DNA from: Chloroflexota bacterium
GTDB lineage: Bacteria; Chloroflexota; Limnocylindria; Limnocylindrales; CSP1-4
Length of the DNA stretch: 64,000 bases
NCBI GenBank assembly: GCA_021786385.1
Contig: JAJYNJ010000074.1
Location: 1-64,000 of the forward strand
Direction: 5' to 3'
Position 1 is the stretch's first letter; every line of letters begins with the position of its first letter. Position numbers and translations under genes: made by a program. A model generated the notes under the pieces. That model made no database searches. It was given only the letters and a program-made list of their open reading frames with translations, and had not been told where the DNA came from. Positions 1-64,000 of the stretch are shown in pieces.

Positions 1-89
1 ACCTGCGCGATCCAGTAGATCACCCCGACGGCGACGAAGATGCCGCCCAGGGCCAGCGGGGCGCGATAACGCACGAGGCGGCGGCGCAC
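1..89 (-). CDS. Small membrane protein of the cytochrome oxidase cluster (3' end beyond window)
   Basis: Only the first 29 codons are inside the window. They read from a GTG at 89 and give an Arg-rich start (MRRRLVRYRAP) followed by one hydrophobic helix (LALGGIFVAVGVIYWIAQ). A strong AGGAGG ribosome-binding site lies 7 bases upstream, just after the stop of the subunit III gene, so it is the next gene of the oxidase operon. Small one-helix or subunit-IV-like proteins are common at this position in aa3 clusters, but too little is visible to name it. The stop codon lies to the left of the window. Confidence 0.5.
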   Translation of the reverse strand, partial: MRRRLVRYRAPLALGGIFVAVGVIYWIAQ

Positions 90-98
90 CGGATCCTC

Positions 99-689
99 CT
101 ACCGCAGCAGGTAGAGGGTCGAGAAGAGCCCGATCCAGACCACGTCGACGAAGTGCCAGTAGAGGCTCACCGCTTCGACGGCCGTGTGGTGGCGGGCCGA
201 AAACTGGCCGCTGAGACCGCGCAGCAGCACGATGCTCATGCCGATGACGCCGCCCAGCACGTGCGCCCCGTGGAAGCCGGTCATCGTGAAGAAGAGCGTG
301 CCGTAGACGCCGCTGCTGATGCCGAAGCCGAGCGTGGCGTAGTCGTAGGCCTGGCCGAGGAGGAAGACGACACCGAGGATGACGGTGACCGTCATGGCGC
401 GCACCATGCCGGTCCGGTCGCCCTTCCGGATCCGCGACACGGCGTACTGCATGGTGAACGAGCTGCTGACGAGGATCACCGTCAGCACGGCCGCGAGGCC
501 CAGATCGAGCTCAAAGCCCTGCGGCGGCCAGACGGTGTGCTCGGCGCGGATGTTGAAGTAGGCGCCGAAGAGGCCAGCGAAGAACATGATTTCGCTGGCG
601 ATGAAGAGGAGCATCCCCACGAGCGCGGTGTCGATGCCGCGCTGCTCCCCGTGCGCGGGGGCGGGAAGTGCCTGCACCTGTGCGGCCAT
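99..689 (-). CDS. ctaE: Cytochrome c oxidase subunit III
   Basis: This is subunit III of an aa3-type haem-copper oxidase, the helical membrane subunit that supports the catalytic core during reduction of oxygen. The 196-residue protein matches the short bacterial form and has several hydrophobic helices, including TALVGMLLFIASEIMFFAG and GFHGAHVLGGVIGMSIV, with the family's conserved GxHGxHV pattern. I chose the ATG at 689 because it overlaps the subunit I stop by one base (TGATG) and because the reading frame further upstream is only the shadow of ctaD. It is co-transcribed with ctaC and ctaD upstream and a small membrane gene downstream. Confidence 0.93.
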   Translation of the reverse strand: MAAQVQALPAPAHGEQRGIDTALVGMLLFIASEIMFFAGLFGAYFNIRAEHTVWPPQGFELDLGLAAVLTVILVSSSFTMQYAVSRIRKGDRTGMVRAMTVTVILGVVFLLGQAYDYATLGFGISSGVYGTLFFTMTGFHGAHVLGGVIGMSIVLLRGLSGQFSARHHTAVEAVSLYWHFVDVVWIGLFSTLYLLR

Positions 690-2359
690 CAGTGGGCTCC
701 CTCGTCGGCGGTTGCCAGGCTTGCTGCGGGCAGTGCTCGCCGGGCGCCATGGCCGTACTTCAGGTCGAAGAGCGGCCGCTCCGAGCGGATCGGCGGCAGG
801 TGGTCGAAGTTGTAGGGGGGCGGTGGACTCGTCGTCGCCCATTCGAGTGTGTAGGCGTCCCAGGGGTCGTCGCCGGCATCACGCGGACCGCGGAGCGTGA
901 CGAAGACGTTCCACATGAAGGGCAGCACGCTGATCGCGATCACGAACGAGCCGATCGTCGCGATCGTGTTGAGGTCGGTCCAGCCCGCGGCGGGCGAGTA
1001 GTCCGCGATCCGCCGCGGCATGCCCTCCAGACCTAGCAGGTGCATGGGGAAGAAGGTGAGCCACGTGCCGATCAGCATCAGCACGAAGTGCACCTTGCCC
1101 AGCCCTTCGTCGAGCCGCGCCCCGAACATCTTGGGGAACCAGTAGTACGCCGCGGCGAAGACGCCGAACATCGTGCCGCCGAAGAAGACGAAGTGGATGT
1201 GGGCGACGATCCAGTAGGTGTCGTGCAGCGCGTAGTCCACGGGCGGGGAGGCCAAGATCGCGCCGTCGAGCCCGCCTACGAGGAAGGTCGTCAGGAACCC
1301 GAGCGCGAAGAGCATCGGGGTGGCGAACGTGATCTTGCCGCGCCACATCGTCGCGATCCAGTTGAAGAACTTGATCCCGGTTGGGACACCGATCAACGAG
1401 GTCATCAGACTGAAGAACGGCAGGTAGACGGCCCCGGTGGTGAACATGTGGTGCGCCCACACGCTGAACCCCAGGCCACCGATCAGCAAGGTGGCGAAGA
1501 TGAAGGCCTTGTAGCCGAAGATCGGCTTGCGGCTGAAGACCGGCACGACCTCGCTGATCACGCCCATCGCGGGCAGGATCAGGATGTAGACCTCGGGGTG
1601 GCCGAAGAACCAGAAGAGGTTCTGCCAGAGGATCGGGTTGCCACCGGAGGCAGGATCGAAGAACGCGCCGCCGAAGTTCCGGTCGATGTAGAGCATGAAG
1701 ACGCCGCTGGTGAAGACCGGGGTCGCCAGCAGGATCAGCAGACTCGTGACCATCACGGTCCACACGAAGATCGGCATGCGCAGTAGCGTCATGCCCGGTG
1801 CCCGCAGCTTGAAGATCGTGGCCAGGAAGTTGATCGAGCCCAGGATCGAGCTCGTGCCGATCAGCAGCAGGGCCACGATCCAGAGATCGGTGCCGCTCCC
1901 CGAGTACTTCGCCTGGGCCAGTGGCGAGTACGAGGTCCACCCCTCGGCTGCGGCTCCCCCGAAGAAAAAGCCGCTGAACATCAGGATGCCGCCCAGCGGC
2001 AACATCCAGAACGAGAGCGCGTTGATGCGTGGGAAGGCCATGTCCGCGGCCCCGATCTGGAGTGGCACCGCGTAGTTGCCGAGGCCCGCGAGAAACGGCA
2101 TCAGGACCAGGAAGATCATGGTGGTGCCGTGCATCGTGAAGAGCTGGTTGTAGGTGCTCGAGTTCACGAACTGCAGGCCCGGGACGGCAAGCTCGCTGCG
2201 GATCACGAGGGCCAACAGCCCGGCGAGCAGGAAGAACAGGAAGCTGTTCGTCAGGTACAGGATCCCGATCTTCTTGTGGTCGGTGGTCGTCAGCCACTCG
2301 TACAGGGCCGAGCGCTGGTAGATGCGCGTTGCGCCCGGGGCGAGGACGGTCGTCGCCAT
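689..2359 (-). CDS. ctaD: Cytochrome c oxidase subunit I
   Basis: This is the catalytic subunit of an A-type haem-copper oxidase; it reduces oxygen to water and pumps protons in the cytoplasmic membrane. The 556-residue protein has the expected metal ligands: His77 (MHGTT, haem a), His254 with Tyr258 in GHPEVY (CuB and the cross-linked tyrosine), the His303-His304 pair (CuB) and His387/His389 in AHIHF (haem a3 and a). The glutamate of GHPEVY marks an A-family rather than B-family enzyme. The ATG at 2359 starts 8 bases after the ctaC stop and gives the usual N-terminus (YEWLTTTDHKKIG). Upstream in-frame sequence is a shadow of ctaC. Confidence 0.97.
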   Translation of the reverse strand: MATTVLAPGATRIYQRSALYEWLTTTDHKKIGILYLTNSFLFFLLAGLLALVIRSELAVPGLQFVNSSTYNQLFTMHGTTMIFLVLMPFLAGLGNYAVPLQIGAADMAFPRINALSFWMLPLGGILMFSGFFFGGAAAEGWTSYSPLAQAKYSGSGTDLWIVALLLIGTSSILGSINFLATIFKLRAPGMTLLRMPIFVWTVMVTSLLILLATPVFTSGVFMLYIDRNFGGAFFDPASGGNPILWQNLFWFFGHPEVYILILPAMGVISEVVPVFSRKPIFGYKAFIFATLLIGGLGFSVWAHHMFTTGAVYLPFFSLMTSLIGVPTGIKFFNWIATMWRGKITFATPMLFALGFLTTFLVGGLDGAILASPPVDYALHDTYWIVAHIHFVFFGGTMFGVFAAAYYWFPKMFGARLDEGLGKVHFVLMLIGTWLTFFPMHLLGLEGMPRRIADYSPAAGWTDLNTIATIGSFVIAISVLPFMWNVFVTLRGPRDAGDDPWDAYTLEWATTSPPPPYNFDHLPPIRSERPLFDLKYGHGARRALPAASLATADEGAH

Positions 2360-2367
2360 GCGATCTC

Positions 2368-3426
2368 CTACTTGACCGTGAGGGTGCCCTGCATGTTGGG
2401 ATGGACACTGCAGAAGAAGGTGTAAGTCCCGGCCGGGAGGGCCGGCACCGCATAACTGACCGTCTGGCCGGGTTGCGCCAGGGGCAGGCCGGTGAAGCGG
2501 ACCTTGCCGGAGCTGTCCCGGATGGCGAAGTTGTGCGGCGCCCCGGCGGTCTTGTTGGTCAGCACCACGGTGAACGGCTGGCCGGCCGACGCTGTGAGGC
2601 TCGACTGATCGAAATTGGTGGTGTTGCTCGCGCTCAGCTGGAGCGTGGGACCGGCCACCGAGCCGCCGGGCGGTGGCGTCGGGGTGGCCCGCGTCTTCGT
2701 CTGCTCGGCCTGCACCCAGGCCTGGAAATCGGCTGGCGTCATCGTGCGTACGGTGAAGCGCATCTGGTAGTGGTCCATGCCGCAGAGCTGCGCGCACTGA
2801 CCGCTGTACGTGACCCCGGCGTCCTTCAGGGTCAGGTCGAAGTTGTTGACCTGCCCCGGGATCACGTCACGTTTGAAGAGGAAGTCCGGCACGTAGAACG
2901 AGTGGATGACGTCGTGCGAGTGGAGCCGCACGTGCACCACTTCGTCGACCGGCAGCACCAGCACAGGTCCCTGGTCGCCGATCCCCGTGTACGAGAGGCC
3001 GTATTGCGGGTAGGCGAACGTCCACTGCCACTGGAAGCCGGTCACGTCGACGGTGAGCTCGGGCTTCGACTCCGCGTCCACCTTGTTGAGCGTCTGCCAC
3101 GAGACGAAGAAGAGGGCCAACACCAGCAGCGTGGGCAGGACGGTCCAGGTGACCTCGAGCAGGTTGTTCCCGTGGGTCTGCACCGGCAGCTCCTCGTCGC
3201 CCTTGCGGCGGCGGTAGCGGATGACGGACCAGAGGATCAGCCCCTCCACCAGCAGGAAAATCGCGACCATCGGGACGAGGAAGACCGTGTACAGGTTCCT
3301 GATGTCGGCGCCCTGGTCGGTGGCGGCGTTGGGTGGGTAGAGGGCACTGCATCCACCGAGGAGTGGCGCAAGGACGACGAGGCCGGCGATCGATGCAACC
3401 GAACGGACGCGCGGCGGCCACTGCAC
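2368..3426 (-). CDS. ctaC: Cytochrome c oxidase subunit II with an extra C-terminal cupredoxin domain
   Basis: Subunit II carries the CuA centre that receives electrons from cytochrome c or a copper protein. The 352-residue product starts at a GTG at 3426 and has a lipoprotein signal ending in LLGGC (Cys26), two membrane helices (about 45-68 and 92-110) and a CuA domain with His175, Cys211, Cys215, His219 and Met222. The usual glutamate between the cysteines is Gln213; only its backbone carbonyl binds copper, so function need not be lost. After a Pro/Thr linker (about 245-260) there is a second cupredoxin-like domain with a complete type 1 copper ligand set: His298, Cys339, His342 and Met345. 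Such a tail is unlike the cytochrome c tail of caa3 oxidases. Confidence 0.92.
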   Translation of the reverse strand: MQWPPRVRSVASIAGLVVLAPLLGGCSALYPPNAATDQGADIRNLYTVFLVPMVAIFLLVEGLILWSVIRYRRRKGDEELPVQTHGNNLLEVTWTVLPTLLVLALFFVSWQTLNKVDAESKPELTVDVTGFQWQWTFAYPQYGLSYTGIGDQGPVLVLPVDEVVHVRLHSHDVIHSFYVPDFLFKRDVIPGQVNNFDLTLKDAGVTYSGQCAQLCGMDHYQMRFTVRTMTPADFQAWVQAEQTKTRATPTPPPGGSVAGPTLQLSASNTTNFDQSSLTASAGQPFTVVLTNKTAGAPHNFAIRDSSGKVRFTGLPLAQPGQTVSYAVPALPAGTYTFFCSVHPNMQGTLTVK

Positions 3427-3592
3427 GCTCAGGGGAACACCTCTCGCGCTGCTGCTGGAACCGTAGGGGCCGCCATCATACCCCAACTGGCCCTGCTGGG
3501 GCGCCAAACGGCCCCCGTGAAGAGGGCCGAATGGCCCCTCTCGCGGCCCCCGTGGGACGCCCGCCCCAGCTGCCCGCATACCTTCTTGGCGC

Positions 3593-5500
<1,908 letters not shown>

Positions 5501-5792
5501 GTTTGAGCGGGCGTGACCTCGAAGCGAGCGATCAGGTGACGACGAGACGCTGCAAGACGCTACGAGAATGGCGCCGGGCCCGGCGGGATGCCGTGCGACG
5601 AGGACCGCGACCCGGCAGATCTTGTCTTCGCCGGATTGTAGCCGACTCGCCGTCAAGAGCCGTTTGGCGCACTATCAGACGGCCAAAGATCCCGATCTGC
5701 CGGCCGCAGCTGCCCTGCGCCGAGGCTGCCCATCGCTGGGCCGCGCCGCGGCGCGCCGTCGCGGCCCTCCGTCGCGGCTCGGCGCGCGAACG

Positions 5793-6584
5793 TCAGGTGG
5801 CCGGACCCAGCGACGTCGGCAGGTTGCCTGGCGCCGTATCAGGGGCCGCGGCCGGCGGCATGCCCGCGCCCGACAACCCGGTACCGGTCGCTTCGACGAT
5901 CGGCGCCGCCGGGAGTGGCCGATGCGTGCCACCGGACCCTGGGACTTCGAGCGGCAGCCCGGCCGCGCAGCCCGGGCAGGTGGCCGCCGCCGGCTCGTAG
6001 GTCGGCAAGTCGAGCGTCCAGAGCGCCGTCGCCGGATAGGCGTGGCCGGTGACGGGCGAGGTGATCGTCTGTAGGCCGCCGGAGCGGTCGACGAGCACCG
6101 CGGCGAGCACCAGCTCGGCGCCGGCAGCCTCGATCGGGGGCACCATCGCGAGGAGCGAACCGCCGGTGGTCAGGATATCGTCGACGAGCAGCACCCGTTC
6201 GCCCTCGGTGAGCTGGAAACCGCGGCGAAACTCGCGGCGCGTGGTCCCGTCCGGATCGCGGACCTCTTCGGCGAAGAGCGCACGCACGCCGAGCTGCCGC
6301 GCGACCTCGAAGGCGAGGATGACGCCGCCCGTGGTGGGGCCCACCACCACGTCCGCGCGCCGTCCCTCCGGCCCCTGGACCAGCTCGGCCAGGTACCCGC
6401 AAAGCTCGGAAACCGCGTCGGGATACTGGAGCACCTGGAACTTCTCCAGATAGCGCTCCGCGTGGCGGCCGCTCTTCAGCCGAAAGTGGCCTTGGCGGAG
6501 CGCGCCGCTGGCGAGGAACAGCTCCTCGACACGATGGGCGATGACGGAACGGTCAGCGGGGGCGGCCCGGCTCGGCATGCTCAT
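5793..6584 (-). CDS. pyrE: Orotate phosphoribosyltransferase
   Basis: PyrE joins orotate to PRPP to make orotidine 5'-phosphate, the fifth step of de novo UMP synthesis. The 263-residue protein has the PRPP-binding motif VLLVDDILTTGGS and the family segment GHFRLKSGRHAERYLEKF near the N-terminus. The ATG at 6584 overlaps the pyrD stop (ATGA), which supports translational coupling. It is about 50 residues longer than many PyrE proteins; the tail contains a CPGC pair and a GLPLEVPGSGG segment, then a Pro/Ala/Gly-rich low-complexity end. The CPGC/PGS region recurs in long PyrE proteins, so I do not read it as a fusion. It is the last gene of the pyrK-pyrD-pyrE operon. Confidence 0.94.
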   Translation of the reverse strand: MSMPSRAAPADRSVIAHRVEELFLASGALRQGHFRLKSGRHAERYLEKFQVLQYPDAVSELCGYLAELVQGPEGRRADVVVGPTTGGVILAFEVARQLGVRALFAEEVRDPDGTTRREFRRGFQLTEGERVLLVDDILTTGGSLLAMVPPIEAAGAELVLAAVLVDRSGGLQTITSPVTGHAYPATALWTLDLPTYEPAAATCPGCAAGLPLEVPGSGGTHRPLPAAPIVEATGTGLSGAGMPPAAAPDTAPGNLPTSLGPAT

Positions 6585-7786
6585 GGTCGATACTCCACAC
6601 CCTTCGATGACGGTCGGTTGGGCCGCGCCGGGAGCGCCGTCCCGACGAGCGGAAGGTGGCTGGCGAGCCCACGCTCGGCACAGTAGGCGCGCAGCTCGTC
6701 CACGATGCGCAACGGGACCTCGGGGTCGGCGAAGATCGCGGTGCCCACCTGGACAGCGACGGCGCCGGCAGCGAAGTAGTCGAGCGCGTCCTCCAGCGAG
6801 CTGACACCGCCGATCGCGACGACGGGAATATCGACGGCCTGTGCGACCTCGTAGACGATGCGCAGGGCGACCGGCCGGATCGCCGGGCCCGAGAGGCCGC
6901 CGTAGACGTTGCCGAGGAGCGGCTTCCGGGTGCGGCGGTCGATGGCGATCCCGGAGAGCGTGTTGATCGCGGTGAGCGCGTCGGCGCCCGCCGCCTCGAT
7001 CGCCTGGGCGATCGGCCGGATGTCGGTCACGTTCGGCGAGAGCTTCACCAGGAGCGGGAGGTCCGTGGCCTCGCGTACCGCGGCCGTGACTGCCGCCGCG
7101 GCGTCGCGATCGACGGCGAACTGGAGCCCGCCCCGGCCCACGTTCGGGCAGCTGATGTTCAGCTCGATGCCGGCGACGCCGGGGACGCCGTCGAGCTTGC
7201 GCACGACCCCGGCGTAGTCGTCGATCGACTCGCCCGCGACGTTGACGATGACCGGCACCTGCCAGCCCGCCCAGAGCGGCGCATAGCGCTCGATCACCGC
7301 GTCGACGCCGGGGTTCTGCAGCCCGATCGAGTTCAGCATCCCGGCCGGCGTCTCGGTCACGCGCGGCGGGGGGTTGCCGAGGCGGGGCTTGAGCGTGGTC
7401 CCCTTGCAGCAGATCGCCCCGAGCCGCTCGACGTCCACCACCTCGCCGTACTCGATGCCGTAGCCGAAGGTGCCGGAGGCAACCATGACGGGGTTCTGCA
7501 GCACGAGCCGGCCGGGCCGCCGCGGCGCGAGGTCGACGGAGAGGTCGACGATCTCCGGCCGCGCAGCTGGCACGGCGCGCCCGCCGGTCCGTGCGTCCGC
7601 CTCGGACGCCGCCGGGAGGCCGCTCTCCCCTGAGACTGCGCCGGGCCAACCGGAGCTGGCTGCCGGGCTGCCGCTCGCCGCCGCTTGGGGGCGGGTTCGG
7701 GGTCGCCTCAGCCCCAGACGCAGTGGACCGAGATACGGGTCCCGAACGCGCGGACTGCTGGTGACCACGGAGCGCTTGCGTTTCAC
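6581..7786 (-). CDS. pyrD: Dihydroorotate dehydrogenase, class IB catalytic subunit
   Basis: PyrD oxidises dihydroorotate to orotate using FMN. It contains NPVMVASGTFGYG, the FMN/substrate segment ELNISCPNV with the catalytic cysteine that marks class I enzymes, and a C-terminal AIGGVSSLEDALDYFAAGA phosphate-binding loop. The neighbouring pyrK makes it a class IB (NAD-linked) enzyme. The GTG at 7786 overlaps the pyrK stop (GTGA) and has GGGAGGA 7 bases upstream, so I chose it. This start gives a 401-residue protein with an unusual N-terminal extension of about 90 residues rich in Arg, Pro, Ala and Gly. The family core begins near EIVDLSVDLAP, and an in-frame GTG at 7573 would give a normal-length protein. 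Confidence 0.93.
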   Translation of the reverse strand: MKRKRSVVTSSPRVRDPYLGPLRLGLRRPRTRPQAAASGSPAASSGWPGAVSGESGLPAASEADARTGGRAVPAARPEIVDLSVDLAPRRPGRLVLQNPVMVASGTFGYGIEYGEVVDVERLGAICCKGTTLKPRLGNPPPRVTETPAGMLNSIGLQNPGVDAVIERYAPLWAGWQVPVIVNVAGESIDDYAGVVRKLDGVPGVAGIELNISCPNVGRGGLQFAVDRDAAAAVTAAVREATDLPLLVKLSPNVTDIRPIAQAIEAAGADALTAINTLSGIAIDRRTRKPLLGNVYGGLSGPAIRPVALRIVYEVAQAVDIPVVAIGGVSSLEDALDYFAAGAVAVQVGTAIFADPEVPLRIVDELRAYCAERGLASHLPLVGTALPARPNRPSSKGVEYRP

Positions 7787-8640
7787 ACCGATTCCTCCCA
7801 CGCGATCTCCTCCGCGGCGAAGACCGGCCCTTCGCGGCAAACGCGCACTGGTCCCTCGATACCCCAGACCACGCAGCCTAGGCACGCGCCCACCGCGCAG
7901 CCCATGTGCTGCTCCAGCGAAACCTGGAGCCACGATCGGCGACGCGCCTGGGGCGAACCGAGCGGGACCGGCTTGCCGCCACCGCGCTTGCGTCCGAGTC
8001 GGGCGACGCCCATGCGCGCCTGACGTCCGCGCGCGAGCGCGGCGAGCGCCGCCAGCATCGGGCGGGGACCGCAGGCGAACGCCTGGTCCGCCCACGCCTC
8101 GTACGCCGGCACGAGGTCGGTGACGAGCCCGGCCTGGCCCAGCGAGCCGTCCTCGGTGGCGACCACGTACTCCACCTCGTCCGGGAGGAGCGAGGACGGG
8201 TAGACGTCGCCGGCCGACGCGGCGCCGAAGAGCACTGTCACCTGGCGTCCCGCCGCGAGCGATTCGTCGATCAGGGCGCGGAGGCCGGCGATCCCCAGTC
8301 CGCCGGCGATCAGCAGCACGTGGTGCGTTCGGGGATCCACCTCGAATGGCCGTCCCAGTGGCCCGAGCATGGGGACGGTGTCCCCGGGGCGGGCATGCGC
8401 CAGCAGCTCGGTGCCCTTCCCAGCGGTCCGAAAGTGGAGTGTGATCTCGCTGGCGACCCGGTCGACCGTGTTGATGCTGAAGGGGCGCCGCAGCACCAGA
8501 CCGGAGTAGTCGGGCGTGCGCACGTGGACGAACTGTCCGGCGCGGGCTCCCGCGGCCAGCCAGGGAGCCCGGTATCGCTGCAACCACTGGCGGGGGAGGA
8601 TCTCCCGCGTCTCGACGAGTTCGGCGTCGAGCAAGCGCAT
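7783..8640 (-). CDS. pyrK: Dihydroorotate dehydrogenase electron-transfer subunit
   Basis: PyrK passes electrons from PyrD to NAD through FAD and a 2Fe-2S cluster. The 285-residue protein has an FAD-binding segment (VLRRPFSIN), a nucleotide-binding stretch (LLIAGGLGIAGLRALI) and a C-terminal cluster motif, CAVGACLGC followed by VCREGP. The ATG at 8640 follows the acidic hypothetical gene by 19 bases, and the stop overlaps the pyrD start. A basic insert (about 205-235, RQARMGVARLGRKRGGGKP) sits before the cluster motif and is longer than I expect for the family. Its place directly ahead of pyrD fits the PyrDK complex. Confidence 0.93.
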   Translation of the reverse strand: MRLLDAELVETREILPRQWLQRYRAPWLAAGARAGQFVHVRTPDYSGLVLRRPFSINTVDRVASEITLHFRTAGKGTELLAHARPGDTVPMLGPLGRPFEVDPRTHHVLLIAGGLGIAGLRALIDESLAAGRQVTVLFGAASAGDVYPSSLLPDEVEYVVATEDGSLGQAGLVTDLVPAYEAWADQAFACGPRPMLAALAALARGRQARMGVARLGRKRGGGKPVPLGSPQARRRSWLQVSLEQHMGCAVGACLGCVVWGIEGPVRVCREGPVFAAEEIAWEESV

Positions 8641-8659
8641 CGGTCGCCGCGCCCCGGCC

Positions 8660-9622
8660 TCAGCTCCGGGGAGACGGCGCGCCGCCATGGTCGGCGTCGC
8701 CCCCGTCCCCCGCATCCGCGTCGCCTTCGGTGTCCGCCTCCTCGTCGTCCCCGTCTCCCTTGGTCTCCTCATCTTCGGCGGGGGCGACCGCCGTCGGGAA
8801 CGCGTCGGCCAGGGCGTCGGCGAGGTCGCCGAACACGTCGGTCGGGTCGTAGTACTCGACCAGGTCGGCGGCCGACTCCAGGCGCCGCCAGCGGTCCGCC
8901 TCGTCTTCCGGCACGACTTCGGCGACCAGCCGCCCCTCGTCGGTCAGCGTGAGCCGCTCGTCTTCGTCGTCGATGATGATCAGATCACCGATCCGCCCCG
9001 CAAGCGGCCGCGCGGCGGCCTCGAATTGCTCGATCAGGTGGGCCTCGGCGTCCTGGCTCCGCTCCTGGAAGGTCAGCGCCAGGTCATATAGGCGGGCGGC
9101 GGCCTCGTCCGCGTCGGCGGGCGGCGCCTCCTCGACGTTGGTGGCCGCCCACGCGTCGGCCGCGGCGGCATAGGCGCCCTCGTCGGTGGCGACCGCGAAG
9201 CCTTGCTCGGCCACCGTCTCCGCGGGCGCGATCCCCGCCGCTTCCAGCAGATCCTCGGCGCCGGTGGGCTCTTCGGCCATGCCCGCGGCGGCGCGGGCCG
9301 CCTCCGCGAACGCGGCGAAGACCTCGGCCGGGTTGTACAGCTCGACCAACTCGGCAGGCGACTCGATCACTTCGGTCTCGGAGACCCACTCACCGCGGTC
9401 GTCCTGGTAGCGCGTGTGCGAGCGGAAGGTCCCGTCGGGCGCGACCGCCAGATAGTCGGGGTCATCGTCGATCAGGACCAGCCCGCCCACATCCTCGATT
9501 CGCCTCGCGTTGGCCTCGAGGAACCTGCGGAGCTGATCGGCGGCCTTGGCGAGGAAGTCGCGACGCTCGAGGGCGGCGTCGGCGGCGATCTCGCCGAGCG
9601 CCTGGTTGCGGCTCAGGTCCAT
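8660..9622 (-). CDS. Acidic hypothetical protein with an internal duplication
   Basis: I do not recognise this 320-residue protein. It contains two copies of a roughly 65-residue module. The first (about 45-110) runs from IEDVGGLVLIDDDPDYLAVA to AELVELYNPAEVFAAFAEA. The second (about 210-275) runs from IGDLIIIDDEDERLTLTDEG to ADLVEYYDPTDVFGDLADA. Each has a hydrophobic strand ending in IDD, then a charged loop and a conserved (V/L)E-(L/Y)Y-(N/D)P-x-(E/D)VF helix. The last 45 residues are a disordered tail of Asp, Glu and Gly. There is no signal peptide or membrane helix. The ATG at 9622 has AAGGAG 7 bases upstream, and the gene is tightly packed between another hypothetical gene and pyrK, so it is probably co-transcribed with the pyrimidine genes. 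Confidence 0.8.
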   Translation of the reverse strand: MDLSRNQALGEIAADAALERRDFLAKAADQLRRFLEANARRIEDVGGLVLIDDDPDYLAVAPDGTFRSHTRYQDDRGEWVSETEVIESPAELVELYNPAEVFAAFAEAARAAAGMAEEPTGAEDLLEAAGIAPAETVAEQGFAVATDEGAYAAAADAWAATNVEEAPPADADEAAARLYDLALTFQERSQDAEAHLIEQFEAAARPLAGRIGDLIIIDDEDERLTLTDEGRLVAEVVPEDEADRWRRLESAADLVEYYDPTDVFGDLADALADAFPTAVAPAEDEETKGDGDDEEADTEGDADAGDGGDADHGGAPSPRS

Positions 9623-9632
9623 CGTGCGCTCC

Positions 9633-9959
9633 TTACGGGTGGTACTCGAGGTCGGGGCCCATGCGCTCGCGGAGGAGCATCGAGTGATGACGCTGGAAGA
9701 TCCACTCCCCGGCGCGATGGCCGATCTTCCGCGTCGCCTCGTCCGCCTCGAGCTTGTCGAGCGCGGCGTAGTCGGGGAGCTGGAAGAGGATCAGGTTGTC
9801 GAAGTCCCAGCCGTGGGCGATGTTGTACCAGCCGAGGAAGCGGATGTTGAATTTCTCCTCGTAGTCGCGGACCTGCCTGGGAAACATGGTCCGCATGAAG
9901 AACTTGAAGAAGGCGTCGCGGCCACGACGGACCGAGAAGAAGGTGGCGAGGACGGGCAC
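9633..9959 (-). CDS. Conserved-looking small hypothetical protein
   Basis: This 108-residue soluble protein starts at a GTG (9959) with GGAGAG upstream and ends 10 bases before the next gene. It is rich in aromatic residues (RFLGWYNIAHGWDFDNL, WIFQRHHSML), and the FDNLILFQLPDYAALDKLEAD stretch looks like a strand followed by a helix, as in small dimeric alpha/beta-barrel proteins. That resemblance is only a guess. There is no signal peptide. Its position in a run leading into pyrK-pyrD-pyrE suggests co-expression but not a function. Confidence 0.75.
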   Translation of the reverse strand: MPVLATFFSVRRGRDAFFKFFMRTMFPRQVRDYEEKFNIRFLGWYNIAHGWDFDNLILFQLPDYAALDKLEADEATRKIGHRAGEWIFQRHHSMLLRERMGPDLEYHP

Positions 9960-10007
9960 GCGATCTCTCCGGGATCAACCCACGATCAGTGGAAACTGAC
10001 GACCTGC

Positions 10008-10511
10008 TCATTGTCGCACGCCGCGGGAGTCGGGCAGTGGCGGATCGCGCAGCGGCTGGTCGTCCGGACGCGCGGCGTCGTCGCTGGGCGGCGGGGTGGT
10101 CGAGGTCGGTGGCGTCGCGTCCTCCAGCTGGCCGACCGTCGGCGTCGTGCCCCGCAACGGCCGACGGCGGGTGCGCCGATCGGCCGCGACCAGGCGAAGC
10201 AGGAAGATCATGGTCTGTCCGGCGAGGAGCAGGAGGACCAGCGTGGTGAAGAGCATCGCGGTGGTCAGCCAGGTTGGCCAGGCATTCGCGACCCCGATCG
10301 GGGTCAGCACGACCAGAATCGCGAGGACCACGACCTGCGTCCAGAAACAGCCAAGCCCGGGGCCGCGCTCCGGGTCGAGCGGCTCACCCTTGTAGAGGGG
10401 CGTGCTGCCCGAGGGTGAACCGCCGGGCCGCGCGTTTCCGAACGGGCGACCCTGGCTCGACGGTGAGTCCGCGTCCCGCGTGTGCATCTTCAGCATCGAT
10501 CGCGCCGCCAT
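10008..10511 (-). CDS. Hypothetical membrane protein with two helices
   Basis: This 167-residue protein has a hydrophilic, Gly/Pro-rich N-terminus (about 55 residues), two adjacent membrane helices ([19 protein letters not shown] and [20 protein letters not shown]) and a Pro/Thr/Asp-rich C-terminal tail. I recognise no family. The ATG at 10511 follows GGTGGAG; an internal ATG eight codons downstream (MHTRD) is also possible. It is the first gene of the minus-strand run that ends with pyrE, and the divergent gap to gltB should carry the promoters. Confidence 0.65.
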
Positions 10512-10899
10512 CCTGTCTCCACCTATCTCCGGACTTCAGCGTAGACGGCGGTACGTTGCCTCTGATCGGCGGGTCGCCCGCAGCACGACGCCGAGCCGCT
10601 GGGCGTCGTCGACCACGTATCCGATGCCTAGCGTACCAATCCGGAGGCGCACGAAGTCGGTGCCGCTGATCTCCTGCGCGCTGGAGGGGCGCGGGTCGAT
10701 CGCTCGCGCGAGGATCGGATCGGGCAGACGTTCGGACCCGGCAGACGTGCCGCGTCCGAAGCGGCTGCGTCGGCAACGGCCGCGACCGAAACGGCACCCG
10801 CGCCCGCGCGAACCGCCACCTACTCGCGACTCGCCCGTTACTGACTCGTTCCTCGGTCTCCCGCTACGGTCCACACGAGCCGTTTCGCGGAGACCGTCC
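10512..10899. other. Divergent intergenic region upstream of gltB
   Basis: This 388-bp gap separates the minus-strand hypothetical membrane gene from gltB and should hold promoters for both. I see no convincing promoter pair, hairpin or operator. The left third is open on the minus strand and has codon-like base use: frame 10536-10652 reads [18 protein letters not shown] and ends 24 bases before the next gene. It has no good ribosome-binding site, so I do not call it a gene. Confidence 0.5.
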
Positions 10900-13800
10900 A
10901 TGCGCGAGCCATCCCTGTACGACCCCAACTTCGAGCACGACGCCTGTGGCTTCGGCTTCGTGTGCGACATCGCGGGCCGGCCCTCGCACGCCGTCGTACG
11001 GGACGCGCTGACCGTGCTCGTCAACCTGGAGCATCGCGGTGCCACGGGCGCGGAGAAGAACACGGGCGACGGGGCCGGACTCACCGTGCAGCTGCCCCAT
11101 CGGTTCCTGGCGCGCGCGGCCTCCGACGCGGGCGTCGCGCTGCCGGGCCGTGGGGCGTACGCCGTGGGCATGGTCTTCCTGCCACGCGATTCGGCGAGCC
11201 GCGAGGCCTGCGAACGGATCATCGAGCAGGCGACGGCCGACGAAGGCGTCCCCCTCCTCGGGTGGCGCGACGTACCCACTTGCAACGGGCTCCTCGGCGA
11301 GACCGCGCGGGCCAGCCAACCTGCCATCCGCCAGCTCTTCGTCGGCCGCCCGGATCGGATCGCCGACGACCTCGCGTTCGAGCGCCGGCTCTACATCGTC
11401 CGTCGGCTGGTCGAGAAGGCCGTCTCGCGGTCCACGATCCCTGGCCGCGCGGACTTCTACGTGCCCTCGCTGAGCAGTCGGACTCTCGTCTACAAGGGGA
11501 TGCTCAACGCGTCGCAGCTGCTCCACTTCTACCCCGACGTGGAGGACCCGGAGTTCGAGAGCGCGATCGCCATGGTCCACTCGCGCTTCTCGACCAATAC
11601 GTTTCCGTCGTGGAGCCGGGCGCACCCCTACCGCTACATCTCGCACAACGGTGAGATCAACACGCTGCGCGGCAACGTCAACTGGTTCCGCGCGCGTGAG
11701 TCGACGTTCCGCTCCTCGCTCTTCGGGGAGGAGCTCACGAAGGTCCTGCCAACCATCGATGGGGACGGCTCCGACTCGGCGATGCTCGACAACGTCCTGG
11801 AGCTCCTCTACCTGAGCGGCCGCTCCCTGCCGCACGCGTTGATGATGCTGGTACCCGAGCCGTGGAGCCGGCACGAGTCGATGTGCGCACAGAAGCGCGC
11901 CTTCTACGAGTACCACGCGTGCCTGATGGAGCCGTGGGATGGCCCCGCCTCGATCGCCTTCACCGACGGGATCCGGGTGGGGGCCACGCTCGACCGGAAC
12001 GGCTTGCGGCCCGCCCGCTATTACGTCACCGCCGACGACCGGGTCGTGATGGCGTCCGAGGCGGGCGTGCTCGACATCCCGCCCGAGCAGGTGGTCGCCA
12101 AGGGGCGGCTGCAACCCGGGCGCATGTTCCTGGTCGACACCGCGGAGCGACGGATCATCTCGGATGACGAACTCAAGCACGCGATCGCGGGGGAGCGCCC
12201 GTACGGCGCATGGTGCCGGGAGTGGCTCGTGCGGCTGCCGGACCTCCCGCCGCCGCCGCGCGTCTTCGAGCCCGACCACGAGACCGTGCTGCGCCGCCAG
12301 GAAGCGTTCGGCTACACGGCCGAGGACGTGCGGTTGATCCTGAACCCGATGGCGGCCGAAGGCACCGAGCCGATCGGATCGATGGGCAACGACACGCCGC
12401 TGGCGGTCCTCTCGGACCGTCCGCAGCTCCTCTATGCGTACTTCAAACAGCTCTTCGCCCAGGTCACGAACCCGCCCATCGACGCGATCCGCGAGGAGAT
12501 CGTGACCGCCGTCGAGACGTCGATCGGGCCGGAAGAGAACCTGCTCGAGCCGGGCCCCGCAGCGGCGCACCAGCTCGCGCTCCCCACGCCGGTCCTGCGC
12601 AACGAAGAGCTCGAGAAGATCCGCCACCTCGACGGTAGGAACGGCTCGCACGGGTTCCGTGCCATCACGCTCCCCATCCTCTTCAGGGTCGCCGAGAACG
12701 GCGCGGGGCTGCGTCGGGCGATCGAGGCGGTGCGGGACCGCGCGTCCGAGGCGATCGCCGAGGGGTACAACCTGATCGTCCTCTCCGACCGCGGGCACGG
12801 CGAGGAGGACGCGCCGATCCCCGCCCTGCTCGCGGTCGCGGCCGTGCATCACCATCTGTTGCGGACCGGGACGCGGACGCGAGTCGGGTTGGTGCTCGAG
12901 TCGGGCGAACCCCGAGAGGTGCACCACTTCGCGCTGCTGGTCGGCTACGGCGCGAGCGCGGTCAACCCGTACCTCGCCTTCGAGACGATCCACGATCAGG
13001 TGCGGCTCGGGATGATCCCGGGGCCCGCCGACGCTGCCGAGCGGCGCTACGTGAAGGCGGTGAACAAGGGCATCGTGAAGGTGATCTCCAAGATGGGGAT
13101 CTCCTCGATCCAGAGCTACCACGGCGCCCAAGTCTTCGAGGCCATTGGGCTCAACCAGGACTTCATCGACGAGTACTTCACCTGGACGCCCACGCGCATC
13201 GGCGGCGTCGGGATCGAAGTGGTCGCTAGGGAAGTCCGGATGCGCCACGAGCGCGCGTACCCGCCCAAGCGCCCGATCGTGCACCGGCAGCTCGGCGTCG
13301 GCGGCCAGTACCAGTACCGCGACGACGGCGAGTCGCACCTCTTCAACCCGCTCACGATCCACACGCTGCAGCACGCCTGCCGCAGCGGCGACTACGCCGT
13401 CTTCAAGGAGTACTCGCGGCTCGTCGACGACCAGTCGCGCAATCTGTGCACGCTGCGCGGCCTGATGGACCTGCGGCCCACGCACCGACCCCTCCCGATC
13501 GAGGAGGTCGAGCCGGCCGAGTCGATCGTGCGTCGCTTCAAGACCGGAGCGATGAGCTACGGCTCCATCTCGCAGGAGGCGCACGAGGCGCTCGCGATCG
13601 CCATGAACCGCCTGGGCGGGAAGTCGAACACCGGCGAAGGAGGCGAGGACCCCGAGCGGTACCGGCCGCTCCCCAACGGGGACTCGAAGAACAGCGCGAT
13701 CAAGCAGGTCGCCTCGGGCCGCTTCGGGGTCACCAGCGAGTACCTCGTGAACGCAAGAGAGCTGCAGATCAAGATGGCCCAGGGCGCCAAGCCGGGCGAG

Positions 13801-15501
13801 GGCGGCCAGCTGCCGGGACACAAGGTCTACCCATGGATCGCCAAAGTCCGCCACTCGACGCCGGGCGTCGGCCTGATCAGCCCGCCGCCGCACCACGACA
13901 TCTACTCGATCGAGGACCTCGCCGAGCTGATCCATGACCTGAAGAACGCCAACCCAGAGGCGCGCATTTCGGTCAAGCTCGTCGCCGAGGTCGGTGTCGG
14001 GACGATCGCCGCGGGCGTCGCGAAGGCGCACGCGGACGTGGTGCTGATCAGTGGCCACGACGGCGGCACAGGCGCGTCGCCGTTGACCTCGATCAAGCAC
14101 GCCGGCATCCCCTGGGAGCTGGGGCTCGCCGAGGCGCACCAGGTGCTGCTCATGAACGACCTGCGCTCGCGGATCGCGGTCGAGGTGGACGGACAGCTCA
14201 AGACCGGCCGTGATGTGGTGGTCGGCGCGCTCCTCGGCGCGGAGGAGTTCGGGTTCGCCACCGCCCCGCTCGTCGCGCTGGGGTGCGTGATGATGCGCGT
14301 CTGCCACCTCAACACGTGCCCGGTCGGCATCGCCACGCAGGACCCCGAGCTGCGCAAGCGCTTCGCCGGCGACCCGCAGCACGTGGTCCACTTCATGCGC
14401 TTCGTCGCGCAGGAGGTGCGCGAGTACATGGCGCTGCTCGGCTTCCGCACCGTCGACGAGATGGTGGGGCGCTCCGACCGACTCGAGATGCGCCCGGCGA
14501 TCGAGCATTGGAAAGCGCGCAACCTGGACTTCAGCCGCATCCTGCACGTGCCCGCGGTGCCGCGCAACTACGGGCGAACGTGCCAGATCCCCCAGGACCA
14601 CAAGCTCGAGGGCTCGCTCGACGCGACGACGCTCCTCCCGCTCTGTCGGCCGGCGCTGGAGGAGGGGCGGCGCGTGCGGGCCACGCTCCCCATCCGCAAC
14701 ACCAACCGGGTGGTGGGCACCATGCTCGGCAGCGCGGTGACTCGGCGATACGGTGCGCAGGGGTTGCCGGACGACACGATCCGCCTCCACTTCCAGGGCT
14801 CCGCGGGCCAGAGCTTCGGCGCATTCATCCCCCGCGGCATCACCCTGATCCTCGAGGGCGACGCGAACGACTACCTGGGCAAGGGGCTCTCCGGCGGGCG
14901 CATCGTCCTCTACCCGCCGGAGGGCTCGACGTTCGTGCCCGAGGAGAACGTGATCACGGGGAACGTCGCCTTCTACGGTGCCACGTCCGGCGAGGCCTTC
15001 ATCCGCGGGGTGGCGGGGGAGCGCTTCTGCGTCCGCAACTCCGGCGTGTGGGCGGTGATCGAGGGGATCGGCGATCACGGCTGCGAATACATGACCGGCG
15101 GGCGGGTCGTGGTCCTGGGGCGCACCGGCCGCAACTTCGCCGCCGGGATGTCGGGCGGTATCGCCTACGTGCTCGACGAGGACGGCACGTTCGAGCGGCG
15201 CTGCAACCAAGACACGGTTGCGCTCGCCCCGATGGCGGAGGTCGACGATCCGGACGAGATCGCGCAGGTTCGCGCGTTGATCGAACGGCACGCGGCGTAT
15301 ACGTCGAGCGGGCGCGCCATGCGCCTGCTGGCCGACTGGGGGCGGACGCTCGCGCGCCTCGTGCGGGTGATCCCCAACGACTACCGCCGCGTGCTCGAGG
15401 CGCAACGGCGACTGCGAGACCAGGGCCTCGCGCCAGCGGAGGCGGAGATGGCGGCGTTCGAGCAGAACGCACGCGACCTGGCGCGCGTGGGCGGGACATA
15501 G
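10900..15501 (+). CDS. gltB: Glutamate synthase, large subunit
   Basis: GltB takes the amide nitrogen of glutamine and transfers it to 2-oxoglutarate. The 1533-residue protein is full length. The class II glutaminase domain begins at Cys16 (EHDACGFGF), which should become the N-terminal nucleophile after removal of a 15-residue propeptide. The central and FMN-binding synthase domains follow, with [20 protein letters not shown] and [20 protein letters not shown]. The 3Fe-4S cysteines lie near residue 1128 ([12 protein letters not shown]). A C-terminal GXGXG beta-helix domain is also present ([22 protein letters not shown]). The ATG at 10900 has GCGGAGA upstream. gltD follows 13 bases later. 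Confidence 0.97.
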
Positions 15502-15514
15502 GGCCGGGCGGCGG

Positions 15515-17002
15515 ATGGGCAAACCGACGGGGTTCCTCGAGTTCGAGCGCCGTGCGGCGCAGATGCGGCCGCCACTGGAACGGATCCGCGACTGGAGCGA
15601 CGAGCACCCGCCGTTCGAGGAAGCGACGCTGCGGGAGCAGGGTGCGCGCTGTATGGACTGCGCCGTCCCGTTCTGCCACACCGGCGTGCTGATCAACGGC
15701 GCGGCCTCGGGGTGCCCGGTCAACAACCTGATCCCGGAATGGAACGACCTGGTCTACCGGGGGAAGTGGCGCGAGGCGATCATCCGTCTCCACAAGACCA
15801 ACAATTTCCCGGAGTTCACCGGGCGCGTCTGCCCCGCGCCGTGCGAGGGCTCCTGCACGGTTGGGATCAGCGGGGCGCCCGTGGCGATCAAGACGATCGA
15901 GCTGGAGATCGTCGAGCGCGCCTGGGCGAGCGGATGGATCCGGCCCGAGGCGCCGCTGGCCCGCACCGGCCTGCGCGTGGCGGTGGTGGGCAGTGGCCCG
16001 GCGGGGCTCGCCTGTGCGGCGCAGCTGAACCACGCGGGGCACGCCGTGACCGTCTTCGAGCGCGCCGACCGCGTGGGCGGCCTCCTGATGTACGGCATCC
16101 CCAACATGAAGCTCGACAAGCGGATCGTGGAACGGCGCGTGCGGCTGATGGCGGCCGAAGGGGTCCGCTTCGAGTGTGGCGTCGAGGTGGGCCGGGACCT
16201 CCCGCCCGAGCGGCTGCTCGGCGAGTTCGAGGCCACGGTGCTCGCCACGGGCTCGACCGTCGCGCGCGACCTCCGTATCGAGGGCCGCGAGCTCGCCGGC
16301 ATCTACCCGGCGATGGAGTTCCTGGGTCGCAACACGAAGAGCCTGCTTGACTCGAACCACGCCGACGGCACGTTCATCTCGGCGGCCGGCCGGGACGTGG
16401 TGGTGATCGGCGGGGGCGACACGGGCACGGACTGCGTCGCCACGGCGGTGCGCCACGGGGCGCGCAGCGTCACCCAGCTCGAGATCCTCGAGCGGCCGCC
16501 GGAGACGCGCGCGCCGGACAACCCGTGGCCGCAGTGGCCGAAGGTCTACCGGCTCGACTATGGCCAGGAGGAGGCCGCGGCCCTGTGGGGCTCCGACCCG
16601 CGCCGCTATGCCGTCTCCACCCGCCGCTTCGTCGGCGACGCGCAGGGAAGGGTCGCGGGCGTCGAGACGGTCGAGGTGGAATGGCATGTTGGGCCGGACG
16701 GGCGGGTCGTGCCGCGCGAGCGGCCGGAGACCGCGCGGCTCGTCCCCGCCGACCTGGTGCTGCTGGCGCTTGGCTTCGTTGGGCCGGAGCGCGCGCTCCC
16801 CGAGGCGCTCGGCTGCGAACTCGACACGCGCGGGAACGTCGCCACCGGACCGGACAAGATGACGTCCGTCCCGGGGGTCTTCGCGGCGGGGGACTGCGCG
16901 CGTGGCCAGTCACTCGTGGTCTGGGCGATCCGCGAGGGACGACACGCGGCCCAAGCGGTCGACCGCTACCTGATGCAGGGAGAGACGGTGCTGCCCGGGT
17001 AG
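15515..17002 (+). CDS. gltD: Glutamate synthase, small subunit
   Basis: GltD oxidises NADPH and feeds electrons through FAD and 4Fe-4S clusters to GltB. The 495-residue protein has N-terminal cluster cysteines ([32 protein letters not shown]), an FAD-binding Rossmann motif ([17 protein letters not shown]), an NADPH-binding one ([15 protein letters not shown]) and a C-terminal [19 protein letters not shown] segment. The length is normal. It starts at an ATG 13 bases after gltB and is followed directly by a strong hairpin, so gltBD forms a two-gene operon that converges on pyrC. Confidence 0.96.
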
Positions 17003-17036
17003 GCCGGCCGAGCGACCGGCCCGCGCCGGCCTACCC
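16997..17036 (+). terminator. Hairpin at the end of gltBD
   Basis: A perfect 12-bp inverted repeat, GGGTAGGCCGGC (16997-17008) and GCCGGCCTACCC (17025-17036), encloses a 16-base loop and includes the gltD stop codon. It sits between two convergent operons. There is no obvious T-run, so it may act as a bidirectional terminator or a 3'-end stabiliser. Confidence 0.45.
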
Positions 17037-17053
17037 CGACGGGCTCGCGACGG

Positions 17054-17114
17054 CCTCAGCCCTCGAGGGCCTCAGCCCGCGAGGACCTTAGCCCGCGAGG
17101 ACCTTAGCCCGCGG
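17054..17114. repeat. 16-bp tandem repeat, nearly four copies, overlapping the pyrC stop
   Basis: Three full units follow one another: CCTCAGCCCTCGAGGG (17054-17069), CCTCAGCCCGCGAGGA (17070-17085) and CCTTAGCCCGCGAGGA (17086-17101). A partial fourth unit (17102-17114) contains the pyrC stop codon (TTA on the plus strand, 17104-17106). Unit three carries the same TTA, so a duplicated pyrC end lies beyond the real stop. Slippage duplication of the pyrC 3' end is the simplest explanation. Confidence 0.8.
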
Positions 17115-18606
17115 CAGCCGCCAATGCCGCCTCCACCCCTCCGAGTTCCGCGTAGGCGAAGCGCCCGTCCACGAGTGTGGCCAAGACCCGGCCGCGCAGC
17201 CGCCGCCCGAGGAGTGGCGAGTTCTTGCCCTTCGAGCGGAGCGTCTCCGGCGTGACGTCCCACCCGTCGGCCGTGTCGATCACGACGAGATTCGCCGCGG
17301 CTCCCTCGACGAGACCTGGCACGAGCGACTCCGATGCCCCGCGCCGTCCCGTTGCCACGACGGAACCGAGCACCCGCCGTGGGCCGAGCGTGAGGGCGCG
17401 GATCGCATCGCGCAGCGGCAGCAGCCCGGCCTCGACGCCGGCCAGGACGAGCGAGCAAGCGGTCTCGATGCCGCTGATGCCATTTGCGGCGTCGCCGTAC
17501 TCCACGAGTTTGTCGACCTGCGTGTGCGGCGCATGATCGGTCACGATCGCGTCGACCGTCCCGTCGCGCAGGCCACTCCAGAGCGCGAGCGCGTCGGCTG
17601 GGGTGCGGAGCGGTGGGTTGACGCGTGTCGACTGGTCGTACGGCGCCGCATCCGCGCGACCGCCGACCCATAGCGCATCGGCCGCCTCCCAGGCGAAGCG
17701 CCGATCGCCCGCCACCCATCCCTCATGGAGCGCCAGGTGGTGCGGTGTGACGTCGCAGGTCACCGGCAACCCGGCCGCCTTGGCGCGCCGGACGAGATCG
17801 ATCGAGCCTGCGGTCGAGAGGTGGGTCAGGTGCAGGTGCGGCGCCGCGGAGGCCGGATACGATGCGACCACGTCGGCCAGGATCGCCAGGTCCCGCGCCA
17901 CCGCACTCTCCTCTCCCGCCGCGGGCCAGCCCTTGAGGCCCAGGATCGTTGCCACCAACCCCTCGTTGGCCTCGGCGCCCTTGGTCAAGGCCGGATCCTC
18001 TGGATGCTCGACGAGCATCCGCCCGAGGGCTCCGGCGTAGGCGAGCGCGTTCCGGAAGAGCGACGCGTCGGCCACCGGCGATCCATCGTCGCTGAAGCCG
18101 ATCGCGCCCGCGTCGGCCATCTCGCCCATCTGGGAGAGCGTCTGCCCGGCCCGGCCGGCGCTGGTGGCGCCGTAGGTGAAGAGCCGGACAGGGCTGCCGC
18201 TCGCACGCGCGAGCTCCTGCACTGCCTCGACGAGCCCGGTCGAGTCGATCGCCGGCGTCGTGTTCGCCATCGCACAGACAGTCCCGAAGCCCCCGTGGGC
18301 CGCGGCGGCCAGCCCGGTCGCAACGGTCTCGGCATCTTCCCGGCCCGGTTGGCGCAGGTGGACGTGGAGGTCGACGAAGGCGGGCGCCACGATGACCGTG
18401 GGCCGCTCGGGCCGCGGCTCGGTCCTCGGCGGCTCGTGCGCTGCGGCCCCCCCTGACGGCTCGCCGGCCCATTCGACCGTGACGATCCGCCCGCCCTCCA
18501 CGCGCAGGCTGCCGCGCCCCTCCAGGCCATTCACCGGGTCCACGAGCCATGCATCCTCGACCTCGAAGCGCTCGACGCGCTCGCCCGGTCGCGGTGTCTC
18601 AGCCAT
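17104..18606 (-). CDS. pyrC: Dihydroorotase (class I, PyrC/amidohydrolase type)
   Basis: This enzyme closes carbamoyl-aspartate to dihydroorotate. The 500-residue metal-dependent amidohydrolase has the first metal site DLHVHLRQPG, an HLTHLSTAGS histidine segment, a second GISGIETA substrate loop and the catalytic aspartate in VTDHAPHT. It is somewhat longer than the usual 430 residues, mainly through an Arg/Glu/Pro-rich insertion at about 50-70. The ATG at 18606 overlaps the pyrB 3' end by 8 bases. As the last gene of pyrR-pyrB-pyrC it complements pyrKDE at 5.8-8.6 kb; carAB and pyrF are not in the window. Confidence 0.95.
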   Translation of the reverse strand: MAETPRPGERVERFEVEDAWLVDPVNGLEGRGSLRVEGGRIVTVEWAGEPSGGAAAHEPPRTEPRPERPTVIVAPAFVDLHVHLRQPGREDAETVATGLAAAAHGGFGTVCAMANTTPAIDSTGLVEAVQELARASGSPVRLFTYGATSAGRAGQTLSQMGEMADAGAIGFSDDGSPVADASLFRNALAYAGALGRMLVEHPEDPALTKGAEANEGLVATILGLKGWPAAGEESAVARDLAILADVVASYPASAAPHLHLTHLSTAGSIDLVRRAKAAGLPVTCDVTPHHLALHEGWVAGDRRFAWEAADALWVGGRADAAPYDQSTRVNPPLRTPADALALWSGLRDGTVDAIVTDHAPHTQVDKLVEYGDAANGISGIETACSLVLAGVEAGLLPLRDAIRALTLGPRRVLGSVVATGRRGASESLVPGLVEGAAANLVVIDTADGWDVTPETLRSKGKNSPLLGRRLRGRVLATLVDGRFAYAELGGVEAALAAAAG

Positions 18607-19600
18607 GGGTCTCGCCTCCCTCGATCGGTCCGCTGCCGGCGATCAGGTAGAGCAGCGCCATGCGCACTGCGACGCCGTTGGCCACCTGATCGGTGACCAC
18701 GGAGCGCTCGAACGCGGCGATCTCGGGGCCGATCTCCACGCCCTCGTTCATCGGCCCGGGGTGCATGACCAACGCATCCGCACGGGCCCAGCGCAACGTC
18801 GTGGCGGTCAGTCCGTAGCGCAGGGAGTACTCGCGCAGCGACGGCAGCAGGCCGCCTGCCATGCGCTCCTGCTGGAGCCGGAGCGCCATCACCGCGTGGG
18901 CGCCCCGCAGCGCAGCGCGCAAGTCGGTCGTCACGGTCAAGCGGCGGTTGGAGGGCAACGCGCCAGCCCAGCGCTCCAACCCGCGCAGCAGGGTGGGCGG
19001 CCCGCACAACCAGAGGTCGGCACCCATGGTCGTGAGCGTCCAGATGTTCGAGCGGGCCACGCGGGAATGGAGGATGTCGCCGAGGATGACGATCTTGCGA
19101 CCCGCGACTTTCCCGCCGGGCAGCCGGTCGCGCAGCGTGAAGAGGTCGAGTAGCGCCTGCGTGGGATGGGCGTGCCAGCCGTCGCCGCCGTTCAGCACGT
19201 GGCCAGAAAAGACCTGGGCCGCGAGGTACGGCGCGCCAGACCGCGCGTGCCGCATCACGATCATGTCCGCGCCGAGTGCCTCGACGGTCCGGATCGTGTC
19301 GACCAGCGACTCGCCCTTGGTGACGGAGCTGCTGCTCGCCGCGATGTTGACGACGTCGGCCGAAAGGTTCTTGGCGGCGACCTCGAACGAGACGCGGGTC
19401 CGCGTGGACGCCTCGTAGAAGAGGATCGTGACCTGGGTGCCGCGCAGCGTGGGCACCTTGGGGATGGGGCGCCCGAGGATCTCCTTCATCTCGACCGCCG
19501 TGCGCATCACGAGGTCGATGTCGGACGCCGAGAGCATGTCGACGTCGAGCAGGTGGCGGTGGTGCCAGCCCTGGGTGAGGGCGTCCTCGCGCGGCGTCAT
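18599..19600 (-). CDS. pyrB: Aspartate carbamoyltransferase catalytic subunit
   Basis: PyrB condenses carbamoyl phosphate with aspartate, the committed step of pyrimidine synthesis. The 333-residue protein carries the carbamoyl-phosphate loop [12 protein letters not shown], the [15 protein letters not shown] segment, [12 protein letters not shown] and the C-terminal [11 protein letters not shown] region. There is no adjacent regulatory pyrI, so it should act as an unregulated catalytic trimer, or with PyrC. The ATG at 19600 overlaps the pyrR stop (ATGA). Two further carbamoyltransferase paralogues occur in the purine island at 48.6-50.6 kb, but this pyr context makes this copy the biosynthetic ATCase. 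Confidence 0.96.
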
Positions 19601-20151
19601 GCCTTCGCCTCCGTCGTCGGCAGCCGGTCGAGCAGGACTTCGTCCACCCCGTCGAACTCGACCACATGGACCCGCACGATCTCGTCGCGCGACGTGGGGA
19701 CGTTCTTGCCCACGTGGTCGGCCCGGATCGGCAGCTCGCGGTGGCCGCGGTCGACCAGCACCGCGAGCCGGATCGCGGAGGGGCGACCGAAGTCCATCAG
19801 GGCGTCCATGGCGGCACGGGCGGTGCGCCCGGTATAGAGGACGTCATCGACGATCACGATGGTCAGCACGTTTACGTCGAAGGGGAGGTCGGTCCCCTTG
19901 ACGATCGGCTGGTGTGCGACCATCGAGAGGTCGTCGCGGTAGAAGGTGATATCGAGCGCGCCGACGGGGGGCCGCACGCCTTCGTGCTGGCCGATCGCAT
20001 CGGCGATCCGGTGGGCGAGGGGGACGCCGCGCCGTTGGATCCCGACGATGGCGAGACGATCGGTCCCGCCATGTTTCTCGACGATCTCGTGGGAAATGCG
20101 GACCACGGCACGACGCAAGTCGTCCGTGGTCATGATCTGACGCGCCGTCAT
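19597..20151 (-). CDS. pyrR: Pyrimidine operon regulator / uracil phosphoribosyltransferase
   Basis: PyrR senses UMP/PRPP and, in many bacteria, binds pyr mRNA leaders to cause attenuation; it also has weak uracil phosphoribosyltransferase activity. The 184-residue protein has the PRPP loop [33 protein letters not shown] and [18 protein letters not shown], all typical of PyrR. I start it at the ATG at 20151 because GAGGAG is 5 bases upstream; the GTG at 20157 would place that site too close. It heads pyrR-pyrB-pyrC. In the 138-bp upstream region I could not find a convincing PyrR-binding loop or anti-terminator, so the mode of regulation is open. Confidence 0.94.
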
Positions 20152-20289
20152 GCTCACTCCTCGCCGGGCTCGCTGGGCCGGTCCATGGATGGGCCTGGAG
20201 ATAGTCTACCGCGACGAGTGACCCGCATTTTGCCGCGGCTGCAAGGCCTCAACGTGACGCCTGACGCCAGATGCGGCAGGATGTGGCCA

Positions 20290-21813
20290 CTACCCCAGCG
20301 GCCCCACCGCCGCCTCGACGGCCTCCAGGATCTCGCCCGAGCGCACGAGCGCCTGCATGCGCGTGTGGTCGACGTGCAGCGGCCGGTCTTCGTCGAGATG
20401 CGCCACGTGCCTGCGCACCACGTCGCGCGCGACGCGCGTGCCGAGGCCCGGCGTGAACTCGCGGAAGTCGAGCGCCTGGGCGGCGGCCATGAACTCGATG
20501 CCCAGGACGCCGTACGCATCCTCGAGGATCTGGCCGTTCTTGAGCGCCGTGTTCATCCCCATCGAGACGAAGTCTTCTTGGTCCGCGGCGGCCGGGATCG
20601 ACTGGATCGAGGCCGGCGCCGAGAGGATGCGCTGTTCGACGATGAGGGTGTCGGCGGTGTACTGGCTCAGCATCATCCCCGAGAACATCCCGGCCCCCTT
20701 CGTCAGAAAGGCCGGTAGGCCCGCGGAGAGCGCGGGGTTCGTGAGCCGGTTCAGCCTGCGCTCGGAGAGCACGCAGACCATCGTCACCGCCGCGCCCACC
20801 ATATCCATCGGGAGCGCCACCGGTGTCCCCTGGAAGTTCGCGCCGGTCAGCGTCAGGCGGGCGTCGGGCAGGAAGATCGGGTTGTCGCAGACGCCGTTGA
20901 GCTCGGTCTCGACCTGTCGCCAGGCCCAGGCCACCGCGTCGTGCGCCGCGCCGACCACCTGCGGCGTCGAGCGCATCGAGTAGGCGTCCTGCACTTTGGT
21001 TGGCATCTTCCCGGTCAGCAGATCGCTGCCTGCCAGCACGCGGTCGATCGCGCGCGCGGCGCGCACCGCGCCGGGGAAGCCGCGCAGCTCGTGGAGCCGC
21101 ACGTCGTACGGTTGCATGTTCGCGATCAGCGCCTCGAGCGACATCGCCGCCGCGATCTCCGCCTGCCGCAGCCAGCGGTCGATCTCCCAGAGCTGCAGGG
21201 CGCTCATCGCCGTCAGCACGTTGGAACCGTTGATGGTCGCCAGCCCGTCGCGCGCCTGGAGGCCGGGCGGCGTGATCCCCGCGCGCTCCAGGGCGACGTG
21301 CCCGGGGAGGCGCTCGCCCTCGTACCACGCCTCCCCCTCGCCCATCAGGAGGAGCGCGATCTGCGCCATCGGCGCGAGATCGCCGCTCGCCCCCACCGAG
21401 CCGCGCTGGCAGACGACCGGCGTGACCCCGCGGTTCAGCATCTCCACGAGCGCCAGCGTGATCTCCGGCCGGCAACCAGAGTTGCCGTGGGCATGGACGT
21501 TGATCCGGCTCGCCATCGCGGCTCGCACCACATCGACGGGTGCAGGATCGCCGATCCCCGCGGCGTGGTTGTAGATGAGGTAGCGCTGGAACTCGCGCAC
21601 CTGCTCGTCGCTCAGCACGACCTCCGAGAACTCGCCGATCCCGGTGTTCGTGCCGTACATGATCTCGTGCGCGGCGAGCTTCTCCTCGAGCATCGTGCGG
21701 CAGACGCGGATCCGCTCGAGTGCCGCGGGGTCCAGTTCGACTCGCTCGCCACCGCGCGCGATGCGGACGAGCCGTTCGATGGTCAGGGACGTGCCGTCCA
21801 GCACGATCGACAT
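20290..21813 (-). CDS. hutH: Histidine/aromatic amino acid ammonia-lyase (MIO enzyme)
   Basis: This family removes ammonia from histidine, tyrosine or phenylalanine using a methylidene-imidazolone (MIO) group formed autocatalytically from Ala-Ser-Gly. That triad is Ala142-Ser143-Gly144 in GSVGASGDLAP. Other active-site features are Tyr53 (MYGTNTGIG), QEDFVSMGMN near the C-terminal third and NANMQPYD-like helix residues. The specificity pair reads Asn82-His83 (YNHAAGIG), close to the Ser-His of histidine ammonia-lyases and unlike the His-Leu or Phe-Leu of tyrosine or phenylalanine enzymes. So HutH is the first guess, but no hutU, hutI or hutG is present, and an aminomutase is possible. The ATG at 21813 has AAGGA upstream. 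Confidence 0.8.
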   Translation of the reverse strand: MSIVLDGTSLTIERLVRIARGGERVELDPAALERIRVCRTMLEEKLAAHEIMYGTNTGIGEFSEVVLSDEQVREFQRYLIYNHAAGIGDPAPVDVVRAAMASRINVHAHGNSGCRPEITLALVEMLNRGVTPVVCQRGSVGASGDLAPMAQIALLLMGEGEAWYEGERLPGHVALERAGITPPGLQARDGLATINGSNVLTAMSALQLWEIDRWLRQAEIAAAMSLEALIANMQPYDVRLHELRGFPGAVRAARAIDRVLAGSDLLTGKMPTKVQDAYSMRSTPQVVGAAHDAVAWAWRQVETELNGVCDNPIFLPDARLTLTGANFQGTPVALPMDMVGAAVTMVCVLSERRLNRLTNPALSAGLPAFLTKGAGMFSGMMLSQYTADTLIVEQRILSAPASIQSIPAAADQEDFVSMGMNTALKNGQILEDAYGVLGIEFMAAAQALDFREFTPGLGTRVARDVVRRHVAHLDEDRPLHVDHTRMQALVRSGEILEAVEAAVGPLG

Positions 21814-21974
21814 GGGATTCCTTCCAGAACGTGGGCAGATCGACGTCCGCCTGACGCCGAGCCGCGATCATCGTAGCCGGGAGCGACGGCCCGTGAGGCG
21901 CGTGCTGACACGGCCCGGCGATCGGGCGCCAGAGGGCGTCGGGCACGCGCTCGGCGGAGCGGGTCCGGCCCGCA

Positions 21975-24062
21975 TCAGAACGCCGGCACGATCTCCTGCT
22001 GGTCGAGCTGGCGGCTGTGCAGCTCACCTCGCCCGAACGAGCCCCAGACCAGCACCCGCAGCTCACTGAGGCCGTGCGGGTTGGGCGGCGTGGCCCAGAC
22101 CAGGCGGTCGAGGCCGATCGAGAAGGCGCGGCGCGCCGGGACCGGCCCCATGAGCAGACTCGCCGTGTCGAGCTGGCCGTTCACCTGGTCGATCGCATGG
22201 AGCGCGAGCGTGCCCACCTCGACGCCGACCGCCGGTCCTTCCCAGAGACCGAAGGCCGACCCGTCGGGTGACCACTCGACCAGCCAGTCCTGGAGGGGCA
22301 CGCTGGACGGTTGCGGAGACGCCGCCAGTGGTTGCGGTGTCTGCGCCCAAAACGGGAGCACGCTCGGTGACCCGACGGGAGTCGTGGTCCTGCTGGGTGC
22401 GGGCGAGCCGCCGGACGAGCCATGTGACGCCCGCGATGGAGCGACGCTCACGGGAGGCGGTACTTGGAACGGCACCGCGGTTCCGGTGGGTGGCGTACTC
22501 GGCAACGCGAACGGATCCAGAGCACGCCAGGCCAAGAAGACGAGCTGGCCGTGATCCGGCACCGGGACGAGACCCGACAGCTGCAGCGTCCCGGACCACG
22601 CGACGGCGTACTGACCGTCGGGATCCACCGACGGCAGCCACAGCGGGGCGCCGATGATCGGCCGGCGCTCGCCGGTACGTGGATCGAGCACGAACGATTG
22701 CGGGGTCAGGACGTTCGGGTTTTCGGTGTCCGGTACCAAGTCGCTGCCCACGATCCGGTCGCCGGCCCACGATGCGAAGGACGATGCGTGATCGGTGGTG
22801 ATCGCGACCGCGGTTACGTCGCCCGGCCGCCAGATGTAGATATCCGACCCGGTGCTTGCGTCGGCCGGCATTGCGCTGAAGGCCAGGGTGCCGCCATCGG
22901 GCGACCAGGCGGCGGGGGCGCCGGTCGGGATCACGTCCTGGAGGATCGGCTGCGCCTGCACGGGCGGGAGGGTCGCGACGCCCGGCGCATTCGATGCCCC
23001 CGCAGGCAGGCCGGACGCCGCTGCAGGCGGGCTGGACGCTCCTGCGAGCGGTCCGGCTGCCCCGCCCGAAGCCGTCGGCGACGTGGGCCCCGCGCCGGCC
23101 ACGGACGCTGCCGTGGGTCTCGCCGAGGCGGTCGGCCGAGGCGTGGCGCTGCGGGCCGCTGCTGGGGACCGTGCGGCACGGCTCGACGGCGACGCGTGTG
23201 CCGTCGGGACCGCGGTCTTCGTGCCGCCCGCGGGCCCGTTCGTCGTGGCGGCGGTGTCGGCCCGGGCATGCGACGCCGGACCGGGCGTGCGCGACGGCGC
23301 CGTCGATGGCGACGCGACGGTCGGGCTCGGCGACGCACCCGTGCTGTACATGCTCGACGGGCCCGTCGGCCACGGGCCGCCGCCCCCGAGGTCGACCACG
23401 TAGTACGTCGTGGTCGTGCTGATGCCGGGCCTGGCCGCCAAGGCGGCCCGCCGGCCCGCCGGGTCGAGCGTCAGCGCGCTCAGTGCCGCCGTGCGAGGCA
23501 GCCAGACGATCTGGTCCACCTGGGGCCCGAATGCCGCACAGGAGGTGTTGCCGGACGGACAGGCGTGGTCGAGGCGCGTCCGGTAGAGGCGGACGACGTC
23601 GTTCTGGATCCCGATGAACGCGAGATCCACCGGCGTGATCGCGAATGGCGTGGCGCCCGCGCTGGGGCCGCTGATCTGTACCACCGGCCCCACCAGCAGC
23701 GCGCCGACGATCGCCACCAGCGCCACCGTGAGCAGGGAGCCGACGGCGACGCCACCGCTCCGTCTCGCGCCGCGCTGCTGCAGCACCGGCGCCGCCCGCG
23801 GTCGGCGCACGTGGCGCACCTCTACCTCGAGCGCGGCCAGGGTTCGCGCCGGCAGATCGCGCGGTGGGACGGGCGCGGCGAGCTGGCGCAGTGCGGCGCG
23901 GTTCGCGCGGTACTCCGCGTCCACCTGCCGACAGGCCGCACAGGCCTCGAGATGGGCCTCGAGCGCGGCTTCCCGCGTCGCCGGCAGCGGGGCATCGAGA
24001 CGCTCCGACAGCCACGAGCGCGCGCGCTCGTGATTCAGGCCGTGGCGGCGGAGCCGGAGCAT
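21975..24062 (-). CDS. Large membrane anti-sigma factor with zinc finger and extracytoplasmic beta-propeller-like domain
   Basis: The N-terminal 60 residues hold a zinc-binding anti-sigma segment (LEAHLEACAACRQVDAEY, HxxxCxxC). A single membrane helix follows at about 107-130 (GSLLTVALVAIVGALLVGPVV). The outer part of the 695-residue protein is long: a Pro/Ala/Ser/Thr-rich region (about 225-350) and then WD40/TolB-like repeats (AAWSPDGGTLAFSAM, PSVDPDGQYAVAWSG, VEWSPDGSAFGLWEG). It should hold the ECF sigma factor encoded just upstream (19-base gap) at the membrane and release it on an outside signal. Typical anti-sigma factors are 200-300 residues. The low-complexity stretches probably reach through or along the envelope. 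Confidence 0.85.
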   Translation of the reverse strand: MLRLRRHGLNHERARSWLSERLDAPLPATREAALEAHLEACAACRQVDAEYRANRAALRQLAAPVPPRDLPARTLAALEVEVRHVRRPRAAPVLQQRGARRSGGVAVGSLLTVALVAIVGALLVGPVVQISGPSAGATPFAITPVDLAFIGIQNDVVRLYRTRLDHACPSGNTSCAAFGPQVDQIVWLPRTAALSALTLDPAGRRAALAARPGISTTTTYYVVDLGGGGPWPTGPSSMYSTGASPSPTVASPSTAPSRTPGPASHARADTAATTNGPAGGTKTAVPTAHASPSSRAARSPAAARSATPRPTASARPTAASVAGAGPTSPTASGGAAGPLAGASSPPAAASGLPAGASNAPGVATLPPVQAQPILQDVIPTGAPAAWSPDGGTLAFSAMPADASTGSDIYIWRPGDVTAVAITTDHASSFASWAGDRIVGSDLVPDTENPNVLTPQSFVLDPRTGERRPIIGAPLWLPSVDPDGQYAVAWSGTLQLSGLVPVPDHGQLVFLAWRALDPFALPSTPPTGTAVPFQVPPPVSVAPSRASHGSSGGSPAPSRTTTPVGSPSVLPFWAQTPQPLAASPQPSSVPLQDWLVEWSPDGSAFGLWEGPAVGVEVGTLALHAIDQVNGQLDTASLLMGPVPARRAFSIGLDRLVWATPPNPHGLSELRVLVWGSFGRGELHSRQLDQQEIVPAF

Positions 24063-24081
24063 CAGCGTGGTCCCCGCCGCG

Positions 24082-24690
24082 TCATCGGCGTTCCTCCGAG
24101 CGCCGCGCCTGGTTCACGGTCGCGCCCTCGACGCGCGGTCCGGCCTCGCTCGCTGCCGGCTCGCGTCTCCCGGAGGCCCGTCGTTCGTCCGCGAGCGCGA
24201 CCCGCAGCGACTCCCGGGCACGGGTCAGCAGGGCCCGCGCGGCGACGTGGGAGACGCCGAGCGCCTCGGCGAGCTCACTGCCCGTGAGCTCGTGCAGCTC
24301 CGCGAGGATCAGGGCGGCGCGCTGGCGATCCGGGATCCGTGCCAGCGCGCGCGCCATCTCGCCCGACAGGCGGGCGCGCATGGCTGTCTCCTCGGCGGAG
24401 GGAGCGGTGCCGCGGGACTCGCCGGACCACGGCACGAACCGGATCAGACGGCGGCGGCGCAACTCGTCGAGCGCCGTCCGGCTGGCGATCTGGAACAGCC
24501 ACGCCCGCGCCCGATCGGTCGACTCGAGCGCGTCGAGCGCGCGGAACGCCTTGACGAACGTCTCCTGCGTCAGGTCGGCCGCGAGCTCGTCGTCGCGCAC
24601 CATGCGGGCCAGGAACCCGTAGATCTCGGCCTGATGCTGCGCGAACAGGCTCTCGATGAACGCCTGAGCCGACGTTCGCTCGGTGCTCAC
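24082..24690 (-). CDS. ECF-type RNA polymerase sigma factor
   Basis: The 202-residue protein has sigma region 2 (EIYGFLARMVRDDELAADLTQETFVKAFRAL, including the core DLTQETF motif) and region 4 (IPDRQRAALILAELHELTGSELAEALGVSHVAARALLTRARESL, a helix-turn-helix that reads the -35 element), joined by a short linker. It is therefore a group 4 sigma factor. I choose the GTG at 24690, with GGGGGG 5 bases upstream; an earlier in-frame start adds 14 residues without a better site. The anti-sigma gene follows after 19 bases, so both are probably co-expressed and autoregulated. Target promoters cannot be read from the window. Confidence 0.9.
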   Translation of the reverse strand: MSTERTSAQAFIESLFAQHQAEIYGFLARMVRDDELAADLTQETFVKAFRALDALESTDRARAWLFQIASRTALDELRRRRLIRFVPWSGESRGTAPSAEETAMRARLSGEMARALARIPDRQRAALILAELHELTGSELAEALGVSHVAARALLTRARESLRVALADERRASGRREPAASEAGPRVEGATVNQARRSEERR

Positions 24691-24910
24691 CGCGACCCCC
24701 CATCGCGGGAGCGACGATTCGATCGATACCACCCGTGCCTCTGCCGGAACTGCGCCCCCAACGCCCGACGTGCATGCGGCGTCGCCGCGGTCGTGGGGCT
24801 CGGCGCGCCCATCGCGCGCCCTGCGGCCATGTGACGGTCGACGGGGCTGCCCTGTGACGCCAGCGCTGCCACTGGCCGGTATGTCCGCGCTCGGGCCCGG
24901 ACGACGCCGC

Positions 24911-26002
24911 TCACGCCGGCCACTCCACCCGGTCGAGGCCGGCGCGGCCGCGCAGTTCGGCCACGGCCTGCTCCGGGCTGACCGGGTTCACCGGCAGCCC
25001 TGTGCCGAGCTCCAGTCCGGCGATCTCGCGCAGCCGCGGATGGATCTCCCAGTGCCAGTGGTAGGTCTCGTCGACCCGCTGGTGGAGGGGCGACGTATGG
25101 AGTACGAGGTTGTACGGCGGACCATCGAGCGCGTCGAGCAGCCGCAGCACCTTCTGGAGCGTCTCGGCGGCGCCGGTCAGCTGGGCGTCTGAAGCGAGGC
25201 TGAAATCGGCCTGGTGCTGCCGCGGTACGACCCAGAGCTCGAACGGCGACCGCGATGCCCAGGGCGCGAACGCGACACTTGCGGCGTCCTCGAAGACGAG
25301 CCGTTCGCGCGACGCGACTTCCTCGCGCACGAGCCGGCAATAGGGGCACACGCCCTCGCGGATCAAATAGCGCGCCGAGCCGCCCAGCTCCTCGCCGATG
25401 CGATGGGGAATCTGCGGCAGATCGTACAGGTCGAGGCAGAGGTGGTTCGTGAGCGCCCCCGCCTCGCGACCGTGGTTCTCGACCACCTGGACGTACTCGG
25501 TGCCACCGCGGGCGCGCGCGTCGGTGATCGTCCGGCGGGCCAGTTCGAGCATCTGGATGACGATCTGCGGCGGCTCGGCGGCGAGGGTGCCGTGGTGGCC
25601 GTAGGGGGCGACGATGGTCAGCCACGCGCCCACGTCCGCCACGAGGCCGAGGCCGGGCTGCGGTTCGCCCTCGCGCTGCGCTTCGCGCGCGCCGTCACGG
25701 GCGGTTCCGTCCCGGGCCGCGCGGCTCGCTTCGTCGCGCGGTGGACGTTCCCCCCGACCCCGCGGCCGCTCGGCGGCGTCGCGGCCGCTGCGTTCGTCGC
25801 CGGCGACGCGGAACGCATGCGCACGCAGTGTGCGGACCCATGGTTCGGTCTGCCGCGCGTCGGTGCAGTTCTGGCATTCGCGCCCCGCCAGCGGTTGGGC
25901 TCGATGGGCGAACCGGCCGGCCTCGTACGCTCGGTCGACCACCACGGCGACCCACCACCCGGTGATGGCGTCCCTGCGCAGCTCGAAGACCCCGCCGGGC
26001 AT
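24911..26002 (-). CDS. GalT-like HIT-family nucleotidyltransferase
   Basis: The fold is that of galactose-1-phosphate uridylyltransferase: two tandem HIT-like halves with Cys pairs (ECQNC about residue 44; CPYC about 218), an NHGREAGALTNH segment matching the GalT NxGxxxGAS region, and a C-terminal HWHWEIHPRL matching the catalytic HxH region. The HPHxQ motif of classical GalT is not intact (here NHLCLDLYDLPQIP), and residues 70-115 are a charged Arg/Glu/Asp low-complexity insert. Substrate may be a different sugar phosphate or nucleotide, as in ADP-glucose phosphorylase-like members. The ATG at 26002 lies 3 bases after the lipB stop; its ribosome-binding site is weak. Confidence 0.75.
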   Translation of the reverse strand: MPGGVFELRRDAITGWWVAVVVDRAYEAGRFAHRAQPLAGRECQNCTDARQTEPWVRTLRAHAFRVAGDERSGRDAAERPRGRGERPPRDEASRAARDGTARDGAREAQREGEPQPGLGLVADVGAWLTIVAPYGHHGTLAAEPPQIVIQMLELARRTITDARARGGTEYVQVVENHGREAGALTNHLCLDLYDLPQIPHRIGEELGGSARYLIREGVCPYCRLVREEVASRERLVFEDAASVAFAPWASRSPFELWVVPRQHQADFSLASDAQLTGAAETLQKVLRLLDALDGPPYNLVLHTSPLHQRVDETYHWHWEIHPRLREIAGLELGTGLPVNPVSPEQAVAELRGRAGLDRVEWPA

Positions 26003-26005
26003 CGC

Positions 26006-26809
26006 TCAGCCCGTCCCGGTCCCGACGGCTCGGGCCGCCGACGTGGAAGCGGCTCCGGGCGTCCCAGCGTCGTCCCCGCCCGATCGATTTGGCACGGGAC
26101 CTGCCGTGGCGACGTCGGCGGCGACGTGGAACGACGACGCCGCCTCGAGCAGGCGGGCGAAGCGCTCCGCAAACCTCCGCGCCGCCTCCTCGACCGACGC
26201 GCTCGACGGCGTGCTGCGCTCCGGTGGCCAGCCCGCCTCCCGCGCGATCGAGGTCACCCCGATCGAGGTGAGGCCGCACGGGTTGATCAGGCCGAAGTCG
26301 TCCAGGTCGGTCGTCACGTTGAGCGCCATGCCGTGGTAGGTCACGTCCTGCTCGACGCGGACCCCGAGCGCCCCGAGCTTGCGGGGGAGCGCCGCGTGCG
26401 GATCACACCATGCGCCCGGGAACCCTTCGCGGCGCCCGGCGACCACTCCGTACGAAGCGGCCGTCTCGATCATCGCGGCCTCGAGCAGCCGCACGAAGGG
26501 CCGGATCAGCAGCCCACGCGCGGCGAGCTTGACGACGGGGTAGGCGACCAGCTGGCCGGGGCCGTGATAGGTGACCTCGCCACCGCGCTCGACCCGGATC
26601 ACCTCGATCTCGAGGGCCGCCAGGTACTCGGCCGGGGCGACCACGTGCTCCTCGCTGGCGTGGCGGCCGAGCGTCAGCACGCGGGGATGTTCCAGCAGCA
26701 GCAGCGTGTCGGGGATGCGGTCCGCCACGCGGTCGGTCACGAGCGCGTGCTGGAGATCCCATGCCTCCCGGTATGGCACGCGCCCGAGCCACCGCACGTC
26801 GAGTGTCAT
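26006..26809 (-). CDS. lipB: Octanoyltransferase (lipoate biosynthesis)
   Basis: LipB moves octanoyl groups from acyl carrier protein to lipoyl domains of 2-oxoacid dehydrogenases and the glycine cleavage system. The 267-residue protein shows RGGEVTYHGPGQLVAYPV, the lysine in LPRKLGALGVRVEQDVTYHG and the catalytic cysteine in LINPCGLTSIGVTS. The ATG at 26809 gives the normal N-terminus (MTLDVRWLGRVPY); about 35 C-terminal residues are Gly/Ala-rich and extra to the family. lipA is not in the window. The gene is immediately upstream of the GalT-like gene. Confidence 0.95.
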   Translation of the reverse strand: MTLDVRWLGRVPYREAWDLQHALVTDRVADRIPDTLLLLEHPRVLTLGRHASEEHVVAPAEYLAALEIEVIRVERGGEVTYHGPGQLVAYPVVKLAARGLLIRPFVRLLEAAMIETAASYGVVAGRREGFPGAWCDPHAALPRKLGALGVRVEQDVTYHGMALNVTTDLDDFGLINPCGLTSIGVTSIAREAGWPPERSTPSSASVEEAARRFAERFARLLEAASSFHVAADVATAGPVPNRSGGDDAGTPGAASTSAARAVGTGTG

Positions 26810-26951
26810 GGGGGCACGATACCAGCGTGGTGTCCCGAGTGGGCGGGGCGGCCTCGTCTCCGCCACCACGGAGCGGACCGGGAGCGGGACAGGGTCGCTG
26901 ATGGCGTACAGCGGGTTTGTGCATGCTCCGGGGTTTCACGGTCTGCGGGCA

Positions 26952-26979
26952 TTGACGGCGCCGTTCGTCGTGCTAGATT
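26952..26979 (+). promoter_or_regulatory. Promoter of the SorC-type regulator operon
   Basis: TTGACG (26952-26957) and TAGATT (26974-26979) are separated by 16 bases, close to the vegetative consensus. They lie 53 bases upstream of the TTG start of the regulator gene and in the divergent gap from lipB. Confidence 0.55.
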
Positions 26980-27002
26980 GAGCATACGTTCGCGACTGAG
27001 CA
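26979..27002 (+). promoter_or_regulatory. Direct repeat TGAGCA, candidate operator of the SorC-type regulator
   Basis: Two copies of TGAGCA (26979-26984 and 26997-27002), 18 bases apart, cover the expected transcription start. SorC/DeoR-type proteins bind repeated sites as tetramers and often regulate their own operon, so this may be the autoregulatory site. No second example was found in the window. Confidence 0.3.
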
Positions 27003-27031
27003 ATTGATCGATCGTACCGGGAGGCCGCAGC

Positions 27032-28066
27032 TTGCTAGAGGACCTGCGCCAGGACGACTACGAGCTCCTCGCGCGCATCGCGCGCCGCTATTACGTCGAC
27101 GACCGGACGCAGGAGGAGATCGCGCGGGAGTTCGCGCTGTCTCGTCCCAAGGTGCAGCGCTTGCTCGACCGCGCGCGGCGCTCGGGCATCGTCGAGATCC
27201 ACATCCAAGCCCCGCCCTGGCTCAACCTAGACCTCGAGGATCAGCTCCGCGAGACCTTCCGGCTGGCGGACGCGATCGTCAGCCCGTCGCGGTCAGATCC
27301 GCAGTCTCAACGCGAGGCCGTGGCGCGGAGCGCGGCGCAGTACCTGGGGCGCTGCCTGCGCGACGGCACCGTCGTGGCTGTCAGCCACGGGCGCGACACG
27401 GGCGAGGTGCCCCGGTTTTTCCATCCCGGCCGTCGGCTCGACTGCACGTTCGTCAGCGCCATGGGCGGCTCGCCGCGCGTCGACGCTCCGACGAACCCGA
27501 ACGAGATCTGCCGAGCCCTGGCCGAGCGCTGTGGGGGCCGCGCCGCGAGCCTCTACGCGCCAGCCTACGTCGAAAGCGCGGAGATGCGTGATCGACTGCT
27601 TGCACAAGAGGCCGTCGCGCACACGCTGCGAGTCGCCGCGCAGGCGAGCGTCGCCCTGGTCGGGATCGGGGGCACGGATGACGGCTGCACGATGGTGCGG
27701 AGCGGCTGCCTCTCCATGGACGAGATGGCCCGACTCAGGGCGCAGGGCGCCGTGGGCGACGTCCTCGGTAACTACGTCGACATCGAGGGACGCCCGATCG
27801 CGTCCCCCCACCAGGATCGGCTCGTCGCGCTGTCCGTGGACGACCTGCGCCGGATCGAGACCGTCGTGGCGGTGGTGAGCGAGGTGGAGAAGCCGCCGGC
27901 CATCCTAGGAGCGCTCCGGGCAGGTGTCATCGATGTCCTCGTCGTCGATGCAGGGAACGCCCGTGCCGTGCTCGACATGGCGGGGGCATCCGGGCCGAAC
28001 CATCCACGGCCGCGCGCGGCGTCACCGCGCGCGCAGGAGGTGATCGGCAGAGCGACCGTGAGATGA
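27032..28066 (+). CDS. SorC/DeoR-family sugar-binding transcriptional regulator
   Basis: The N-terminal 55 residues form a helix-turn-helix (YYVDDRTQEEIAREFALSRPKVQRLLDRARRSGIV); the remaining 290 residues are the SorC sugar-phosphate-binding domain (VSHGRDTGEV, FVSAMGGSPRVDAPTNPNEI, ALVGIGGTDDGCT, GRPIASPHQDRLVALSVDDL). It should control the following aldolase-HAD-dhaL-dhaK genes in response to a phosphorylated sugar, probably as a repressor. The start is a TTG at 27032 with GGGAGG 9 bases upstream. The C-terminal 30 residues are Arg/Pro/Ala-rich and look unstructured. Confidence 0.9.
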   Translation: MLEDLRQDDYELLARIARRYYVDDRTQEEIAREFALSRPKVQRLLDRARRSGIVEIHIQAPPWLNLDLEDQLRETFRLADAIVSPSRSDPQSQREAVARSAAQYLGRCLRDGTVVAVSHGRDTGEVPRFFHPGRRLDCTFVSAMGGSPRVDAPTNPNEICRALAERCGGRAASLYAPAYVESAEMRDRLLAQEAVAHTLRVAAQASVALVGIGGTDDGCTMVRSGCLSMDEMARLRAQGAVGDVLGNYVDIEGRPIASPHQDRLVALSVDDLRRIETVVAVVSEVEKPPAILGALRAGVIDVLVVDAGNARAVLDMAGASGPNHPRPRAASPRAQEVIGRATVR

Positions 28067-28129
28067 CCCGCGCCAGGCCTGGCCATGGCCCGGCGGACCG
28101 CCACGCATTGGCGTCCCGGAGGTGCTGCA

Positions 28130-28984
28130 GTGCCGATCGTACCCACCAAGGAAATCCTTGATCGCGCGTTCGCCGAGCGCTATGGCGTGGCCGCGATCAA
28201 CGTCGTCAACGATTTGACGATGGAGGCCGTCCTCGCGGCCGCCGAGGAGCTCCGGGCGCCCATCATCATCCAGACATCGGTCAAGCACGTGAAGATGACC
28301 GGCATCGACGCCATGCACGCGATGTGGGTGGCGTACGCCAGCCGCGTCTCCGTCCCGGCCGCCCTGCACCTCGACCACTGCCCGGACCGCGAACTCATCA
28401 GCGCCTGCCTGGCCAAGGGCTGGAACTCCGTCCTCTTCGACGCCTCGAAGCTATCGGTCGAAGAGAACAAACGCCAGTGCATCGAGGTCGTCGCCGAGGC
28501 CCGTCGCTACGGCGCCCACGTCGAGGGCGAGATCGAGGGCTTCAAGCGGACCGAGGAGATGACCGGCAACGAGGTCGCCGAGGAGCAGTCACTCGAAACG
28601 GTGGTCGACTTCATCCGTTCCACCGGTGTCGACGTCTTCGCGCCGGCGATCGGCAACGCCCACGGGACGTACAAGACGACCCCCAAGCTCGACGCTCAGC
28701 GCGTCAGCGATATCGTCGCGGCGACGGGCATCCCGGTGGCATTGCACGGTGGAACCGGGCTGACCCCCGACCAGTTCCACGACTTGATCGCCCGCGGCTG
28801 CGCCAAGGTCAACATCTCGACCGCGCTCAAGATCGCCTTCATGCAGTCGGGCTATGACTACATGGCCGCGCACCCCGGCGAGTACGATCCGCCGGCGCTC
28901 TTCAAGGCCCAACGCGCGGCCGTGATGGAGATGGCCACACACCACATCCGGCTCTTCGGCAGCGAAGGGAAAGCCTGGACGTGA
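28130..28984 (+). CDS. Class II fructose/tagatose-bisphosphate aldolase family protein
   Basis: Zinc-dependent class II aldolases cleave ketose 1,6-bisphosphates or related ketose 1-phosphates to dihydroxyacetone phosphate and an aldehyde. The 284-residue protein has the zinc/active-site segments [32 protein letters not shown] and ALHGGTGL, with a glycine-rich phosphate loop. I start it at the GTG at 28130, which has GGAGGTG 7 bases upstream. Neighbours (SorC regulator, HAD phosphatase, dihydroxyacetone kinase) suggest cleavage of a ketose 1-phosphate to dihydroxyacetone-type products rather than central glycolysis. GatY/KbaY-like specificity is possible. Confidence 0.88.
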
Positions 28985-29754
28985 GCGCGCTCGTTTTCGA
29001 CTGCGACGGCGTGCTCGCCGACACCGAACGCTATGGGCATCTGCCGGCCTTCAATCAGACGTTCCGGGAATTCGGCCTCCCCATCCAGTGGTCGGAGGAG
29101 GAGTACGGCCGCAAGCTGCAGATCGCCGGGGGCAAAGAACGGATGGCGAGCGAGTTGACGCCGGAGTTCGTCCGGGCCAACGGCTTGCCAGAGGATCCGG
29201 ATGCGTTGGCGGCGGAAGTCGCCAAGTGGCACAAGCGCAAGACCCAGATCTATACCGAGATGGTGGCGGCCGGCAAGCTCCCACCGCGACCGGGCATCAG
29301 GCGCATCATCCGCGAGGCCCAGGATGCCGGCTGGACCCTGGCCGTGGCCTCGACGTCGGCCGAGCCGTCGGTGCGCGCAATCCTCGAACATGCCGCGGGG
29401 CCGGACCGGGCCGCCCGCTTCGATCTCGTCCTCGCCGGCGACGTGGTCGCGCACAAGAAACCGGCCCCCGACATCTACCGCCTCGCTCTCGACAGGCTCG
29501 GCGTCGACCCCGTCGAGGTGCTCGTCATCGAGGATTCGCGCAACGGCCTGGAGGCAGCGGATGCCGCCGGCGTGCGCTGCCTCGTCACGGTCAACGGCTA
29601 CACCGAGCAGGAGGACTTCAGCGAGGCGATCCTCGTCGTTTCGTCCCTCGGGGACCTGGATGGAGAGCAGACGATCGTCATCGCCAACCGTTCGGCCGCC
29701 CGGCCGGGCGCGTACGTGACCCTCGCCGACCTGGAGGCCTGCCTCGCCCGATAA
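28981..29754 (+). CDS. HAD-superfamily phosphatase/phosphomutase (CbbY-like)
   Basis: The 257-residue protein has the HAD signatures in order: nucleophile motif [12 protein letters not shown] (Asp8, Asp10), ASTSAEPSV (motif II), the lysine in [10 protein letters not shown] and the metal-binding [16 protein letters not shown]. The cap between residues 15 and 100 is helical, as in the CbbY/beta-phosphoglucomutase group. It probably dephosphorylates or isomerises a sugar phosphate in the same pathway as the preceding aldolase. The GTG at 28981 overlaps the aldolase stop (GTGA), so the two are translationally coupled. The exact substrate is unknown. Confidence 0.88.
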
Positions 29755-29793
29755 CTCCGTCCTCATCCCCGGCCAGCGAACAAGGAGGTCCGG

Positions 29794-30465
29794 ATGGCAC
29801 AGGCGTCGCTCGACGAAGTCGACCTCGTTTTGAAGACGATGGCAAAGACGATCGTCGACAACGCGGACTACTTCGCCCAGCTCGACTCGATCGTCGGGGA
29901 CGGCGACTTCGGATACTCGCTGCGCAACGGGTTCGAGGTGGTCCTCGCCGACTACGGCACGTTCGATCGGTCGAGCGTCGGAGCGGTTCTCAAGAAGATC
30001 GGCCTCATCATCGCAGCCAAGGTAGGGGGCGTCTCCGGTCCGATCTGGGGCACGGCGTTCCTGCGGGCCGGCGCGGTAGCCGGCGACAAGACCGAGTTTG
30101 CGCCGGAGGATCTGATCGCGATGCTGCGCGCGGCGACCACCGGGATCATGGCCCGCGGCGGCGCATCGCTCGGTGAGAAGACGCTCCTCGATGCGCTCGT
30201 GCCGGCCACCGACAGCCTGGAGGCGGCGATCTCGGACCCTGCCTTCCAGGGCGACCACGGCGTCGCCGCGATCCAACGCGCCGCCGAGGCGGCGGTCAAG
30301 GCGGCCGAGGAGACCAAGTCCATGCTCGCGATGCGCGGCCGGGCCGCGTACACGGGCGAGCGGAGCATCGGCTCCGTCGATGCCGGCGCGACCGCGGTCG
30401 GCGTGATCCTGCAGGCCATCGCGTCGGCGTGGCGCGAGAAGTACGGCGAGGGAGCAGCGACGTGA
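29794..30465 (+). CDS. dhaL: Dihydroxyacetone kinase, nucleotide-binding subunit (DhaL type)
   Basis: DhaL binds the adenine nucleotide and phosphorylates the dihydroxyacetone held by DhaK. The 223-residue all-helical protein has the magnesium-nucleotide motif VGDGDFGYSLRNGF, the GGVSGPIWGTAFLRAG loop, GGASLGEKTLLDALVPA and a C-terminal GSVDAGATAVGVIL, all as in DAK2 domains. GGAGGTCCGG precedes the ATG at 29794. No dhaM phosphotransferase gene follows, so phosphate may come from ATP directly or from a DhaM encoded elsewhere. Related split kinases act on erythrulose, so dihydroxyacetone is not the only possible substrate. Confidence 0.9.
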   Translation: MAQASLDEVDLVLKTMAKTIVDNADYFAQLDSIVGDGDFGYSLRNGFEVVLADYGTFDRSSVGAVLKKIGLIIAAKVGGVSGPIWGTAFLRAGAVAGDKTEFAPEDLIAMLRAATTGIMARGGASLGEKTLLDALVPATDSLEAAISDPAFQGDHGVAAIQRAAEAAVKAAEETKSMLAMRGRAAYTGERSIGSVDAGATAVGVILQAIASAWREKYGEGAAT

Positions 30466-31457
30466 GAAAGTTCCTGAACGACCCGAAGACCTTCGTCCCC
30501 GAGTTCCTCGAGGGCATCTACCTGGCTTCGGGCGGCGCGCTCAAGTACGAGCCGAAGTACAACCTGATCTACCGGGCCGACATGCCGAGGCCGGATCGGG
30601 TCTCGATCATCCAGGGATCCGGGTCCGGCCACGAGCCGGCCCACACGATGATCGTCGGCCCAGGCATGCTCGATGCCGCCTGCCCCGGCGACGTCTTCGC
30701 CGGGCCGCCCGTCGAGTTCGTTACCGAGACGACCAAGCTGATGGCCACGCCCGCCGGCGTGCTCTATATCGTCAACAACTACACCGGCGACCGCACGGCC
30801 TGGGAGATGGCCAAGGAGCTGATGGAGGCCGAGGGCTACAAGATCGGGTACCTCCTCGTCAACGACGACGTGGCGGTGAAGGACTCGACCTGGACCATCG
30901 GCCGGCGCGGCGTCGCCGGCAACTTCTTCGTGATCAAGGCCGCCGCGGCCATGGCCGCCAAGGGCGGCTCGCTCGAGGAGTGCGTCCGCGTCGGCCAGAA
31001 GGTGATCAGCCAGGTCCGGACGATGGGCATCGCGCTGTCATCCTGCACGCCGCCGGTCCGCGGCACGCCGCTCTTCGAGCTCCCGGACGGTGAGATGGAG
31101 GTCGGCATTGGCATCCACGGCGAGCCGGGCCGCGAGCGCCGCAAGACGGGCACCGCCAACGAGATCGTCGAACTGCTCCTGGACGCGATCGTGCCCGACC
31201 TCCCGTTCGTGGCGGGCGACGAGGTCGCGCTCATGGTCAACGGCCTGGGCGGGACGCCGATCAGCGAGCTCTATCTCCTGTACGGCGTCGCCCACAAGAA
31301 GCTGGCCGAGAAGGGGATCGGGATCTTCCGCAGCTACGTCGGCGAGTACTGCACGTCGCTCGAGATGGCCGGCGCGCACCTCTCGCTGCTCAAGGTGGAC
31401 GACGAGCTCAAGGAGCTGCTGCTCGCGCCCGCACAGGTCGCGTACCGCGTCTTCTGA
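30462..31457 (+). CDS. dhaK: Dihydroxyacetone kinase, substrate-binding subunit (DhaK type)
   Basis: DhaK holds its ketose substrate as a hemiaminal on a histidine. The 331-residue protein has GSGSGHEPAHTMIVGPGMLDAA, NNYTGDRTAWEMA, the GRRGVAGNFFVIKAAAA segment and the covalent-binding histidine in GIGIHGEPGR. The GTG at 30462 overlaps the dhaL stop (GTGA) and follows GGGAGC, giving the standard N-terminus MRKFLNDPKTFVPEFLEGI. Gene order dhaL-dhaK is the reverse of the E. coli dhaKLM operon. It is the last gene of the SorC-regulated operon; a 1.3-kb gap follows. Confidence 0.92.
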   Translation: MRKFLNDPKTFVPEFLEGIYLASGGALKYEPKYNLIYRADMPRPDRVSIIQGSGSGHEPAHTMIVGPGMLDAACPGDVFAGPPVEFVTETTKLMATPAGVLYIVNNYTGDRTAWEMAKELMEAEGYKIGYLLVNDDVAVKDSTWTIGRRGVAGNFFVIKAAAAMAAKGGSLEECVRVGQKVISQVRTMGIALSSCTPPVRGTPLFELPDGEMEVGIGIHGEPGRERRKTGTANEIVELLLDAIVPDLPFVAGDEVALMVNGLGGTPISELYLLYGVAHKKLAEKGIGIFRSYVGEYCTSLEMAGAHLSLLKVDDELKELLLAPAQVAYRVF

Positions 31458-32790
31458 GCCGCTTGCGGTCCAGGGCCTGGCCGCCCGCGTCCGTGCGGGT
31501 GCACGCCGTCGGACTGCCCGCCGCCCGCTGCCGCGTCGGCGTCGTCGATACAGTCACGGGCGGGAGGGCCGCTGCAGCGGGCACCGACGGGGCACGACCG
31601 AGCGGCCCTTCCACCGCAATAGGCCAAACGGCACTTGGAGCGTGGCGTCAAGGTGTGGCACAACTCCGAATCAGACGGGATGTCGGATGACTAGCGTCTG
31701 ACGCCTGGAGTGACACCCCGGTGGTCCAACGGCTCGAACCAGCACCAGCACAGGTCTCTCTCGCCGTTCTGGCTGCACCGGCTTGGCGCGTGCGTCGAGC
31801 TAGCGTCGTCGTGCATCGAAACGGCGCCGAGCTCCGCGCCTCCGGGCTGGCCGGATGACGGCGGGGCCTCTCTCGCCGGCGAGCCGTGAGCTCGCGGAAT
31901 GGCGGCCTCTGCCTCGGCACCACGCCGCGTCTGGCCTGACGGTCGTTTCGACCATCTCCGGCGCGTTCGAGGCGATCGCCTGCGAGGGCGACCGGTGGAT
32001 GCCCGATGGAGCCTTGGCAGGCGAAGGCGACGTGTTCCGCCGCCGCGACTGCCAGGAGGCCGGCCGCCGCAGCGGAGACCACGGACAGTCGTTCGGCCGG
32101 CCCTGTGACATCGGCTTCTGGACGCTGGTGCCTCCGTCCGGACCTCCTGCGGTTGTGCCTCCGGCCCCAGCTGCAGGCCCCCTCCGCAGGCGCCTTCGAG
32201 GCGCCCTGCTGGTGCCTGCCCGGCGAGCAGGCGTCTCTCGGCGAGGAGCGATTGCACAGCGTCTCAACGGCGCGGAGCTGGATGGCGTCGAAGCGCGAGT
32301 GTTAGACCTGACGCGTCCACCAGGTCAGCGCCCGCGTGTCGGCCGTTCGGCCTGCCGCTGGCGCGCCTTGAGCGGCGGGGTTACCCTCGGGGCCCTCGCC
32401 ATCGCCCGTACCGAGTTTCACAATAGCGTCCTCGTCAGGCAGACATCCCGAGCGCAAGGACCACGAGAGGAGGAGGAGGCGGCCCGGTCAGGTCTGCCTG
32501 GCAGAGATGTTCACTTGGCCGTGGCGCCCAGGCGCCGTAACCTTAAGATCGGTGTGGCCGACTCGCCCCTGCAGCGTCACCCCACCACGCAGGGGGCTCG
32601 CAGCTTCACAAGAGCTCACGTCCACGCCATCGCCGGCCGAGAGGTCGCGGGCCCGGTGCTCCCGTTATGGGCTCATTGACGATTGCACGGGAGGTTGGCG
32701 CGCTAACAGAGCACACCTTGAGTCTCGATTCGAACGAGCGATGGGACCCGCTAAAGGAATGCATGACAGACACGTGAGGAGGACCATACG
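31458..32790. other. Long intergenic region with no recognisable gene
   Basis: This 1.33-kb stretch lies between dhaK and the first BMP transporter operon. Several open frames exist (the longest is 31855-32679, plus strand), but their translations are Arg/Pro/Gly-rich and resemble no family I know. A good copy of the GntR operator-like element is at 31682-31702. There is a small inverted repeat, GACCTG-N10-CAGGTC, near 32306. The last 30 bases carry the AGGAGG of the BMP gene. It may be a long leader or the remains of a lost gene. Confidence 0.6.
31682..31702 (+). promoter_or_regulatory. Operator-like element, copy 1
   Basis: This is one of three copies of a 21-bp imperfect palindrome, here GTCGGATGACT followed by AGCGTCTGAC. 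The flanks are also conserved: 31679-31710 and 52054-52085 match at 28 of 32 positions. It lies about 1.1 kb before the BMP gene, much further than the other two copies from their genes. Confidence 0.65.
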
Positions 32791-34032
32791 GTGACTGACA
32801 AGCAAGGAGGCGGGGCTTTGTTCAGGACCAAGGACATTGTCCGTTCATCCATCGCGTTGGGGTTGGTTACTGCGTTGGCAGCAGCGTGCGGGTCGGGGGC
32901 GACCCCGGCTCCATCGGTTTCGGCGGCATCCGCGGCTCCGGCATCGGCCGCGCCGGCATCGGCCGCGCCGGCATCCGCGGCTCCGGCATCGGCCGGAGCG
33001 TCGACCGCGGCAAGCCAGTGGACCACCAGCCACCCCTTCAAGGCGGCGTTCATCTACGTTGGAGCTCCGAGCGACGCCGGTTGGACGCACGCCCACGAGC
33101 TCGGACGCCTCGCGGTACAGAACGCGTTCGGCGGTCGCGTCGAGACGATGTACAAGGAGAACGTGCCGGAGGGGCCTCAAGCGAGCCAGGTCATCACCCA
33201 GCTTGTGAACCAGGGCGCCAACATCATCTTCTCCACCTCGTTCGGGTACCAGCCGTCGATGGTGGCGGCCGCGAAGCAGTACCCCAACGTGCTCTTCGAG
33301 CAAGCCACGGGCACGGCGCTGGCCCCGAACCTCGCCGAGTACTTCGGTGCCGGCGAGGACGGTGACTACCTCTCCGGAATGGCGGCGGGGGCTGCGTCGG
33401 CCACGGGCAAGATCGGCTTCGTGGCCCCGTACCCAATTCCTGAAGTCATCCGCGAGATCGACGCGTACACCATGGGCGCGCGCGCGATGAACCCGAACGC
33501 CACGGTGCGGGTCGTTTGGACGAACACCTGGTTCAACCCGGCGACCGAGCGCCAGGCGGCCGAGAGCCTCGTGGCGGCGGGAGTCGACGTGCTCGGTGAC
33601 GGCCAAGACAGCCCGACAACCGGCCAGGTTGCCGAGGCGGCCGGCCTCAAGTGGACCGGCTACGACTCGAACCAGGAGTCGTTCGCGCCCAACGCATGGT
33701 TGACGGCGACCACGTACAACTGGGGCCCGTACTACGTCAAGGAAGTGACCGATGCTATGAACGGCACCTGGAAGAGTCACTTCTACTACGGGGGCCTCGG
33801 AGACGGCTTCGTGGTCATGGCGCCGTTCGGCAAGTCGGTGAGCCCAGCAACCCAGGCCGCCATCATCGCGAAGGAAAACGCGATCAAGGCAGGCACCTTC
33901 GATCCGTTCACTGGACCGATCCTGAAGCAGGACGGCAGCGTGGGCGTGCCGGCAGGAACCACCCTCACCGTCATGCAGAAGTACGCGCTCAACTGGTTCG
34001 TGCAGGGAGTCATCGGCAGCCCGAAGGGCTGA
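32791..34032 (+). CDS. BMP-family substrate-binding lipoprotein of ABC transporter 1
   Basis: BMP/PnrA-like lipoproteins capture nucleosides (or related solutes) outside the membrane for an ABC importer. The 413-residue protein has a signal ending in LAAAC (lipobox cysteine about residue 33), then a low-complexity linker of ASAAP repeats (about 45-70) and the BMP domain starting at FKAAFIYVGAPSDAGWTHAH, with NQGANIIFSTSFGYQP, EYFGAGEDGDYLSGMAAGAA and WFNPATERQAAESLVAAGVDVL. The GTG at 32791 has AGGAGG 9 bases upstream. It is the first gene of the binding protein-ATPase-permease-permease operon. Purine nucleoside or base is the likely cargo given adenine deaminase next door; this is inferred. 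Confidence 0.9.
   Translation: MTDKQGGGALFRTKDIVRSSIALGLVTALAAACGSGATPAPSVSAASAAPASAAPASAAPASAAPASAGASTAASQWTTSHPFKAAFIYVGAPSDAGWTHAHELGRLAVQNAFGGRVETMYKENVPEGPQASQVITQLVNQGANIIFSTSFGYQPSMVAAAKQYPNVLFEQATGTALAPNLAEYFGAGEDGDYLSGMAAGAASATGKIGFVAPYPIPEVIREIDAYTMGARAMNPNATVRVVWTNTWFNPATERQAAESLVAAGVDVLGDGQDSPTTGQVAEAAGLKWTGYDSNQESFAPNAWLTATTYNWGPYYVKEVTDAMNGTWKSHFYYGGLGDGFVVMAPFGKSVSPATQAAIIAKENAIKAGTFDPFTGPILKQDGSVGVPAGTTLTVMQKYALNWFVQGVIGSPKG
32926..33000 (+). repeat. 15-bp tandem repeat (five copies) in the BMP linker
   Basis: Five imperfect copies of a 15-base unit such as GCATCGGCCGCGCCG encode Ala-Ser-Ala-Ala-Pro repeats between the lipid anchor and the binding domain. Copy number may vary by slippage and set the linker length. 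Confidence 0.8.
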
Positions 34033-34075
34033 TCCGGCAGCAAATTCCCTCGGGTCACTGCGCGAAGGAGTGGCG

Positions 34076-35665
34076 TTGGACATCCGCGACGTCGAGTTGG
34101 GCGCCGCGTCCGCACCTGTCGCTACCGCCGGATCCGCTCCGGCGGTAGCGACGGTGGGCGTGACCAAGCGCTTCGCTGGCGGCGTGGTCGCGAACAACCG
34201 GGTCTCGTTCGAGGCGAAGCGCGGAGAGGTGCACGCGCTTCTGGGCGAGAACGGGGCGGGTAAGACCACGCTCTGCAACATCCTGACGGGGCTGTACAAG
34301 CCGGACGAGGGCGAGGTCCTCGTCGACGGCAGACCGGTCCGGCTGCACTCGCCCCGCGAAGCGCAGGCGGCCGGCATCTTCATGGTCCATCAGCATCTGA
34401 GCCTGGTCGACAGTCTCACGGTCGCGGAGAACGTCGTGTTGGGCTGGTCGCGGCAGCGGGGCCTAGGTTTCTCGGCCCGTCAGGTCGAGGCGGAGATCGG
34501 CGAGGTCGCGTTGCGCTACCGGATGCACGTGGACCCGAGGGCCAAGGTCTGGCAATTGTCGCTCGGCGAGCGCCAGCGCGTCGACATCCTCAAGGCGCTC
34601 TATCGCGGCGCCAGCATCCTCATCCTCGATGAGCCGACGACCGTCCTTACCCCATCAGAGACCGAGCAGCTGTTTTCCAGCATCCGGGAGATGGTCGCGG
34701 GCGGCAGCACGGTCATCTTCATTTCGCACAAGCTCCCGGAAGTCCTCGCCATCGCCGACCGTACGACGATTCTGCGAAAAGGGCGCTCGATCACCACGGT
34801 CGACGTCGCGGACACCGATGCGCGGCAACTGGCGCGCCTGATGGTCGGTCACGAGATGTCGTTCGACGTCGTACCCCGTGCCGCCGACGCCGCGTCCGCA
34901 CCTGCCCCGGCACCCCCTGTGGTGCTCGAGCTCGATCACGTGTCTGCGCAAGGGGACTTCGGTACCGAGGCGCTGAAGGACGTCTCGCTGACCGTGCATG
35001 CCGGTGAAATCCTGGGGATCGCCGGGGTGGCCGGCAATGGACAGCGAGAGTTGGCAGAGGTGGTGGCCGGACTTCGGCCGTTCACGCGGGGGACGATCCG
35101 GTACGCTGGCAAGCCCGTGACCCCAGGGGACGCGCGGGAGGTCATCGATCGTGGGGTGGCCTACATTCCCGAGGATCGCATGGGGACCGGAGTATCGCCG
35201 AAGCTGTCGGTGACCGAGAACCTGATCTTGAAGTCCTACCGGCGCGGGAGCCCGCACGCCGGGCCGCTGCTCCTGATGAAACAGGCCGATGCGCAGGCGG
35301 CACGACTCATGGAACGCTTCGACATCCGCGCTCCCGGGCCACGGACGCTCGTTCGTCAGCTCTCTGGCGGCAACGTGCAGAAGGTGGTGCTCGCCCGCGA
35401 GTTGTCCTCCCAGCCGCGCGTGGTCGTCGCGGCCTCGCCAACCCGCGGGCTCGACGTCGGCGCCACAGAGTACGTCCGACGCGTGCTGGTGGACGCCGCC
35501 AAGCAGGGCGCCGGCATCCTGCTGATCAGCGAGGACCTCGACGAGATCGTCGAGCTGTCCAACCGGACCGCCGTCCTCTACGAGGGCAGAATCGTGGGCG
35601 TGGTGGATACGGCCCGCGCCAACTACGAACAGCTCGGCCTGATGATGGCCGGGGCGGCGTCATGA
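34076..35665 (+). CDS. ABC transporter 1 ATP-binding protein (double ABC domain, YufO/NupA type)
   Basis: This 529-residue protein has two ATPase halves. The first has Walker A GENGAGKTTLCN, signature LSLGERQRV and Walker B ILILDEPTTVL. The second has a degenerate Walker A (GVAGNGQREL) and the signature LSGGNVQKVV. This arrangement is typical of importers paired with BMP binding proteins and of RbsA-like proteins. I use the TTG at 34076 because GAAGGAG ends at 34070, 5 bases before it; the GTG at 34070 overlaps that site. The first 25 residues are not part of the ABC fold and are encoded by a very strong hairpin (34118-34152). The permease gene overlaps its stop (ATGA). Confidence 0.92.
   Translation: MDIRDVELGAASAPVATAGSAPAVATVGVTKRFAGGVVANNRVSFEAKRGEVHALLGENGAGKTTLCNILTGLYKPDEGEVLVDGRPVRLHSPREAQAAGIFMVHQHLSLVDSLTVAENVVLGWSRQRGLGFSARQVEAEIGEVALRYRMHVDPRAKVWQLSLGERQRVDILKALYRGASILILDEPTTVLTPSETEQLFSSIREMVAGGSTVIFISHKLPEVLAIADRTTILRKGRSITTVDVADTDARQLARLMVGHEMSFDVVPRAADAASAPAPAPPVVLELDHVSAQGDFGTEALKDVSLTVHAGEILGIAGVAGNGQRELAEVVAGLRPFTRGTIRYAGKPVTPGDAREVIDRGVAYIPEDRMGTGVSPKLSVTENLILKSYRRGSPHAGPLLLMKQADAQAARLMERFDIRAPGPRTLVRQLSGGNVQKVVLARELSSQPRVVVAASPTRGLDVGATEYVRRVLVDAAKQGAGILLISEDLDEIVELSNRTAVLYEGRIVGVVDTARANYEQLGLMMAGAAS
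34118..34152 (+). promoter_or_regulatory. Strong hairpin inside the 5' end of the ATPase gene
   Basis: GTCGCTACCGCCGGA (34118-34132) and TCCGGCGGTAGCGAC (34138-34152) form a perfect 15-bp stem with a 5-base loop. It starts 42 bases after the TTG start, between the binding-protein and ATPase genes. Such structures can stabilise the upstream binding-protein message or limit downstream expression. Confidence 0.55.
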
Positions 35666-36798
35666 TTGCCGTCGAACGAAACTTCGACACGCCGAGGTGG
35701 CAGCGGATCGCGCTGCCGATCGTCTCGCTCGTCATCGCCGCGTTCATCGCCGCCCTCGTCCTCGCGGCCTCGGGGCACGACCCGATTGCGACGTACAGGC
35801 AGATCTACGCCGCGTCGTTCACCTCGACCGGCGCCCTGACCGCGACGTTCGTCTATGCGACCCCGCTCTTGTTCACCGGTCTCTGCGTGGCGATCGCGTT
35901 CCGGATGCAAGTGTGGAACATCGGCGGCGAAGGGCAGCTCTACATGGGCGCCATCGGGGCCTCCGGCGTGGGCCTCGCGCTCGGCGGGTGGCCGCAGCCG
36001 CTGCTCATCGTGATGATGATGCTCGGCGGGGTGCTGGCGGGCACGATCTGGGCGCTGCTCCCGGGCCTGCTGCGGGCCTATCTGCGCGCCAACGAAATCT
36101 TGACCTCGTTGATGCTCAACTACGTGGCTGGCCTGTTCATGTACTACCTGATCTATGACAGCACCTCGTACTGGCGGGACCTGACCTCGCCCACCGCGCT
36201 CGTCTTCCCGCAGGGCAAGGACCTCCTGCCGAATGCCAGCTGGCCCGGCATCCCGATCGGCTCGTTCACGCTGCCGTTCGGATTCGTGGCCGGGGCCGGG
36301 CTCGCGGTGCTGCTGCTGGCGCTGATCCGCTTCACGCGCGTTGGATTCGAAATGCGCGTCATGGGTGACTCGCCAGCGGCCGCCAACTACGCCGGGATGC
36401 GGACCAAGCGCATGATCGTCGCCGTCATGGCGCTGTCCGGTGCTCTCGCCGGGTTGGGCGGGGCCAGCCAGATCGGCGATTTCAGCCATGTCCTCGATCC
36501 GCGTGGGCTGCAGCAGGCGCAGTACGGATACACCGGGATCGTGGTTGCGGCGCTGGCGCAGTACAACCCGCTCGCTGTGGTGATCGTGTCGATCCTGATC
36601 GGTGCGTTGATCAACGCCGGGTTCGCCCTGCAGGGCCCCTCGTTCCCGCCCGGTCTGGTCGGCACCATGGAGGGCATCATCCTGTTCAGTGTGCTCGGGG
36701 GCGAGTTTCTCGGCCGTTACCGGATCCGCATCGGCCGCGCCCTGCAGCAAACCCCCGCCGTGGGCGACGCGTCCGGCTCGCTCTCGGTCGACTCGTAG
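35662..36798 (+). CDS. ABC transporter 1 permease A (YufP/NupB type)
   Basis: This 378-residue integral membrane protein belongs to the branched-chain amino acid/nucleoside permease family (BPD_transp_2). It has about eight to ten hydrophobic segments, including VSLVIAAFIAALVLAASG, PLLIVMMMLGGVLAGTIWALLPG and FGFVAGAGLAVLLLALI. The family motif WNIGGEGQLYMGAIGASG near residue 90 and the EAA-like loop GESPAAANYAGM-type segment (here GDSPAAANYAGMRTKRMI) are clear. The ATG overlaps the ATPase stop. It pairs with the second permease downstream to form the channel. Confidence 0.92.
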   Translation: MIAVERNFDTPRWQRIALPIVSLVIAAFIAALVLAASGHDPIATYRQIYAASFTSTGALTATFVYATPLLFTGLCVAIAFRMQVWNIGGEGQLYMGAIGASGVGLALGGWPQPLLIVMMMLGGVLAGTIWALLPGLLRAYLRANEILTSLMLNYVAGLFMYYLIYDSTSYWRDLTSPTALVFPQGKDLLPNASWPGIPIGSFTLPFGFVAGAGLAVLLLALIRFTRVGFEMRVMGDSPAAANYAGMRTKRMIVAVMALSGALAGLGGASQIGDFSHVLDPRGLQQAQYGYTGIVVAALAQYNPLAVVIVSILIGALINAGFALQGPSFPPGLVGTMEGIILFSVLGGEFLGRYRIRIGRALQQTPAVGDASGSLSVDS

Positions 36799-36885
36799 CC
36801 GCGAACCGTCGCGTCTAGAGCGTGGGCACGTGCGAGCGCCTCTCACGACCAGGCCGGAGACTCCGAGCGGAACCGAGGTAGGTCG

Positions 36886-37845
36886 ATGAACTCGGACATC
36901 GCTGTGGCGATCGCGGTTTCGGCAATCGCCTATGGAACGCCGCTCGTGCTCGCTGGCCTCGGCGAACTCCTCGCGGAGCGCTCCGGGGTGTTGAACCTCG
37001 GGGTCGAGGGCATGATGCTGATGGGCGCCGTCACAGCGTTCTTTACCTCGCAGGTGATGCACGGACCCGGCTGGGCGGTCCTCATCGTCGCGGTCATCGC
37101 GGCCGGAGCGGCGGGCGCGGCGTTGGCGCTGATCCACGCGTTTCTCTCGATCACCATTCGCGTCAACCAGATCGTGTCGGGGCTTGCCTTGACGATCTTT
37201 GCCGGTGTCATCGGGCTCTCCTCGTACGCAGGGCAGGTCTGGAACATCGGGGGACAGCACGGCGTCCACCAGCTGAACAAGATGGACCTGTTCGGGCTCT
37301 CGGGATTGCCGGTGGTGGGCCCGATCCTCTTCGACCAGGACGCGTTCGTCTACCTCTCCTGGGTCCTGGTCGTGCTGGTCGCGTATTATCTGTACCGGAC
37401 GCGCATCGGGTTGTACCTGCGCGCGGTCGGCGAGTCGCCCCGCTCGGCGGACGCGATGGGGATCAACGTCACGGCCTACCGCTACACGCACACCGTCATC
37501 GGTGGATTCCTCGCCGGGCTGGGCGGGGCCTACTTCACGCTGGCGATCGCCCCGATCTGGACGGACGGCCTGACGGCGGGCGCGGGATGGATCGCCATCG
37601 CGCTGGTGATCTTCGCGTTCTGGCGGCCCGACCTGCTCGTGGTGGGCGCCTACTTGTTCGGCGCACTCTCCAGCCTCGGGTTCACCCTGCAGGCGAACGG
37701 CGTGCGGCTCCCCGCTGAGTTCTTCTCAGCGCTTCCGTACCTCATGACCATCGTGGTGCTCGCCGGGGCGTCCACCACCTTGGCAAAACGCCGCATCGGC
37801 ACGCCCGCCGCGCTTGGGGTCCCGTACGTCCGCGAGGAGGCGTGA
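36886..37845 (+). CDS. ABC transporter 1 permease B (YufQ/NupC type)
   Basis: This 319-residue membrane protein is the second channel subunit. It has the family signatures ERSGVLNLGVEGMMLMGAV near the N-terminus, GQVWNIGGQHG in the middle and the cytoplasmic loop AVGESPRSADAMGINV, plus about eight hydrophobic segments. The ATG at 36886 is preceded by GAGGTAGGTC. An 87-base gap separates it from permease A, longer than other gaps in the operon, but I see no promoter there. It converges on adenine deaminase with 89 bases between the stops. Confidence 0.92.
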   Translation: MNSDIAVAIAVSAIAYGTPLVLAGLGELLAERSGVLNLGVEGMMLMGAVTAFFTSQVMHGPGWAVLIVAVIAAGAAGAALALIHAFLSITIRVNQIVSGLALTIFAGVIGLSSYAGQVWNIGGQHGVHQLNKMDLFGLSGLPVVGPILFDQDAFVYLSWVLVVLVAYYLYRTRIGLYLRAVGESPRSADAMGINVTAYRYTHTVIGGFLAGLGGAYFTLAIAPIWTDGLTAGAGWIAIALVIFAFWRPDLLVVGAYLFGALSSLGFTLQANGVRLPAEFFSALPYLMTIVVLAGASTTLAKRRIGTPAALGVPYVREEA

Positions 37846-37934
37846 ACGCGCTTGCCGGCGCCCACGCGCACGGGGTGAGACGGAACCGCTGACGGAGCAG
37901 CGCCGCACGCGCACGCGGGGCGCTGGCCTGGGGC

Positions 37935-39665
37935 TCAGGCCGGCTGCACCTCGAGAGGCACCACCTCGAAGGCGAGCGTGTCGATGAGGCCTCGGTCGGT
38001 GATCTTGAGCTCGGGGATCACCGAGAGGGCGAGGAAGGAGATCGCCATCACAGGCGCCGGCAGCGTCGCGCCGAGCTCGCGCCGGGCCGCCTCTTCGAGC
38101 GCCTCGACGGCGGCCGCCACCTGCTCGGCTGGCAGGTCGGCCAGGAGCCCGCCGATGGGGCAGGGGACCTCGGCGATCACGCGGCCATCGACGACCGCGA
38201 CCTGGCCCCCTCCGATCGCCGCCAGGCGGTTCGCGGCCACGGCCATATCGGAATCGTCCATCCCGACGACGATCAGGTTGTGGGCATCGTGGGCGTGGGT
38301 GGAGGCCAAGGCCCCCTGCCGGAGCCCGAAGCCTGTGACGAACCCGATACCGATGCGCCCGGTGCCCCGGTGTCGTTCGATGACCGCGACCTTGGCGAGG
38401 TCGCGCGCGGGATCGGCGGCCGCCACGGGCCCGACCCATGGCGGCATAAAGACCAGACTCCGGGTGACCACGTTGCCAGGCTCCACGCCGATCACGCGCA
38501 CCGGCCCCCGCGCCTCGACGCGGAAATGCTCCGCTGCCAGCACCGGGATGTGCACGCTTCCACGCATCCAGTCAGGCACCGAGGCCTTCGGCACAGGCAG
38601 GGCGACGCCGTCTGCGGCGACGAGTCGGCCGCGCTTCCAGACCTTGACCGGACGGAACCGCTCCAGGTCTTCCACGGCCGCGATGTCGGCGAGGTAGCCG
38701 GGGGCGAGGGCTCCGTGCTCCCACAGGCGGTGCCAGCGGGCCGCGTTCAAGGTCGCCATGATCACCGCATCGGCGGGCGGGCAGCCGTGGGCCACGGCCG
38801 TGCGCATCGCGTCGTTGACGTGGCCGCGCTCGAGGAGGTGATGCGGTTCGCGGTCGTCGGTGCACAGCATGCAGTTCGCCGGCCCGTACTTGATCACGAG
38901 CGGCATCAGCGCCGCAACGTCCCGGGTGGCCGAGCCCTCGCGGATCATGATCTGCATGCCCAGGCGGCGTTTCTCCAGGGCTTCGTCGTAGGTGGTGCAT
39001 TCGTGGTCGCTCCCCACGCCCGCCGCCAGGTATGCGTTCAGCCGTGAGCCGGACAGGCGCGGGGCGTGGCCGTCGACGTGGCCGCCCGCCGCGCGGGTCA
39101 CCTCGATCTTGTCGAGCACCGCGGGATCGCCGCGCACGACGCCGGGGAAGTCCATCAGCTCGGCCAGGCCGAGCGCCCGCGGCTCGTTCGCCAGGAACCG
39201 CGCAATGTCGGCGGCGGTGACCGCGTAGGCGCTCGATTCGAACGGGCTAGCCGGCACGCACGAGGAAGCCATCACGTAGTAGTCGAGCGGCATCGCGTCG
39301 GCGGAGGCCAGGAGCGCCCGCACTCCGTCCAGCCCGAAGACGTTCGCGATCTCGTGGGGGTCCAGGACCACGGTCGTGGTGCCCCAGGGCAGCACGGCAC
39401 GGGCGAACTCGTCGAGCGTGAGTTTGGTGGACTCGAGGTGCATGTGCGCGTCGATGAACCCCGGCAGCAAGATGAGCCCGGAGACGTCGACCACCTGGCG
39501 CCCCGTGTAGCGTCCGACGCCCGCCACGTACTCGCCGGCAACCGCGAGGTCTGCTTCGAGCAGCTCTCCCGTGAAGACCGAAAGCACGCGGCCACCCTTC
39601 AACACGAGGTCGGCCGGCTCGTCCCCGCGAGCGACTGCGATGCGACGGGCGAGATCGGTCGTCAC
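37935..39665 (-). CDS. ade: Adenine deaminase
   Basis: This metal-dependent amidohydrolase converts adenine to hypoxanthine and ammonia. The 576-residue protein has PGFIDAHMHLESTKLTLDEFARAVLPWGTTTVV, DPHEIANVFGLDGV, LCTDDREPHHLLERGHVNDAM, the C-terminal THAHDAHNLIVVGMDD and LADLPAEQVA, all typical of AdeC-type enzymes. It starts at a GTG that overlaps the stop of the molybdenum subunit gene (GTGA) and has no separate ribosome-binding site, so coupled translation is likely. It is the last gene of the ten-gene purine operon and supplies hypoxanthine to the adjacent hydroxylase. Confidence 0.95.
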   Translation of the reverse strand: MTTDLARRIAVARGDEPADLVLKGGRVLSVFTGELLEADLAVAGEYVAGVGRYTGRQVVDVSGLILLPGFIDAHMHLESTKLTLDEFARAVLPWGTTTVVLDPHEIANVFGLDGVRALLASADAMPLDYYVMASSCVPASPFESSAYAVTAADIARFLANEPRALGLAELMDFPGVVRGDPAVLDKIEVTRAAGGHVDGHAPRLSGSRLNAYLAAGVGSDHECTTYDEALEKRRLGMQIMIREGSATRDVAALMPLVIKYGPANCMLCTDDREPHHLLERGHVNDAMRTAVAHGCPPADAVIMATLNAARWHRLWEHGALAPGYLADIAAVEDLERFRPVKVWKRGRLVAADGVALPVPKASVPDWMRGSVHIPVLAAEHFRVEARGPVRVIGVEPGNVVTRSLVFMPPWVGPVAAADPARDLAKVAVIERHRGTGRIGIGFVTGFGLRQGALASTHAHDAHNLIVVGMDDSDMAVAANRLAAIGGGQVAVVDGRVIAEVPCPIGGLLADLPAEQVAAAVEALEEAARRELGATLPAPVMAISFLALSVIPELKITDRGLIDTLAFEVVPLEVQPA

Positions 39666-42055
39666 GTGTGGTGGCGGTATTCGTAGACGGGTCGCGGGCC
39701 GGGCACGTCCGGCACCGGGGGCGGTCCGCCAGTGGTGCGGGGCGGCACCAGCCCGACGAGGTCGTCGGGGGTCACCGGGACCCGGTTCAGCTCCCTACCG
39801 GTCGCATTGCGCAAGGCGGCCACGATGGCTGCTGTGGCGACGATGGTGGCACCCTCGCCGACGCCCTTCGCTCCAAACGGCGCGCCCGGCTCGGGCTCCT
39901 CCACCACGTCGGACACCACCGGCGGCATGTCGAGGATCGTCGGCACCAGGTAGTCCGTGAAGGAGGCGTTCTCGATGCGGCCCTCCCGGAGGCGCACTTC
40001 CTCGAACAGCGCGAGTCCCAGGCCCTGCGCCGACCCGCCCTCGATCTGCCCCTCGACCCCGCGCGGGTTCATCGCGCGTCCCACGTCCTGTACCGCGGCG
40101 AGTTGCACCACCCGTGCCAGGCCAAGGTCCTCGTCCACCTCCACCACCGCCCGCTGGGCGCCAAACGCGAACATGACGTGCGGGTCCCCCTGGCCGTGCT
40201 CGTCGAGCGGCGTCGTCTGCCGGTGCCGGAAGACCTCCCGTGCCTCCAGTGGCGGATCGAGGAACTCGGCGATCTCGCCGACCGGCGCCTCGCCGGCAAG
40301 CACTCGACCCTCCGCCAGCCTGAGCCCTCCCTCCCAACGCGTGCCCGTCTCGGCCGCACGGGCTGCTCCGCGCTCCAAGAGACGCTCCCGGATCGTGGCG
40401 CACGCGGCGGCCACGGCGCCGCCGGCCATGACGGTCTGGCGAGACGCCGAGGTGGAGCCGGCCGATCCGACCCGGGTGTCGGGCTGCACGACAACCACGT
40501 CTTCGACCCCGAGCTCCGTGCGGGCGATCTGTGCGAGGACCGTGTGCAGACCCTGGCCAACCTCGACGGCCGCAGTGTGGATGGTGGCCAGCGGCCCCCG
40601 CGCACCCCGCTCGAGGCGCACCTCCGCCTCGCACGAGTCGTCGAAGCCTTCGCTGTAGGCAATGTTCTTGTAGCCGAGGGCGAACCCGACGCCGCGCCGC
40701 ACGTGCTCGCCGCGGCCGACGTTCCCGGCCCCGCCGGGCAGCGTCACCGGGTCACGGTCGTCCGGTGGAACCTCAGGTGGCATCGGGAGCGCCGCGCACC
40801 TCTCGATCACCTCGCGCACCGGCGCCGAACCCCGGATGACCTGCCCAGTGGGGAGCACCGAGCCGGTGTGCAGCGCATTTCTGACGCGGAGTTCCACGGG
40901 GTCCATGCCCAGTGCGGCCGCCAGCTTGTCCATCTGGCCTTCGTAGGCGAAGCAGACCTGGACCGCCCCGAACCCACGCATGGCGCCGCATGGTGGGTTG
41001 TTGGTGTACACGGCCGTCCCGTCGATCAGCGCGTTGGGGACCTCGTACGGCCCCGCCGCAAAGGTGGAGGCGTTGAGGATCACCGCTGGGGACGACGAGG
41101 TGTACGCGCCACCGTCGATGACGAGGCGCACCTGGGCGTTCACCAGCGTGCCGTCGCGGCGGGCCCCCGTGCGGGCCCAGATCCGCGCCGGATGGCGGTG
41201 CACGTGGCCGTAGAACGACTCCTCTCGACCATAGGACATCTTGACCGGCCGGCCCGTGGCGAGCGCCAGCAGGCACGCGTGGATCTGCATGTGCAGGTCC
41301 TCGCGGGACCCGAAGGCTCCTCCCACGCCGGCGCAGTACAGACGGACCTTCTCTTCCGGGAGGCCAAGACACGGGGCGATCTGGGCGCGGTCGACGTGGA
41401 GCCACTGGGTGGAGACGTATAGGTCGACGCCGCCATCGGCGGCCGGGATCGCCAGCCCCGCCTCCGGTCCCAGCGGCGCCTGGTCTTGCATGCCCACCTC
41501 GTAGTAGCCTTCCACCCAGACATCCGCCTGGGCGGCCGGGTCGCCGTGGACGATGTGGACGTGGCGCAGGACGTTCCCGAGCTCGCTCACCTGTGGCGCG
41601 TCCGGCCGCAGCGCTGCCTCCATGTCGGTGACAGCGGGCAGCGGCTGGTAGTCCACGCGGACGGCGGCGGCCGCGAGTCTGGCCTGCTCCGGATGATCAG
41701 CCGCGACGATGGCGACCGGCTCACCGGCGTAGCGGACCACGTCCCACGCCAGGACCGGCTGGTCGGCGAACTCCAGCCCGTAGGTGCGTTTGGCAGGGAG
41801 GTCCTGCGCCGTCAACACGCTGCGCACGCCTTCCAAGGCCAGCGCGGCCGACGTGTCGATCGATCGGATGCGCGCGCTGGGGTGGGGGCTCCGGACGGTG
41901 GCTCCGAAGAGCATCCCCTCCGTCCACAGGTCGCTGCCGTAGGCGAACGACCCGAGTACCTTCGGGACGCCGTCGATGCGCGGCGCCGACGTGCCGACGC
42001 GATCCTTGGCCTGCTGGGCCAGGTTCGGTCCGCGCGTTGCAGTCTGCATCTTCAT
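39662..42055 (-). CDS. Xanthine dehydrogenase-family molybdopterin-binding subunit
   Basis: This is the large catalytic subunit of a molybdenum hydroxylase that oxidises the purine ring. The 797-residue protein shows the family pattern: GSFAYGSDLW at the start, GVGGAFGSREDLHMQ, YTNNPPCGAMRGFGAVQ, VGQGLHTVLAQIA, GSAGSTSASRQTVMAGG, MNPRGVEGQIEGGSAQGLG and the catalytic glutamate in FGAKGVGEG. It should work with the 2Fe-2S and FAD subunits encoded nearby. The ATG at 42055 overlaps the preceding stop (ATGA); a second ATG at 42049 is better spaced from AAGGAGG, so the true N-terminus may be two residues shorter. Substrate (hypoxanthine, xanthine or another purine) is not certain. Confidence 0.92.
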   Translation of the reverse strand: MKMQTATRGPNLAQQAKDRVGTSAPRIDGVPKVLGSFAYGSDLWTEGMLFGATVRSPHPSARIRSIDTSAALALEGVRSVLTAQDLPAKRTYGLEFADQPVLAWDVVRYAGEPVAIVAADHPEQARLAAAAVRVDYQPLPAVTDMEAALRPDAPQVSELGNVLRHVHIVHGDPAAQADVWVEGYYEVGMQDQAPLGPEAGLAIPAADGGVDLYVSTQWLHVDRAQIAPCLGLPEEKVRLYCAGVGGAFGSREDLHMQIHACLLALATGRPVKMSYGREESFYGHVHRHPARIWARTGARRDGTLVNAQVRLVIDGGAYTSSSPAVILNASTFAAGPYEVPNALIDGTAVYTNNPPCGAMRGFGAVQVCFAYEGQMDKLAAALGMDPVELRVRNALHTGSVLPTGQVIRGSAPVREVIERCAALPMPPEVPPDDRDPVTLPGGAGNVGRGEHVRRGVGFALGYKNIAYSEGFDDSCEAEVRLERGARGPLATIHTAAVEVGQGLHTVLAQIARTELGVEDVVVVQPDTRVGSAGSTSASRQTVMAGGAVAAACATIRERLLERGAARAAETGTRWEGGLRLAEGRVLAGEAPVGEIAEFLDPPLEAREVFRHRQTTPLDEHGQGDPHVMFAFGAQRAVVEVDEDLGLARVVQLAAVQDVGRAMNPRGVEGQIEGGSAQGLGLALFEEVRLREGRIENASFTDYLVPTILDMPPVVSDVVEEPEPGAPFGAKGVGEGATIVATAAIVAALRNATGRELNRVPVTPDDLVGLVPPRTTGGPPPVPDVPGPRPVYEYRHHT

Positions 42056-43425
42056 CGACCTCCTTCGCGCCGCCCGTCGATCCGGCGGGCCACGCGGTGG
42101 GCGTCCGCCGCGAGCGCCTCCTCGTCGGCGGTCACCAGGACCCCATCCCGCACCACGAACCTCCCCTCCACCAGGAGGTGGCGCACCCGCTGCGGCCAGG
42201 CCAGGACCACGCCCGCGACGGGATCGGCCTCCGCCCCGGCGCTCGAAAGCCCGCCCACATCGAACAACGCCACGTCGCCCCGCTTGCCGGGCTCGAGCGA
42301 GCCCAGGTCATCGCGACCGAGACAGGCGGCGCCGCCGCGGGTGCCGAGTCGCAGGGCCTCGCGCACGCTCATGGCCCCGGCGCCGCCGCGGCCACGTGCC
42401 ACCAGCAAGGCCTGGCGGACCTCTCCGAGCAGATTTCCGCTGTCGTTCGAGGCCGAGCCGTCGACCCCGAGCCCCACCGGCACGCCGGCGTCGAGGAGCT
42501 CGCGAACAGGTGCCACACCGGACCCGAGCCGCAGGTTGGAGGTAGGGCAGTGGGCGATGGCACTACCGGAGGCGGCCACCTTCGCGATCTCCTCCGTCGA
42601 CAGGTGCACGGCGTGGGCCAGCCACACGTCGGCGCCAAGGAACCCGAGCCGGTCGAGCAGCTCGATGGGCCCGCATCCGAAGCGCTCCCGGCAGAACGCC
42701 TCCTCGTCCGCCGTCTCGGCGATGTGGGTGTGCAGCCGGGTTCCGAGCCGGCGGGCCAGCTGGACAGATTCCTGCATCAACCGCTCGCTGGCCGAGAAGG
42801 GGGAACACGGCGCGATGGCGATGCGCAGCATGGATCCTGGCGACGGGTCGTGCCACCGGCCGATCGCTCGCTCGGTCGCGTCGAGCACGGCGTCGGTCTC
42901 CTCCACCACCACGTCCGGGGGCAGCCCACCTTGGGACGCCCCCAAGTCCATGGAGCCCCGGCAGGGGTGGAATCGCAGGCCGACCGCGGCCGCGGCCTCG
43001 ATCTCGGTCTCGAGGAGGTCGCCGGCTGCAGCCGGGAAGACGTAGTGGTGGTCGGTGGAGGTCGAGCAGCCCGAGAGGGCGAGCTCGGCGAGACCGGCCG
43101 CCACCCCGACTCGCACCCATTCGGCGTCGACCCCGGCCCATATCGGATAGAGCTCGGTGAGCCAGCCGAACAGGCCGTGCTGCTGGGCGCGCGCCCTGGT
43201 CAGCGTCTGGTAGAGGTGGTGATGGGTGTTCACGAGGCCGGGGATTGCCACGCACCCCCGGCCGTCGAGCGTCTCGGCGCCCGCGGTCGCCTCGGCAGGC
43301 GGGAGGCCTGCACCGACCCAGCGGATCTCGCCGTCCTCGAGCAGGATCGACCCCCCGGGCAGCTCCGTGCCAGCGTCGTCCATGGTGACGACGGACTCGC
43401 AGCCGGAGATGAGGAGTTTGCTCAT
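42052..43425 (-). CDS. 8-oxoguanine deaminase-like amidohydrolase
   Basis: The 457-residue protein belongs to the AtzB/SsnA/8-oxoguanine deaminase branch of the amidohydrolases. Metal ligands are visible in PGLVNTHHHLYQTLTRARAQ, GTRLHTHIAETADEEAF, AHAVHLSTEEI and GLGVDGSASNDSGNLLGEV. Characterised relatives with the SCSTSTDHHYVFP and GVDGSASNDS features deaminate 8-oxoguanine to urate, which would feed straight into a purine pathway. The ATG at 43425 overlaps the stop of the 2Fe-2S subunit. Guanine or another aminated purine as the main substrate cannot be ruled out. Confidence 0.85.
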   Translation of the reverse strand: MSKLLISGCESVVTMDDAGTELPGGSILLEDGEIRWVGAGLPPAEATAGAETLDGRGCVAIPGLVNTHHHLYQTLTRARAQQHGLFGWLTELYPIWAGVDAEWVRVGVAAGLAELALSGCSTSTDHHYVFPAAAGDLLETEIEAAAAVGLRFHPCRGSMDLGASQGGLPPDVVVEETDAVLDATERAIGRWHDPSPGSMLRIAIAPCSPFSASERLMQESVQLARRLGTRLHTHIAETADEEAFCRERFGCGPIELLDRLGFLGADVWLAHAVHLSTEEIAKVAASGSAIAHCPTSNLRLGSGVAPVRELLDAGVPVGLGVDGSASNDSGNLLGEVRQALLVARGRGGAGAMSVREALRLGTRGGAACLGRDDLGSLEPGKRGDVALFDVGGLSSAGAEADPVAGVVLAWPQRVRHLLVEGRFVVRDGVLVTADEEALAADAHRVARRIDGRREGGR

Positions 43426-43895
43426 ACGGCGCCATCCCGCATCCGTCCAGACGCCAGGTGGACTGCGTCGAGGATCTTCTGGTAGCCCGTGCAGCGGCAC
43501 AGGTTCCCCGAGAGGGCTTCCCGGATGACTTCGTCGGGCGGTTCGGGTTCCCGGCGCAGCAGGTCGCTCGCCGCCACCACCAGGCCGGGCGTGCAGAACC
43601 CGCACTGCACCGCACCCGCGTCCAGGAACGCTTGCTGCACCGGGTGCAATCCGCCCTCGCTGGCCAGCGATTCCACGGTCTCGACGTGCCGCCCGTCGGC
43701 CTGGGCCGCGAGCACGAGACAGGAACAGACCAGCTCGCCGTCGAGCCACACCGAACAGGAGCCGCACTCCCCTTGCTCGCAGGCGTTCTTCGTCCCCCGC
43801 AGGCCGAGCTCGTCGCGGAGCATCGACAGCAGGCTGGCGCCGGGCCACACGTCCGCCTCGCGCCACTCGCCGTTCACGTTCACTCGCACCAGCAT
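43422..43895 (-). CDS. Xanthine dehydrogenase 2Fe-2S subunit
   Basis: This small iron-sulfur subunit carries two 2Fe-2S clusters between the molybdenum centre and FAD. The 157-residue protein has the plant ferredoxin-type motif CEQGECGSCSVWLDG followed by VCSC, and the second cluster motif QCGFCTPGLV with LCRCTGYQ. The length is typical. The ATG at 43895 has AAGGGG upstream, and the stop overlaps the deaminase start. Together with the FAD subunit upstream and the molybdenum subunit downstream it makes a complete three-part hydroxylase, though the deaminase gene is inserted between them. Confidence 0.95.
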   Translation of the reverse strand: MLVRVNVNGEWREADVWPGASLLSMLRDELGLRGTKNACEQGECGSCSVWLDGELVCSCLVLAAQADGRHVETVESLASEGGLHPVQQAFLDAGAVQCGFCTPGLVVAASDLLRREPEPPDEVIREALSGNLCRCTGYQKILDAVHLASGRMRDGAV

Positions 43896-43934
43896 GTCTC
43901 GCCCCTTCTGTGCTCCGCCTCGGCCCGCGACAGC

Positions 43935-44807
43935 TCAGCCCGCCACGGCCCGCCGATCCGCCAGGGCCCACGTGAGCGCCCGGCTGGCGAGTACGGCGCA
44001 CCCGTGGCGCCGGTATGCCGCTGTGCCCCGCACGTCGTCGATAGGGCGCGCGGCGGCGGCCGTCAGCTCACCGAAGCGCATCACTGCGTCCTGTGGAACC
44101 GTCGCCCTCGGATCGGCCCACGCGCCGGCCTCATCGAGCACGCCCGCCCCGAACGCTTCGGCCTCCGGGGCCCGTAGGATGGTCGGGCCGACCGATCCGA
44201 GGGCCACCCGCAGCCCGCGAGTCGTCTCATCGACTTGGAGGCAGACGCTGGCGATCGCGATCACCATCGCGTTGCGGGTGCCGATCTTGGAGAAGGACCC
44301 GGGGCCTTGCGGCACGTTCCACTCCACCCCCACGATCAGCTCGTCGGGGGCGAGCGCGTTGCGCTTGGGCCCACGCAGGAAGTCGCGCCAGGAAAGCCGG
44401 CGCGTGCCGGTGACCGAGGCCAACAGTACCTCGGCCTCGTAGGCTGCCAGCACGGGGAGCGCGTCACCGGCTGGCGAGGCTGTGCCGAGGTTGCCTCCGA
44501 CCGTGCCCCGGTTGCGGATCTGTGGCGACCCCACCGTGCGAGAGGCCTGTGCCAACGCTACCTGGTCGGGAAGCTCGCGCATGATCCAGGTGTAGGGGAC
44601 GCCGGCCCCGAGGAATATCGTCCCGCCCTCTCGTCGGATCACCTGCAGCTCTGGCAGCCGAGAGACGTCGAGGATCGTTTCCGGGCGGCGCCGGCCGAAG
44701 TTCAACTCGACCATCACGTCGGTCCCGCCGGCGATGGGGAGCGCCTCGGGGTGTGCTGCCCGCATCTCCAGGGCCTCGCGAAGCGATGATGGCCGCAAGA
44801 CCTCCAC
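43935..44807 (-). CDS. Xanthine dehydrogenase FAD-binding subunit (YgfM-like)
   Basis: The middle subunit of the molybdenum hydroxylase binds FAD and passes electrons to the final acceptor. The 290-residue protein has PIAGGTDVMVELNFGRRRPETILDVSRL, the FAD loop SPQIRNRGTVGGNLGTASPAGD and KIGTRNAMVIAIASVCLQV. The GTG at 44807 has GGGAGG 9 bases upstream. Because the fused XdhD-like gene directly upstream lacks an FAD domain, this subunit may serve that protein, the separate molybdenum subunit, or both. In E. coli the corresponding ygfM lies next to xdhD. Confidence 0.93.
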   Translation of the reverse strand: MEVLRPSSLREALEMRAAHPEALPIAGGTDVMVELNFGRRRPETILDVSRLPELQVIRREGGTIFLGAGVPYTWIMRELPDQVALAQASRTVGSPQIRNRGTVGGNLGTASPAGDALPVLAAYEAEVLLASVTGTRRLSWRDFLRGPKRNALAPDELIVGVEWNVPQGPGSFSKIGTRNAMVIAIASVCLQVDETTRGLRVALGSVGPTILRAPEAEAFGAGVLDEAGAWADPRATVPQDAVMRFGELTAAAARPIDDVRGTAAYRRHGCAVLASRALTWALADRRAVAG

Positions 44808-44837
44808 GCTCAGAACCTCCCTTTCGCTCGTAGCCGC

Positions 44838-47489
44838 TCACGCACCGAGATGCGCCAGGCGGGGCGCTGCGGCGCGCGCCGCAGCGGAGTCGCGCATCGG
44901 GAGCCGGTTCCGACGCACGCCATCGAACGCGTGGAGGGCCCCGGCCACCGCCGAGGCAGTCGGAACGAGCGCGACCTCGCCCACGCCCTTCGCCCCGTAG
45001 GGACCTTCGGGCTGCGGCTCTTCGATGAAGATGCACTCGACCGGCGGCATGCCGGACGCGGGGATGATCCCCAGCGATTTCAACGTGGTGGTCTGCGGGT
45101 ACCCGTCGCGGACCACGAATTCCTCCGTGAGGGCATGGCCGAGGCCCATGTGGACGCCTCCCTCGATCTGACCCTCCAGCAGCGTGGGGTTGATCGCCTT
45201 CCCCACGTCGTGCGCGGCGATCACCTTGGCGAGGCGACCCTCGTCGTCGAGGATCACGACCTGCGTCGCCCAGGCATAGGCGAAGTGGGTCACCGGCTCG
45301 GCCACCTCGGTATCGTCGGGCGAGGTGGTCCAGTCGACTTTGAATTCACCGAAGAACTCTTGCCCCGCAAGTGCCGAGAGGGGCCGCTCGCCGAGCGCCT
45401 CCCGGAGCTTCGCCGCCGCCTCGATGACCGCGCGGCCGCCCAACATCGTCGCGCGCGACGCGGTCGTCTGGCCGGTGTCGAGCTCGCGCTCGGTATCCAC
45501 GCGGACCCGGATCCGATCGAACGGAAGCGCCAGTTCCTGGCACGCGATCTGGGCCAGCACGGTGTCCACGCCCTGTCCCATCTCGGTCCAGGAGTGGTAC
45601 AGGGTGACGCTGCCGTCGGCCTCGGGCCGCAGGATCGCCCGTCCGTACTCGGTCAACCCGTTACCGACCCCGGAGTTCTTCGCGGCGCATGCGATGCCGG
45701 CGTACCGTGCGCTCCGGTAGGCGTCGCGCACCGCGAGGAGCGTCTTCTTCAGCCCGACACCCGGGCCGAGTTTCTGCCCGGTACCGAACCGATCCCCCAC
45801 GTCCACCGCGTTCCGCCAGCGCATCTCCCAGCCGTCGATCCCGACCCGCTCCGCGAGCCGGTCGAGCATCCCCTCGATCCCGAAGTTCGCCTGGTTCGCG
45901 CCGAACCCCCGCATGGCGCCGCAGGGCGGGTTGTTCGTGTAGACCGCGCGCGCCTCGATGTCGACGTTGGGGACCTTGTAGGGGCCGCACGCATGACCGG
46001 CGGCCCGTTCGAGCACCTTCGCACCGACGCTCGCATAGGCACCCGTGTCGCCCACCATGCGCGCGCGGACCGCCAGGAGGTGGCCCTCGGCGTCGCAGCC
46101 GGCGGTGTACTCCATCGTGATCGGGTGGCGCTTCGGGTGGAAGCGGATGCTCTCGGCCCGGCTGAGGGTGATCCGGACCGGGCGGCCAGTCAGGCGCGCG
46201 AGCAACGCCGCATGACATTGCAGGTTCAGGTCTTCTTTGCCGCCGAACCCGCCGCCGCTGGCGACCATTGTCACGCGGACCTGCTGCTCGGGCACACCCA
46301 GGAAGGAGGCGACCTGGCGGCGGTCGTCCCAGACCCCCTGGCCCTGGGAGTAGATGTGTACCGTGCCGTCTTCCTCCGGGACGGCCAGCGAGGACTCTGG
46401 TTCCAGGAAGGCGTGCTCGATGAACTGGGTGCGGAACGTCTCGCTCACCACATGGGCGGCCGAGGCGAGCGCCGCGTCGACGTCACCGCGCTCGATCTTG
46501 GAAACGGAGAGCACGTTGCCGCCCGGCTGCAGCAGCGGAGCATCGGGCTGCATGGCGGCGAACGGGTCGGTCACCGGAGGCAGGATCTCGTAGTCGACAT
46601 CGATCAGCTTGGCCGCCTCGCGGGCCGCGTGGCGCGTCTCGGCGGCGACCACGGCGAGGACGTCCCCGACATAGCTCGTGACCTCACCCTCGGCGATGAA
46701 CTGCCGCCAGTCCTTGGTAATCAGCCCCTGGGTCCGCTCCCCTGGCACGTCCTGCGCCGTCGCCACCGCCACCACTCCGGGGTAGCTGCGCGCCTTCGAG
46801 GCGTCGATCCGGAGCACGCGGGCCCGCGGGTGGTCCGAGAAGCGCGCGGCGCCATGGAGCAGTCCGGCGACGACGATGTCGTTGACGTACGGCTTCTCGC
46901 CAAGCGCAAGCTCCCGGCCCCGCAGCCGGGCTGTTCGGGTGCCAACCCGGCCGCTCGTCTCGATCCGGGGGAGCGGCACGCCGCGGCGAGCCTGTGCCAC
47001 GAGCTCGACGGCGTCGATGATCTTCACGTATCCCGTGCAGCGACAAAGGTTCCCCGCCAGGGCGCGGGCCACCTCCGCGCGGGAGGGCGTCGGGTTCCGG
47101 CTGAGGAGCGCCTCGCACTTCATCAAGATCCCGGGTGAGCAGAACCCACACTGCGAGGCGCCCGCGGCCACGAAGGCGTCCGCCCATTGCTGGCGGACCG
47201 CCGGGGGGAGGCCATCCTGCGTGACGACGCTGTGCCCTGCGGCCCTGACGGCGGGCTGGGCGCACGAGACCACCGCGCGGCCGTCGAGCTGCACGGTGCA
47301 TGCCCCGCATGAGCCCTCCGGGGCACAGCCGTCTTTCACCGAGACGAGGCCGAACTCGTCTCGCAGGAGCTCGAGCAGCGACGCGTCCGGACGTACGTCG
47401 GCCGCGACCGCCCGGCCGTTCAGGGTGAACTCGACGTGCACGAGGCTGCCCCCCAGCTGTCGCTCGATCCCAGTCACGTCGTCCACCAC
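44838..47489 (-). CDS. xdhD: Fused 2Fe-2S/molybdenum purine hydroxylase (XdhD-like)
   Basis: An 883-residue protein joins a 2Fe-2S domain (about 1-170; CAPEGSCGAC, then QCGFCSPG and LCRCTGY) to a full molybdopterin subunit (about 180-870; GGGFGGKEDLNLQCHAA, NPPCGAMRGFGANQANFG, EMGQGVDTVLAQIA, GQIEGGVHMGLG, catalytic glutamate in GAKGVGEVALV). This is the layout of E. coli XdhD and of proteins named selenium-dependent xanthine dehydrogenase, in which selenium is a labile cofactor rather than selenocysteine; no in-frame UGA is seen. It probably hydroxylates a purine such as hypoxanthine, xanthine or dioxopurine. The GTG at 47489 follows AAAGGA. FAD should come from the next gene. Confidence 0.9.
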   Translation of the reverse strand: MVDDVTGIERQLGGSLVHVEFTLNGRAVAADVRPDASLLELLRDEFGLVSVKDGCAPEGSCGACTVQLDGRAVVSCAQPAVRAAGHSVVTQDGLPPAVRQQWADAFVAAGASQCGFCSPGILMKCEALLSRNPTPSRAEVARALAGNLCRCTGYVKIIDAVELVAQARRGVPLPRIETSGRVGTRTARLRGRELALGEKPYVNDIVVAGLLHGAARFSDHPRARVLRIDASKARSYPGVVAVATAQDVPGERTQGLITKDWRQFIAEGEVTSYVGDVLAVVAAETRHAAREAAKLIDVDYEILPPVTDPFAAMQPDAPLLQPGGNVLSVSKIERGDVDAALASAAHVVSETFRTQFIEHAFLEPESSLAVPEEDGTVHIYSQGQGVWDDRRQVASFLGVPEQQVRVTMVASGGGFGGKEDLNLQCHAALLARLTGRPVRITLSRAESIRFHPKRHPITMEYTAGCDAEGHLLAVRARMVGDTGAYASVGAKVLERAAGHACGPYKVPNVDIEARAVYTNNPPCGAMRGFGANQANFGIEGMLDRLAERVGIDGWEMRWRNAVDVGDRFGTGQKLGPGVGLKKTLLAVRDAYRSARYAGIACAAKNSGVGNGLTEYGRAILRPEADGSVTLYHSWTEMGQGVDTVLAQIACQELALPFDRIRVRVDTERELDTGQTTASRATMLGGRAVIEAAAKLREALGERPLSALAGQEFFGEFKVDWTTSPDDTEVAEPVTHFAYAWATQVVILDDEGRLAKVIAAHDVGKAINPTLLEGQIEGGVHMGLGHALTEEFVVRDGYPQTTTLKSLGIIPASGMPPVECIFIEEPQPEGPYGAKGVGEVALVPTASAVAGALHAFDGVRRNRLPMRDSAAARAAAPRLAHLGA

Positions 47490-47604
47490 ATCCTTTCGTC
47501 CTGTTTTCGCGCGAGAACCGCTCGGAAACCCTACACCGCTTGTCCGTATCGCCGCTGCGGGCGGCGGTGTCCGAGCTGCCGCATCGGTGGCGCGCTCGTC
47601 AGCG

Positions 47605-48543
47605 TCAGGGGACGATCCGGGTGCCCGTCTCGCCGGCCAGCGCGCGTTCGATGTGCTCTGGGCTCGTGATCAACGCCTCCCGACCGCCTGCCTCCAGGTA
47701 CCAGATGATCGCCTGGATCTTGGGCCCCATGGAGCCCTTGTGGAAATGCCCCTGCGCGAGGTACTCCTTCGCCTCGGCCAGGGTCAGCCGGTCCAGCCAC
47801 TCCTGGTTCGGTTTGCCGAAGTTGAGGGCGACCTTCTCCACCGCCGTGGTGATCAGGAAGAGGTCCGCCTTCAGGTCGCGCGCCAGCGTGGAGGCCGCGT
47901 AGTCCTTGTCGATCACGGCCTCCACGCCCTCGATCTGGCCATCCTGCTCCACCACGGGGATGCCGCCGCCGCCGGACGCGACCACGGTGAAGCCCGCCTG
48001 GATCAGCGCCACGATGGCGTCGAACTCGACGATCTTGCGGGGGAGGGGCGAGGGCACCACGCGGCGCCAGCCGCGGCCCGCGTCTTCCACTACGTGCCAG
48101 CCGTCGTCCCGCTGGTGCGCCAGCGCGGTCTCCCGATCCATGAACGAGCCGATCGGCTTGGTCGGGTTCTGGAACGCGGGGTCGTCGCGGTCGACGAGGG
48201 TCTGGGTGATCACGGTCGCGGTCGACTTGCGCATGCCGCGGCGCTGGAATTCGTTGCGCAGGGCGCGCTGGAACATGTACCCGATCGAGCCCTGGGTGTC
48301 CGCGCCGCAGTAGTCGAGCGGCACCGGGTGCAGCTCTGCGCGGGAGAGCTCCGAGCGGCGCAGGATGAACCCGACCTGTGGGCCGTTGCCGTGGGTGAGC
48401 AGGACATCCCAGCCCTGCTCGATCATGCTGGCCACGTGTCGGCTCGATTCGACGGCCGCGGTGTACTGATCCGGCACCGTCTGGTGCTGTGCGTCCTTGA
48501 TGAGGGAATTGCCGCCCACGGCGACAACCGCGACCTTGCTCAT
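47605..48543 (-). CDS. arcC: Carbamate kinase
   Basis: Carbamate kinase makes ATP from carbamoyl phosphate and ADP when running in the catabolic direction. The 312-residue protein has VVAVGGNSL at the start, LTHGNGPQVGFILRRSEL, PSPLPRKIVEFDAI, VVASGGGGIPVV and VIDKDYAASTLARDLKADLFLITTAVEKVAL. It sits directly downstream of two carbamoyltransferase genes with no arginine deiminase, so it should recover energy from carbamoyl phosphate released during purine breakdown, as yqeA is thought to in E. coli. The ATG at 48543 has GAGGG upstream. Confidence 0.96.
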   Translation of the reverse strand: MSKVAVVAVGGNSLIKDAQHQTVPDQYTAAVESSRHVASMIEQGWDVLLTHGNGPQVGFILRRSELSRAELHPVPLDYCGADTQGSIGYMFQRALRNEFQRRGMRKSTATVITQTLVDRDDPAFQNPTKPIGSFMDRETALAHQRDDGWHVVEDAGRGWRRVVPSPLPRKIVEFDAIVALIQAGFTVVASGGGGIPVVEQDGQIEGVEAVIDKDYAASTLARDLKADLFLITTAVEKVALNFGKPNQEWLDRLTLAEAKEYLAQGHFHKGSMGPKIQAIIWYLEAGGREALITSPEHIERALAGETGTRIVP

Positions 48544-48632
48544 GTGGCCCTCGACCTACCCCTCTTCGATGCCTGCCTGGGTGAAGGGCCGGGCAGCGGT
48601 GCGCGCCGCGCTGCCCGGCCGGCGTGCTCCAC

Positions 48633-49610
48633 TCACCGCATGGTGAGCGCCATCACTGCCTTCTGGACGTGGAGCCGGTTCTCGGCTTCGTCGTAGACGA
48701 CCGAGTGCGGCCCGTCGATCACCTCATCGGTGACCTCCACATTGCGGTCGGCTGGGAGCGGGTGCATGAAGATCGCGTCCTCCGCCGCCGTCGCCATGCG
48801 CCGGCCATCGGTGATCCAGTCGGTGTAGCGGGCGGCGATCGCCGCCCCTTCCGCGTCGTCCTTGGCGACCAGCAACGGTCCCCAGCTCTTGGCGTAGACG
48901 ACCTGGCTGCCGCGGATCCCGGCGTCGAAGTCGTCCATCAGCTCCAAGCTGCCGCCGGACCGGCGCGCGTTCTCCTTGGCCTGCTCGACCAGATCCGCGG
49001 GGAGCCGGAACTCCGGCGGGTGGACCAGCCGCACATTCATCCCGAAGCGGGTGGTCAGCAAGGTCAGGTCGATCGGGACGCTCATCGGCTTCTGATAGCT
49101 CGACGCGTAGGCCCAGCTGACGGTGATCGTGCGGCCGCGCGGGTCGCCGAACTTCTCCTGGATCGTGAAGAGATCGGCAAGCACCTGGAACGGGTGGAAG
49201 TACTCGCACTGCATGTTGAGGACCGGGACTCGGCTCGCAGCCGCGACGTCGTTGATGTAGCGGTTGCCGACGCCCCAGTCCACGTTGCGGATCGCGATCC
49301 CGTCGTTGTAGCGGCCCAGGATTTCCCCGATCTCCTTGGCGGTGTCGCCGTGCGCGATCTGGGTCGTGCGGCTCTCGATGAACTGGGCATGACCCCCGAG
49401 CTGTGCCATCCCGGCTTCGAACGAGGCCCGCGTCCGTGTGCTCGAGAAGAAGAAGAGCATCGCCAGGACGCGATCTCGCAGGTAGGGGTGGGGGCGCCCG
49501 AGCGCACGGTCGCGCTTCAGCTCCGCAGCGACCTCGAGGGCGGTCTCGAGCTCCTCCTTCGTCCAGTCCTGGGTGCCGATCAAGTCTCGGCCGCGCAGGT
49601 TCGTCTGCAT
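48633..49610 (-). CDS. ygeW: YgeW-like catabolic carbamoyltransferase
   Basis: The 325-residue protein is a knotted carbamoyltransferase of the ornithine/acetylornithine group: carbamoyl-phosphate loop FFSSTRTRASFEAGMAQLGG, IESRTTQIAHGDTAKEIG, NMQCEYFHPFQVLADLFTI and the C-terminal FMHPLPADRNVEVTDEVID. These match the YgeW family, suggested to phosphorolyse ureido compounds, releasing carbamoyl phosphate. Context (carbamate kinase next, purine hydroxylases after) supports this over arginine synthesis. The ATG at 49610 has AAGGAG 6 bases upstream. The true ureido substrate is unknown. Confidence 0.85.
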   Translation of the reverse strand: MQTNLRGRDLIGTQDWTKEELETALEVAAELKRDRALGRPHPYLRDRVLAMLFFFSSTRTRASFEAGMAQLGGHAQFIESRTTQIAHGDTAKEIGEILGRYNDGIAIRNVDWGVGNRYINDVAAASRVPVLNMQCEYFHPFQVLADLFTIQEKFGDPRGRTITVSWAYASSYQKPMSVPIDLTLLTTRFGMNVRLVHPPEFRLPADLVEQAKENARRSGGSLELMDDFDAGIRGSQVVYAKSWGPLLVAKDDAEGAAIAARYTDWITDGRRMATAAEDAIFMHPLPADRNVEVTDEVIDGPHSVVYDEAENRLHVQKAVMALTMR

Positions 49611-49644
49611 CGATTCTCCTTCGACTGTCCCGTGCTGCCTCGCG

Positions 49645-50598
49645 TCACTCGGCTGCGCCGAGGACGAGCGAGAGGAGCGCCATCCGCATCACGACGCCGT
49701 TGAACGCCTCGGCCCAGTAACGTGCGTGCCGCGTGGCATCGACGTCGGGCGGGAGCTCGTCCATGCGGGGGAGCGAGTGCAGGATGATCGCGTCCTCCTT
49801 GGCCCGCGCTTTCAGCAGCTCGCGCGTGACCCGGTACGCCTCCGGCGTGCGGCCGACCTCGGCGCCGCGCTCATCGCGGGCCTTGGTGTAGTCCGGCTGC
49901 ACCACCGGCTCCATGTAGATCACGTCGGCCTGGTCGATCACGTCGACGACCGACTCGGCCTCGCGGTAGCGGACGTTGCGCTCGTCGAGCTCGGCCTTGA
50001 ACTCGGGGAGGAGCGACATCTCGGGCGGGCCGACCACGATCGCCTCGGAGGCGAACTGCGAGAGCGCATAGAGGATCGAGTGCATCGTGCGCATCCGCAT
50101 GTCGCCCACGCAGAGGAAGGTCAGGCCGTCGAGCGTCCCCTTCTCGAGCCAGGTCGTGTAGAGGTCGGTGAGCACCTGGGTGGGATGTTCGCCCCAGCCG
50201 TCGCCGCAGTTGATGACCGGGACGCTCGCCCACCGCGCGGCCTCCGCCGGAGCGCCCTGCTGGAAGTGCCGCATGGCGATCACGTCGCCGTAGTACTCCA
50301 GCATGTGGACGGTGTCCTTGATCGACTCCTGGTAGAAATCGCCGGCGCGGGTCATCTTCGCGTCGGAGAAGCCGAGCACGTGGCCGCCCAAGCGGTGCAT
50401 CGCCGCCTCGGTGGCGAGGCGGGTGCGGGTGCTGGGCTGGTAGAAGGCGGTGAGGAGCGTCTTGCCTTTCAGCAGGTCGCTGTTGCGCCGGTCCCGGGCG
50501 ATCGGCTTGAGGTCCTCGGCGACCTGGAAGACGCGGAAGAACTCCGCTCGCTCGAAGTCCTTGAGAGAGAGGATGTCACGGCCGATGAAGCTGCGCAC
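49645..50598 (-). CDS. Aspartate carbamoyltransferase-like protein of the purine operon
   Basis: This is a second catabolic-context carbamoyltransferase, nearer to ATCase than to YgeW: YQPSTRTRLATEAAMHRLGG, GDGWGEHPTQVLTDLYTTW, VGDMRMRTMHSILYAL and LHSLPRMDELPPDVD followed by FNGVVMRMALLSLVLG. The 317-residue length is typical. The normal SFE after STRTR is replaced by ATE, and the GD-x-x-HSR segment reads GDMRMRTMHS, so the second substrate probably is not aspartate. It is the first enzyme gene after the GntR regulator and 34 bases upstream of ygeW. The GTG at 50598 follows AAAGGTGA. The biosynthetic pyrB is elsewhere (18.6 kb), arguing for a separate role. Confidence 0.82.
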   Translation of the reverse strand: MRSFIGRDILSLKDFERAEFFRVFQVAEDLKPIARDRRNSDLLKGKTLLTAFYQPSTRTRLATEAAMHRLGGHVLGFSDAKMTRAGDFYQESIKDTVHMLEYYGDVIAMRHFQQGAPAEAARWASVPVINCGDGWGEHPTQVLTDLYTTWLEKGTLDGLTFLCVGDMRMRTMHSILYALSQFASEAIVVGPPEMSLLPEFKAELDERNVRYREAESVVDVIDQADVIYMEPVVQPDYTKARDERGAEVGRTPEAYRVTRELLKARAKEDAIILHSLPRMDELPPDVDATRHARYWAEAFNGVVMRMALLSLVLGAAE

Positions 50599-50833
50599 GA
50601 TCTGTCACCTTTCATTCGATGGAGTTGGCACGACCGAACCGGAAGGCTGGGTGGTGGGCGTCGGGTGGCGGTGCGCCGCGCGCGACGCGGTCGGATCGCG
50701 ACGCGCAGCCTGCCGGCAGCGCTCCCCGGGGATGCACTGCCCGTCCGCACACTCGCGGCATGCTCGGGGAACTACGGAGACATCGTCCAGTCGCTCGCCG
50801 CGCAGAGGGGTGTGAGAGGGGTCACGGTGCGTC

Positions 50834-51625
50834 CTACCGAGCGTGTACCAGCGCCGAGTCGGGTGCGGATCCCTCGAACGCCGACATCGGGAACTGACGC
50901 ACGCGCCTGACCACGTGGAACCGGAACTGCCCGGGACGGAAGTAGCTGATCGAGTAGTCGACGACCCGCCCGTGCGTCTCGTAGAGCTGGGCTACGAACC
51001 GCAGCAATGGTGCCCCGGTTCGAAGCTGCAGGCGTTTCGCCAGGTCGGAGCTGGCGGCCTCTGCATTGATCTCCGTGTAGGAATGCTGGAGCGGCGGCGT
51101 ACCGCGTTCGAGGATGAAGTCGAGCACCGACCCGCGGAACGAGGTCCCCAGGTCCTGGAGCGTGAGGAACTCCGTCGGCAGGACGTCCACCAAGAACGCG
51201 ATCGGTCGCTCCTGGGACATCATCACGCGCTCCACCACGAGCACTTGGGATGCTGCCGGCACTCCCAGTGCCGAGGCCTCCTCGACCGACGCGGGGCGCT
51301 CCTGCACGTCGCAGTCGCCCATGTGGATCTCCACGCCGGTCCTGCGCGCGAGGGTCTCGATGCTCTCGAGCTCTTCCACGCCCGATTCGACCAGCGGCTG
51401 TCGACTCGCCAGAAAGGTGCCGATCCCGTGCCGCCGGACGATCAGCCCCCCGTGTTCGAGCTGTGAGAGCGCCTCGCGAAGCGTTGCGCGACTGACCCCG
51501 AGGCGTCGGCTGAGGACGGCTTCCGAGGGGAGGAGCCCATCGTCACCGGCGAGCCCGCCGGACTGGATCCCCTCGATGATCTCCTGGGCCGCCTGCCGGG
51601 CCAACGTCACGTTGCGGCGGACCAT
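50834..51625 (-). CDS. GntR-family regulator with UTRA domain (HutC type)
   Basis: The 263-residue protein has an N-terminal winged helix (GLLPSEAVLSRRLGVSRATLREALSQLEHGGLIVRRHGIGTFLAS) and a C-terminal UTRA ligand-binding domain (about 75-245; LVVERVMMSQERPIAFLVDVLP, LHTSF-like GTSFRGSVLDFIL, PLLRFVAQLYETHGRVVDYSISYFRPGQFRF). Members of this type usually repress catabolic and uptake genes until a small molecule binds. It lies at the centre of the purine island, starts the ten-gene minus-strand run and is divergent from transporter 2. The ATG at 51625 has CGGAGGCG upstream. An operator-like palindrome lies between its promoter and start, suggesting self-repression. Confidence 0.92.
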   Translation of the reverse strand: MVRRNVTLARQAAQEIIEGIQSGGLAGDDGLLPSEAVLSRRLGVSRATLREALSQLEHGGLIVRRHGIGTFLASRQPLVESGVEELESIETLARRTGVEIHMGDCDVQERPASVEEASALGVPAASQVLVVERVMMSQERPIAFLVDVLPTEFLTLQDLGTSFRGSVLDFILERGTPPLQHSYTEINAEAASSDLAKRLQLRTGAPLLRFVAQLYETHGRVVDYSISYFRPGQFRFHVVRRVRQFPMSAFEGSAPDSALVHAR

Positions 51626-51808
51626 CTCTCGCCTCCGTCTGCCGTGCCGCTCCGCCTAGCGCAGCGGTGCAGGACGCGACCGCCTCCCGCGTGGGCATAC
51701 CGCGGCCGGTCCGGAAAAGTGGACGCTCCTTCTTCGGTCACGTGTGACGTGGAGCACGGGTTTCGCGCGGATGAAGACGATTGGACCACGCTGTTCCCTC
51801 GGTTGGGT

Positions 51809-51829
51809 GTCAGACGCTAGTCATCTGAC
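51809..51829 (-). promoter_or_regulatory. Operator-like element, copy 2
   Basis: Read on the minus strand it is GTCAGATGACT followed by AGCGTCTGAC, with outer half-sites GTCAGA and TCTGAC 9 bases apart. It shares 20 of 21 positions with copy 1, in the opposite orientation. It begins about 8 bases downstream of the expected transcription start of the GntR gene, a roadblock position. Confidence 0.7.
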
Positions 51830-51843
51830 GTCTCCGACGCGCC

Positions 51844-51871
51844 ATAATACCGCCGACCACGCGACCGGCAA
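51844..51871 (-). promoter_or_regulatory. Promoter of the GntR gene and purine operon
   Basis: On the minus strand TTGCCG (51871-51866) and TATTAT (51849-51844) are separated by 16 bases. The start of transcription would be near 51837, immediately before the palindromic operator-like element, and about 210 bases before the GntR start codon. Confidence 0.6.
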
Positions 51872-52056
51872 GTGCCGTTCGGCCCGAAGTATGGCGCTGG
51901 CAGCGGGCGGCTCCGGCGGACGGGGCGCCATCGGCGGCCCGTTGATCCGTCGTTGCTCGATGCTGCATCGATCGCGGTCGACAGCATCACGGTCTTCGAA
52001 ACACTCCAAATGGCCCTTGTCATGGTAGGACAGAATCGGCGACAAGGGCGCAAGAT

Positions 52057-52077
52057 GTCGGAGGACTGGCGTCTGAT
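52057..52077 (+). promoter_or_regulatory. Operator-like element, copy 3
   Basis: GTCGGAGGACT followed by GGCGTCTGAT, matching copy 1 at 18 of 21 positions and with conserved flanks (GAT before, GGAG after). It precedes the transporter 2-ssnA-ygfK operon by about 120 bases. Confidence 0.65.
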
Positions 52078-52197
52078 GGCTGGAGAGCTCGTGCAGCGGT
52101 CGAACGTGGCAGATCGGTCGCGGTTGGCGACCGGTGGCCGCGTCCGCCGCCGAACCGGGTTCCTCGGCCGGTCTGGTTGAGCGAGCGAGGGGCGACC

Positions 52198-53418
52198 GTG
52201 GGCCAGCGTGTACCAGACGATCCAGGGGCGGTCGACGTTGTTGCGCGCCGGATCGGCGATCGCATGGAGTGGGGCCGCTCCATGCTGGGCTGGTTGGCGA
52301 TCCCCTCCGCCCTCCTCGGCGCCTTGGTCCTTGGTGCCGTCATGATGCTGGCGCTCGGTGCAAACCCGCTCACTGGCTATCGCGCCCTCCTCGTGGGAGC
52401 CTTCGGGGGGAGCTACGCGCTCGGCAGCACGGCGTTCCAGGCCGCGCCGCTCCTGCTGGTCGGTGTCGGGATCTGCATCGCCTTCCGGGCCAACGTGTTC
52501 AACATCGGGGGCGAGGGCCAGATCGCGATGGGCGGGCTGGCGGGTGCGGCAACCGCGCTCGCCTTCCCCGAACTGCCGAGCGTCGTCTTGATCCCGCTGG
52601 TGCTGCTGGCGGGAACCGCCGGGGGAGCGATCTGGGGCGCCATCCCCGGCTTCTTCAAGGCGCAGTACAACGTCAACGAGATCCTGAGCACCATCATGCT
52701 GAACCTGGTGGCGGTCCAGGTGATGAACTACCTGCTGGCCGGGCCGATGGTCGATCATTCGCAAGCGTCCGTCGGCGGCCTCATTCCCGAAACGCAGCTC
52801 CTCTCCCGCAACGCTTGGCTGCCGATCCTGGTCCCCGGCACGCAGCTCCACCTGGGCGTCCTGATCGCGGTCCTGGTCGCGATCGCCGCGTATCTCCTGC
52901 TCTGGCGTACCACCTTCGGGTTCCGGTTGCGGGCCGTGGGACTGTCGCGGGACGCGTCGGCGTATGCGGGGATGCCGGTCAAGCGGACGATCGTCTGGGC
53001 GGTGACGCTGAGCGGAGCTGCCTGCGGCCTCGCCGGGTCGATCCTCGTGTTCGGTTCCATTTCGCATCGGATGGTCACCGACGGCAGCCTCACCGGGTTC
53101 ACCGGTTCGGCCGGCTTCAACGGGATCGTCGTGGCGCTCTTCGGGGGCCTCAATCCGCTGTGGACGATCGTCTCGGCGTTCCTCTTCGGTGGCCTCATCG
53201 TGGGTGGATCGGCGTTGCAGGTTGCGACCGGCGTGCCATCCGACCTGGTGACCGCGCTGAGTGGGATCGTGGTGGTGTTGGTGGTCTCTCTGGAGTACCT
53301 CCGTCGCCGGGCACGGTCGCAGTCGACGGCTCTTGCGGCGTTCGGGGGCGCCAACCCGCCGACGCTGCGCCGAGGCGAGCCGCCGCCAGCGGCCGCCGTG
53401 GGTGGTGACGGCGCATGA
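52198..53418 (+). CDS. ABC transporter 2 permease A (YufP/NupB type)
   Basis: This 406-residue membrane protein of the branched-chain/nucleoside permease family has the motif FRANVFNIGGEGQIAMGGLAG, the loop LSRDASAYAGMPVKRTIVWA and about nine hydrophobic segments, such as LGWLAIPSALLGALVLGAVMML. It is a paralogue of the permease at 35.7 kb. I choose the GTG at 52198, with GAGGGG 5 bases upstream; a TTG seven codons earlier has no ribosome-binding site. In this operon the permeases come first, then binding protein and ATPase, the opposite of transporter 1. The C-terminal 45 residues are a hydrophilic Arg/Ala/Pro-rich tail. Confidence 0.9.
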   Translation: MGQRVPDDPGAVDVVARRIGDRMEWGRSMLGWLAIPSALLGALVLGAVMMLALGANPLTGYRALLVGAFGGSYALGSTAFQAAPLLLVGVGICIAFRANVFNIGGEGQIAMGGLAGAATALAFPELPSVVLIPLVLLAGTAGGAIWGAIPGFFKAQYNVNEILSTIMLNLVAVQVMNYLLAGPMVDHSQASVGGLIPETQLLSRNAWLPILVPGTQLHLGVLIAVLVAIAAYLLLWRTTFGFRLRAVGLSRDASAYAGMPVKRTIVWAVTLSGAACGLAGSILVFGSISHRMVTDGSLTGFTGSAGFNGIVVALFGGLNPLWTIVSAFLFGGLIVGGSALQVATGVPSDLVTALSGIVVVLVVSLEYLRRRARSQSTALAAFGGANPPTLRRGEPPPAAAVGGDGA

Positions 53419-54347
53419 GTCAGTTCTTCACCGCGGCGGTACTCACCTCCACGGTCGCGGCTGGGATCGCACTGGCCACGCCGTTTCTGCTGGCGGCGCT
53501 CGGTGAGACGCTCGGTCAGCGCAGCGGTGTCATCAACCTCGGCGTCGACGGGATCATGTTGCTGGCCGCGTTCGCCACGTACTACGTCGCGCTGCGCACC
53601 GACGATGTGCTGCTGGCGATCTTGGCCGGCATGGGGACTGGTCTCCTCATGGGGGTTGTCACTGCGGCGGTCAGCGTAACCCTCAAGGCCGAGCAGGGGA
53701 TCAGCGGGATCGGGGTCTATCTCTTCGGGCTCGGGTTCAGCGATCTGCTCTTCCAGAAGCTCGTCGGGACTCCGCTCCCGATCACGACGCCGCCCCAGGT
53801 TGGGATCCCGCTCCTCGACCAGATCCCTGTCCTCGGCGGGATGTTCTTCGATCAAAGCCCCTTGGTCTACCTGGCGTTCCTGCTCGTCCCCGTGGTGGCG
53901 TTCGTGTTGAACCACACGACCTACGGACTGAAGATCCGTGCGGCCGGCGAGAACCCGGCCGCCGCGGACAGCCTGGGAGTCAGCGTCGCGCGCATCCGAT
54001 GGTCGACGGTGCTGCTCGGCTGCACCTTCGCTGGACTCGCCGGAGCGAGCCTCCTCCTCTATGACGGGATCTTCCAGGTGAACCTCACGCAGAGCGAAGG
54101 GTTCATCGCTGTCGCGTTGGTCTATTTCGGCGCATGGCGCCCGAGCGGCGTGATGGCTGGGTCGCTCCTCTACGGGCTGGTGGGGGCGATCATCCTGACC
54201 TGGAAGTCGCTGGGGATCATCCCGTTGAGTGGGTCCGACCTGGCCGCGACGGCGCCGGCGGTGATCACTGTGTTGGCGCTCCTGTTCGTTGCCCGGCGCT
54301 TCCGGCAGCCGGCTGCGCTCGGCAAGCCATACGAAAGAGAGGCGTGA
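53415..54347 (+). CDS. ABC transporter 2 permease B (YufQ/NupC type)
   Basis: This is the second channel subunit, 310 residues, with GETLGQRSGVINLGVDGIMLLAAF near the N-terminus, the cytoplasmic loop AAGENPAAADSLGVSVARI and about eight hydrophobic segments. The ATG at 53415 overlaps the permease A stop (ATGA). It resembles the permease at 36.9 kb in length and motifs. Sixty bases separate it from the binding-protein gene, which has its own strong ribosome-binding site, fitting a higher need for the lipoprotein. Confidence 0.92.
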   Translation: MSQFFTAAVLTSTVAAGIALATPFLLAALGETLGQRSGVINLGVDGIMLLAAFATYYVALRTDDVLLAILAGMGTGLLMGVVTAAVSVTLKAEQGISGIGVYLFGLGFSDLLFQKLVGTPLPITTPPQVGIPLLDQIPVLGGMFFDQSPLVYLAFLLVPVVAFVLNHTTYGLKIRAAGENPAAADSLGVSVARIRWSTVLLGCTFAGLAGASLLLYDGIFQVNLTQSEGFIAVALVYFGAWRPSGVMAGSLLYGLVGAIILTWKSLGIIPLSGSDLAATAPAVITVLALLFVARRFRQPAALGKPYEREA

Positions 54348-54407
54348 TCTGACGGCGGTGCGTCCGAAGCGCTCACCCAGTCTCGTGATCAAGAGGAGGA
54401 ACCGACC

Positions 54408-55514
54408 ATGCAACGACCTGTGCACCGGAGAGCGCTGCCCGCGCTCCTCGCCGTAGCGGCCCTCGTCGCGGCTGCATGCGGAAGCAGCAGCAGCCCGGCC
54501 CCCGTGTCGAGCGCCGCAGCGCCCGCAAGTGTGGCGCCGGCGGCCTCGAGCTCCGTTACCCCAGCCCCCGCGGCGACCGCGCCCGCCAGCGCTGCGGCGG
54601 CCGCCTCGGGTGCCACATCGGCCACGACGCTGAAGGTGGCCCTCGTAGCGCCGAGTGCCGTGAACGACTTGGCGTTCACGCAGTCGATGGTGGAGGCGTT
54701 GAACTCGATCAAGGCGCGTTACAACCTCCAGGTGGCGATCTCTGACAACCAGTTCGTGGTCTCAACGGCGGCCAACGTGATCCGGAGCTACGCCTCGCAG
54801 GGCTACAACTTGGTGATCGCCCACGGATCGCAGTACGGCTCGACGCTGCAGCAGCTGGCACCGCAGTTCCCCAACGTCTCGTTCGCCTGGGGCACCGCGG
54901 GGTCCACCTTCAACCAGCCCAACATCTTTGCCTACCAGGCGAACTCCAACGAGGGCGGCTACGTTCAGGGTGCCATGGCCGCGATGCTGAGCACGAGCAA
55001 GGTGCTCGGGGTGATCGGGCCGATCGCGGTCGGTGACGCCAAGCTGTACGTCGATGGGTTCTGCGCCGGCGCGAAGTCCGTGGACCCCACGATCAGCTGC
55101 ATCCCGGTCTACACCGGTTCCTTCAGCGACGTGAGCCTCTTCGCCACGGCGGCCAAGACCTTCGTCTCCAACAAGGCCGATGTCCTGACGGGGACCGCGC
55201 AGGCTGTCGTGGGCGCGATCGGTGTCGCCCGCGCCGACAACCTCCCCTGGTTCGGCACGCAGTGGACCCAGGTCTCCTTGGCTCCCCACAACGTGGTCTC
55301 CAGCCAGATCTACAACTGGGCCCCGATCCTGGAACAGATCATCACCGAGATCCGGGGCGGCAAGCTGGGCGGCGCCACCTACACGGTGACCTTGGGCAAC
55401 GGCGGCGAGACGATCCAGTTCAACTCAGGCTTCAACTTGCCCGCGAACGTGAAGGCCAAAGCCGACGAGCTGATCAAGGGGATCACCGACGGGTTGGTCA
55501 ACGTCCCGCAGTGA
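54408..55514 (+). CDS. BMP-family substrate-binding lipoprotein of ABC transporter 2
   Basis: The 368-residue protein has a signal peptide with lipobox LVAAAC (Cys about residue 24), an Ala/Pro/Ser linker (about 25-70) and a BMP/PnrA-like domain: LKVALVAPSAVNDLAFTQSM, NLVIAHGSQYGSTLQQLAPQFPNVSFAWG, NSNEGGYVQGAMAAMLS and LFATAAKTFVSNKADVLTG. AGAGGAGG lies 8 bases before the ATG at 54408. Its sequence is clearly different from the binding protein at 32.8 kb, so the two systems probably take different ligands. Because ssnA and ygfK follow in the same operon, a purine breakdown intermediate or urate is as plausible a ligand as a nucleoside. Confidence 0.9.
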   Translation: MQRPVHRRALPALLAVAALVAAACGSSSSPAPVSSAAAPASVAPAASSSVTPAPAATAPASAAAAASGATSATTLKVALVAPSAVNDLAFTQSMVEALNSIKARYNLQVAISDNQFVVSTAANVIRSYASQGYNLVIAHGSQYGSTLQQLAPQFPNVSFAWGTAGSTFNQPNIFAYQANSNEGGYVQGAMAAMLSTSKVLGVIGPIAVGDAKLYVDGFCAGAKSVDPTISCIPVYTGSFSDVSLFATAAKTFVSNKADVLTGTAQAVVGAIGVARADNLPWFGTQWTQVSLAPHNVVSSQIYNWAPILEQIITEIRGGKLGGATYTVTLGNGGETIQFNSGFNLPANVKAKADELIKGITDGLVNVPQ

Positions 55515-55559
55515 TCACGGAGAACGTTCGTACCCGCGACAGATGAGCCGTCAGGAAGG

Positions 55560-57167
55560 ATGAACGCGCAGGCGACCGCCCCGGGGGGCGCACTTGACAA
55601 CCCCGGCGTCCCGATCTTGGAGATGCGCGGCATCACCAAGCGGTTTCCCGGGGTGGTCGCCAACGACCACGTCGACTTCGACGTACGGGCCGGCGAGGTC
55701 CACACGCTCTTTGGTGAGAACGGCGCCGGCAAGAGCACGCTGATGCGGGTGCTCTACGGGCTCTATCACCCCGATGAGGGTGAGATCTGGATCGGCGGGC
55801 AGCGGGTGACGATCCACTCGCCCGCCGCCGCGATCCACCACGGCATTGGGATGATCCACCAGCACTTCATGTTGGTGGACACCCTCACGGTGGCGGAGAA
55901 CGTCGCGCTCGGTACCAGATCGGCCCGGGGTCCGCTGACCGGCCTCGACGTCGTCTCCGCTCGGATCCGGCAGCTCTCGGAGGCGTACGGCCTGCGCGTG
56001 GACCCGCAGGCGTTCGTCTGGCAGCTCTCGGTCGGCGAGCGGCAGCGCGTCGAGATCATCAAGGCCCTCTACCGTGACGTGGCGGTCCTGGTCCTCGACG
56101 AGCCGACGGCCGTCCTGACCCCTCAGGAGGTCGAAGACCTGTTCACGGTCTTGCGCCGGATGGCGCGCAATGGCCGAGCGCTCGTCTTCATCTCGCACAA
56201 GGTTCGGGAGGTCCTGGAGCTCTCCGATCGGATCACGGTACTGCGCAACGGCCGGGTGGTGGGGACCCTCCCGGCCGCCAAGGCGACCCGGGCTCGGTTG
56301 GTCGAGATGATGGTGGGCCACCAGGTGGCGACCGAAGAGCCCCCACCCAGGGGGACAACCGGCGAGCCGACTCTGCTCGTGCGCGACCTGCACGTGCGGA
56401 GTGACCGGGGTACGGAGGCCGTACGGGGCGTCAGCTTCGACGTGCGGGCTGGCGAGCTCGTCGGGATCGCCGGCGTCGCGGGAAACGGCCAACGCGAGCT
56501 GGCCGAGGCGATCGCCGGTCTCCGGACGCCCGTCGCCGGGAGCATCACCGTCGGCGGCATCGAGTTGGGCGGCCGGGGTCCCGCCGCCGCCCGCGCAGCA
56601 GGTCTCGGGTACGTGCCGGAGGAGCGGATGCGGGACGGCGTCGTGACCGAGTTCAGCGTCGCTGACAACCTGCTCTTGGTCGACTACCGGAGCCGGGCGT
56701 ACGCTCGCTTCGGGTTCCTGCGGCGCGGGGCGATCCGGCGCCACTGCCAGGAGCTCGTCGATGCCTTCAACGTGAAGACGCCGAGCCTGGAGACCCCCGC
56801 TCGGAACCTCTCGGGCGGCAACATCCAGAAACTGATCATGGCGCGCGAGCTGTCGGCGCATCCGCGCGTCCTCCTCGTCGCGCAGCCGACCCGTGGGATC
56901 GACGTCTCGGCGTCGCTCTACATCCACCAGCGGCTGATCGCCCAGCGCGAAGACGGGACCGCGATCCTGATCATCTCCGAGGACCTCGATGAGATCATGA
57001 CCCTGTCCGATCGGATCCTCGTGATGTACGAGGGGACGATCATCGGCGCCGCGGACCCGCGAACCACCTCCCGCGAGGAGATCGGCATGATGATGGCCGG
57101 GGTCCACCCTGGAACGCCCAGCGCAGCGACTCAGCCCTCGGCGGTCGCTGGTGCCAGCCCTATCTGA
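55560..57167 (+). CDS. ABC transporter 2 ATP-binding protein (double ABC domain)
   Basis: The 535-residue protein has two ATPase halves. The first has Walker A GENGAGKSTLMRVLYGLYH, signature LSVGERQRVEI and Walker B VLVLDEPTAVLTPQE. The second has the degenerate Walker A GVAGNGQRELAEAIAGL and signature LSGGNIQKLIMAREL. This is the normal architecture of BMP-linked importers and parallels the ATPase at 34.1 kb. The ATG at 55560 is preceded by AGGAAGG at short distance. The compact SsnA gene follows after 17 bases, so the importer and the degradative enzymes are co-expressed. Confidence 0.93.
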   Translation: MNAQATAPGGALDNPGVPILEMRGITKRFPGVVANDHVDFDVRAGEVHTLFGENGAGKSTLMRVLYGLYHPDEGEIWIGGQRVTIHSPAAAIHHGIGMIHQHFMLVDTLTVAENVALGTRSARGPLTGLDVVSARIRQLSEAYGLRVDPQAFVWQLSVGERQRVEIIKALYRDVAVLVLDEPTAVLTPQEVEDLFTVLRRMARNGRALVFISHKVREVLELSDRITVLRNGRVVGTLPAAKATRARLVEMMVGHQVATEEPPPRGTTGEPTLLVRDLHVRSDRGTEAVRGVSFDVRAGELVGIAGVAGNGQRELAEAIAGLRTPVAGSITVGGIELGGRGPAAARAAGLGYVPEERMRDGVVTEFSVADNLLLVDYRSRAYARFGFLRRGAIRRHCQELVDAFNVKTPSLETPARNLSGGNIQKLIMARELSAHPRVLLVAQPTRGIDVSASLYIHQRLIAQREDGTAILIISEDLDEIMTLSDRILVMYEGTIIGAADPRTTSREEIGMMMAGVHPGTPSAATQPSAVAGASPI

Positions 57168-57184
57168 CAGAGGAGCGCGTCCCG

Positions 57185-58219
57185 ATGCAGGAATTCTCGC
57201 CCGCCCAGACCCCCGGCCTTGTGTGCGCGCACCACCACATCTACTCGGCGCTCGCCCGAGGGATGCCCGCACCGCCCCGCACCCCGACGAACTTCCGCGA
57301 GATCCTCGAACAGATCTGGTGGCGGCTGGATACCGCGCTGGATCTGGAGATGCTCGCCTGGTCAGCGCGTCTGGCGGCGCTGGAGGCGCTGGCGTCGGGC
57401 ACCACGGCCATCGTCGATCACCACGAGTCGCCCAACGCGATCGAGGGGTCGCTCTCCGTCATCGCGGACGCCTGCGCCGAGGTCGGCGTGCGCGTCGTGT
57501 GCGCCTACGGCGTCACCGACCGACATGGCCCGGACGGGGCGCGGCGCGGGCTCGAGGAGAACCGACGGTTCCTGACCGCGGGAGGCCGCGGTCTGGTCGG
57601 GATCCACGCCGCATTCACCTGTTCCGACGCGACGCTCGAAGAGGCGGCCGCACTCGCCGCTGAGTTCGGGGTCGGGGTCCACGTCCATGTCTGCGAGGGA
57701 CCCGAAGACGCGGAGGCGCCGGCCCGGCTCGTCCCGTACACCAGGGACAACTGGCTGCTGGCCCATGGCGTGCACCTCCCGACCGACCACCGCCTGGCTG
57801 GGACGATCCTGCACAATCCGTTCTCGAACCTCAACAACGCCGTCGGCTACGCCAACCCGGCCCGCTTTGCCAATCCGGTCGCGCTCGGCACGGATGGGAT
57901 CGGAGCGCACATGATCGAGACGTTCCGCCTCGCCTACGCGCTGCACCGTTCGGTGGACGTGACTGCGACCCCAGAGACCGCCTGGCGTTGGCTGCAGGCC
58001 GGCTGGGATCTGGTCCCCGAGGCTCGCGAGGACCGCGTGACCTGGTCATACGAGCCGATGGACCCCTGGCACATCGCGTTCACGCCGGGGATCCGACCCC
58101 TCCGGGTCGAGGTCGGCGGTTCAGTGGTTTGGGAGGACGGCCATCCCACGCGCGTGGACGGGGCCGAGATCCAGGCCAAGGCGCGCGAGCAAGCGGCCCG
58201 CCTGCACGCTCGCCTATGA
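57185..58219 (+). CDS. ssnA: Compact SsnA-like amidohydrolase
   Basis: This 344-residue metal-dependent hydrolase aligns with SsnA-family proteins: TPGLVCAHHHIYSALARGM (metal ligands His16 and His18), IWWRLDTALDLEML, IVDHHESPNAIEGSLSVI, VGVHVHVCEGPEDAEAP, WLLAHGVHLP and ALGTDGIGAHMIETFRLAY. All expected metal ligands are present. It is about 100 residues shorter than usual: the protein begins almost at the catalytic HxH, so the N-terminal strands of the outer beta-sandwich are missing, and the region after the catalytic aspartate is shortened. The ATG at 57185 has GAGGAG upstream and no earlier in-frame start is available after the ATPase stop. In E. coli, ssnA adjoins ygfK as here. Confidence 0.82.
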   Translation: MQEFSPAQTPGLVCAHHHIYSALARGMPAPPRTPTNFREILEQIWWRLDTALDLEMLAWSARLAALEALASGTTAIVDHHESPNAIEGSLSVIADACAEVGVRVVCAYGVTDRHGPDGARRGLEENRRFLTAGGRGLVGIHAAFTCSDATLEEAAALAAEFGVGVHVHVCEGPEDAEAPARLVPYTRDNWLLAHGVHLPTDHRLAGTILHNPFSNLNNAVGYANPARFANPVALGTDGIGAHMIETFRLAYALHRSVDVTATPETAWRWLQAGWDLVPEAREDRVTWSYEPMDPWHIAFTPGIRPLRVEVGGSVVWEDGHPTRVDGAEIQAKAREQAARLHARL

Positions 58220-58285
58220 CCGCCTGGCGCCAGGTCCCACACCCGCGACACGCAGACACGACGACCCGCTGACGAGGAGCGCCCC

Positions 58286-61200
58286 ATGTCCGACCGGTTC
58301 CACCCCATCACCATGGAACAGCTCACCGACTGGGTCTCCACCGAGCTGCGGACACGGGACTCGCTCTTCAACGTGCCCCGCTCGGCCTTCTTCGTCCCGC
58401 GCCCGGAGCACCGCTTCCGACGCCGCGAGTACGGCGTGGAACTGGAGACCCCGTTCGGAGTCGCGGCCGGGCCCCACACACAGATGGCGCAGAACATCGT
58501 GACGGCGTGGCTCGTCGGCGCCAGGATGATCGAGCTCAAGACGGTCCAAACCCTGGACGAGCTCGACGTCAACAAGCCCTGCATCGACGTCCAGGACGAG
58601 GGGTACAACGTCGAGTGGTCGCAGGAGCTCAAGATCCACCAGTCGTTCGACGAATACCTGCGCGCCTGGGTCCTGATCCACGCGCTGCACCACGAGTTCG
58701 GCTGGCCCGGAGCACGCCCGGGGATCGTCTTCAACATGAGCGTCGGGTACAACTTCGAGGGGATCAAGCAGCCCAACGTGCAGTGGTACCTGGACGCCAT
58801 GGCCGACGCATCGGCGTACTTGCCGGCATACGTGGAGATCGTGGCCAAGCGGTTCCCGGGCGTGCGGGAGGTCGAGATTCCGACGCGCCTTTCCGATTCC
58901 GTCACCCTCTCCACTATGCACGGCTGCCCCCCCGACGAGATCGAACGGATCTCCTCGTACCTGCTCGAGGAGCGGGGTCTCCATACCTTGGTCAAGTGCA
59001 ACCCGACCCTGCTGGGCGCCGAACGGGTTCGGCGGATCGTGAACGACGACCTTGGGTTCCGCGACGTGCCGATCCCCGACGAGGCGTTCGAGCACGATTT
59101 GAAGTGGGGCGACGCCGTCCCCATGTTCCACAACCTGCGACGGGCAGCGGCAGCGAGGGGCCGCGTCTTCGGTCTCAAGCTGACGAACACCCTCGAAGTG
59201 GGGAACTGGCGCAGCGTCTTCGAGCGTGACGCCACCATGTACCTCTCGGGCCGACCACTGCACGCGGTCACGACGAACCTCGCGTCTGCGATCGCCGAGG
59301 AGTTCGGCTCGGAGGTGCCGATCTCGTTCGCTGGGGGTGCCGATGCCTTCAACGTCGCCTCCCTGCTCGCCGCAGGGGTGCGCACCGTCACCGTGACCTC
59401 GGACCTGTTGAAATCCGGTGGCTACCTGCGGATGCTGCAGTACCCGGAACAGGTCGAGGCGGCGTTCGACGCAGTGGGGGCCGGCGACATCGACGAGTTC
59501 GTCCGCCGGACGGCCCAGGCCGGAGGGTTCGCAGACGGCGGTGACGTCGGGGCGTGCGCACGGTTCAACCTCCGGAGGTATGCCGACCAGGTCCGGCACG
59601 ACTGGCGATACCAGAAGGACTCGTTCCGCACCGACCGTTCCAAGACCCCGCGGCAGCTCGGTCCCTTCGACTGCATCACGGCGCCCTGTCTCGACGAGTG
59701 CCCGGTCGACCAGCAGGTGCCCCGCTACATGGCTGCGGTGCGTTCCGGTGACTTCGAGGAAGCGGTGCGGATCACGCGGCTGGACAACCCGCTGCCGGCG
59801 GTTCTCGGCCGAGTCTGTGACCACCTGTGCGAGAACACCTGTATCCGCACGCACCTCGACCAGCCGTTGGCGATCCGCCAGATCAAACGCTTCATCATGG
59901 AACAGGAGGCGCGCCCGACGCTGTTCGCGGCGAAGCCGGCGACCGGGAAGCGCGTGGCGGTCATCGGTGCCGGGCCAGCTGGCCTGGCGGCCGCCGAGTG
60001 GCTGGCGTACGCAGGGGTCGCCGTCACGGTCTTCGACGAGCATCCCTACCCCGGCGGGATGGTCGGTGGGGCGATCCCGGTCTACCGGCTGCCACAGGCC
60101 CCGATCGACCGAGACCTTGCGGTTCTCGAGCGGTTGGGTGTCGAGTTCCGATACGGCCAGCGCGCCGGCGTCGACCTGACGATCGAGGGGCTGCGGCGCG
60201 AGGGGTTCGTGGCCATCTTCGTTGCGGCAGGCGCGCAGCGGGCGAAGCGCTTGGGCCTGCCCGGGGAAGACGCCGCGGGAGTAATCGACGGTGTCACCTT
60301 CCTGCGCAGCGTCCGCGAGGGGCACCCGATCGCGATCGGGCCCCGCGTCGGTGTCGTGGGGGCCGGAGATACCGCCATGGATTGCGTGCGGACGGCGCGC
60401 CGCGTGGGCGCTTCCTCCGTTTCACTGATCTACCGACGGACGGTGGACCAGATGCCGGCCGATCGCGAAGAGATCCATGCGATCCGGGAGGAGGGGATCT
60501 CGATCGCGGAACTGGCGCGGCCGACCGCGCTCCGGGTCGCCGACGGCAAGCTGACCGGGGTGGTCTGCGTCCGCACGGCCTACCGCGGTGCGCGCGACGC
60601 CAGCGGGCGCAAGGTTCCCGAAGACGTCCCGGGCTCCGAGTTCGAGCTCGAGTTGGACACCTTGATCCTCGCGATCAGCCAGCACGCGGTCCTCGACTTG
60701 TTCGGAGACCAGCCGCCGGCCCTGACACCCGCCGGGTACATCGAGGTGGACCCGGCGAGCCTCGAGACCTCCATTCCAGGCGTCTATGCCGGTGGTGACG
60801 TGGCCGGGCGAGGCCCCGCGTCGATCGTGAAGGCCGCCGCCGACGGCAAGCGGGCCGCCCGCGCCATCGCCGCCGCGCTGGGCGCCACGCCGTGGGGCGA
60901 GTCGACCGCGTCACCGCCGAAGCTCGAGCGCTCGGAGTTCCAGGCGCTCGTGGTGCGGCGGGCTCGACGCGAGTACCGGGTGCCGATCCGGGTGAGCGAG
61001 CTGGATCGCCGCGGCGGGTTCGAGGAGACGGTGCTCGGGTATTCCACCGAGGAGGCGATGCGCGAGGCGAGCCGCTGCCTCGACTGCGACAAGATCTGCA
61101 GCCTCTGCGTGGGCGTCTGTCCCAACATGGCGCTGATGACCTACGAGACGGAACCGGTCCACGCGCAGCTGCCCACCCTGGCGGTGGTCGACGGTGCCGT

Positions 61201-61675
61201 GGTGACGACCGGTTCGACGCCGTTCGACGTCGACCAACGGCTCCAGATCGCGGTGTTGACCGACTTCTGCAACGAGTGCGGCAACTGCGTGACGGTCTGC
61301 CCCACCTCGGGCAAGCCCTATCTCGACAAGCCGCGCCTCTACCTGGATCGGGCCGAGTTCGAGGCGCAGGCCTCGAACGCCTACATGCTGCTGGGGGACG
61401 GCGTCATGGAGGCCCGCTTCGAAGGCCGCACCCACCGGATCGCGGTGGGGGAGCGGATCGAATACACCGCGCCCAGCTTCCGAGCCGTGCTCGAGCGCGA
61501 GACGTTCGCGCTCCTGGAGCTCGAGACGACCGGGCCGGTCGCTGGCGAGTCCGTTTCGCTCGAGCCGGCTGCGATCATGGCGACGGTGCTGGCCGGCGTG
61601 ACCGGCTCGCTGCCACACATCCCGACCGCGGCGTCGGGCGGCTCCCGCGTGCCTGCGCCGGCGCTGCCCGCGTAG
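58286..61675 (+). CDS. ygfK: YgfK-like iron-sulfur flavoprotein (putative selenate reductase subunit family)
   Basis: This 1129-residue multidomain oxidoreductase starts with a dihydroorotate dehydrogenase-like barrel (about 30-400; VAAGPHTQMAQNIVTAWLVGARMIELKTVQ). A GltD-like part follows, with cluster cysteines (CLDECPVDQQVP, CDHLCENTC), FAD (VAVIGAGPAGLAAAEWLA) and NADPH (VGVVGAGDTAMDCVRTAR) motifs. Near the C-terminus are cysteine clusters CLDCDKICSLCVGVCPN and CNECGNCVTVCPTSGKP. The order resembles dihydropyrimidine dehydrogenase, which reduces a pyrimidine ring; by analogy YgfK may reductively dearomatise an oxidised purine. The ATG at 58286 has GAGGAGCG upstream. It ends the transporter 2-ssnA-ygfK operon. 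Confidence 0.92.
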   Translation: MSDRFHPITMEQLTDWVSTELRTRDSLFNVPRSAFFVPRPEHRFRRREYGVELETPFGVAAGPHTQMAQNIVTAWLVGARMIELKTVQTLDELDVNKPCIDVQDEGYNVEWSQELKIHQSFDEYLRAWVLIHALHHEFGWPGARPGIVFNMSVGYNFEGIKQPNVQWYLDAMADASAYLPAYVEIVAKRFPGVREVEIPTRLSDSVTLSTMHGCPPDEIERISSYLLEERGLHTLVKCNPTLLGAERVRRIVNDDLGFRDVPIPDEAFEHDLKWGDAVPMFHNLRRAAAARGRVFGLKLTNTLEVGNWRSVFERDATMYLSGRPLHAVTTNLASAIAEEFGSEVPISFAGGADAFNVASLLAAGVRTVTVTSDLLKSGGYLRMLQYPEQVEAAFDAVGAGDIDEFVRRTAQAGGFADGGDVGACARFNLRRYADQVRHDWRYQKDSFRTDRSKTPRQLGPFDCITAPCLDECPVDQQVPRYMAAVRSGDFEEAVRITRLDNPLPAVLGRVCDHLCENTCIRTHLDQPLAIRQIKRFIMEQEARPTLFAAKPATGKRVAVIGAGPAGLAAAEWLAYAGVAVTVFDEHPYPGGMVGGAIPVYRLPQAPIDRDLAVLERLGVEFRYGQRAGVDLTIEGLRREGFVAIFVAAGAQRAKRLGLPGEDAAGVIDGVTFLRSVREGHPIAIGPRVGVVGAGDTAMDCVRTARRVGASSVSLIYRRTVDQMPADREEIHAIREEGISIAELARPTALRVADGKLTGVVCVRTAYRGARDASGRKVPEDVPGSEFELELDTLILAISQHAVLDLFGDQPPALTPAGYIEVDPASLETSIPGVYAGGDVAGRGPASIVKAAADGKRAARAIAAALGATPWGESTASPPKLERSEFQALVVRRARREYRVPIRVSELDRRGGFEETVLGYSTEEAMREASRCLDCDKICSLCVGVCPNMALMTYETEPVHAQLPTLAVVDGAVVTTGSTPFDVDQRLQIAVLTDFCNECGNCVTVCPTSGKPYLDKPRLYLDRAEFEAQASNAYMLLGDGVMEARFEGRTHRIAVGERIEYTAPSFRAVLERETFALLELETTGPVAGESVSLEPAAIMATVLAGVTGSLPHIPTAASGGSRVPAPALPA

Positions 61676-61707
61676 GCCTAGTCCGGCGGGGTCCGATCGG
61701 CGACAGG

Positions 61708-61729
61708 CCCGGCCTCGGCCGAGGCCGGG
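61708..61729. terminator. Perfect 22-bp palindrome between convergent ygfK and hydantoinase genes
   Basis: CCCGGCCTCGG is followed directly by its reverse complement CCGAGGCCGGG. It lies 33 bases after the ygfK stop and 36 bases before the hydantoinase stop on the other strand. With no adjacent T-run, a bidirectional terminator is likely but not certain; a protein-binding site is the alternative. Confidence 0.45.
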
Positions 61730-61764
61730 AACCGTGGCGGGCAACTTGGCCCGCAGGTTCGCGG

Positions 61765-63147
61765 TCAGGGCCGCGTGGCGACCGTGCTCCGCTTCAGGAA
61801 CCGGCCGTGCCCCGCCCGTCCCAGCCACTGACCATGGTCCACGATCACTTCGCCCCGGCTCAGCACCACGTCCGCGCCCCCTTGGACGACGCGGCCCTCG
61901 TAGCACGAGTAGTCGACGTTCATGTGGTGCGTGCTGGCGCTGAGGGTGTGCCGGCGGTTCGGGTCGTAGATCACGATGTCGGCGTCGGCCCCGGGCGTGA
62001 TCACGCCCTTGCGCCCTTCGAGGCCCGCCAGCCGCGCCGGAGCGGCGGAGATCAGTTCGACCCATCGCTGGAGCGAGATCCGGCCACCCACGACGCCTGC
62101 GTCGTAGATCAGGTCCACCCGTTCCTCGACGCCCGGGACACCGCCGGGGATGAGGCGGAAGTCGTCGTGGCCGAGGGTCTTCGGCCCGTGGAGGTCGAAC
62201 GGCGCGTGATCGGTGCTGACGAGCTGCAGCTCCCCACTGATCAGGGCGTCCCAGAGCGCGGCTTGATGGTCCCGCGGGCGCAATGGAGGCGCGCAGACGA
62301 ACGCCGCCCCGTCCGGACGGGCCAGATCTGCGTCCGACAGGAAGAGGTACTGGGGGCATGTCTCGGCGTAGACCGTGGTCCCCCGCTCGCGGGCCCGACG
62401 CACCTCCTCGAGCGCGTCGCGTGAGGAGAGGTGCACGATGTAAACGGGGATCCCCGCCACGTCGGCCATCCGGGCGACCCGGTTGACGGCCTCCGCCTCC
62501 AGCGTCGCGGGGCGTGAGAGCCCGTGGTACCACGGCGAGGTCAGGCCCGCCCGCACGTAGCGCGCTGCCAAGACGTCGATGGCGATCCCGTTCTCGGCGT
62601 GCATCAGGATCAGCCCCCCGCTGTCGGCCGCCTGGAACATTGCGCGCAGGATCTCCCCGTCGTCGCTGTACATTCGGCCGGGGTAGGCGGTGAAGAGTTT
62701 GAAGGACGTGACGCCCTCGCGCACCAGCTCGTCCATCTCGGCCAGCGTTGCGTCCGTGACGTCGCAGATCGCCATGTGGAACCCATAGTCGATGCAGGCG
62801 TGGCCATCGGCCTTGACATGCCACGCTTCGAGCCCCTCGCGAAGTGGGCGCCCCATCGACTGGGTGGCGAAGTCGACGATGGTCGTGGTGCCCCCGAAGG
62901 CGGCAGCCCGGGTGCCCGTCTCGAACGTGTCCGAGGCGACGACGTCGCCCACCGGCAGCTCCATATGCGTGTGGATGTCGACGGCGCCCGGGATCACGAG
63001 CTTGCCGGCCGCGTCGATCGTTCGGTCGACGCGTTCACGGGCGACATCGACCCCGACCACCGCGATCCGTTCTCCGTCGACCAAGACGTCCGCGCGCTCC
63101 ACACCGGACGCGTTGACCACAGTGCCATTGACGATCAAGGTCCGCAC
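61765..63147 (-). CDS. hyuA: Hydantoinase / dihydropyrimidinase (HyuA-like)
   Basis: This cyclic amidohydrolase opens dihydropyrimidine or hydantoin rings. The 460-residue protein has PGAVDIHTHMELPVG (metal ligands), the carboxylated-lysine region VTSFKLFTAYPGRMYSDDGEI, LMHAENG, IVHLSSRDALEEV, CPQYLFLSDADLARP and VSTDHAPFDLHGPK. These place it with D-hydantoinases and E. coli HyuA rather than with PyrC. In this island it probably hydrolyses a reduced purine-derived ring after YgfK. The GTG at 63147 has AAGGGAG upstream. It lies 60 bases after the PLP enzyme gene, on the same strand, and converges on ygfK. Confidence 0.93.
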   Translation of the reverse strand: MRTLIVNGTVVNASGVERADVLVDGERIAVVGVDVARERVDRTIDAAGKLVIPGAVDIHTHMELPVGDVVASDTFETGTRAAAFGGTTTIVDFATQSMGRPLREGLEAWHVKADGHACIDYGFHMAICDVTDATLAEMDELVREGVTSFKLFTAYPGRMYSDDGEILRAMFQAADSGGLILMHAENGIAIDVLAARYVRAGLTSPWYHGLSRPATLEAEAVNRVARMADVAGIPVYIVHLSSRDALEEVRRARERGTTVYAETCPQYLFLSDADLARPDGAAFVCAPPLRPRDHQAALWDALISGELQLVSTDHAPFDLHGPKTLGHDDFRLIPGGVPGVEERVDLIYDAGVVGGRISLQRWVELISAAPARLAGLEGRKGVITPGADADIVIYDPNRRHTLSASTHHMNVDYSCYEGRVVQGGADVVLSRGEVIVDHGQWLGRAGHGRFLKRSTVATRP

Positions 63148-63207
63148 GGCCGAACTCCCTTCGCGGTCTCACCGCCGTCCCTGCATCCCCCGCTAGCTAC
63201 GACCCCG

Positions 63208-64000
63208 TCAGCGCCGGACGCCGGTGAAGAGGACCCCGACTCGCTCGTGGTCGCCGATCTCGCCCCGTTCGCGGAGGGCGAGCAACCCGGCCAACCCGGA
63301 GGTCCCCGTTTCGTCGGCGGGGATCCCGGTCAGCTCGACGCCCAGCGCGTTGGCGCGCACCAGTTGATCTTCGCTCACCACGACCGGGCCGCCGCCCGAG
63401 TCGAGCATGCCCTCGACGACGGCGAGCCAGTCGTACGTCTCGTCGTCGAGGATCCCGTGGGCGACGCTGTGGGGCTCCTCCTCCCAGGGCCACATGAACT
63501 CGGAGCGATGGGTGGCGGCGTACGCAATCGCGGCGCGGTGCTCCGCCGCTCCAGCGTCCCGCGGCAATCGCGCCGCCAAGCGTTGGAACGCACGGGGTAG
63601 GGGCCAGGCGCCTGTCGTCTGGACCGCGTGAACGCGCGGCACCCGAGCGAGCGCCCCCAGCGCCGCGGCCTCGCCGAGCCCTTCGATACAGGCGCTGGCC
63701 AGGGCGCCGCCGCCGACCTGCAGCATCACGCGGTCGAGCGGCGGGCCGCCTGCCAGGTCGGTCGCCAGCTCGTAGCCCAACGTGAAGCCGCCTTCGACGC
63801 TGAGCCCGTTCTCGTTCCCCTGGCAGGTGAAGGGGAGGGCGCCCTCGGCGATCGCCCGGCGGAGCCGGTGGTACGTGGGGTCGCCCACGACGCCGGATTG
63901 GCGTGGACAGACCGTGATCTGCGCATCGAGCTGCCGGAGCCGCTCGACGACGGCCGGGTCGGCGTCCACCGGCACGAAGACGTCGAGAGCGCGTCCTCCG
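63208..64000 (-). CDS. Fold-type-II PLP-dependent lyase/synthase (5' end beyond window)
   Basis: The C-terminal 263 residues are visible; the frame runs on through the right edge (GGRALDVFVP), so the start and PLP-binding lysine are missing. The remaining part has the glycine-rich phosphate-binding loop VMLQVGGGALASACIEGL and the C-terminal GIPADETGTSGLAGLLAL, as in threonine synthase, threonine dehydratase and related lyases. E. coli has a diaminopropionate ammonia-lyase (ygeX) in the matching gene cluster. The C-terminus here looks more like threonine synthase-type enzymes, so YgeX-like function is a context guess only. Confidence 0.8.
   Translation of the reverse strand, partial: GGRALDVFVPVDADPAVVERLRQLDAQITVCPRQSGVVGDPTYHRLRRAIAEGALPFTCQGNENGLSVEGGFTLGYELATDLAGGPPLDRVMLQVGGGALASACIEGLGEAAALGALARVPRVHAVQTTGAWPLPRAFQRLAARLPRDAGAAEHRAAIAYAATHRSEFMWPWEEEPHSVAHGILDDETYDWLAVVEGMLDSGGGPVVVSEDQLVRANALGVELTGIPADETGTSGLAGLLALRERGEIGDHERVGVLFTGVRR

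Follow-up and report, generated by a model that had tools for sequence, protein, structure and literature searches.

A predicted type 1 copper domain at the C terminus of an A-type cytochrome oxidase subunit II from Chloroflexota

Introduction

In the caa3 oxidase of Thermus, as passages of PMC6696091 describe it, the donor cytochrome c is fused to subunit II. The haloarchaeal B-type oxidases treated in parts of PMC3128077 have halocyanin fused to their subunit IIa. Among the nitrite reductases presented in sections of PMC9358711, HdNiR (2dv6) is a copper nitrite reductase with a tethered type 1 cupredoxin domain, and a tethered azurin domain is described as well. According to passages of PMC8756737, Chloroflexi are known to possess eNOR/sNOR-type NO reductases whose subunit II is a cupredoxin, as well as cupredoxin-bearing nitrite reductases. 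In the open full-text literature that we searched, we found no account of an A-type CoxB that ends in a cupredoxin.

Here we describe such a protein, encoded in a 64,000-nucleotide stretch of DNA from a Chloroflexota bacterium (contig JAJYNJ010000074.1, assembly GCA_021786385.1), referred to below as the window. A first look at the letters of the window had proposed that the tail of its subunit II could be either a built-in blue copper electron donor or a copper-loading module, and we have followed up this original prediction through the protein, its operon, its genome and its relatives.

Results

A subunit II with an intact CuA site and an additional cupredoxin

The coxB product is a subunit II with two transmembrane helices and an intact CuA site, as in A-type heme-copper oxidases (Table 1). 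Three Pfam families, COX2_TM (residues 29-110), COX2 (156-227) and Cupredoxin_1 (269-351; 48.6 bits for a cut-off of 27), exceed their curated cut-offs, and so does Copper-bind (27.7, cut-off 21.2), while the NCBIfam CoxB model TIGR02866 spans residues 40-238 with 183.7 bits, above its cut-off of 147.7. The succession of CuA domain, Pro/Thr linker and cupredoxin-like tail that had been noticed at the outset is therefore borne out within a single ORF, and the residue numbers given for it (His298, Cys339, His342, Met345 and Gln213) are exact in the translation. The CuA ligands are H175, C211, C215, H219 and M222; the only cysteines are Cys26, 211, 215 and 339, CxxCH is absent, and Met345 is the single methionine of the tail. 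The N-terminal LGGC is a probable lipobox.

Table 1. Features of the coxB region in window coordinates
Feature	Position	Strand	Basis or remark
coxB, subunit II with C-terminal cupredoxin	2368..3426	-	352 aa, GTG start at 3426
Probable lipoprotein anchor, signal/lipobox LGGC, Cys26, residues 1-26	3349..3426	-	deduced from sequence
Two transmembrane helices, 37-70 and 88-117 in the model	3076..3318	-	Pfam and predicted structure
CuA domain, residues 122-229	2740..3063	-	Pfam, model, fold match
CuA loop C211-A-Q-L-C215-G-M-D-H219-Y-Q-M222, including Gln213	2761..2796	-	translation and alignment
Pro/Thr linker, residues 246-258	2653..2691	-	translation
Predicted type 1 cupredoxin domain, residues 259-352	2371..2652	-	Pfam, model, fold match, profile
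His298, predicted type 1 copper ligand	2533..2535	-	translation and alignment
Ligand loop C339-S-V-H342-P-N-M345 (C-x2-H-x2-M)	2392..2412	-	translation and alignment
coxA, subunit I	689..2359	-	556 aa, same length in L047
coxC, subunit III	99..689	-	listed ORF 99-842; start near 689 deduced from coxA stop
COX15-CtaA heme A synthase and UbiA-family (heme O synthase-like) fusion	3593..5656	-	Pfam
Small membrane ORF, 67 aa, start only	1..89	-	rest on contig C19

The full CoxB model has the normal subunit II fold in its core (Z 20.9 against Paracoccus 1ar1), and its lowest-confidence block, residues 251-260 with a mean pLDDT of 59, falls in the linker region. As the structure matches listed for this full model were subunit II chains, the tail was also predicted separately. 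A structure prediction had been suggested as a check, and it gives a confident cupredoxin fold (pLDDT 97.3) that is closest to auracyanin A, a Chloroflexus blue copper protein, among the structures matched (2aan, 33% identical; Z 14.2 and rmsd 1.7 for 94 residues); the list of fold matches also includes an azurin with a CTPHPFM loop (2fta, Z 13.0), an amicyanin-type loop according to the title of that entry, which the C-x2-H-x2-M loop of the CoxB tail resembles. A profile built from the tails matches auracyanin A, copper nitrite reductases, amicyanins and plastocyanins, and the tail ligands fall on the PHN and C..H..M motifs when aligned to plastocyanin and related chains. On these grounds the tail is a predicted type 1 (blue) copper cupredoxin, a Greek-key beta-sandwich with the full His-Cys-His-Met set.

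Conservation of the copper ligands

Our alignment of the fusion comprises 26 rows, the window and 25 of the 33 fetched loci; the remainder were L048, a near copy of L047, L075 and L076, which are cut or split, and five f2 loci with a tail of another kind. The residues H298, C339, H342 and M345 are invariant in 26/26 rows, as are the CuA ligands, and the four tail ligands are also found in L048, L075 and L076. Since this invariance holds in tails that are only 35-86% identical to that of the window, the conserved ligand set, as judged from the alignment, is more than chance. The loop reads C-x2-H-P-x-M in 16 of the rows and has one to three extra residues before the methionine in the other 10. 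Comparison with L047, the closest relative (84% identical), gives nearly equal dN/dS values of 0.11 (tail) and 0.12 (core). An assembly or frame artefact is ruled out, the fusion being one ORF in every row of the alignment; one of these rows, L072, comes from a 7-contig, 99%-complete genome (G059).

The replacement of the usual CuA-loop glutamate by Gln213, to which attention had been drawn, is a true observation and a minor natural variant. Glutamine occupies this position in three rows of the alignment (the window, L047 and L054), and it is present in 2/79 readable CoxB loops among the genome-contig matches listed (L153 and L156). We therefore rejected Gln213 as the mark of a special CuA site; with such natural recurrence in the sequences compared, it needs no special explanation.

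A second cupredoxin in the same operon

The heme A synthase-UbiA fusion lies directly upstream of coxB, and the coxA translation contains GHPEVY and TGIKFFNW, candidate proton-channel or active-site motifs of subunit I. The window opens within the operon: its initial 127 bases (minus strand) are shared exactly with the start of contig C19, which carries the operon onward. There, C19:253-1515 encodes a protein of 420 aa that has six hydrophobic segments and, at its C terminus, a cupredoxin ending CDVHPNMNGTLVVK. Its membrane part scores 28.9 with COX3 (cut-off 23.8) and remains below the cut-off for subunit IV, a family that the six-helix protein of the relative L053 matches above cut-off (36.9 versus 26.9). 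From these matches and from its position in the operon, we infer that the six-helix protein is an oxidase subunit. Its cupredoxin, the second one in this operon, is new here. Of the 20 f1 loci of L047-L076 that extend at least 4 kb downstream of CoxB, 19 encode a second cupredoxin, located on the same strand at a distance of 3.2-3.9 kb downstream, and L049 is the sole one where it was not found; it is missing in both f4 loci, and of two f2 loci it is present in L079 and not in L077.

Distribution of the fusion and the slot that it occupies

A search for the same fusion in relatives had been suggested as a check, and the fusion does recur in them. Counted by hand among the matches listed for 61 genomes (that of the window and its relatives), CoxB with cupredoxin occurs in at least 29, namely 27/37 genomes of f1, the family to which the window belongs, and 2/2 f4 genomes; the other 10 f1 genomes lack the tail among the matches listed, and this type of loop was not found on CoxB in the matches listed for 19 f2 and three f3/f5 genomes. 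The coxB gene is split into two frames in G020 and cut in G026. In 400 genomes of the phylum, a hand count of the listed matches that span both CuA loop and tail gave at least 22/33 f1 genomes and 7/7 f4 genomes. Outside the class, such matches occur in at least six genomes (one f82, one f90 and four f19), with His, Cys, His and Met all in place; the f90 tail is a fragment at a contig end.

The f2 genomes, of 0.8-1.2 Mb, have a different cupredoxin as CoxB tail, with a C-x4-H-x4-M loop in three of the five loci read (L070, L071, L077, L078 and L079). The tail of L070 matches the Pfam sulfocyanin family at 21.7, just above the cut-off of 21. Part of the tail, ligands included, is deleted in L078, and in L079 the domain is encoded by a separate ORF and not lost.

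Genome contigs were scanned with the CoxB alignment, and at least 80 CoxB loci were kept. The listed loci divide into 28 with a CxxCH tail, 4 with a cupredoxin (L086-L089), 46 with a short tail, one with a long tail of neither kind and one without a readable CuA motif. The cupredoxin therefore occupies the slot of the caa3 cytochrome c. One of the four, L087, is identical to genome G033 of our relatives set over 12,019/12,019 compared bases. Another, L088 (JAICUY010000029.1), is on a contig labelled Steroidobacteraceae, perhaps through mis-binning or transfer, and groups with the f4 rows in the tree described below.

A quick tree of 123 CoxB cores (44 with cupredoxin, 28 with CxxCH, 51 with neither) contains seven changes of the cupredoxin state. 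These include shortened or broken f2 ORFs, and for this reason we limit our claim to the f19 tails and to the L196/L207 group, both of which stand apart from the main cupredoxin group. In the tree, the f19 tails cluster with L121, a CoxB whose tail has CxxCH (support 87); this suggests that, on these core sequences, the cupredoxin tail was gained more than once. L207 (G024:C1), L196 (G344) and L197 (G415) represent a kind of CoxB with LQC..LCG in the CuA loop, and they have a cupredoxin tail too.

Candidate partners in the genome

With 95.8% completeness of the window's genome, a soluble cytochrome c may have been missed. In searches with PF00034 and PF13442, only two loci exceed the cut-offs, both of them in bc-type clusters. 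On contig C54, a two-heme cytochrome has as neighbours a QcrA-like Rieske protein, a cytochrome b and the genome's second CoxB, which has no tail; this is a bcc:aa3-like set. On contig C5, cytochrome c and a C-terminal cupredoxin share one ORF (Cytochrom_C and Copper-bind above cut-offs), which adjoins genes for a b6-like cytochrome b, a cytochrome b C-terminal part, a Rieske protein and an FAD/Fe-S oxidoreductase. This b6f/bc-like cluster with split cytochrome b (L081:1894-8525) also encodes a Kelch protein whose N-terminal part includes a hydrophobic segment. The ligand loop of the cytochrome c tail on C5, C-x4-H-x3-M, is longer than and unlike that of CoxB, so no matched pair of tails is seen in this genome; among relatives, the tail of the cytochrome c gene is of the long-loop kind in some and of the C-x2-H-P kind in others. 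A single ORF contains both the heme and the cupredoxin motifs in 11/12 loci, the window's own included, and in 17/20 further loci, the others being fragments or cut.

We then related the two fusions across the 37 f1 genomes by hand tally of the matches listed, where a strong match (E < 1e-30) to the cytochrome c-cupredoxin protein of C5 stood for the second fusion, the tail itself being read in some genomes only. Both are present in 26 genomes and neither in eight; CoxB alone is found in one (G010) and the cytochrome alone in two (G025 and G032), which corresponds to a Fisher p of 1e-5, uncorrected for kinship and genome incompleteness. Seven of the eight genomes without either fall in two genera, and several of them are 60-80% complete. 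Of the genomes that belong to the same genus as the window, three possess the two together and five lack them both. The f4 genomes have the CoxB tail and only weak cytochrome c-cupredoxin matches among those listed.

Free cupredoxins are encoded as well: an apparent lipoprotein on C4 with a CAIHPFM loop, and an apparently secreted protein on C37 with the loop CQVPGHAAQGM. A Sco protein, above its family cut-off, is encoded elsewhere in the genome, and a search for PCuAC (PF04314) found none. Other cupredoxin-like sequences were noted: an ORF of 179 residues on C24 (L045), whose CNTCCGG...TMHG resembles a CuA-type loop, and two Cupredoxin_1 matches apparently without the full type 1 ligand set, fused to an apparent P-type ATPase on C16 (L044) and beside one on C2 (L039).

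Likeness of tails within genomes

Tails of the C-x2-H type were compared at three positions: CoxB (B), cytochrome c (C) and the six-helix subunit (D), the last class being assigned by exclusion, and long-loop tails, among them the cytochrome c tail of the window's genome, being left out. Within a genome, mean identity is 58/52/52% for B-C, B-D and C-D, compared with 49/43/45% between genomes. In each of nine permutation tests, the within-genome likeness is attained by no more than 2 of 20,000 permutations, uncorrected for phylogeny and with G384 entered twice in all comparisons except the last permutation set. The result holds without G020 and near-duplicates. The tail from the same genome is the top match in only 3/16 (B-C), 7/22 (B-D) and 4/12 (C-D) cases.

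In G020, the coxB and cytochrome c tails align over 365 columns with 358 identical bases (98% in DNA). The two tracts (L076:7511-7874 and L227:1542-1905) are on one contig, about 17 kb apart. By its DNA, this looks like a module copied between coxB and the cytochrome c gene, as after gene conversion.

Discussion

Taken at the level of sequence and model, the locus probably encodes a caa3-like A-type oxidase in which a tethered type 1 copper cupredoxin has replaced the fused cytochrome c as electron donor. Of the two roles that the original prediction left open, that of built-in donor is now the better supported, because the tail sits in the CxxCH slot with a full set of type 1 ligands and because cupredoxin tails are also found on a cytochrome c complex that has no CuA to load; the copper-loading role has been weakened. 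While domain order, ligands, fold, family conservation and the three cupredoxin-bearing proteins are read from sequence or model, the route of the electrons is what we infer from them. A bc/b6f-type complex would oxidize quinol and pass the electrons through Rieske protein and heme c to its own cupredoxin tail; this tail, or a free cupredoxin such as those on C4 and C37, would hand them to the oxidase tail or tails, from which they would reach CuA, heme a and O2. With Pro/Thr linkers, the tails would be free to move from partner to acceptor and back. As both the oxidase and the complex that likely feeds it carry copper tails, tethered copper proteins probably wire this respiratory chain.

It is tempting to go further and to propose that, beyond heme c, all electrons that reach O2 via this oxidase pass through tethered type 1 tails (those of cytochrome c, CoxB and the six-helix subunit), that no soluble carrier is needed, and that cells keep the tails compatible by gene conversion between the two complexes. 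We put forward this extended scheme as a tentative one, in which we place rather low confidence.

The free cupredoxins of the genome weigh against our preferred explanation, for they could be the true carriers. In that event the donor of the tail would be a free cupredoxin or another protein instead of the cytochrome c-cupredoxin complex, and the shared tails would reflect a common stock of modules. This alternative differs from our preferred explanation in the donor only, and the confidences that we attach to the two overlap. The apparent lipoprotein and the apparently secreted cupredoxin speak for it; the co-occurrence of the CoxB tail with the cytochrome c-cupredoxin among the f1 matches listed and the apparent exchange of tails between coxB and cytochrome c genes speak against it, and we regard a donor of this kind as unlikely, though worth serious attention.

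Alternatively, the tail might mainly dock the oxidase onto its partner complex, or onto a free cupredoxin, with copper that is incidental or lies off the route to CuA. The recurrence of seemingly exchanged tails on both complexes would agree with such docking, and so would the position of the linker as the least confident part of the model. In the nitrite reductase with a tethered azurin domain, according to sections of PMC9358711, the two type 1 coppers lie more than 15 Å apart in the crystal, and for that reason a tether is no proof of direct transfer. Four copper ligands invariant throughout the alignment are, however, more than docking would need, which makes a docking or supercomplex domain improbable.

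That the tail binds copper in order to load the CuA site of its own subunit is very improbable: it is tethered beside CuA, and PCuAC is missing from the search results of this genome, but a Sco protein is encoded, the tail has the Cys-His-His-Met type 1 set with its single methionine instead of the PCuAC site quoted as H(M)X10MX21HXM in passages of PMC6696091, a cupredoxin tail also belongs to a cytochrome c whose bc-type cluster has no CuA, and the second CoxB of the genome does without a tail. Membership of the PCuAC family itself was rejected, PF04314 being absent from CoxB at E <= 0.1 and the genome search negative.

Our preferred explanation, a tethered blue copper donor, suggests that a blue copper domain can stand in for the cytochrome c tail of caa3 oxidases, and that a quinol-oxidizing complex and an oxidase can carry exchangeable electron-carrier tails. 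In this group of Chloroflexota, it would offer a clear case for testing whether respiratory carriers are tethered or diffuse freely, and it would sharpen annotations in which such proteins are named plain oxidase subunit II.

Known systems share some of these features with the present protein and differ in others. The eNOR/sNOR enzymes are likewise heme-copper enzymes whose subunit II involves a cupredoxin, but there the cupredoxin fold is subunit II itself, whereas in the present protein it has been added after a CuA domain that is intact. Tethered copper nitrite reductase chains (9cck, 6hbe) have a terminal domain with a CxxHPxM loop like that of the tail, and are not oxidases. The auracyanins of Chloroflexus and Roseiflexus (2aan, 1qhq, 6kol) are among the nearest solved structures for the tail; they are separate proteins, and it is the CoxB tail that has the short C-x2-H-x2-M loop. 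In the halocyanin-IIa fusion, a blue copper partner is covalently joined to an oxidase subunit as it is here, but that system is archaeal and B-type, with the fusion to a small one-helix IIa, whereas in our case the domain is C-terminal to CuA on a two-helix CuA subunit. The likeness to caa3 oxidases (e.g., 2yev) extends to the two helices, the CuA site and the linker, as well as to the slot in which the C-terminal redox domain is placed, and the CoxB model superimposes on 2yev chain B with Z 18.0 and rmsd 3.6 over 243 residues. The Chloroflexota protein differs from them in that it lacks CxxCH, its redox domain is a predicted type 1 cupredoxin, and a second such domain is carried by another protein of the operon.
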